Below are positions 1 through 32,492 of a stretch of DNA of 32,492 bases, piece after piece. Every line of letters starts with the position of its first letter. Position 1 is the stretch's first letter. The DNA comes from Patescibacteria group bacterium (lineage in GTDB: Bacteria; Patescibacteriota; Saccharimonadia; Saccharimonadales; Saccharimonadaceae). Location of the stretch: assembly GCA_004322265.1 (NCBI GenBank), contig SCSZ01000025.1:1-32492 (forward strand), read 5' to 3'. A model generated the notes under the pieces. It had not been told where the DNA came from, ran no database searches, and worked only from the letters and a program-made list of their open reading frames with translations. The translations under genes and the position numbers were made by a program.

Positions 1-1310
<1,310 letters not shown>

Positions 1311-1660
1311 AGTAATTGCTAATAACCATTTATTAGAATTACTTGCCGTCAATCTTTAAAAAATTTTTTCTTACATCCAAATTGTCAAATTGCAGTGCTC
1401 CCATTGAGAGCACATTTCTACACATCAGTTGGATGTATGTCGTCTGCTCTCAAAATTTTTCGTGTCTACCATTCGGCGTCTCGCTCCAGTAGTAATGTTG
1501 TATTTCTTGCAATAAAATGAACCTCTTACGATTCACTTTTATGCGTATCGCCAGAGGTTCATAGTGAACATTCGCTTAACTTCTAATAATTGTACTCGCG
1601 TAGCCCTACATTTGCAAGGGTTTTTGTGTGGGATTTTAATCTGTTCCGTGCAAGGTAATA
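1311..1660. other. Spacer between 23S 5' end and the antisense gene, with two inverted repeats
   Basis: No gene is seen here. Two clear inverted repeats are present. TACATCCAA (1372-1380) pairs perfectly with TTGGATGTA (1429-1437) and encloses GTGCTC (1395-1400)/GAGCAC (1408-1413). ATGAACCTCT (1517-1526) pairs with AGAGGTTCAT (1553-1562) and encloses TACG/CGTA. They are probably folded parts of the pre-23S leader, and one could be half of the 23S processing structure whose partner lies outside the window. The second may also mark the edge of the segment that brought in the neighbouring gene. Confidence 0.6.
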
Positions 1661-1666
1661 TATACT
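1661..1666 (+). promoter_or_regulatory. -10 box of the antisense gene (leaderless)
   Basis: TATACT lies 7 nt before the GTG start at 1674, so transcription would begin at or next to the start codon. No good -35 and no Shine-Dalgarno sequence are seen. Confidence 0.45.
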
Positions 1667-1673
1667 TATTCTC

Positions 1674-2264
1674 GTGGACATTAATTTTATAAAACAAGTA
1701 GTCAGCATCATTGCCGTAGCCCTTACTTTCATTGCGTATATTCCATACTACAGAGACATTGTAAGGGGTAAAACACATCCTCACATCTACAGTTGGGCAC
1801 TGTGGGGACTATTGACGGTACTAATTGTTGCGCTACAAATAAAGGGTGGGGCTGGCGCAGCCACATGGGTAACTGCTGCAGCAGGTTTGTTATGCTTTGG
1901 TGTGATCGCGCTAGGACTAAAATATGGGAAACGCGATATCACCAGATCGGATACTGTTGTTGCGATCCTGGCGTTAATCGCCATTGCATTCTGGCTAATC
2001 GCAAACCAACCCGTTGTCTCTATTATCTTAGCGGTTATTGCAGATTTACTCGCATTTATTCCAACTGTCCGTAAATCATGGCACAAACCACACACGGAGA
2101 CGTTATCTCTGTATATTACAAATACTATACGGTTCTCGCTCGCACTCTTTGCCGTTCAAGAATACACAATCTTGTCATCGCTCTGGCTCGCGGCTTGGGC
2201 TGTTGCGAATGGGCTCTTCTCCGTTATGCTCGTTATCAGGCGCAAACAAAAAAGCATCATCTAA
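1674..2264 (+). CDS. PQ-loop-like multi-pass membrane protein, encoded antisense within the rRNA operon
   Basis: A 196-aa hydrophobic protein with about six to seven membrane segments. Two related stretches recur: IAYIPYYRDIVRGKTHP (~20-36) followed by YSWALWG, and LLAFIPTVRKSWHKPHTET (~125-143). This repeat of a Pro-containing loop after a helix resembles the PQ-loop/SWEET-like fold, although the Gln of the motif is absent. Transporter or sensor roles are possible and the substrate is unknown. The start is GTG; a -10 box 7 nt upstream and no SD suggest a leaderless mRNA. The gene sits between tRNA-Ile and 23S on the strand opposite the rRNA, and its stop codon ends one base before the tRNA-Ile CCA end. 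Its transcript has no terminator before running antisense to two tRNAs and 16S. That it is a real gene is supported by the long hydrophobic frame; the family assignment is tentative. Confidence 0.75.
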   Translation: MDINFIKQVVSIIAVALTFIAYIPYYRDIVRGKTHPHIYSWALWGLLTVLIVALQIKGGAGAATWVTAAAGLLCFGVIALGLKYGKRDITRSDTVVAILALIAIAFWLIANQPVVSIILAVIADLLAFIPTVRKSWHKPHTETLSLYITNTIRFSLALFAVQEYTILSSLWLAAWAVANGLFSVMLVIRRKQKSII

Positions 2265-2265
2265 A

Positions 2266-2342
2266 TGGTGGGCGACGAGGGACTTGAACCTCCGACCTCG
2301 TCATTATCAGTGACGCGCTCTAACCAGCTGAGCTAGTCGCCC
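2266..2342 (-). tRNA. tRNA-Ile (GAU)
   Basis: A 77-nt cloverleaf with a GGGCGAC/GTCGCCC acceptor stem, anticodon GAT in loop CTGATAA, T-loop TTCAAGT and an encoded CCA. It lies in the 16S-23S spacer, downstream of tRNA-Ala. Ala before Ile is the reverse of the common E. coli/Bacillus order. Confidence 0.97.
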
Positions 2343-2416
2343 ACAATTTAGAAAATGCTTTGATGTAAATAAGTTCTTGGTGGAGTGATCCAGACCGAAA
2401 CCTGGTTCACCCCATA

Positions 2417-2493
2417 TGGTGGAGCGTCGGGGACTCGAACCCCGGACCCCCTGCTTGCAAAGCAGGTGCTCTAGCCAACTGAGCTAACGCCCC
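2417..2493 (-). tRNA. tRNA-Ala (UGC)
   Basis: A 77-nt cloverleaf with a GGGGCGT/ACGCTCC acceptor stem (one G-U pair), anticodon TGC in loop TTTGCAA, T-loop TTCGAGT and an encoded CCA. First tRNA of the rRNA spacer. Confidence 0.97.
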
Positions 2494-2884
2494 ACATCGT
2501 CCGCGAACTTTACCCATTCTATATCAGATAACTCATTGTCGCAAGGGTTAGAGTCGTAGCTAGCACACGAATCTTTCTGACAATAACCCACGAGAGCCCA
2601 AGGATTTACATCGCTAAAACGTGAAATTCTTGGCGCGGAGTCAGGTTGTTGGAGGAAATGGTTCGGGTGATAGCCCGCAGAAATAGAAAAATCCCCCAGC
2701 TTTCGCTAGAGGATTCTCTATTTGGCAACTTAGTTGTGCAATCATCGTCAAGCTATCGAGATTTTTTTGAACTTAGTCTTGTTCCAATAAATTGGAACTG
2801 CGTTATTATGTAAGCTCAACACAATAACAAGACCGACCTAGCTTCAGATAACGATTACTCGATTATCTGGCATAACTCTCCCTA
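2494..2884 (-). other. Internal transcribed spacer, 16S to tRNA-Ala
   Basis: No gene is seen. It holds one arm of the 16S processing stem (2724-2749) and a hairpin at 2681-2723 (AAATAGA..TCTATTT outer arms, AGC/GCT inner arms, 4-nt GAAA loop in the RNA sense), which is likely part of pre-rRNA folding. Confidence 0.7.
2724..2749 (-). repeat. 16S processing stem, 3' arm
   Basis: The 26 bases pair with 4453-4479 on the other side of 16S, with one bulge and two non-identical positions, one a G-U pair. Long stems joining the two ends of pre-16S are the usual RNase III substrate in bacteria. Confidence 0.85.
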
Positions 2885-4356
<1,472 letters not shown>

Positions 4357-4452
4357 GTTTCTATTTCAAAACAAATGACTCAATATCTCCTAAGAGACAA
4401 TTTTTAGACTCACAAATGTATAAATACATTTGCTTCATCAACATAATAAACT

Positions 4453-4479
4453 GACGATGATTTGCACAACTAAATTGTC
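4453..4479 (-). repeat. 16S processing stem, 5' arm
   Basis: Complementary to 2724-2749, so the two arms bring the ends of pre-16S together. This marks the leader as part of the primary transcript and places the transcription start upstream of 4479. Confidence 0.85.
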
Positions 4480-4551
4480 AAAGTATCTGTTTCAACTCCA
4501 CGTTGGATATCGCCCATTAATTTACTTAAAGCCAGCGACCAGACTTAAACA

Positions 4552-4581
4552 ATCATACTCTCTTTAGCAGACGGTAGTCAA
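4552..4581 (-). promoter_or_regulatory. rRNA operon promoter
   Basis: TTGACT (4576-4581) and TATGAT (4552-4557), 18 nt apart, are read on the minus strand. The expected start is near 4545, giving a leader of about 190 nt before 16S. No terminator is seen between the DUF212 gene and this promoter. Confidence 0.8.
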
Positions 4582-4593
4582 GGGTATTTTTAT

Positions 4594-5040
4594 CTAATTA
4601 ACTTGCAATGTTGAGTAATAAACAATAATGCCCACAATAAAGCCAATTACAACACCAACAACGACTTCGATTGGTGTATGACCCTTGGCAGCACGCGGCA
4701 ATGGAACTCGGCTTTTTTGCTCACGAATCAAGGCAATAATCGCTGTCCCCTGTTCACCAGATGAGCGACGAACCATAACGGCGTCGTACATAACGATTGC
4801 AGCAAACAGTGCAGCCAAACCGAATAATCCCGAGCCTATACCGTCCCTCAGGCCAACGACCACAAGAAGTGCGATAACAGTTGCACTATGAGCACTTGGC
4901 ATACCACCAGATAGATATAGTTGTCGTTTATTGCTACTAAGATTCTTGGCCTTTATACTCGCAATAATGTACTTCAATCCCTGAGCCACTACCCACGCGA
5001 CAAGTGCTGCGATCAGGTAAGGAGAGATTGAGAAGCCCAT
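4594..5040 (-). CDS. DUF212/YuiD-type divergent PAP2 membrane protein
   Basis: A 148-aa membrane protein of the divergent PAP2 (DUF212, PF02681) family. Visible hallmarks are SGGMPSAHSA (~44-53), RRSSGEQG (~91-98) and GHTPIEVVVGVVIG (~120-133), within about four hydrophobic segments. Related PAP2 enzymes remove phosphate from lipid or other phosphomonoesters; the substrate of DUF212 proteins is not established. Its ATG overlaps the gyrA stop codon by one base (TAATG), which implies translational coupling as the third gene of a gyrB-gyrA operon. The length is normal for the family. Direct involvement in topology is not implied. Confidence 0.88.
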   Translation of the reverse strand: MGFSISPYLIAALVAWVVAQGLKYIIASIKAKNLSSNKRQLYLSGGMPSAHSATVIALLVVVGLRDGIGSGLFGLAALFAAIVMYDAVMVRRSSGEQGTAIIALIREQKSRVPLPRAAKGHTPIEVVVGVVIGFIVGIIVYYSTLQVN

Positions 5041-7559
5041 TATTCTTCCCCTTCATCCTCGTCGCTCGTGGCAACCTGCTCAGGCATCAAGCCAAGGGAT
5101 GATACTTTGTCGCCTTCACGCATGCGCATAATGCGAACACCTTGAGTTGTGCGTCCCAGCGTTGGGATATCCTTAAGTGCCACACGAATTGCCTGCCCCT
5201 GGTTAGAGATTAGCAGCACTTCACTGGCATCCGGTTCGAGTGTGCGAACTGCAATGATTGGGCCAGTCTTATCTGTTACAACAGCAGCCTTGATACCGAC
5301 ACCGCCACGCTTATGTGATGGGAAGTTAGCAACCTTGGTTGCTTTTCCATAGCCGTTTTCGCTAATAACAAGCAGGCTACGACCGTCATCATCAACAATG
5401 TCCATACCCACGACTTGATCGTGTGGTCGCAGACGCACACCTCGTACACCTCGAGCACTTCGTCCCATTGGGCGAGCATCTTTCTCGCCGAATCGAATCG
5501 CTTGACCAGCAGATGTAGAGATTATTACATCGTTCTCACCTGTAGTCTTCTGAATCCACTTCAGTTCATCGCCATCATCGAGCTTGATTGCAATTAGTCC
5601 GTTGGTGCGGATGTTTGCGTAATCCTTAAGCGGAGTTTTCTTGATTGTACCCTTTGTTGTCGCCATAAATAGGTAGCCGTCATCCTTGGCATCCTTCTCG
5701 TGGCGAATAATTGAGGTGATCCGCTCTTCGGGCTGTAGGTTGAGTAGGTTCACAGCAGCAACACCCTTAGCAGCGAGGCTGGCAGCTGGTACCTCATATG
5801 CTTTCAGTCTAAAGATACGACCCTTGTTCGTGAAGAACAGTAAGTAATCGTGAGTACTGGTAGGAACCAGTTGATCAATCACGTCCTCTTCCTTGGTTGT
5901 CATACCACGTTTGCCCTTACCACCACGATGTTGACGGTGATACTCACTGACGAGCGTGCGTTTGATGTAGTTCTCGGTTGTTAACAAGATGACAGATTCC
6001 TCTTCTGGAATAAGCTCCTCGTCGCTAAACTTACCAAGTTCACTATTGATGATCTTCGAGCGGCGATCATCGCCGTATTTGTCTTTCATCTCCAGTAACT
6101 CTTCCTTGATGATGCGTAGGATTTCCTTTTCATCAGCGAGGATTGCCTCTAATTTGCCAATAAGAGCTAGGAGCTCCTTGAGTTCATTCTCGATCTTGTC
6201 GCGTTCGAGCCCAGTAAGGCGACGTAGTTGCATCGCAAGGATGGCCTGTGCCTGAATTTCAGACAGACCAAACTTTTCTTGTAATCCAGCTTGCGCTTCT
6301 TCACTGGTCGCACTTGCACGAATCAGTTTAATGACTTCATCAATGTGATCAAGGGCAATTTTGTAACCTTCCAAGATATGTGCGCGAGCCTTAGCAGCCT
6401 TTAGCTCAAACTCGGTGCGGCGACGAACTACTACCTGACGGTGCTTAATGAACTCAGCTAGGATTTCCTGCAAACCAAGCGTTCGTGGCTGAATACCATC
6501 GATCAATGCCAACATGTTGTAGTGAAAGCTAGTCTGAAGTGCGGTCATCTTGAACAACTGATTTAATATCTTTTTAGGATAGCTGTCTTTACGAAGTTCA
6601 ATGACAACACGAACTTTTCCGCGGGCACTTTCATCACGTAAATCGCTAATAACGATCTTTTTGTCCTTATGTAGTTCTGCGATCTTCTCTATAAGTGTTG
6701 CTTTATTTACACCATATGGCATTTCGCTGACAATAATCTGGCTACGGCCCTTTTTGGTTTCTTCGATGGACGTAACAGCGCGAATAGTAACGCTACCTCG
6801 ACCACTTTGATAGGCAAGTTTCATCGGTGCACCACCATAAACGATAGCTCCTGTTGGGAAGTCTGGACCCTTTACGAATTTCAGAAGATCCTCAACAGTG
6901 GCCTCTGGATTATCAATCAAGTGGATCGAGGCATCGACCAGTTCACCGAGGTTATGTGGCGGAATACTGGTCGCCATACCGACAGCAATACCGATCTGTC
7001 CATTCAAGAGAAGATTTGGCAGCCTTGATGGCAGTACAGATGGTTCTTGCTCTGTACCATCATAGTTATCACGAAAATCTACGGTGTCTTTATCAAGATC
7101 ATCAAGTAGTTCGTTACCAGCTCGACCCAGTCGTGCCTCTGTATAACGATTTGCAGCTGGTGGATCTCCATCCATTGAACCGAAGTTACCTTGACCATTA
7201 ACAAGTGGATAGCGCATAACCCAATCTTGAGCCAAGCGAACCATTGCAAAATAAATTGATGAGTCGCCGTGCGGGTGATACTTACCCATCACGTCACCGA
7301 CGATACGCGCACTCTTAAGGAATCGTCCACCTGGACGCAGGTTCTGCTCACCCATTGAATACAGAATTCGACGGTGTACGGGCTTAAGTCCATCGCGGAC
7401 GTCCGGTAGCGCTCGATCAATAATAACGCTCATTGAATAGCGCAGGAAGCTGTCTTCCATAACATCTTCGACAGTACGGTTTTCGACTGATCGAGAGTGA
7501 ATTTGAGGAATTTCTGGTACTAGTTCCCCTTCTAGTGTTGTATTAATTTCATCATCCAT
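5040..7559 (-). CDS. gyrA: DNA gyrase subunit A
   Basis: An 839-aa subunit that breaks and rejoins DNA in the GyrA2B2 complex, which introduces negative supercoils. The N-terminal breakage-reunion domain has the catalytic tyrosine in NRYTEARL (Tyr139). A GyrA box variant, QHRGGKG, at about residue 540 opens the C-terminal DNA-wrapping beta-pinwheel and supports gyrase rather than topoisomerase IV. The tail is acidic. In the quinolone region the sequence is [10 protein letters not shown] (95-104): Ser83 of E. coli is kept (Ser100), but the acidic residue at E. coli position 87 is Phe104. The ATG is 2 nt after the gyrB stop, so the two subunits are co-expressed. Confidence 0.97.
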
Positions 7560-7561
7560 AA

Positions 7562-9568
<2,007 letters not shown>

Positions 9569-9595
9569 TTACTGTAAGCTATTTACAATATTACC

Positions 9596-9624
9596 ATTAT
9601 ACCGAACAAATTGTGTTCACTCAA
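9596..9624 (-). promoter_or_regulatory. gyrB operon promoter
   Basis: TTGAGT (9619-9624), 17 nt, TATAAT (9596-9601) on the minus strand. It lies back-to-back with the promoter of the LPxTG gene; the two -35 boxes are only 4 nt apart. Confidence 0.8.
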
Positions 9625-9628
9625 GCTA

Positions 9629-9657
9629 TTGCCTGAACATATTTCTTATGCTAATCT
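9629..9657 (+). promoter_or_regulatory. Promoter of the LPxTG surface protein gene
   Basis: TTGCCT (9629-9634), 17 nt, TAATCT (9652-9657), with TGC directly before the -10 (extended -10). The expected start is near 9664. Confidence 0.65.
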
Positions 9658-9689
9658 GAGCACAAGAGGTAATCAACAAAAATACAAAA

Positions 9690-10964
9690 ATGTTTAGAAA
9701 AATAGTATCGAATCTTTCGTTCAGCCCAGCACTTGTTGGGCAATTAGGCTTTTACGCAAAACGCCTCCGTAAAGAGGAAACGACTCGTCGAGCAGGCCTT
9801 ATATTTGTAGCGCTCGCTCTTGTTGTACAGTGTCTAGCTGTTTTCCAGCCCCCTGAGGCTGCTAATGCGTCTGGCGCAACCGACTTCGTATCAGGAGGTC
9901 TGGGACTCGGTGCAAATCGATCAATCAACAACTTCCTTAACCCCTACGATACTAACGCTACTCACTTACAAGACATTATGAACTATATGGGAATTAGTCG
10001 GCAAGAAATTGCAAGCGCGCAGTACGGCTCATTTATAGTTGGTAACAAAATCTCTTGGGGAAGAGAGGCGCGCTTTAGCTACGCCCAAGGAGAGCGTCAG
10101 GTTAACATTACAAATGCAAGCGGTCAGGTTGTATTACCTATATATGCTAAGCCAATGAAGCTCAATAATAGTGCTAACCTGCGTATATATGCGTGGATCG
10201 GACACTCAAGTCGAGTCGGTTGGTTTGCCCTTATGCAAGCTTGTGGCAACCTCGTAACAGATATCATTCCGCCTCCACCACCGCCTCCAGTCAAATACTG
10301 TACTTATAATGGTGCGATCCTAGCCGATAGCGCAGATTGTAAGGGATGCCCAGGCAATGTAAATATCTGGTACAAAGATGCAACATGTATTCCAAACATC
10401 GTTAAGTCAAAAACTGCTGTTAATAATACTCAAGGTGGAGTTGACGCAACGACCGTTACTGCAAACGGTGGCGACAAAATAACGTATACAGTTACTGTCC
10501 AGAATACTGGGCTACTGGCCACGAGTGTCGAGCTTCAAGAACCCCTCAAAGACGTGCTCGAGTATGCCAATGTAACGGATGCAGGCGGCGGAACTCTTGA
10601 CCCAACGACCAAAACCCTCAGCTGGCCAACTATTCAGCTAGCACCTGGCGTTAAGGAGGCACGTACATTCTCAGTTACCGTTATCGATCCCGTACCCGCA
10701 ACTGCACAGGGTGTTAGCGATCCTACCTCCTACGACTGTACAATGATTAACGTCTTCGGTAATGCTGTTACGATTAAGGTTACTTGCCCGACACCAAAGG
10801 TCGTTGAACAAGTCGTTACACAGCTACCTCACACAGGTCCGACCGAGAATCTTATCTTCGCTGGAGTTGTGCTCGCGGTTGTAACCTATTTCTACGCGCG
10901 CGCTCGTCAGGTTGGCAAAGAAGTTCGCCTTATACGACGTGATCTTAATTCAGGAACAATCTAA
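9690..10964 (+). CDS. Secreted DUF11-domain protein with LPxTG-type sortase anchor
   Basis: A 424-aa surface protein. A basic N-terminus (~24-34, KRLRKEETTRR) precedes a hydrophobic export segment (~35-53). Then come a domain without a recognised family (~60-190), a run of prolines, a short Cys-rich linker (~205-235) and a DUF11-like beta domain with the typical GDKITYTVTVQNTG (~259-272). LPHTG at 379-383, a hydrophobic stretch (~387-404) and a basic tail form a sortase sorting signal, so the protein is probably linked to the cell wall. Such proteins are plausible host-contact factors in epibiotic Saccharibacteria, but that is inference. The only SD-like sequence (AGAGGT) is about 20 nt before the ATG, which is long. 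The next gene begins 11 nt downstream. Confidence 0.85.
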   Translation: MFRKIVSNLSFSPALVGQLGFYAKRLRKEETTRRAGLIFVALALVVQCLAVFQPPEAANASGATDFVSGGLGLGANRSINNFLNPYDTNATHLQDIMNYMGISRQEIASAQYGSFIVGNKISWGREARFSYAQGERQVNITNASGQVVLPIYAKPMKLNNSANLRIYAWIGHSSRVGWFALMQACGNLVTDIIPPPPPPPVKYCTYNGAILADSADCKGCPGNVNIWYKDATCIPNIVKSKTAVNNTQGGVDATTVTANGGDKITYTVTVQNTGLLATSVELQEPLKDVLEYANVTDAGGGTLDPTTKTLSWPTIQLAPGVKEARTFSVTVIDPVPATAQGVSDPTSYDCTMINVFGNAVTIKVTCPTPKVVEQVVTQLPHTGPTENLIFAGVVLAVVTYFYARARQVGKEVRLIRRDLNSGTI

Positions 10965-10975
10965 AAGGTGGATAT

Positions 10976-11548
10976 ATGAGTGAGAATTTAGAAAGATCAG
11001 AATCAAGCCCAGAAGTAAAAATCGGATCACCAGAGACGGCTATTGAACGACAAGAACAGCTAGCTGACAAGCAAGAAAGAAGTGTCGAAAGCCCTCGCGA
11101 TGCGGACGCAGCCGAACGTGCTCGCGTAGAGGCACTCGAAACAGCTATAAGCGTCGAGGCCGGCGGCAAAGAGAAAGACAGAAAAGCTGAACCGACAACC
11201 GCCAAACGTCGCGGCCCTATTTCTAAAAAGCAAAAAGAAGCTAGCTTCAAACGACAGATGAAAGAAATCCAGGCTCAAGAACCTCCTCTTAACCGCGCCT
11301 TTAGTAAAGTCATTCATAACAAAGCTGTCGAAAAGACGAGTGATGTCGTCGGATCGACTGTAGCTAGACCCAACGCAATTCTTGCCGGAGCCGTTAGTGC
11401 ATTTGCTTTGACGCTTGCAGTCTACGTAACAGCTAAGATCATAGGATTTCAACTATCTGGCTTCGAGACAATTGCAGCATTTATCATCGGCTGGATTATC
11501 GGCCTCATTTACGACTACCTTCGGGTCGTTATCACTGGTCAAAAATAG
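10976..11548 (+). CDS. Unknown protein: charged N-terminal half, two C-terminal membrane segments
   Basis: 190 aa. Residues ~1-110 are very rich in Glu, Lys, Arg and Ala, with predicted helical or disordered character (AERARVEALETAIS, SKKQKEASFKRQMKE). Residues ~131-150 and ~160-178 are hydrophobic (AILAGAVSAFALTLAVYV; AAFIIGWIIGLIY). A cytosolic charged region attached to a membrane hairpin is the likely topology. A strong SD (AAAGGTGG) precedes the ATG. It is probably co-transcribed with the LPxTG gene 11 nt upstream and converges on the ATPase gene, with 9 nt between stop codons. No family is recognised. Confidence 0.75.
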   Translation: MSENLERSESSPEVKIGSPETAIERQEQLADKQERSVESPRDADAAERARVEALETAISVEAGGKEKDRKAEPTTAKRRGPISKKQKEASFKRQMKEIQAQEPPLNRAFSKVIHNKAVEKTSDVVGSTVARPNAILAGAVSAFALTLAVYVTAKIIGFQLSGFETIAAFIIGWIIGLIYDYLRVVITGQK

Positions 11549-11557
11549 CGCCTGATC

Positions 11558-14359
11558 TTAACGGAGTTTCACAGATATTTCTTCGTGAGCAGTATCGTCG
11601 TGATGTATGTGTAGATTATCTTTTGGTGTTTCAACCTTAGCTGGTTTAGTAGTCGCAGTAGATGTCTTTTGGGGCTCTACGCTGGCTTCAATAACCTTAT
11701 CTTTCGCAGATGATGGAGTTGACGGTTCTGGTGTCTCTACGGGCTTCTGTGGGGCTGCAGCGGGTGTAATTTGCTGCCTTTTAGCAAGCCAATCATCCAA
11801 GAACGACGAGCCGCCCGATGGAGATGGAGCTGCTGCTGGACGCGCAGCATTGAGTCTCTCTTCCTGAGCTTTCTTAAGCGCATCAAGTTTTGCTTTCTTA
11901 GCAGCATCACCTGCCCCCAGACGAGCATATATTTCTTTCTCGACCTGAGCACGCGGTCGACCATATTTAGCGGATGACAGCTTCTTCAGCGCATCTATAA
12001 GCTGCGGGCTACTTGTCCCCATCGAAGGTACAAGAGACATACTAAAGGCTGCAGACGGTACATTATTAATCATTACAGATGCAATCGTCTGGTAGTTTGG
12101 CAACTTAGTAAGATCCTCAGCATCAAAGGTTGGTGCAAACTTCTTAACGAGAATCTCGGCATCCGTAATACCAATACGTCCACTAATAACCGTGCCGATG
12201 TTTCCGATGATAGCTTCCCGAATCTTATCCGTTAGCTGCGTTAAGAATTGGTTGGCAAGGACTAGATTGAGACGGTATTTCCTGGCCTCAGATAGAATAG
12301 ACTCAAAACTATCCGTTGCAAAGTTTTGAAACTCATCAACGTAGAGTGCGAAGTCTTGACGCTGATCTTCAGGGATATTGGCACGTCCCATAGCAGCAGC
12401 CTGAAATTTCATGACAAAGATCATTCCGACGAGTTGAGAGTTCATCTCGCCCATTCGCCCCTTCGATACATTGACCAGCAGGATCTTCTTGTTATCCATA
12501 ATGTCGCGCATATTAAAGCCACTTTTGGTCTGTCCAATGATATTACGCATCATGTCATTAGATAGAAAGGCACCGAACTTGCTGGTGAACCAACCGAGCA
12601 TTTCTGACTTACTGGCCTCACTTGTTTGGGCCATCTCTTTATTCCAGAAATCAAGTACTGATTGTATTGTAACGTGCTTTAACTTCTCATCTGCAAATGC
12701 CTGGTCGATGAATACTTGCTGGACATCAATAAACGCCGATCCCGCAGGGTCGCTCATAATTGTAAGAGCAGCATTTCGGAACCATGTCTCAAAGCGTGGC
12801 CCAATAATACCTGTATGACCCGGATCGTACAGTCGATACAACATCGAGATAGCTTCCTGGACCAAGAAGTCACGTTGATCTTGGCTTTCAAACTCAAAGA
12901 GGTTTAGCCCAATCGGGTTATCCATATCCGCTGGATCAAAGTAAATAACATCTTCAACTCTCTCTTTTGGCACCATACCCAAAAGTCGTTCTGCCGAATC
13001 CCCGTGTGGATCGATAAACGCAAATCCCTTGCCGTCCATCATGTCCTGATACGCAAGGTTTTCGAGTAGTACCGACTTACCTGTTCCAGTTTGACCAATC
13101 ATGTAGGTGTGGCGTCGACGATCATTGGTGCTGAGTCGAATCTGTTTTTTGTTACCGCGAAACTCATTATAACCGAGCAAGAATCCCTCATTCATTACCT
13201 GGGTTGGACCATCGACTTGTTTTGCCATTTGCCTCTCAACCTGTGAAGTTGGAATACTATTCTGGTCCGGTAGGTGGAATAAGGTGGCAAGTTCAACACT
13301 GTTTAAGATGTTATGGCTGACGCCCTGAGGAAAAAATCTAAATATATACGCAGTTACTAACTCTTCGACGTTCTTGGCGAGTGCAAACTTAAAGCCGTTA
13401 TTAGTTGCAGAATCAAATAGTGAGAATGCTGCAACGACATTTTTTAGTAACACCTGTGCTTGCCCAACGCTCGCGGACGAAACAACGACACGTACCAACG
13501 TTTCGAAGCCTGGTTGCCTGGTTTTATCTTCAATGGCTTCAACCGTGCCTTGCTCTAATGATGAGAGCTGTGATGACATCTGACGTTCTTCTGGTGTGCC
13601 CTCTTCATGTCCTGGCGGCTTCCACAAAGCGCCCATAATGCCTGTCATTCCACCGAGCTTACCACCACTCGATTTGTGCTCAGTTTTATCCTTCTTAATT
13701 CGTTCAACAGCCTCAACAGATTGATGAGTCCAATCATCGTGTGCCGGACGAAGTAATAGTTGAATTGCTATACCGTCTTCGCGAGATGCGGCCGACAGAG
13801 CATTCAGTAATGCCCTGGCAGCATCGCGCTTCGATTCCTGATACGTTGCAATAGGATATACAAAGTTCTTCTTGAGCGTAAATTCGCCCCCTATAGTGCC
13901 GCTAAGCTTGCCCGACTGGTTAAAAATATTGCGGTCGTCGACTTCTTGCAAGCGCGCTGAAGGATAAGCCGCTGCTACCGCCTGGCGGACAACATCTATC
14001 AAGACCGTTGGAACAACAACATAATAGTGAACGAGCCCACCATGCGCGACGATCTCGAGTGAAATATGTCGCTGTCCATAGATCCTGCTCTTGAAACCTT
14101 TCGTCGCGGTACTTGAAATGATGTTATACATTACCTGTGCCTGCGAAATAATCTCCTCTGTAACATCTCTCTCGTCTCGCCCGTTACCCTCTAGGTCATC
14201 ACTAGCTGGCGGAATGTGAATATACATCGACACCATCTTGAGACCACGCTCATAATTCTTAGCCTCCCGAAGTGTCTTCTTGTATTGAGAGAAAACAAAA
14301 GCGGCAACTATCGCCACAAGCGCAATAACGATTAATGTTGTTAATAGAAAACCGAGCAT
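11558..14359 (-). CDS. Membrane-anchored VirD4/TraG-like P-loop ATPase
   Basis: 933 aa. An N-terminal membrane segment (~3-25) is followed by a region of ~370 residues without a named domain, then a hexameric-motor-type ATPase with Walker A GQTGTGKS (~419-426), FIDPHGD nearby, and Walker B FALYVDEFQNF (~667-677). KYRLNLVLANQFLTQL looks like the TraG/VirD4 C-terminal (TraM-recognition) part. The C-terminal ~130 residues are Pro/Ala/Thr/Lys-rich and end in a His-rich segment (HIHHDD). Related proteins couple DNA or protein cargo to type IV secretion systems or move DNA. No other secretion-system subunit is recognised in the window. The SD is weak. It follows the 138-aa gene by 23 nt. Confidence 0.85.
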   Translation of the reverse strand: MLGFLLTTLIVIALVAIVAAFVFSQYKKTLREAKNYERGLKMVSMYIHIPPASDDLEGNGRDERDVTEEIISQAQVMYNIISSTATKGFKSRIYGQRHISLEIVAHGGLVHYYVVVPTVLIDVVRQAVAAAYPSARLQEVDDRNIFNQSGKLSGTIGGEFTLKKNFVYPIATYQESKRDAARALLNALSAASREDGIAIQLLLRPAHDDWTHQSVEAVERIKKDKTEHKSSGGKLGGMTGIMGALWKPPGHEEGTPEERQMSSQLSSLEQGTVEAIEDKTRQPGFETLVRVVVSSASVGQAQVLLKNVVAAFSLFDSATNNGFKFALAKNVEELVTAYIFRFFPQGVSHNILNSVELATLFHLPDQNSIPTSQVERQMAKQVDGPTQVMNEGFLLGYNEFRGNKKQIRLSTNDRRRHTYMIGQTGTGKSVLLENLAYQDMMDGKGFAFIDPHGDSAERLLGMVPKERVEDVIYFDPADMDNPIGLNLFEFESQDQRDFLVQEAISMLYRLYDPGHTGIIGPRFETWFRNAALTIMSDPAGSAFIDVQQVFIDQAFADEKLKHVTIQSVLDFWNKEMAQTSEASKSEMLGWFTSKFGAFLSNDMMRNIIGQTKSGFNMRDIMDNKKILLVNVSKGRMGEMNSQLVGMIFVMKFQAAAMGRANIPEDQRQDFALYVDEFQNFATDSFESILSEARKYRLNLVLANQFLTQLTDKIREAIIGNIGTVISGRIGITDAEILVKKFAPTFDAEDLTKLPNYQTIASVMINNVPSAAFSMSLVPSMGTSSPQLIDALKKLSSAKYGRPRAQVEKEIYARLGAGDAAKKAKLDALKKAQEERLNAARPAAAPSPSGGSSFLDDWLAKRQQITPAAAPQKPVETPEPSTPSSAKDKVIEASVEPQKTSTATTKPAKVETPKDNLHIHHDDTAHEEISVKLR

Positions 14360-14382
14360 ATATAGCCTATAGCCAAGCGGGC

Positions 14383-14799
14383 TTAACTAGCCTCGCCTAG
14401 CTCCCTCCCATAACGTTTCTTCTGGTAGTCCTTTTGGAGTTCGGTTACAGCGTTCTCTTGCTGGAACGGATCGTTACGTGTATCCGCGATAATTTTTTTG
14501 GCTCGATCAACCCACTCTTTTTCAATAAGATCGTCGTCGCCTGCTACTGCAGGGCTAGCGAGAAGTGTTGGGTCCTGTGCTGTGCTATCATCGTCCCCTA
14601 CAACAGTCGTCGGGGCAGTAACTACTGTACCGCTCGTATCTGATGCTTTTGCGGCGGTCTCCGCAACTTGCTCAGTTCGCTCTGCGCCTGTTTCTAAGAG
14701 TCCACGCTCAGGTTGAACTGGCTGTGGTACACGCTCTGGCCCATACTTTATAGGGGTTTGTTCTGGGCCAAACTTTGGTGCAGAGGTCTCTGGTTCCAT
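14383..14799 (-). CDS. Unknown acidic, Pro/Thr/Ala-rich protein upstream of the ATPase
   Basis: 138 aa. The N-terminal ~95 residues are low-complexity and probably disordered, with repeated FGPEQ/YGPERVP-like and VxPxxP segments and two GDDD motifs. The C-terminal ~45 residues (IEKEWVDRAKKIIADTRND and following) look helical. No membrane segment or signal peptide. An extended -10 box (TGCTATAAT, 14807-14815) ends 7 nt before the ATG and there is no SD, so the mRNA is probably leaderless. Being just upstream of the membrane ATPase, it may be a partner or adaptor, but the function is unknown. Confidence 0.7.
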   Translation of the reverse strand: MEPETSAPKFGPEQTPIKYGPERVPQPVQPERGLLETGAERTEQVAETAAKASDTSGTVVTAPTTVVGDDDSTAQDPTLLASPAVAGDDDLIEKEWVDRAKKIIADTRNDPFQQENAVTELQKDYQKKRYGRELGEAS

Positions 14800-14806
14800 A
14801 TCTGTA

Positions 14807-14815
14807 ATTATAGCA
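14807..14815 (-). promoter_or_regulatory. Extended -10 promoter of the ATPase operon
   Basis: TGC-TATAAT on the minus strand, 7 nt before the ATG at 14799. No convincing -35. It implies a leaderless transcript starting at the start codon. Confidence 0.65.
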
Positions 14816-14843
14816 TAGTGGCATGTTGCTTATGTATGAAATA

Positions 14844-15230
14844 TTAACGAATTCTTTTTGTAATGTAGACACATCCGATGACAGTAAATGCAACCACTAG
14901 AATAAACCCGTAGATCCCTATTCCACCGACGGACTGCAAGCCAATCAACATAATAGGCGCAGCAGCGACAACCGTAGAATAGTAATATGCTAACCGAAAT
15001 GGCATGGGAGTAAATGGCTTTTTAACGGTGAACGCACTGCTTAGGTGAGCAAAAAGTCGACTAAAGCTATATAAAAAATAAGTCATCACGCCGAGTGATG
15101 ACAAATATCCAAGAATAAATACGGCTAAAATCCCAAGAGGACCAACCGTGGTCGGTACCGATATGTTCAAGAGAAGTGTTAGCAAGCAGAGGCTTGTCAG
15201 TGTCGTTATTGCTACAATTTTTTCCAACAT
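14844..15230 (-). CDS. Unknown small membrane protein with about four TM segments
   Basis: 128 aa with four hydrophobic stretches (~5-24, ~30-56, ~82-98, ~104-122) and a short basic C-terminus (ITKRIR). No family recognised. The ATG follows a TGG-TATAGT box (15241-15249 region) by 10 nt and lacks an SD, so the transcript is nearly leaderless. It is the first gene on the minus strand after the structured non-coding region and may run on into the 138-aa gene and ATPase, which have their own promoter. The hydrophobic frame and the promoter placement support it as real. Confidence 0.65.
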   Translation of the reverse strand: MLEKIVAITTLTSLCLLTLLLNISVPTTVGPLGILAVFILGYLSSLGVMTYFLYSFSRLFAHLSSAFTVKKPFTPMPFRLAYYYSTVVAAAPIMLIGLQSVGGIGIYGFILVVAFTVIGCVYITKRIR

Positions 15231-15317
15231 CGTTATGGTTACTATACCACGCGGTTGATAAGATTTTGAATTAGCCTGAGCAGCAAATGTAATGTTCGGG
15301 TTGAAACTGTCGCTCCT

Positions 15318-15605
15318 ATATAAAAATTTGAGCCGTTAACCACGGACCACCTACTGCTGCAGGCTATTGTACTGACCGCTCCCATAGGGAGCATAGGGTC
15401 TGTACGTGCTGTTCCTCGGCGCGTCCGACTTTCTCACCGACACCATCGGGGAGAAAGTCGGACACACTGGTACTAAGCTTTGGCTTCACGCCATTTGGCG
15501 GAGCATCGGTAACGCCAACAGTGGTACAAAGGTGCGTGATATGCATGTGCAAGTCATGATACGTACGACGTGTCGTTACCGAATATCCGTCAAAGAACAT
15601 TCAGT
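15318..15605 (-). ncRNA. Candidate structured non-coding RNA (unassigned)
   Basis: A GC-rich island in AT-rich surroundings packed with inverted repeats: 15423-15435/15451-15463 (13 bp) with CCGA/TCGG inside; GCTCCC/GGGAGC at 15379-15393, flanked by imperfect arms 15343-15354/15392-15403; AAGC/GCTT at 15476-15487; CGCC/GGCG around 15490-15501; and TCGGTAACG (15506-15514)/CGTTACCGA (15574-15582). A minus-strand promoter lies at 15669-15697, and a short CCGT/ACGG hairpin plus a U-run near 15310-15345 could end the transcript. It does not match tmRNA, RNase P or the SRP RNA core. Open frames here read through the hairpins and do not look like protein. The strand is inferred. Confidence 0.5.
15423..15463. 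repeat. Long hairpin, 13 + 4 bp
   Basis: GTCCGACTTTCTC and its exact complement enclose CCGA..TCGG with a 5-nt loop. It is the strongest stem in the putative RNA. No T-run follows on either strand, so it is not a simple terminator. Confidence 0.85.
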
Positions 15606-15668
15606 CTATGTAATCTAGTTGTAAAGGTATTTTTGGCTTTGTGTTTGTTTTTATAAAAGCTTGTGTTT

Positions 15669-15697
15669 ACAGTAGCATAACCATAATGCTCGGTCAA
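15669..15697 (-). promoter_or_regulatory. Possible promoter of the structured RNA
   Basis: TTGACC (15692-15697), 17 nt, TACTGT (15669-15674), with TGC before the -10. The -35 is good and the -10 is poor. Confidence 0.4.
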
Positions 15698-15699
15698 TA

Positions 15700-16400
15700 A
15701 TCTAACCTTTATTATCGATGTATCTTCTACATTTTAGAGAATTCGTTATTTATATTAACAGATCAAATTGATGTAATGAAGATTTAATTACAACAATGTG
15801 TATATAACAACAATACATATATTATCTTCCATCTATGTTCACTAGTGACGGGACTTAGCGTCAAACAATAGCGTACTCCTTTCTACGCTCTTTGCACTTC
15901 GATCAATCTTTCAAAACAATACAAAAACAAACACGCAAAGATCAGTACCGAACTCGCATCGAACATAGCCGATATTGCATATGCTCGCACTAAAACGTGT
16001 GCGTAATTAAAAATATGCGTTCGTGGTATTCGAGATCCAAACATATGACAAGTCTCACTCCAGCTAAACTGCCCATCCTGCATCAAACAATCAAGGCTAA
16101 ACTTTTTGTAATTTAGCTAAGCATAACTCTGACCTAGCAAATCTCATCAATACGCCGGGATGGCTATAAATTGCAACCAAACCAGACAATTCAGACTTAC
16201 AAAATTTTGTGGTATGGTCTGATTCATCGACTAGATTCCAGAAATTGGCGCTCAACTTCGTCCTGATAGTTCAGAAAGTCGGTTGCTTTTGCATATTCTT
16301 ATATGAAGTATATTCATTCCAATATTTATGTCTCACAGACGATTAACAGATAGCTGTCCCCTCCTTATCCACACGTAGTATTTTTTACGGAAGATTTTTG
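15700..16400. other. AT-rich non-coding stretch with DnaA-box-like sites
   Basis: No convincing gene. A perfect 12-bp palindrome ACAAAATTTTGT is at 16199-16210, and an AGCGTA/TACGCT hairpin at 15870-15889. One exact DnaA box (TTATCCACA, 16365-16373) and two near matches (TGTGTATAT at 15797-15805, TGTGCGTAA at 15998-16006) are present. Genes to the left (rRNA, gyrBA, ATPase) run leftward and those immediately to the right (comM, infC) rightward. That could fit a replication origin, but three sites are too few to claim one. Confidence 0.35.
16365..16373 (+). promoter_or_regulatory. Consensus DnaA box
   Basis: TTATCCACA matches the bacterial DnaA box exactly. A single site could be chance or a regulatory box. 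Confidence 0.4.
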
Positions 16401-16410
16401 ATAATTATCA

Positions 16411-16439
16411 TTGACACAAGCGGTATCAGGGCATATTAT
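16411..16439 (+). promoter_or_regulatory. Strong promoter of the candidate sRNA
   Basis: TTGACA (16411-16416), 17 nt, TATTAT (16434-16439): a consensus -35 and a near-consensus -10. The expected start is at 16442-16446. No reading frame follows. Confidence 0.8.
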
Positions 16440-16441
16440 AG

Positions 16442-16545
16442 GGGTAGCTCCTGAATAAAAAACTTATACAGAAGCCAAAAATAAACAGCTATCCAAAAAA
16501 CTCCACTTAAAACAACCGTTCCTCGCAGGCGGTTGTTTTATTTTG
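16442..16545 (+). ncRNA. Candidate ~100-nt small RNA
   Basis: A strong promoter and an intrinsic terminator about 100 nt apart enclose no open frame. GGGTAGCT (16442-16449) can pair with AGCTATCC (16487-16494, one G-U). An inner hairpin CTGAATAA/TTATACAG has one mismatch. A single-stranded A-rich linker leads to the terminator hairpin. CTCCT near the 5' end and CTCC at 16501-16504 could pair with Shine-Dalgarno sequences, which would fit a trans-acting regulator, but no target is proposed. No known RNA family is recognised. Confidence 0.65.
16509..16545 (+). terminator. Terminator of the candidate sRNA
   Basis: AAAACAACCG (16509-16518) pairs with CGGTTGTTTT (16530-16539), with CCT/AGG pairing in the loop, followed by a T-rich tail (ATTTTGTTT). 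Confidence 0.8.
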
Positions 16546-16570
16546 TTTATATACGTAATTAAGCTAACAA

Positions 16571-16596
16571 AAATACCCATCGATTGATGGGTATTT
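16571..16596 (-). terminator. tmRNA terminator
   Basis: AAATACCCATC pairs with GATGGGTATTT around a 4-nt loop, followed by TTTTTG on the minus strand, 11 nt past the tmRNA CCA end. Confidence 0.8.
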
Positions 16597-16606
16597 CAAA
16601 TCATTT

Positions 16607-17008
16607 TGGTGGAGCTGCCGGGTACTGCCCCCGGGTCCGAAAGGTAACTGATTATTTATCTACAAGTTTAGTCTCGCCTATATTTTAACGATGGCTTAAG
16701 GCTAGAGGCTAGACGTAAAATGCCCCAGCTATCGCGCAATAAATTGTTTTAATTCAACGTTGCTGCCCATCGAATCAATAAGCGACATATGTATAACACC
16801 ACTCTCTATCTATGTCGCCTGTAGAGGGTGATGATCTAGTGTTTTAAGACTTAGATTGTTGCGTATGCAAAGCTAGGAGCAAAAAAGCTCTGTACTTTAG
16901 CGATAACGCGATCAATTGTGTTTGCAATTAAAATATGTGGGTTACGCCCACGGTCGACTTGCAAAATAATCTGTTAAAATCCTTCCGTCGAAAGCTAAAA
17001 TCAGCCCC
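16607..17008 (-). ncRNA. ssrA: tmRNA (one-piece)
   Basis: 402 nt. The 5' end GGGGCTGATTTTAGCTTTCGACGG and the 3' end TTCGGACCCGGG..CAGCTCCACCA form the tRNA-like domain with a 7-bp acceptor stem and encoded CCA. The order is normal, not circularly permuted. Tag reading starts at GCA (16923-16925), giving Ala-Asn-Thr-Ile-Asp as in the common AN.. start, and runs 24 codons to TAA (16851-16853). The tag ends SFFAPSFAYATI, so it is long and hydrophobic and does not finish in Ala-Ala. It rescues stalled ribosomes with SmpB (not in this window). Confidence 0.95.
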
Positions 17009-17022
17009 AACGTAACAGATTG

Positions 17023-17031
17023 AGTATAGCA
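17023..17031 (-). promoter_or_regulatory. tmRNA promoter (extended -10)
   Basis: TGC-TATACT on the minus strand, 15 nt before the mature 5' end. No clear -35. The same TGCTATACT precedes RNase P RNA. Confidence 0.65.
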
Positions 17032-17035
17032 TAAT

Positions 17036-17065
17036 TTGCACTCTTTTACTAGTCATGCTTAAATT
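17036..17065 (+). promoter_or_regulatory. comM promoter
   Basis: TTGCAC (17036-17041), 18 nt, TAAATT (17060-17065). The -10 ends 9 nt before the comM ATG, implying a leaderless or nearly leaderless mRNA. Confidence 0.45.
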
Positions 17066-17074
17066 AAGCTTAGT

Positions 17075-18580
17075 ATGGTGGCTAAGGTTATAACGGTTGC
17101 ACCAGTCGGCTTCGATGGATCAATCATCGAAGTAGAGAGTGATGCAGCCAATAATTTACCCGCATTCCAGATAGTGGGGCTCGGTAATAAGGCAATCGAT
17201 GAGGCCAAGGAACGAGTTCGCAGTGCAATCACCAATTCACTGCTTGAGTTTCCAAAGAAACGTATCACAATTAACCTCGCGCCCGCCGAACTCCCTAAGG
17301 ATGGAGCCCACTACGACCTTCCTATCGCCCTAGCCGTTCTATGTGTTAGTGGCCAATTACGACAAAAGGAGCTTGATAATGCAGTCTATGCAGGTGAGCT
17401 TGCCTTAAATGGTGATCTACGACCAATCAAAGGTGTTATTAATGTCGCAGAAACAGCAAAACGTAGTGGATATGAACGCATATATATCCCCGACGGTAAC
17501 GCCGAACAAGCATGTCTCGTTCACGGCATAGAAATCATCCCTGTTAGCTCACTAAAAGACCTATTCCTGCATCTTAAAGGCGAGATTAGCCTAACTCCAT
17601 ACGTACGACAAGCCACTCCCCTAACGGCACCAGTTCTGACACACCCAATATTGGATGATATATACGGACAAGAACAAGCCAAGCGCGCACTTATTATTGC
17701 CGCCGCGGGGCATCATAACATCCTCCTGACTGGTTCACCTGGTGCTGGTAAAACAATGTTAGCCAAAGCCCTTACTAACCTCTTACCAGCCCTCAACGAA
17801 GAAGAACAGGTCGCCACAACAAAACTCCATAGCCTCGCAGGTGAGGTTGAGGATGAAATCATAAACAAACGTGCATTTCGCTCACCACACCACACAGCAA
17901 GCCGCATTGCGATGGTCGGAGGTGGCAACCGGCCTAAACCTGGAGAAATTAGCCTCGCTCACCTTGGAGTGCTTTTTCTCGACGAATTGCCTGAATACCC
18001 CCGTTCTACACTTGAAGCGCTTCGACAACCTCTTGAAGATCGAAAAATTGCCGTCAGTCGAGCAGGTGGACATATAACCTACCCAGCTGACTTTATGTTA
18101 GTGGCTACTATGAACCCCTGTCCATGTGGTTTTTACGGCGATAATTCAAAGGAATGTTCTTGTACAGCCAATCAAATTGTCGCATACCAAAAACGCTTAT
18201 CGGGACCGTTGCTAGACAGGATAGATTTGGTCGTACACGTATCGAGAGTACCGAATGACACGCTACTCAGTATAAATAAGTTGAGTAAATCACAACATCT
18301 ACAAGCGAAAAACGTAATTGAATCTGCTTTAAATATACAACATAACAGATACAGTAGTAGACTTAAACACAACGCTTCTATCACAAACAGTCTTGTAACG
18401 AAGCATATTTCCCTACCTCCTGATGCCAAAAAAATCCTTGCTCGTGCCGCAGATAAGCTTGGATTAAGTGCCAGAGGTTATTTCAAAATTATAAAAGTTG
18501 CTCGTACTATCGCTGATCTTTCGGGTGAAAAAGACGTTTCAGTTCAGCATATCAGCGAGGCTTTGCAGTACCGCAGTTAA
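17075..18580 (+). CDS. comM: ComM/YifB-family AAA+ ATPase
   Basis: 501 aa, the usual length. The N-terminal Lon-like fold (~5-170) begins with GFDGSIIEVESD and has LPAFQIVGLGNKAIDEAKERV. The magnesium-chelatase-type AAA+ core has Walker A GSPGAGKT (~218-225), Walker B VLFLDELPEY (~295-304) and a Cys-rich PCPCGFYGD..CSC segment (~349-364). The C-terminal helical part ends ..LQYRS. In Vibrio cholerae, ComM is a branch-migration helicase that extends strand invasion during natural transformation, so a role in uptake-linked recombination is likely here. No SD is seen; the ATG follows a -10 box closely. GTG at 17078 is an alternative start. Divergent from tmRNA. Confidence 0.92.
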   Translation: MVAKVITVAPVGFDGSIIEVESDAANNLPAFQIVGLGNKAIDEAKERVRSAITNSLLEFPKKRITINLAPAELPKDGAHYDLPIALAVLCVSGQLRQKELDNAVYAGELALNGDLRPIKGVINVAETAKRSGYERIYIPDGNAEQACLVHGIEIIPVSSLKDLFLHLKGEISLTPYVRQATPLTAPVLTHPILDDIYGQEQAKRALIIAAAGHHNILLTGSPGAGKTMLAKALTNLLPALNEEEQVATTKLHSLAGEVEDEIINKRAFRSPHHTASRIAMVGGGNRPKPGEISLAHLGVLFLDELPEYPRSTLEALRQPLEDRKIAVSRAGGHITYPADFMLVATMNPCPCGFYGDNSKECSCTANQIVAYQKRLSGPLLDRIDLVVHVSRVPNDTLLSINKLSKSQHLQAKNVIESALNIQHNRYSSRLKHNASITNSLVTKHISLPPDAKKILARAADKLGLSARGYFKIIKVARTIADLSGEKDVSVQHISEALQYRS

Positions 18581-18585
18581 TAGGC

Positions 18586-18614
18586 TTGAAATGCAGACCC
18601 GTATCTGGTAGAAT
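18586..18614 (+). promoter_or_regulatory. infC-rpmI-rplT promoter
   Basis: TTGAAA (18586-18591), 17 nt, TAGAAT (18609-18614), with TGG before the -10. It gives a leader of only about 27 nt. Confidence 0.75.
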
Positions 18615-18647
18615 AGCTAGCGAGTAAACGCTCAAAAGGAGACGACG

Positions 18648-19154
18648 ATCAGTACATCAATTCGTATCAATGAAGCAATTCGTGCAGATCAGCTACGTGT
18701 CATCGGACCAGATGGAGCTCAACTAGGAATCCTGAGTCGAAGTGAAGCACTTAAAATAGCCGAAGAAGCAGGTGTTGACCTCGTTGAAATCTCTCCTAAT
18801 GCAGATCCTCCTGTAGTAAAAGTCATCGACTGGGGTAAATACCAGTATCAAAAGATGAAGGAACTACAAAAAAGCCGCAAGAATTCCAAAACCGCTGAGC
18901 TTAAGCAAATGCGTATGGGACTCAAGATTGGGGCTAACGATCTGGAAATAAAACTTCGCAAAATTCGTGAATTTCTTAGTGAAGGACACAAAGTGAAGAT
19001 ATTGGTAGTTTTTCGCGGACGCGAAATGGCACACCAAGAACTAGGATTTGAGATGATTGAAAGAATCGCCGCGAGCCTGGAAGAGTATGCAATATTAGAA
19101 CAAAAGCCTCAGATGGCTGGCCGCAATCTGAGCATAGTGATAAGGAGTAAGTAA
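18648..19154 (+). CDS. infC: Translation initiation factor IF-3, AUC start codon
   Basis: 168 aa if started at ATC (18648-18650). IF-3 sorts start codons and keeps the 30S subunit free. The N-domain has RINEAIRADQLRVIGPDG and VDLVEISPNADPPV; the linker and C-domain have KLRKIREFLSEGHKVKILV and FRGREMAH. An AGGAG Shine-Dalgarno lies 6-7 nt before the ATC, and the frame is open only back to a TAG at 18618. No ATG, GTG or TTG occurs in frame before the ATG at 18855, which would cut off the whole N-domain. E. coli infC uses AUU and is autoregulated because IF-3 rejects such codons; the same logic probably applies here. The stop overlaps the rpmI ATG (TAATG). Confidence 0.93.
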   Translation: MSTSIRINEAIRADQLRVIGPDGAQLGILSRSEALKIAEEAGVDLVEISPNADPPVVKVIDWGKYQYQKMKELQKSRKNSKTAELKQMRMGLKIGANDLEIKLRKIREFLSEGHKVKILVVFRGREMAHQELGFEMIERIAASLEEYAILEQKPQMAGRNLSIVIRSK

Positions 19155-19348
19155 TGCCCAAAATGAAAACCCATAAAGGAACCGCCAAGCGGATCAAGAT
19201 TACCAGCACTGGTAAATTGACCCGTCGTCGCGCATTTGGCGCACACCTCCTGGCAGGTAAAGGTAAAGGCCGCAAGCGAAATATTAAAACTACCGCACTT
19301 GTTACCGGTGCGATGGCTAAGAACGTTCGACGAGCGTTAGGAATCTAA
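19154..19348 (+). CDS. rpmI: 50S ribosomal protein L35 (bL35)
   Basis: 64 aa, very basic, with the family pattern KMKTHKGTAKRIKIT at the N-terminus and RRRAFGAHLL in the middle. It binds 23S rRNA in the large subunit. Its ATG overlaps the infC stop codon by one base, so translation is likely coupled. infC-rpmI-rplT is the classical conserved order. Confidence 0.97.
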   Translation: MPKMKTHKGTAKRIKITSTGKLTRRRAFGAHLLAGKGKGRKRNIKTTALVTGAMAKNVRRALGI

Positions 19349-19351
19349 ATT

Positions 19352-19696
19352 ATGCGAGTTAAAAGAGGCGTTACAGCACGTGCGAAGCACAAAAAGATAT
19401 TAAAACTAGCTAAAGGTATGCAACATGATCGTACTCGTTCATACCGTCTAGCAAAACAAGCCGTTATCAAGGCTCTCCGTTACGCATATCGTGATCGTCG
19501 CAACAAAAAGCGCGACCTCCGTGGTACATGGATCACTAGGATTAATGCAGCAGCACGCGAACTAGGTGTTACTTATGGTAAGCTTATCGCCGGCCTTAAA
19601 GCTAGCAACATCGAATTGGATCGCAAGGTCTTGGCCGAACTTGCCGTCAGTGAACCAAAAGCATTCGCCGAAGTTGTTAAGTCAGCAAAAATTTAG
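19352..19696 (+). CDS. rplT: 50S ribosomal protein L20 (bL20)
   Basis: 114 aa, standard length. Typical L20 features are the N-terminal [21 protein letters not shown], the long basic helix ([18 protein letters not shown]) and the C-terminal globular part ([18 protein letters not shown]). It is an early assembly protein of the 50S subunit. The gene starts 3 nt after rpmI and is followed by a strong terminator. In E. coli, L20 represses this operon through a leader structure; the very short leader here makes the same mechanism unlikely. Confidence 0.97.
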
Positions 19697-19717
19697 CTAT
19701 ACGAAACCTCAGTTATT

Positions 19718-19746
19718 AAAAAATCGCTCCTAGGAGCGATTTTTTA
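19718..19746. terminator. Bidirectional terminator, rplT / RNase P RNA
   Basis: A perfect 18-bp palindrome ATCGCTCCTAGGAGCGAT (19723-19740), flanked by A5 and T-rich runs, can stop the infC operon (plus) and RNase P RNA (minus), which end on either side. Confidence 0.88.
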
Positions 19747-19748
19747 AT

Positions 19749-20085
19749 AGGCAGTACATCGATAAGCCGGGTTCTGTCTGGGGTAATCATCTATCTAGCC
19801 GAATAGTTGCCTATTAGGTCAAGCGGATATCGGCCTGCGGACGAGTAGCCCTTAATGCAAACCTCCTTGCAGCTAACAGGGTTTACCTCCACGCCATGTC
19901 GCCATGGAATGCTGTGAGCTCTTACCTCACTCGTTTCACCTTTGCCCTTTGCAGGGTAGTTTCGTTTCTGTGGCACTTTCCCTAGAGTCGCCTCCGGTCG
20001 CCGTTAGCGACTGTTATTGCTCTACGCTGCCCGGACTTTCCTCTTATACCTTGGAGATACAAGCGATTACCTAATGTACTACCTA
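19749..20085 (-). ncRNA. rnpB: RNase P RNA, bacterial type A
   Basis: About 337 nt. Conserved cores are GAGGAAAGTCCGGGC near the 5' end (20029-20043) and AGACAGAACCCGGCTTATC near the 3' end (19761-19779). AGGTAGTACAT at the 5' end pairs with ATGTACTGCCT at the 3' end to form P1. Middle blocks such as AAAGGGCAAAGGTGAAACG and GGTAAGAGCTCAC match the type A fold. It is the catalytic subunit that trims tRNA (and tmRNA) 5' leaders. The ends are approximate. Confidence 0.95.
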
Positions 20086-20091
20086 CTAAGT

Positions 20092-20100
20092 AGTATAGCA
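20092..20100 (-). promoter_or_regulatory. RNase P RNA promoter (extended -10)
   Basis: TGC-TATACT on the minus strand, starting transcription near 20085, immediately past the stop codon of the Nudix-RNase H gene. No -35 is seen. Confidence 0.65.
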
Positions 20101-20103
20101 AAA

Positions 20104-20982
20104 TTACTCAATGTCGTTTTGATGTTCATCAAGTAACTTATTAACGAGTGCGTCAGCCATCTTGTTGAGCTCCCGTGGAACATGATGAAACTTGACGCTC
20201 TTAAATTTACTAAGAAGTGTCTGGACTCGTTCGTTAACTGGCCATAGTTCTCTGTTCTTAATTTTATAAAGTCCATTTAGTTGATTCACTACTAACATAC
20301 TATCGATTCGAAACTCCAAAGCATCAATACCTTTTTCAACCGCACGTTCGAGTCCCAAAAGAACGCCGTGGTATTCAGCTTGGTTGTTCGTCGTAATACC
20401 GATATACTCTCCTCCCTGATCAATAACAGTCTCGTTATCAAGAATCACAAAGGCAGCTGCAGAAGGGCCAGGGTTGCCTCTTGATCCACCATCAGAATAG
20501 ATTACAATACGTGTTTTATATGATGTATTTACATCTACGTTTTTTATCGGACTTTGCTCAGTCGATTTTGTTATAGCTGTTGTGTTTTTTGAATTTAACA
20601 GATAGTATGCACTGTTTCGAAATTCGTTTTGTTGTATTTCTGACTTCGATTTCCATTCATATTTATCATAACTTCTACCCGGTCTTAGTGGGGTATCCTT
20701 CGATACATTATCTATTCTGTAGACGATAAAAACGTGCTGCACGTCCCCTTCTTCTCGATCGGTCATTGACATAACATCCTCAAGTTGAAGATTTTGAACA
20801 TCAACTCCAATATCATTATGGAGATGTCGACGCATACCATCATCCGGTTGCTCATTATCCTCTAATGTACCGCCAGGTAGCTCAAACTTACCGACAATAC
20901 CAGGGCGTCCTTGTGATCTGCGAAGAAATAGGATCTTGTCTCTATCTTGGATAATTGCCTGTACGACAACTCGTTGTTTCAT
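20104..20982 (-). CDS. Nudix-like / RNase HI fusion protein
   Basis: 292 aa from the ATG at 20982 (SD-like AAAGAG). The N-terminal ~130 residues are Nudix-like (VVVQAIIQDRDKILFLRRS, GKFELPGGTLEDNEQ), but the Nudix box is degenerate: GGTLEDNEQ..RRHLHNDIGV has His and Asn-Asp where REUxEE supplies metal-binding glutamates. The C-terminal ~140 residues form an RNase HI domain with all four acidic residues in place: IYSDGGSRGNPGP, NNQAEYHGVLLGLERA, IDSMLVVNQLNG and NKMADALV. It probably cleaves RNA in RNA-DNA hybrids, with the Nudix part perhaps only binding a nucleotide. An upstream in-frame start at 21111 adds 43 residues of odd composition (MFCGYPPCLYGW..). It is rejected because the promoter-like TGC-TACACT (21023-21031) lies inside it. 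Confidence 0.88.
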   Translation of the reverse strand: MKQRVVVQAIIQDRDKILFLRRSQGRPGIVGKFELPGGTLEDNEQPDDGMRRHLHNDIGVDVQNLQLEDVMSMTDREEGDVQHVFIVYRIDNVSKDTPLRPGRSYDKYEWKSKSEIQQNEFRNSAYYLLNSKNTTAITKSTEQSPIKNVDVNTSYKTRIVIYSDGGSRGNPGPSAAAFVILDNETVIDQGGEYIGITTNNQAEYHGVLLGLERAVEKGIDALEFRIDSMLVVNQLNGLYKIKNRELWPVNERVQTLLSKFKSVKFHHVPRELNKMADALVNKLLDEHQNDIE

Positions 20983-21022
20983 CAGTAGTGCTCTTTCTGT
21001 TTTTGTATCATGCTTATGTATA

Positions 21023-21031
21023 AGTGTAGCA
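21023..21031 (-). promoter_or_regulatory. Possible promoter of the Nudix-RNase H gene
   Basis: TGC-TACACT on the minus strand, about 40 nt before the ATG at 20982. No clear -35. Confidence 0.4.
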
Positions 21032-21209
21032 TTTTCACGAAAAATCCCAGGGTTTGCTTTTGACGCTTGATATTCCCAACCGTAAAGGCAAGGTGGGTAC
21101 CCGCAAAACATTTCCGCAGAAATGAATAATTTTGAGTTCCCTATCTATATGATAATTCAGGAAAATCATGCACGCCTAGGCTTACCCTGGGACACTATCT
21201 ATTATAAAC

Positions 21210-21848
21210 CTAAACGGTAAAGATGTGGCTGAAGACTGAGATAAAAAAATTAATAACAGTAGCCATAAAGGTACCCAACCCTGAACCTGCGATTAGTACG
21301 ATTACAAATACCACAATAATACCGTACCGTTCGATAACTTCCATGCCACGTTTCACGAACTCAGGCGCAAGTGCATATAACACTCGTGATCCATCGAGAG
21401 GAGGAATTGGTATAAGATTAAAAATAAAGAAGCCTAGATTCACAGATACTAATGCTCCGAAGATTTGACCTTCTAGAGTATGAATCGTCGGCATGCCAAC
21501 GAGAGCCCAGATACCAAAGCTAATAAATGCAATTACGAAATTTGTCAGTGGCCCCGCCAATGCAACCAAGGCAGCACCCCACTCTCCATAGCGAACGTTA
21601 TAGGGGTTAAATGGCACCGGCTTGGCACCGCCAAAGATAGGCAGACCTGAAATTGCAAGAATTATCGGTAAGATGATCGTCATGAATGGATCAATATGCT
21701 TAATAGGATTGAGGCTTAGTCTCCCCTGCGCCTTGGCCGTATTATCACCTAGCCAGTACGCGACAAATCCGTGCATTGCCTCGTGAAAGGTCATCGAAAA
21801 CAGGATAACACCTAAAACGATGGCAATATAGACAATATCAATACTCAT
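21210..21848 (-). CDS. Site-2-protease-family (M50) membrane metalloprotease
   Basis: 212 aa from the ATG at 21848. The zinc motif HEAMHG (HExxH) falls in the first third and NLIPIPPLDGSRVL (the NPxPxxDG-type motif with the third ligand Asp) in the last. Five to six membrane segments. This short rhomboid-like S2P group lacks a PDZ domain and cuts substrates within the membrane; the substrate is unknown. TATAAT (21856-21861) ends 7 nt before the ATG and no good SD exists, so the mRNA is probably leaderless. A TTG 10 codons upstream would lie upstream of this -10 box and is less likely. No terminator is seen before the next gene. Confidence 0.9.
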   Translation of the reverse strand: MSIDIVYIAIVLGVILFSMTFHEAMHGFVAYWLGDNTAKAQGRLSLNPIKHIDPFMTIILPIILAISGLPIFGGAKPVPFNPYNVRYGEWGAALVALAGPLTNFVIAFISFGIWALVGMPTIHTLEGQIFGALVSVNLGFFIFNLIPIPPLDGSRVLYALAPEFVKRGMEVIERYGIIVVFVIVLIAGSGLGTFMATVINFFISVFSHIFTV

Positions 21849-21855
21849 TGACCCT

Positions 21856-21861
21856 ATTATA
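21856..21861 (-). promoter_or_regulatory. -10 box of the M50 protease gene (leaderless)
   Basis: A consensus TATAAT 7 nt before the ATG. The -35 is not clear. Confidence 0.6.
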
Positions 21862-21876
21862 ACGTAGTTCACAAAC

Positions 21877-21988
21877 AAAAAGCCTGACCGCGGGTGGCAT
21901 TTGATGGGGCAACACCCGCTTTTGATGTTTCTGAACGAAAATCAAAAGAAGGGGTAAATCAAAGGACAGGACCCGAGGGGCTTTTGAG
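21877..21988 (-). ncRNA. Candidate branched structured RNA between M50 and rpmB
   Basis: Three nested or adjacent pairings: CCTGACC (21883-21889)/GGACAGG (21964-21970, one mismatch) closes two hairpins, GCGGGTG (21890-21896)/CACCCGC (21913-21919) and TTTTGAT..TTTC (21920-21932)/GAAA..ATCAAAA (21937-21947). On the minus strand the closing stem is followed by TTTTTGTTTG, as in a terminator, just ahead of the M50 promoter. A weak TATAGA lies upstream on that strand. No family is recognised, and the strand and ends are inferred. Confidence 0.4.
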
Positions 21989-21998
21989 GTGTCTATAC

Positions 21999-22027
21999 TT
22001 GACGAAACAGAGATGAAAATGTATACT
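21999..22027 (+). promoter_or_regulatory. rpmB promoter
   Basis: TTGACG (21999-22004), 17 nt, TATACT (22022-22027). The start is expected near 22034. Confidence 0.8.
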
Positions 22028-22062
22028 GATACAGATTGTTAAAAATAAGTGGAAGTAACGAA

Positions 22063-22257
22063 ATGGCAGCACGATGCGAACTAACCGGCAAAGGTAAACA
22101 ATTTGGCCACAATGTGAGCTTCTCTTTGCGTCGCACTAACCGCGTTTTTAAACCAAACCTACAAAAAAAGACATTTGAATTCAATGGCCAAAAAATAACC
22201 ATGATTCTTAGTACCCAAGCTATCCGTACACTCAAGAAAAAAGGCATTCTCGCCTAA
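22063..22257 (+). CDS. rpmB: 50S ribosomal protein L28 (bL28)
   Basis: 64 aa, basic, with the L28 hallmarks [24 protein letters not shown] and [10 protein letters not shown]. It is a structural protein of the large subunit. The ATG at 22063 has a GGAAG Shine-Dalgarno about 8 nt upstream and gives the family N-terminus; an upstream in-frame TTG (22036) would start at the transcription start and is unlikely. It is monocistronic, with its own promoter and terminator. Confidence 0.96.
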
Positions 22258-22272
22258 AAGTTCCAGCCAATA

Positions 22273-22300
22273 AAAAAATATCCCAATCGGGATATTTTTT
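22273..22300. terminator. Bidirectional terminator, rpmB / thrS operon
   Basis: AAAAAATATCCC pairs with GGGATATTTTTT around a 4-nt loop, with T-runs on both strands. It ends rpmB (plus) and the thrS operon (minus). Confidence 0.88.
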
Positions 22301-22315
22301 TTATAATAGCTACTT

Positions 22316-22951
22316 TTAGCTACGAGTCAGTTCAACAACAGTAAGCGTTGCTGGAATTGACGCAGGACTTTTAACCTTATATTTGGCAACTGTCTCGACG
22401 GGAGCTCCTAACTCCGTGGTAAACTGGGCTAATTCACCCTGAGGTACCTCGTACTTTAGGGCTTTATCGTCATAGTGAACGGGTATAACAACCTTGGGAT
22501 CAATTTTGCTCACCAAGCTGATGGCACCTGTAGCGTCTAGTGTATAACCGTTACCCCCGACAGGAATAATCAAAATATCAAGCAAACCGAGCTCTTCAAG
22601 CTGATCTTCGCTCAGTTTTTCGTATATGTTTCCAATCACACCGATACGCACATCGCCTACTTCAATCCGATACATTGTGCTAAGGAGAGGCTGGCCTTCG
22701 GCATCAAGATGTCGCTGAGCCGGGACTCCCTTTATATCAAAATCTGCAACACCGTACTCACCTGGACCTTCAATAAGTAGTTTAGCGTCCTGTCCGTTGG
22801 TAGCAAAGCGTGCTTCGGTCGCAATTTCAACCGCATCTTTTATAACAATGTCTTTTAAACCCACAATTGATAGCTTTGGATCAATGACAAGTGTAGCCTT
22901 TTTTGTTGTGATGAGTACTGTATTACCACCTTTATATTCAATATCAAACAT
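22316..22951 (-). CDS. Metallo-beta-lactamase-fold protein lacking the zinc motif
   Basis: 211 aa resembling the YtkL/UPF0173-type beta-lactamase fold (PF13483): GNTVLITTKKATLVIDPK at the start, IIPVGGNGYTLDATGA and PKVVIPVHYDD (one His kept) in the C-terminal half. The HxHxDH zinc motif expected after the first strands is missing; the place holds ATEARFATNGQDAKLLIEGPGEY. It is probably not a hydrolase and may be a binding protein. It is the last gene of the thrS operon, 12 nt after the HTH protein, with SD AGGGG. Function unknown. Confidence 0.75.
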   Translation of the reverse strand: MFDIEYKGGNTVLITTKKATLVIDPKLSIVGLKDIVIKDAVEIATEARFATNGQDAKLLIEGPGEYGVADFDIKGVPAQRHLDAEGQPLLSTMYRIEVGDVRIGVIGNIYEKLSEDQLEELGLLDILIIPVGGNGYTLDATGAISLVSKIDPKVVIPVHYDDKALKYEVPQGELAQFTTELGAPVETVAKYKVKSPASIPATLTVVELTRS

Positions 22952-22963
22952 TCTTCTTCCCCT

Positions 22964-23569
22964 TTATTTCTGATCTATTAAGACATTGTCTTTATCAACG
23001 ACGACGGTATATTTACCATTCAATATCTCTGTTATAAACCTATCTCGAATACTCAGTCGATAATAGAACTCATCGTATGATAGCACGGTATAGTTAATAT
23101 CACGACCTTCACCTTTTTCTATCAACTTGATGGCTGCTTTTACTTTGGCCCCAACTAGATTTCCGACCAGGACAACATCAACCTGGCTCGACGACCCACG
23201 AACAAGTACTCCAGCAAATAGTGCCAGGCGAAGGCCAGGAATGGCGCGAATGGCAATACTGTATTCATCTGAAGAGCTATCATCAACAAGTGGCACAGCA
23301 CTGACTTCGTTAACATTATCGCCAAAAATCGCACGAAGTGGCACATAATAGTCGTATCGCTGATTGACTTGGTAGTATAGCTTATTATCTGCACTGTCGC
23401 TTGTAATAATACCGACGTCAAGCATATTAGATAGTTCACGACGGACAGAGTTAATTTGTTCGTCAATTTTGCGCGTTATCTCGCGTACATAGAAAGATTG
23501 GCCTGGACTATTGAGGAACAGGTGTAATAATTTCACCCTTGTCTTTGAACCAAATAGTGCGTCAATCAT
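22964..23569 (-). CDS. Winged-helix protein with nucleotidyltransferase-like C-terminal domain
   Basis: 201 aa. The N-terminal ~80 residues form a winged helix-turn-helix (LFGSKTRVKLLHLFLNSPG, FYVREITRKIDEQINSVRREL, LYYQVN wing). The C-terminal part resembles the minimal nucleotidyltransferase fold often attached to such HTH domains (GLRLALFAGVLVRGSSSQVDVVLVG), but the catalytic GS..DxD pattern is degenerate. It is likely a DNA-binding regulator. SD AGGGG, 7 nt from the ATG. A palindrome at 23591-23609, just upstream and over -10-like sequence, could be its own operator. Confidence 0.75.
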   Translation of the reverse strand: MIDALFGSKTRVKLLHLFLNSPGQSFYVREITRKIDEQINSVRRELSNMLDVGIITSDSADNKLYYQVNQRYDYYVPLRAIFGDNVNEVSAVPLVDDSSSDEYSIAIRAIPGLRLALFAGVLVRGSSSQVDVVLVGNLVGAKVKAAIKLIEKGEGRDINYTVLSYDEFYYRLSIRDRFITEILNGKYTVVVDKDNVLIDQK

Positions 23570-23590
23570 CTATATCCCCTTGGTAACTTT

Positions 23591-23609
23591 CGTGTTCTAT
23601 AATAACACG
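23591..23609. promoter_or_regulatory. Possible operator/promoter before the HTH gene
   Basis: CGTGTT-7 nt-AACACG encloses CTATAAT, which reads as a -10-like TATTAT/TATAGA on the minus strand. A 6-bp inverted repeat over a -10 box beside a winged-helix gene suggests autoregulation. The match is modest. Confidence 0.4.
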
Positions 23610-23610
23610 A

Positions 23611-24495
23611 TTATTCGATGTGGGCGAGCTGATTAGACAAATATGTGTTCGCATCACTTAGATCAAGCCAATGAATAAACTTATTACGTTTTAGCCATGT
23701 TAGTTGTCGTTTTGCGAGTCTCCAATCGATAGTCGCTGATTGAACTTTTAGCTCATCAATAGTCAGCTCATTTTGCAAATATTTATGTATCAATGGGTAG
23801 ATATTTGACGTCATCGATTCACTTTTCCAACCATACATTTTGCCCAATTTTTTCGCCTCTTCAACTACTCCGTTTTCTAACATTTGTTCAATTCTTGTTT
23901 CAATTCGATTACGTAGCACATTTTTATCTGTTGTTATTCCGACAATAATATTTTTATAAACTGGAGTCGCATTTTGCTCGACGTTTACCGCTGCGTTCTC
24001 AATTGCACGCATAACATAGCGCTTATTTTTATCATTCTCAGGGAGGTTAATATTGTGCTCACTACAGTAGTCGTGGAGTTCATCTAAAGACATCTGTTGT
24101 AATTCTAACCTCAGTTTTTCATTTACAACACTCCCAAATGTGTACCCAAATAGCACTGCGTCTACATATAGTCCCGTACCTCCAACCAAGAATGGTATGT
24201 GGCCTCTATTTCGTATCTCAACTATCTTTCGATCCGCATACTTCCTAAAGTTTGCGGCCGTAAAACGGGCTCCAGGCTCGACTAAGTCTAGTCCCCAGTG
24301 CGCAACTAGTTGTTGTTCGTCCTGTGTTGGTTTAGCAGTCGCAATATCGAGACCTGTATAGATAGTACGAGAGTCTGCACAAATAATTTCGCCATTAAAA
24401 CGCCCTGCTAAATCGATAGCAAGCTTCGATTTTCCACTTGCGGTCGGACCAACAATTACCACTAGTGGTAACTCACTTACGGGTTCGGTTGCCAT
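23611..24495 (-). CDS. miaA: tRNA dimethylallyltransferase
   Basis: 294 aa, normal length. It adds a dimethylallyl group to A37 of tRNAs that read codons starting with U. Visible motifs are the P-loop GPTASGKS (16-23), DSRTIYTGLDIATAKP (~41-56) with the catalytic Asp, FLVGGTGLYVDAVLFGY (~101-117), and the C-terminal basic RLAKRQLTWLKRN. The ATG lies inside the end of the alkyltransferase-like gene (19-nt overlap), so the two are translationally coupled. The reading frames differ, and the P-loop spacing supports this start. Confidence 0.95.
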   Translation of the reverse strand: MATEPVSELPLVVIVGPTASGKSKLAIDLAGRFNGEIICADSRTIYTGLDIATAKPTQDEQQLVAHWGLDLVEPGARFTAANFRKYADRKIVEIRNRGHIPFLVGGTGLYVDAVLFGYTFGSVVNEKLRLELQQMSLDELHDYCSEHNINLPENDKNKRYVMRAIENAAVNVEQNATPVYKNIIVGITTDKNVLRNRIETRIEQMLENGVVEEAKKLGKMYGWKSESMTSNIYPLIHKYLQNELTIDELKVQSATIDWRLAKRQLTWLKRNKFIHWLDLSDANTYLSNQLAHIE

Positions 24496-24788
24496 CTTAA
24501 ATCCTTGAAATTATCAACAATATAGTTGGTACAGTTAATGCCTTCCTGCTTTAGTAGCTGAGCTTGAACTTCTCTGCCTCCATAGAACCCGGAGGCCAGC
24601 CCTCCAAAACGATTCACAAGCCGATGCCACGGCAAACTCGTATCACCAAAATGAGCTATGCCACCAACAACTCGAGATGCGTGTGCGTGGCCAGCAAGCG
24701 CAGCCAAATCGCCGTAGGTAGTAACCTGCCCATAGGGCACTTGAGCCATCAAGCTTTCTACTTTATCTCGAAAATTACCATCAACCAT
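24477..24788 (-). CDS. atl: Alkyltransferase-like (ATL) DNA damage-binding protein
   Basis: 103 aa of the MGMT DNA-binding domain. It contains VPYGQVTTYGDLAALAGH (~17-34) and SRVVGGI, but the alkyl-acceptor PCHR motif is PWHR (53-56), with Trp54 in place of the reactive Cys. That substitution defines ATL proteins, which bind O6-alkylguanine without removing the alkyl group and flag it for nucleotide excision repair. It starts 3 nt after thrS and overlaps miaA by 19 nt. Why a DNA lesion sensor sits between two tRNA-related genes is not evident; operon packing is the simplest reason. Confidence 0.9.
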   Translation of the reverse strand: MVDGNFRDKVESLMAQVPYGQVTTYGDLAALAGHAHASRVVGGIAHFGDTSLPWHRLVNRFGGLASGFYGGREVQAQLLKQEGINCTNYIVDNFKDLRWQPNP

Positions 24789-24791
24789 AAT

Positions 24792-26603
24792 CTATAGCTT
24801 CTGTAGATATGTAGCCAGCTCATCGAGCTTCAACTTCTCTTCACCTGATTGAGTTCGGACGCTCACCTCCTGGTTATCCTTGTCCTGCTGGCCAATGATG
24901 AGTTGCACGGGAATTTTCCAAGTGGTCGCTTCGCGAATTTTCTTACCGAGCGATTCGTTACGATCATCGAGGGTATAACGAATTTCATTGTACTTTACAG
25001 GCTTCATTAATGTTAGGCCGTTCAGTACCGCCTTAACCTCGTCTACATAATCAAGTACTGTATCGTTAATTGTCAGTATCCGTACCTGCTCAGGCGCAAC
25101 CCAGAACGGAAACCATCCGGCGGTGTGCTCGATAAAGACACTTAGGAAGCGCTCAATCGAGCCTAGGAGTGCACAGTGGATCATGACGGGTGTCTGGGCG
25201 TTACCCTCGGCGTCAGTGTACTGCAGACCAAATCGACCTGGTTGAACGAAGTCTAGTTGCACGGTTGCAACTTGATGCTCACGACCAATCGCATCAGTTG
25301 CCATGAAGTCGATTTTAGGACCATAAAATGCTGCTTCACCGTCTTGTTCAAAGTAATCAAGCTTATTGGAAACGACCGCAGCTTTAAGTTGTGCCTGCGC
25401 AGAATCCCATAACGACTGCTCACCAAGATAACCGTCCCCGTCATCGCGATACGACAACCTGACACGCAGATTCATATCGATCGTACTATATAGTTCGCGG
25501 GCACTTGCTAATAAGTTATTGATCTCTGCCTCGATCTGATCAGGCCGACAGAACACATGACTGTCATCCTGGGTAAGAGACCGGACACGGTTGAGCCCAC
25601 CTAACTCACCCGTTTTTTCGTCGCGATAATCCGTTGTTGTTTCTAGGTACCTGATTGGCATATCGCGGTAGCTTCGTGGACGACTGGCATAGATCTGTGT
25701 GTGGTGTGGGCAATTCATTGGTTTTAAGGCCATCTTGTCGTCAGTCTCCTGGCTGGTAACGAGAAACAATTCATCTCCGAACTTGGCCCAGTGCCCAGAT
25801 GTCTCGTATAGATCTGTCTTGGTAATGTGTGGCGTCCAGACTTTTTGAAAACCAAATCCTAAGCGTAACTGATTAGAATAACTGGCAAACAGGTCGCGTA
25901 AGATCGTCCCACGAGGCGTGAAAAGTGGTAGACCTGCACCAACCAGCTGCGAAACCGTGTAGATATCTAGCTCTTTACCAAGACGTCTGTGATCACGTAG
26001 TTTGGCTTGTTCGAGCATCTCTAGATGTTGGTCTAGCTCCTCTTGAGTGGCGAATGCGACACCATACAAGCGTTGCATCTGTGGGTTCTTCTCGTTCCCT
26101 CGCCAGTAAGCACCAGCAACTCGTAGCAGTTTGAACGCGCCTACATCCTTGGTGTTGGCGACATGCGGACCGCGGCAAAGATCAACGAAATTACCGTTTT
26201 TGTAAAACGACACGTTTTCTACAGCCGAGTCGCCATCGGTCGCAAGTCCTAATTCGCTCACGTCCAAATCTTTGGCTACTGTCGTACCTGATCGTTTGAG
26301 GTCATTTAGCAACTCTTCCTTATATGGCTGGTGGTTCTCCCGAGCCCAGTCAATCGCCTGATCGATCGGCATTTCAAATCGCTCGAAGTCATCACCATAG
26401 CCGATGATGCCACGCATTTCCTTCTCGATTTTAGGAAAGTTTGCTTCTGATATTTTGATTTCACCCAGGTCAATATCATAATAGAAGCCATTATCAACCA
26501 CTGGTCCAACGCCAAATTTAGCGTCTGGCCACAAGCGCTGCACTGCTGCGGCAGTAATATGCGCGAGGCTGTGTCTCATTGCGTGTAGTTGCTCGTCGTT
26601 CAT
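24792..26603 (-). CDS. thrS: Threonyl-tRNA synthetase, TGS-less
   Basis: 603 aa. It charges tRNA-Thr. The protein begins at the N2 editing domain (HSLAH, H11 and H15; CRGPH with C143), so the ~60-residue N-terminal TGS domain of E. coli ThrRS is absent. The class II core follows, with zinc ligands in PMNCPHHTQ, DDSHVFC and IHCALLGS..EHTAGWFPFW, motif 2 in RVRSLTQDDSH, and the anticodon-binding domain after ~500. SD AAAGGAG sits 7 nt before the ATG, directly after a terminator-like hairpin of a T-box-type leader. It is the first gene of thrS-atl-miaA-HTH-MBL. Confidence 0.96.
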   Translation of the reverse strand: MNDEQLHAMRHSLAHITAAAVQRLWPDAKFGVGPVVDNGFYYDIDLGEIKISEANFPKIEKEMRGIIGYGDDFERFEMPIDQAIDWARENHQPYKEELLNDLKRSGTTVAKDLDVSELGLATDGDSAVENVSFYKNGNFVDLCRGPHVANTKDVGAFKLLRVAGAYWRGNEKNPQMQRLYGVAFATQEELDQHLEMLEQAKLRDHRRLGKELDIYTVSQLVGAGLPLFTPRGTILRDLFASYSNQLRLGFGFQKVWTPHITKTDLYETSGHWAKFGDELFLVTSQETDDKMALKPMNCPHHTQIYASRPRSYRDMPIRYLETTTDYRDEKTGELGGLNRVRSLTQDDSHVFCRPDQIEAEINNLLASARELYSTIDMNLRVRLSYRDDGDGYLGEQSLWDSAQAQLKAAVVSNKLDYFEQDGEAAFYGPKIDFMATDAIGREHQVATVQLDFVQPGRFGLQYTDAEGNAQTPVMIHCALLGSIERFLSVFIEHTAGWFPFWVAPEQVRILTINDTVLDYVDEVKAVLNGLTLMKPVKYNEIRYTLDDRNESLGKKIREATTWKIPVQLIIGQQDKDNQEVSVRTQSGEEKLKLDELATYLQKL

Positions 26604-26790
26604 GTTGTTACTCCTTTTAAATTAAAATAAGACACACAGCGACCGGGTTTATTACTATAAATCCACTCGTTGTATGTCTCGGGTCCAGCATGTTGCTAGA
26701 CGGTTCCACCGGACTTTTACTTGTGAGAGACGTTACGTACGTCTACACTCCCACGGAACTCGGGCAGTTGGTTAGGCTCCGTCATCGTTC
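26604..26790 (-). promoter_or_regulatory. T-box-like leader of thrS
   Basis: In RNA sense, UGGAACC (26702-26708) sits as a 7-nt bulge between helix A1 (GUCCGG 26709-26714 / CCGAGAC 26676-26682, one bulged A) and helix A2 (GUCUAGCA 26694-26701 / UGCUGGAC 26683-26690). This is the T-box antiterminator layout, and the bulge would pair with the uncharged tRNA CCA end. The A1 3' strand shares GAC with a competing hairpin, 26667-26678/26631-26642 (11 of 12 pairs), followed by UUAUUUU, i.e. a terminator. Upstream are two short hairpins. ACC followed by A (26770-26772), a Thr codon, is a possible specifier. The Stem I region is very short for a T-box. Confidence 0.68.
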
Positions 26791-26796
26791 TAGCTT

Positions 26797-26805
26797 ATAA
26801 TAGCA
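26797..26805 (-). promoter_or_regulatory. thrS operon promoter (extended -10)
   Basis: TGC-TATTAT on the minus strand. A start near 26790 gives a leader of about 187 nt. The -35 is weak. Confidence 0.6.
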
Positions 26806-26810
26806 CATTC

Positions 26811-26839
26811 TTGCCTGTTCACCCCTATTTTGCTATCCT
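26811..26839 (+). promoter_or_regulatory. tRNA-Val promoter
   Basis: TTGCCT (26811-26816), 17 nt, TATCCT (26834-26839), with TGC before the -10. Divergent from the thrS promoter. Confidence 0.65.
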
Positions 26840-26852
26840 GTATAGAGTTCGC

Positions 26853-26929
26853 GGGTCCTTAGCTCATTTGGCTAGAGCGCCTCATTGACGTTGAGGAGGT
26901 GAGAGGTTCGAATCCTCTAGGACCCACCA
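26853..26929 (+). tRNA. tRNA-Val (GAC)
   Basis: A 77-nt cloverleaf with a GGGTCCT/AGGACCC acceptor, anticodon GAC in loop TTGACGT, T-loop TTCGAAT and an encoded CCA. Confidence 0.96.
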
Positions 26930-26937
26930 CATTCGAT

Positions 26938-26957
26938 AAAGACCTCTGGTCTTTTTT
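26938..26957 (+). terminator. tRNA-Val terminator
   Basis: AAAGACC/GGTCTTT with a 3-nt loop and a run of seven T, starting 9 nt past the CCA end. Confidence 0.85.
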
Positions 26958-26980
26958 TGATCGCAAACAATATATTCGGT

Positions 26981-27643
26981 TTATTTTACGTCGGGAATAT
27001 CAAAAGTATGAATTGTTTTCGCTGCATCTACAATACTTACTTCAAAATTCAACATCTTAGCTACTTTCAAGATAGAGTCGGCATACACATTACCTGCAAC
27101 AAAAACGCCAAAATCAATTGTGTTTAGTAAACCTTCGGGAAATTGTTGTGTTAATATTGCTGTGCTTGGATGAATATAAAAATTAAGCTCATCGTACCAG
27201 TTTACAAGTTCAGGAGTATTCATTGTCTTTATAAGTGTTTCCGTCGTTGGCAATCGGTGCCGAGTACGTTTAGCGCGCCCGTAGCCTTTTAAAAAAAGGT
27301 TATTATAGTGTTTCTGAAGGTCCCAACCTGTATCCATGAACCTGCCAGCTCTTACCTGTTCATTGCCTTCTGACTCCAAAATCCAACAGATAACCGCATG
27401 ACTTTCTAGAATTAAACGTGCTATCGATGCAAACTCCACAATCTTAGATGCAGAACGCGTTTCAAATATTGTAGCCAGCTTCTTATAGAGAGCGGTTTCC
27501 GATACTATTAGGGCAACGAGAGCGTTACGCAAGTTATTTTTATCATAAACACCCTTAAGGTTCGCTTTTAGATCTTCCGAAAGCAGGAGTACTTGTTTAA
27601 CGATCTTTGTAATTTTATTTTGAATTTCTTTATCTTTACTCAT
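26981..27643 (-). CDS. Unknown protein, possibly DUF5677-like
   Basis: 220 aa, soluble and helical. The pattern ARLILESHAVICWIL (~75-89), followed about 65 residues later by WYDELNFYIHPS (~145-156), resembles the Arg/Glu/His arrangement of DUF5677-type proteins, whose role is unknown. The N-terminal ~30 residues are Lys-rich and likely coiled. TATAAT (27650-27655) ends 6 nt before the ATG with no SD, so the mRNA is probably leaderless. Isolated by its own promoter. The family link is from motif resemblance only. Confidence 0.7.
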   Translation of the reverse strand: MSKDKEIQNKITKIVKQVLLLSEDLKANLKGVYDKNNLRNALVALIVSETALYKKLATIFETRSASKIVEFASIARLILESHAVICWILESEGNEQVRAGRFMDTGWDLQKHYNNLFLKGYGRAKRTRHRLPTTETLIKTMNTPELVNWYDELNFYIHPSTAILTQQFPEGLLNTIDFGVFVAGNVYADSILKVAKMLNFEVSIVDAAKTIHTFDIPDVK

Positions 27644-27649
27644 AGCACA

Positions 27650-27655
27650 ATTATA
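27650..27655 (-). promoter_or_regulatory. -10 box of the 220-aa gene (leaderless)
   Basis: A consensus TATAAT 6 nt before the ATG. A weak TTAAAG lies 18 nt upstream. Confidence 0.55.
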
Positions 27656-27800
27656 TCCCGCTTAATTTTAGACCTTTAATAAGTTCCTCTTTTTAGTCGC
27701 TTTACTTACCCACTATTCTAATAAGTTTTCCACCCATGGATTCGTAACTATATGCATAAGCGTATATCACAGCATGGATATTAGTTGTATATGTGTACCA

Positions 27801-27829
27801 TTGACAATTTTCGTTGCTTATGCTAATAT
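27801..27829 (+). promoter_or_regulatory. Promoter of a leaderless 47-aa ORF
   Basis: TTGACA (27801-27806), 17 nt, TAATAT (27824-27829), with TGC before the -10. The expected start coincides with the ATG at 27836. Confidence 0.75.
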
Positions 27830-27835
27830 GTATGT

Positions 27836-27979
27836 ATGGTTAAGAAACAACAGATACAAACACCAAAAATACTCCCTCCAATCTCACAGCTTGAACGCTT
27901 CGTTCTGGGTTTTGAGTACGATAAAACGCTCCAAGAAGTAAAGCGCGAAGTACGTGTCCGTACTGACAAAAGCGCATAA
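27836..27979 (+). CDS. Unknown 47-aa basic protein, leaderless
   Basis: A short frame beginning MVKKQQIQTPKILPP and ending VREVRVRTDKSA-like (exactly KREVRVRTDKSA), with a hydrophobic core ISQLERFVLGFEY. It is basic, has no membrane segment and no recognised family. It is bracketed by a near-consensus promoter whose start point falls on the ATG and by a strong terminator 23 nt after the stop, so the unit is clearly transcribed. Whether the protein is made is inferred from the leaderless start, which fits other genes here. It could instead be a small RNA of about 200 nt. Confidence 0.6.
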   Translation: MVKKQQIQTPKILPPISQLERFVLGFEYDKTLQEVKREVRVRTDKSA

Positions 27980-28001
27980 AAATACATTCGCCCACTAGCT
28001 T

Positions 28002-28034
28002 AAATACCCCGCTCTTATAACGAACGGGGTATTT
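28002..28034 (+). terminator. Terminator after the 47-aa ORF
   Basis: AAATACCCCG (28002-28011) pairs with CGGGGTATTT (28025-28034), followed by CTTAT. The arms are symmetric, so it could also end the glycosyltransferase transcript on the minus strand. Confidence 0.75.
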
Positions 28035-28055
28035 CTTATATTCAATTACTTGCTC

Positions 28056-29738
28056 TTACGAGGATGTATCTGTGTGTGAATGCTTCAGCTCTCTAGCCCT
28101 CTGGCGAGCTGCCTGAGCAGATTCGTGTGTTGCCTTATCTGTTACGTCGAACTTGTCGAGGTATTTGCCAAGGAACAATCGTCCCTGTGAGTACAGTGCA
28201 GAGCCTGCACTGTAACCTACCGCACTGACAGGCATTAGGACCCACTGTAGAACCATCCAAATAGTTCGGTGGCGTTTGTAGCGTGCCGGTCGTGGTGGCA
28301 ACAGCTTAAATGCCAAGAACACCGTGATCAACAATCCAATAGTTGCTATCTGTTGCATAGAACTAATAAGATCCGGTAACTGATGCGCTACAGGGTCTCG
28401 AAAGGCCTGCGAATTAATCAGGAGCGGTACCCAACCCCCAAATGCAACCAGGATAGATACACTCGCAAGCGTTATATGGCCGTCTAACAGCCGTAGAAAG
28501 CGCCCAAAGCCTCCAATAAACGAAACATTACGATCACGCGTAAATACACGAACAGCGACATATGGGACATCTGAGGCGCCATAGGCCCACCTTCGGAGCT
28601 GGATAAACTGAGCCTTGAGGGTTTTGAGATAAGTATTTGATAGTACCGCATCTTGAAAAATCGGCACATATAGAGGTAAGACAGCATAATTGCCGTTAAA
28701 ATAGAAATAGCTACGCCAGTACTGATGGCCGTCCTCAACAATTGTGCGCGTACTCCAAAAATCCATCTCAACCAGTGCATCCATTGGCTGCGAATGAGAG
28801 GCGAAGTTACGCAGCGTGTGCGGGCGCATTGAACTAATAATGTTCCAGAATGAATTACCCGTGGCAACAACGCGCATCAACGCTGGCGCATCCCAAATAT
28901 TGCTAAAGAACAGAGAGACAGGCTGATATGACAAGTGCTTGCGGTCTTCGTGAACAACGTACTCATATGTTAAATAGTCAAAGTAGGTTGCATGAGGGCG
29001 ATTATCACTATCGAGCGTCGTTACAATGACATCCTTATATTCGATACCTTGGCTTGGAAGCCAATCACGCATGTATCGGCCCGCGTGAGTAATGTTACCA
29101 CCCTTACCTATTACCTCATTAGGTAAATCTTCGGGATGTTCTATGAGGTGGAATGAATAAAATTTATTACCAAACTCTTCCTTAAGACGCTCAGCTGTTC
29201 TCTTAATATCCTCGCCGCCACGTTGTTCGTAGGCAAGCGCGAGAATGAGATGTTTTTTATCATAGGTTGTATCGAGAACTGCCTGAATTGTTGGCTGAAG
29301 AATATCGTATGCCTCGTTGTATGTTGCAATAATAACGAGGTTATAGAGCTTTGACGGCTGAGGGAACGCCTCGGGATCGGCCGACATTAGCCGTAAATTA
29401 TCAATGTGTGAGCCCAAGCCATAAGCGTGCGCCTTGGAGTTCTGCAGCCGTTCAAATGATTCTATCGGGCTTTCTAGATCAGCCAGACGACTCTTCCAAT
29501 CTACCTTTTGCGACTTTTCTAACCTGTTACGACCCCCTACGGTGTGGTAGGCAATCCCGACTGCCTTGACCAGCAGTGTAATAATAATAAGCATCAGATA
29601 GATAGCAGCTAGCAGCGGACTAACGAGAGAAAGAATCACGAGCAAAATAAGAGCTCCGTAACTAAGTGTCGCTGGCAACATTTCAAATAGACGATATTTC
29701 AGTGTTCGTTTACCAAGCGGTAACTCTAGATCAATCAT
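28056..29738 (-). CDS. Membrane family 2 glycosyltransferase
   Basis: 560 aa. Two N-terminal membrane segments (~22-66) precede a GT2 catalytic domain: VIIATYNE (~134-141), DSDNRPH as the DxD-type metal site (~243-249), EDGHQYWR (~336-343) and QLRRWAYG, the QxxRW-type motif (~377-384). Three to four further membrane segments lie at ~410-510, and the C-terminal tail is basic and His/Ser-rich. This architecture matches processive polysaccharide synthases or lipid-linked sugar transferases; donor and product are unknown. The ATG is 1 nt after the stop of the small membrane protein, so they form an operon. Confidence 0.88.
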   Translation of the reverse strand: MIDLELPLGKRTLKYRLFEMLPATLSYGALILLVILSLVSPLLAAIYLMLIIITLLVKAVGIAYHTVGGRNRLEKSQKVDWKSRLADLESPIESFERLQNSKAHAYGLGSHIDNLRLMSADPEAFPQPSKLYNLVIIATYNEAYDILQPTIQAVLDTTYDKKHLILALAYEQRGGEDIKRTAERLKEEFGNKFYSFHLIEHPEDLPNEVIGKGGNITHAGRYMRDWLPSQGIEYKDVIVTTLDSDNRPHATYFDYLTYEYVVHEDRKHLSYQPVSLFFSNIWDAPALMRVVATGNSFWNIISSMRPHTLRNFASHSQPMDALVEMDFWSTRTIVEDGHQYWRSYFYFNGNYAVLPLYVPIFQDAVLSNTYLKTLKAQFIQLRRWAYGASDVPYVAVRVFTRDRNVSFIGGFGRFLRLLDGHITLASVSILVAFGGWVPLLINSQAFRDPVAHQLPDLISSMQQIATIGLLITVFLAFKLLPPRPARYKRHRTIWMVLQWVLMPVSAVGYSAGSALYSQGRLFLGKYLDKFDVTDKATHESAQAARQRARELKHSHTDTSS

Positions 29739-29739
29739 C

Positions 29740-30129
29740 TTATATCGAACAGCCGTTGTTTACATAAATATTGATAACTGCATAGGCGGTCATCCAAGCG
29801 AGAATGACGATAGCAATACCAAGCCATGCAAATAAAATCGCCAATGAATGGCCCTTAATCATCAGTAGTTTAACGGCCAGAATGATATGCAAAGCCGCAG
29901 CAAAAAGCCCAAACGCTCCAAATGTTAGCAGGTAATACCATTGATCACGGTATAGATGTGTAATACCAAAAGCTGAACAATGTGACACCAATTGTAATTC
30001 ACTTGGGTGAACGCTGAGTCCAACGTAGATTGCAAAGCTAATTGCAAGTAACGCTAACACCGCGGATAACACTAATAGATAGCGGTCAGCTACCAGTGAA
30101 CTAAAGGAATCTTTGATAGTATTTTTCAT
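29740..30129 (-). CDS. Small membrane protein, partner of the glycosyltransferase
   Basis: 129 aa from the ATG at 30129, with four hydrophobic segments (~20-40, ~60-90, ~95-115 and near the C-terminus) and a Cys-containing extracytoplasmic loop (SHCSAFG) plus C-terminal Cys. No family recognised. An alternative ATG at 30151-30153 adds 8 residues but overlaps the CCA end of tRNA-Thr, so tRNA maturation would destroy it. TATAAC ends 9 nt before the ATG at 30129, allowing a leaderless start. It is followed after 1 nt by the glycosyltransferase, suggesting a joint role in envelope glycan synthesis. Confidence 0.7.
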   Translation of the reverse strand: MKNTIKDSFSSLVADRYLLVLSAVLALLAISFAIYVGLSVHPSELQLVSHCSAFGITHLYRDQWYYLLTFGAFGLFAAALHIILAVKLLMIKGHSLAILFAWLGIAIVILAWMTAYAVINIYVNNGCSI

Positions 30130-30152
30130 TGTATTATCGTTATACGGAACCA

Positions 30153-30228
30153 TGGAGCCGCTGTCCGGAATCGAACCGGAGACCTACGCTTTACGAAAGC
30201 GCCGCTCTACCAACTGAGCTACAGCGGC
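30153..30228 (-). tRNA. tRNA-Thr (CGU)
   Basis: A 76-nt cloverleaf with a GCCGCTG/CAGCGGC acceptor, anticodon CGT in loop TTCGTAA, T-loop TTCGATT and an encoded CCA that shares its last base with a possible downstream ATG. Confidence 0.96.
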
Positions 30229-30250
30229 ACGCCCAGAGCGATCACTCGAT

Positions 30251-30259
30251 ATTATAGCA
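30251..30259 (-). promoter_or_regulatory. tRNA-Thr promoter (extended -10)
   Basis: TGC-TATAAT on the minus strand, about 22 nt before the tRNA 5' end. No clear -35. Confidence 0.65.
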
Positions 30260-30293
30260 TCCTGAGGCTTGAAAATAAACGCTTCCTCCCCTG

Positions 30294-30322
30294 TTGCCTC
30301 CGTGCCCGAAAACTGTTAGAAT
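30294..30322 (+). promoter_or_regulatory. tRNA-Asp promoter
   Basis: TTGCCT (30294-30299), 17 nt, TAGAAT (30317-30322), with TGT before the -10. Confidence 0.7.
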
Positions 30323-30344
30323 ACGTGAAGTTCACCCTACACAC

Positions 30345-30420
30345 GGGCTCGTAGTGAAGGGGTTATCACGCCTCCCTGTCACGGAGGAGATCGCCGGTTC
30401 AAATCCGGTCGAGCCCGCCA
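30345..30420 (+). tRNA. tRNA-Asp (GUC)
   Basis: A 76-nt cloverleaf with a GGGCTCG/CGAGCCC acceptor, anticodon GTC in loop CTGTCAC, T-loop TTCAAAT and an encoded CCA. Confidence 0.96.
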
Positions 30421-30426
30421 AGTTTA

Positions 30427-30455
30427 TTGACTTAATACCACTTTTGTGGTATTAT
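30427..30455 (+). promoter_or_regulatory. Promoter of the cupin-like gene with palindromic spacer
   Basis: TTGACT (30427-30432), 17 nt, TATTAT (30450-30455). The spacer and the first bases of the -10 form a perfect hairpin, AATACCAC (30434-30441)-TTTT-GTGGTATT (30446-30453), followed by ATTTTAA. The element could be the tRNA-Asp terminator, an operator over the promoter, or both. Confidence 0.7.
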
Positions 30456-30463
30456 TTTAATAT

Positions 30464-31663
30464 ATGAGTGAGTCGGATGCAGAAAAACCAGTCGTGAATG
30501 CAACTGTTCTCCAAAACGATGGTGAGCATACTATTATGCAGGTCGAGCTAAGCGGTCGAAACAACCGTGTTGTTAACAGACTATCTAAGACCACTTTCAA
30601 CGTTATTAAAGGCGAAGGTTCAATCGAAGTAGCTGGTGTTGTCTTTGGCCTAGAAGAAGGCTTAGGAGTTGTTGTTCCCGCTGGTGTTGCCTATCAAGAT
30701 GAAGGTAATATGACGATGATTGAAACGTCAACTCCTCCCCTTAATCCTGCATCAGTTACGGAGGTCCTGCCATTTAGAGTAATTACACCTACTGTTGGCG
30801 ATATGATCCTCTCTAGACCACACAGTAGAGACTCGTACCTTGTAACAGAAGTAGAGCCTGACGGTTCATCAGTTCTTGCATTCCCACTTAATGAGACTGG
30901 CGACCGCATGAAAAGTGGAGCATTTGGAGGTGGCACAATACAAGTTGGCGCAATCGATGCCGAGCTTGGCACCAAGAGTTGGCTCGAAACGACCGAGATA
31001 ATGGCACGGAGTTGGCCTTATAACGGAGAGTTGGATGAAAAGAGACTGAAAGCTATTCGGAGAGAATTTTTTAAAGAGTCCGAGCCTGTTGAATTGTGGT
31101 CTACATCAATAGCCCTATCTGTGCCGTACGCAGAATTTGAGCGAGTTGTCAGCCAGGCAGCAAAGGCAGACGGCCAGAGATACACTGGTTTTATTACTAA
31201 AGATGCTGGAGGCAATGTTACCTCTTTTACGCGAACACGTTATCCTCGTCAAAAATACGGTATTGCTTCAATTGAGGCATGTGAAAACGGTATGATCGCA
31301 CTAGCTGCAAAGCTGGGTTCTGCGATGAGACCAGACAAACAGAAAGATGGTTTTAGGGTAGTTTTAGGTCTTCGCGAAGGTTACGACGATAATGCCCCTG
31401 TTCACCTGACAGACGAGATACAAACAGCACTCCCTGGAGCGACTGTGTCATCCGCAGAGATTTTTGCCTTAAGACATACCCAGGGCGGACCCTCTCTTTA
31501 TACGGAACCCGCGGCTGTCATTACGGGACCAGCGCAAATGATTGATGAGGTCTATTACTTAGCTGACACGTTGTTACAAGAACGCTTTGCAGTTGAAGAC
31601 TTCGATCTAGGTGTTGCTCGCATGATAGAACCGAGATTCTGTACAGAGCCTGACATTGATTAA
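30464..31663 (+). CDS. Unknown protein with cupin-like N-terminal domain
   Basis: 399 aa, soluble, no signal peptide. Residues ~20-95 look like a small cupin barrel of the sugar-isomerase type (MQVELSGRNNRVVNRLSKTTFNVIKGEGSIEV, with GVVVPAGVAYQDEG closing), but the cupin metal His/Glu set is mostly absent. The remaining ~300 residues, including WLETTEIMARSWPYNGELDEKR and FRVVLGLREGYDDN, are not recognised. The ATG follows the -10 box by 8 nt with no SD, pointing to a leaderless mRNA controlled at the palindromic promoter. It converges on the SOD gene with 6 nt between stops. Confidence 0.7.
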   Translation: MSESDAEKPVVNATVLQNDGEHTIMQVELSGRNNRVVNRLSKTTFNVIKGEGSIEVAGVVFGLEEGLGVVVPAGVAYQDEGNMTMIETSTPPLNPASVTEVLPFRVITPTVGDMILSRPHSRDSYLVTEVEPDGSSVLAFPLNETGDRMKSGAFGGGTIQVGAIDAELGTKSWLETTEIMARSWPYNGELDEKRLKAIRREFFKESEPVELWSTSIALSVPYAEFERVVSQAAKADGQRYTGFITKDAGGNVTSFTRTRYPRQKYGIASIEACENGMIALAAKLGSAMRPDKQKDGFRVVLGLREGYDDNAPVHLTDEIQTALPGATVSSAEIFALRHTQGGPSLYTEPAAVITGPAQMIDEVYYLADTLLQERFAVEDFDLGVARMIEPRFCTEPDID

Positions 31664-31669
31664 AATTCG

Positions 31670-32263
31670 TTACTTTTTGTAACGCTCTGCGACATAGTCC
31701 CAGTTCACGACATTCCACCATGCTTTGATGTAATCATCGCGTTTGTTTTTGTAATCAAGATAATAAGCGTGTTCCCAAACATCAAGACCAAGAAGAGGCG
31801 CTGGTAGACCCTGAGTAACGAGACTATCCTGGTTCGGAGTCGTCATAATATCCATGTTTCGCTGTAGCCATGTCCAACCACTACCAAATACAGCTAGAGA
31901 TTTTGTTGTAAATTCGTCTACGAATGCCTGAAAACTGCCATAACGTTCGACAATAGCGGCAGCAAGCTCACCGGTTGGTTCACCTCCACCATTCGGTGAC
32001 ATCCACTCCCAAAAGAGGCTGTGATTATAATGGCCGCCACCGTGGTTTCTCACTGCAACACGTACTTCCTCTGGAAGTGTATTAAGATCACGTAACAAAT
32101 GCCCTACTTGGTCATTTGCAAGTTCTGGAAAAGGTGCGAGTGCGGCATTCAGTTTATCAACGTACGTCTGGTGATGCTTGTCATGATGAAGCTGCATAAT
32201 ATCCTTGCTAATGTACTTTCCAAGCGCATCGTAGTCATAAGGTAAATTTGGTAGGGTAAACAT
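31670..32263 (-). CDS. sodA: Superoxide dismutase (Mn/Fe family, Mn-like)
   Basis: 197 aa, cytoplasmic (no signal peptide). Metal ligands are H26 (in LHHDKHHQTYV), H81 (NHSLFW), D161 and H165 (DVWEHAYY). GGGHYNHSLFW and the NQDS segment before PLLGLDVWEHAYY favour manganese, though cambialistic use cannot be excluded. It converts superoxide to peroxide and oxygen, which suits a host-attached organism meeting oxidants. SD GGAGG lies 5 nt before the ATG. It follows a parvulin-like gene by 13 nt and is likely co-transcribed with it. Confidence 0.96.
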   Translation of the reverse strand: MFTLPNLPYDYDALGKYISKDIMQLHHDKHHQTYVDKLNAALAPFPELANDQVGHLLRDLNTLPEEVRVAVRNHGGGHYNHSLFWEWMSPNGGGEPTGELAAAIVERYGSFQAFVDEFTTKSLAVFGSGWTWLQRNMDIMTTPNQDSLVTQGLPAPLLGLDVWEHAYYLDYKNKRDDYIKAWWNVVNWDYVAERYKK

Positions 32264-32276
32264 AGTGTCCTCCTGT

Positions 32277-32492
32277 TTAGTTATTAGACCCGGTCGCTGT
32301 CTTTGGGATAGCGATGTATTCGGTTACCTTGTTTGTCTTCTTCAGATTGTCTAGGCGCTTCGTGAACTCGGTAAGTGGAATTTGGATATATTCATAGCTC
32401 ACCTTTGTGTCATTGATATCGAGTAGCCGAATCAAGTAATATCCATCACCAGTTGAAGTTGTTGTCGATTTTATAACACCTGATACTTCACC
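32277..32492 (-). CDS. C-terminal part of a parvulin-like peptidyl-prolyl isomerase
   Basis: The last 71 residues of a protein whose 5' end lies beyond the window. GEVSGVIKSTT and GDGYYLIRLLDINDTKVSY match the end of a PpiC/parvulin domain (pattern GxVSGxVxTxxGYxIIKLxD), followed by a short tail. Such proteins (PrsA/SurA type) fold exported proteins. Upstream of sodA with 13 nt between them. The family call rests on a short stretch. Confidence 0.65.
   Translation of the reverse strand, partial: GEVSGVIKSTTTSTGDGYYLIRLLDINDTKVSYEYIQIPLTEFTKRLDNLKKTNKVTEYIAIPKTATGSNN

Follow-up and report, generated by a model that had tools for sequence, protein, structure and literature searches.

A putative tRNA-Thr-sensing T-box leader without a Stem I apex or Stem II precedes thrS in Saccharibacteria

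The thrS gene of an ultrasmall Saccharibacterium is preceded by an RNA leader that, judged from its sequence and that of its relatives, is almost certainly a transcription-terminating T-box riboswitch specific for tRNA-Thr(GGU). The leader spans positions 26790-26624 on the minus strand of the 32,492-nt stretch of DNA that was analysed (the window), with a divergent tRNA-Val gene (26853-26926) on one side and thrS (24792-26603) on the other. The thrS gene starts at 26603 on the minus strand and encodes a 603-aa protein (TIGR00418, 602.6 bits against a cut-off of 383.65). Its closest named relative is the thrS of Candidatus Saccharibacteria RYN_406 (97% amino-acid identity), which agrees with the initial annotation's placement of the organism in the CPR. 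That annotation had proposed a T-box-like leader sensing tRNA-Thr from a UGGAACC bulge between two helices, a terminator sharing one of their strands, a U-rich tail and the position ahead of thrS. All four are found at this place on the minus strand, and the proposal is strengthened by covarying helices, a constant Thr specifier, a fit to the tRNA discriminator base and a competing terminator in every parsed relative. The suspicion that an unusually short Stem I marks a reduced variant also held, as the 5′ part of the leader resolves into a short kink-turned Stem I and an H-type pseudoknot.

The leader opens with an ultrashort Stem I (26756-26790, minus strand, as are all leader parts below). 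Its lower helix GAAC/GUUC (26790-26787 with 26759-26756) and its 4-bp upper helix GGAG/CUgCC flank a kink-turn, aligned as tandem GA/GA (26783-26782 and 26761-26760) with a 3-nt bulge; the upper helix of the window copy carries a bulged G that most relatives do not have. The 9-nt apical loop CCUAACCAA (26776-26768) presents the specifier triplet ACC, a Thr codon, at 26770-26772, followed by the purine A26769. Directly adjoining is a pseudoknot resembling Stem IIA/B (26728-26755), in which S1 pairs CGU (26755-26753) with ACG (26738-26736) and S2 pairs AGACGU (26744-26739) with ACGUCU (26733-26728); ACGUA at 26738-26734 is a degenerate F-box. By alignment, the purine-rich linker AAGUAAAA (26715-26722) takes the place of the published T-box motif RRRNG-Stem III-AA (PMC7583486, PMC7778990), and Stem III itself is absent from the leader in this genome. 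The antiterminator (26676-26714), apparent in the sequence and in the covariation alignment, consists of A1 GUCCGG/CCGAGAC (26714-26709 with 26682-26676), A2 GUCUAGC/GCUGGAC (26701-26695 with 26689-26683) and, between them, the 7-nt T-box bulge UGGAACC (26708-26702). The intrinsic terminator (26624-26680) takes the GAGAC of A1 into its 5′ strand and has a U-rich tail ending UUAUUUU, and a Shine-Dalgarno sequence follows at 26618-26611. The minimum free energy of 26800-26604 is -59.3 kcal/mol (z = -3.6), and 0 of 200 shuffles were equally stable.

Using the genomes of the same family, we located thrS in 149 of 151, and in about 108 cases the upstream region had a readable length. The motif GGUGGNACC was present in 70 of these and 67 leaders were fully parsed; L077 was excluded from the parsed set, its A1 3′ strand and terminator not being recognisable. 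The 67 leaders fall into two types, type A with CCGGUGGAACC (n = 47) and type B mostly with CAAGGUGGAACC or CGAGGUGGAACC (n = 20). We aligned 46 type A leaders over 32 pairs in 7 helices and found standard pairs in 97.5% of cells, compared with 25-40% for slid controls, and a covariation score of 0.425 against 0.05-0.10 with slid partners. Two-sided changes occur in 203 cells against 60 in shuffles, and none of 500 shuffles reached any of these measures. Both helices of Stem I show two-sided changes at every pair, so that the kink-turn lies between covarying helices. In the pseudoknot, S1 is paired in 100% of cells with two-sided changes in 2 of 3 pairs, and S2 is paired in 91% with two-sided changes in 5 of 6. 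A1 and A2 are paired in 100% and 98.4% of cells, respectively. Covariation across Saccharibacteria thrS leaders had been proposed beforehand as a check on the helices; 23 of the 32 pairs support them by two-sided changes, but A1 is nearly invariant within type A and so gives no covariation support there. Between the types, A1 differs, with GUC/GAC in A and GCC/GGC in B. Stem III is kept in 27 of the 46 aligned leaders as AAGUG-[hairpin]-AA or similar, its unpaired flanks matching RRRNG-Stem III-AA and all 5 of its pairs covarying where it is kept. From this alignment, the window copy has lost Stem III.

A covariance model of these leaders finds exactly one match in the whole genome, ahead of thrS, with E = 1.3e-24; such E-values are rough, and the window sequence was among those used to build the model. 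A simple search of the genome for the T-box motif with one mismatch gave 38 sites against 29 for a reversed-pattern control, making the motif alone uninformative. Of 80 named thrS loci in GTDB genomes, 62 have a full-length copy by this model (E 1e-31 to 1.7e-7) and one has a cut copy. Carriers include TM7i (CP075337.1, a complete genome; L251), oral taxon 348 and GW2011_GWC2_44_17 (CP011211.1). The genomes are mostly metagenome assemblies, and the element recurs in complete ones. Its absence from about a quarter of related thrS genes counts against the riboswitch reading.

A decayed T-box, remaining only as a constitutive attenuator, would suit a reduced genome and a leader that has lost Stem II, the apex of Stem I and, in the case of the window copy, Stem III as well. 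Against this, specifier and bulge, along with the kink-turn and the antiterminator, either covary or stay invariant across many genera despite diverged surroundings, and the third base of the specifier varies only within Thr codons, making a remnant very unlikely.

The leaders also fit the tRNA that a functional T-box would read. The apical-loop specifier is ACN in 67 of 67 thrS leaders (ACC in 53, ACG in 8, ACU in 6). The tRNA-Thr genes of this genome have the anticodons GGU, UGU and CGU, and all three end in UCCA (U73), which the UGGA of the bulge fits; among 32 tRNAs read in this genome, U73 occurs only in those for Thr, Lys and Cys. The tRNA-Thr(GGU) matching the specifier ACC is on contig C12. 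Elsewhere in the phylum, the tRNA-Thr(GGU) of leader-bearing genomes has U73 in 8 of 8 cases, and overall U73 was present in 11 of 11 tRNA-Thr examined. A tRNA-Thr gene also lies within the window (30156-30228, minus strand), with the anticodon CGU, which does not match ACC.

Across the phylum, the model has matches in 62 of 380 genomes, and the genes behind them are thrS, glyS and ileS. (The R1 match in G243, at L223, sits in a coding region and looks like a false positive.) Every thrS leader whose kink-turned Stem I was parsed by script has ACN in its loop. In the glyS leaders the loop reads GGN (GGC or GGA) in 8 of 8 parsed and the bulge UGGA, and U73 is present in 4 of 4 tRNA-Gly(GCC) taken from genomes that have a glyS leader. 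The ileS leaders, from Saccharibacteria and others, combine an apical-loop AUC with UGGU in the bulge, except for L210, whose bulge has UGGA; a single aspS leader from the same class has GAC and UGGC. In this genome tRNA-Ile ends in ACCA (A73) and tRNA-Asp in GCCA (G73). By these comparisons, both specifier and bulge follow the synthetase encoded downstream, with one exception in an ileS bulge.

This correspondence bears directly on two other ways of regulating thrS. In E. coli, ThrRS binds an mRNA stem-loop that imitates the anticodon arm of tRNA-Thr. An autoregulatory operator of this type could be suspected here, since the leader precedes thrS and has a hairpin with a 9-nt loop in its 5′ part, but the loop bears the codon ACN rather than the anticodon NGU in all 67 leaders. 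Moreover, glyS, ileS and aspS are preceded by similar architectures with their own codons, UGGNACC tracks the discriminator base, and none of these features, nor the transcription terminator, would be needed by an operator. We consider this explanation extremely improbable, and the agreement of specifier and bulge with the downstream synthetase speaks equally against leader-peptide attenuation. Ribosome stalling at Thr codons would account for a terminator with an alternative hairpin ahead of a Thr-related gene, and the window leader does have a 22-codon frame with its AUG in the kink-turn; however, that frame has one Thr codon, frames of 8-40 codons with at least 3 Thr codons occur in only 15 of 67 leaders and are mostly unrelated in sequence, and neither the covariation of Stem I and pseudoknot nor the invariant UGGAACC would be explained, leaving attenuation by a leader peptide a negligible chance.

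The T-box reading implies a switch between two structures that share a strand. In the window copy the antiterminator and the terminator alone have energies of -14.6 and -23.9 kcal/mol, respectively. Each of the 67 leaders has a competing intrinsic terminator (mean -20.3 kcal/mol in silico) that uses the A1 3′ strand and is thus mutually exclusive with the antiterminator. At the other end, an extended -10 promoter element TGCTATTAT lies at 26797-26805 on the minus strand. Of 66 leaders, 65 have a TANNNT hexamer whose start lies 10-20 nt (mostly 12-13 nt) before the first helix of Stem I, compared with 71 of 396 background positions (18%), suggesting that the transcript probably starts only a few bases ahead of Stem I. 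A generic scanner for promoters and terminators found neither the leader terminator nor the promoter in the window, because it limits loops to 3-8 nt and expects a -35 box.

We infer from these parts how tRNA binding, charge sensing and antitermination could proceed. Transcription would begin just upstream of Stem I, and the specifier ACC in the apical loop would pair with the anticodon GGU of tRNA-Thr, with the IIA/B-like pseudoknot probably stacking under or beside Stem I. The 3′ end UCCA of an uncharged tRNA would then pair with the UGGA of the bulge and stabilise A1 and A2, denying the GAGAC strand to the terminator and allowing transcription of thrS and the genes behind it. With a charged tRNA, the aminoacyl group would block this pairing, and the more stable terminator could form and end transcription.

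The initial annotation had named the Rfam T-box model RF00230 as a further check, and this came out negative: there is no match in the window or the whole genome at either gathering or relaxed thresholds. With RF00230 silent in the genome, the case had to rest on relatives, which reach 28-54 bits with this model. These scores are below its cut-off of 93 bits, which is a score threshold and not a biological feature. The best link is L167, from another family, which matches RF00230 over the whole model (54 bits, E = 3e-11) and the Saccharibacterial model with E = 2e-17. Its alignment retains the kink-turn bases of the canonical form (AAAGCGAUGA ... GAGCUUC) and an exact F-box CCGUUA, and passes over about 72 positions of the model in the Stem I apex and 25 in Stem II. 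Through L167, the ultrashort Stem I of the window aligns to the base of the canonical RF00230 Stem I. Other sub-threshold matches to RF00230 occur at leaders found by our model (L205, L207, L189, L204, L210, L185, L222, L206, L202 and L219). The leader shares with RF00230 the kink-turn bases, the position of the F-box, the core GGUGGNACCGC and, in relatives, the purine motif of Stem III, and it differs in that the window copy is below the detection score. Through these intermediates the alignments connect the leader by homology to the T-boxes of Rfam, which misses it because RF00230 is dominated by T-boxes with a long Stem I. RF00230 reaches its cut-off in 13 of 380 genomes of the phylum, by way of long canonical T-boxes, and has sub-threshold matches in a further 119, about a third, indicating that T-boxes are common in Patescibacteria.

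T-boxes have been sorted into four classes, in which the Stem I apex (IDTM), a Stem II S-turn or both strengthen the binding of tRNA (PMC10482949). Class III, exemplified by ileS of Nocardia farcinica and Mycobacterium tuberculosis, resembles the thrS leader in its short kink-turned Stem I without an elbow-binding apex, its apical-loop specifier, its IIA/B pseudoknot and its T-box bulge (PMC10482949, PMC7583486). However, class III leaders have a penta- or hexanucleotide loop, require a Stem II with an S-turn and act mostly on translation, whereas the thrS leader has a 9-nt loop, a transcription terminator, specificity for Thr and no Stem II. In type A the pseudoknot follows Stem I with zero nucleotides between them, and the S-turn motif is present in 0 of 67 thrS leaders but is found in ileS leaders of the same bacteria. 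Four such ileS leaders (L335, L336, L337 and L338) and the aspS leader (L339), from Saccharibacteria and relatives in their class, look like class III T-boxes with apparent transcription terminators. They share with the thrS leaders the phylum, the apical-loop specifier, the logic of the bulge and the apparent terminators, and differ from them in keeping Stem II with an S-turn of the AGAA/AGUAGA type. Class II glyQS of Bacillus subtilis (PMC10482949) shares with the thrS leader the transcription terminator, the absence of Stem II and the discriminator domain. Unlike the thrS leader, it has an internal-loop specifier, a single-stranded linker replacing the Stem II domain and a long Stem I with an elbow-binding apex. 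The long Stem I with interdigitated T-loops (IDTM) of classes I and II is absent from the thrS leader, where 4 bp lead into the 9-nt loop.

By its sequence features, then, the thrS leader is a T-box in every defining respect that could be tested, with a specifier-bearing Stem I, a kink-turn, A1-[UGGNACC]-A2, a discriminator match and a competing terminator, yet it lies outside all four classes. It has neither the Stem I apex that binds the tRNA elbow nor Stem II, at least one of which is present in each described class. We lean towards a fifth class, which would occur widely on thrS and glyS of Patescibacteria, act on transcription and be held by the specifier, the pseudoknot and the tRNA 3′ end alone. 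If true, this would overturn both the idea that a T-box needs one of the two extra contacts and the general statement that terminator-type T-boxes require a long Stem I (PMC7583486). A Stem I that is truncated is reported to be a poor binder of tRNA when Stem II is missing (PMC7583486); with both apex and S-turn missing, the affinity for tRNA therefore lacks an explanation, which counts against the riboswitch reading. Even smaller leaders of 88-100 nt occur in other Patescibacteria families. The smallest, L193 (thrS, 88 nt), has seemingly no room for the IIA/B pseudoknot, which this copy has apparently lost, and L219 and L192 (both glyS) have little or no room for it.

T-boxes have been described for Firmicutes, Actinobacteria and a few other phyla (PMC2494555, PMC7583486). 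We found no paper in the open-access literature covered that links them with Saccharibacteria or the Candidate Phyla Radiation. Our results suggest that a sizeable share of Patescibacteria have T-box leaders ahead of synthetase genes. These bacteria are thought to draw much of their nutrition from a host, in which case the charging of tRNAs would reflect what the host supplies. The thrS form may show how little RNA suffices to read a tRNA and, being small and natural, would be suited to testing which contacts are needed. It could also serve as a native regulatory part for Saccharibacteria, in which the use of riboswitches to control expression has been proposed (PMC11665869).

Behind thrS on the minus strand are genes for an alkyltransferase-like protein (24477-24788) and miaA (23611-24495), both assigned by family, an unknown protein (22964-23569) and, again by family, a metallo-beta-lactamase-fold protein (22316-22951), followed by a terminator-like site at 22255-22242. 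The initial annotation had placed five genes, including DNA repair and tRNA modification, under control of the leader. The close spacing or overlap of the four genes behind thrS (22316-24788), their common strand and the terminator-like site make a single operon of these five genes plausible. The supposed DNA repair methyltransferase at 24477-24788 has PWHR in place of the catalytic PCHR. With the active-site cysteine gone, it is an alkyltransferase-like protein and not an active O6-methylguanine methyltransferase. At the other end of the window, an rRNA operon (1-4353, minus strand) has the order 16S, tRNA-Ala, tRNA-Ile, 23S, its tRNA order being the reverse of that in E. coli. About 0.9 kb separates tRNA-Ile from 23S, and a 196-codon frame lies there on the opposite strand.
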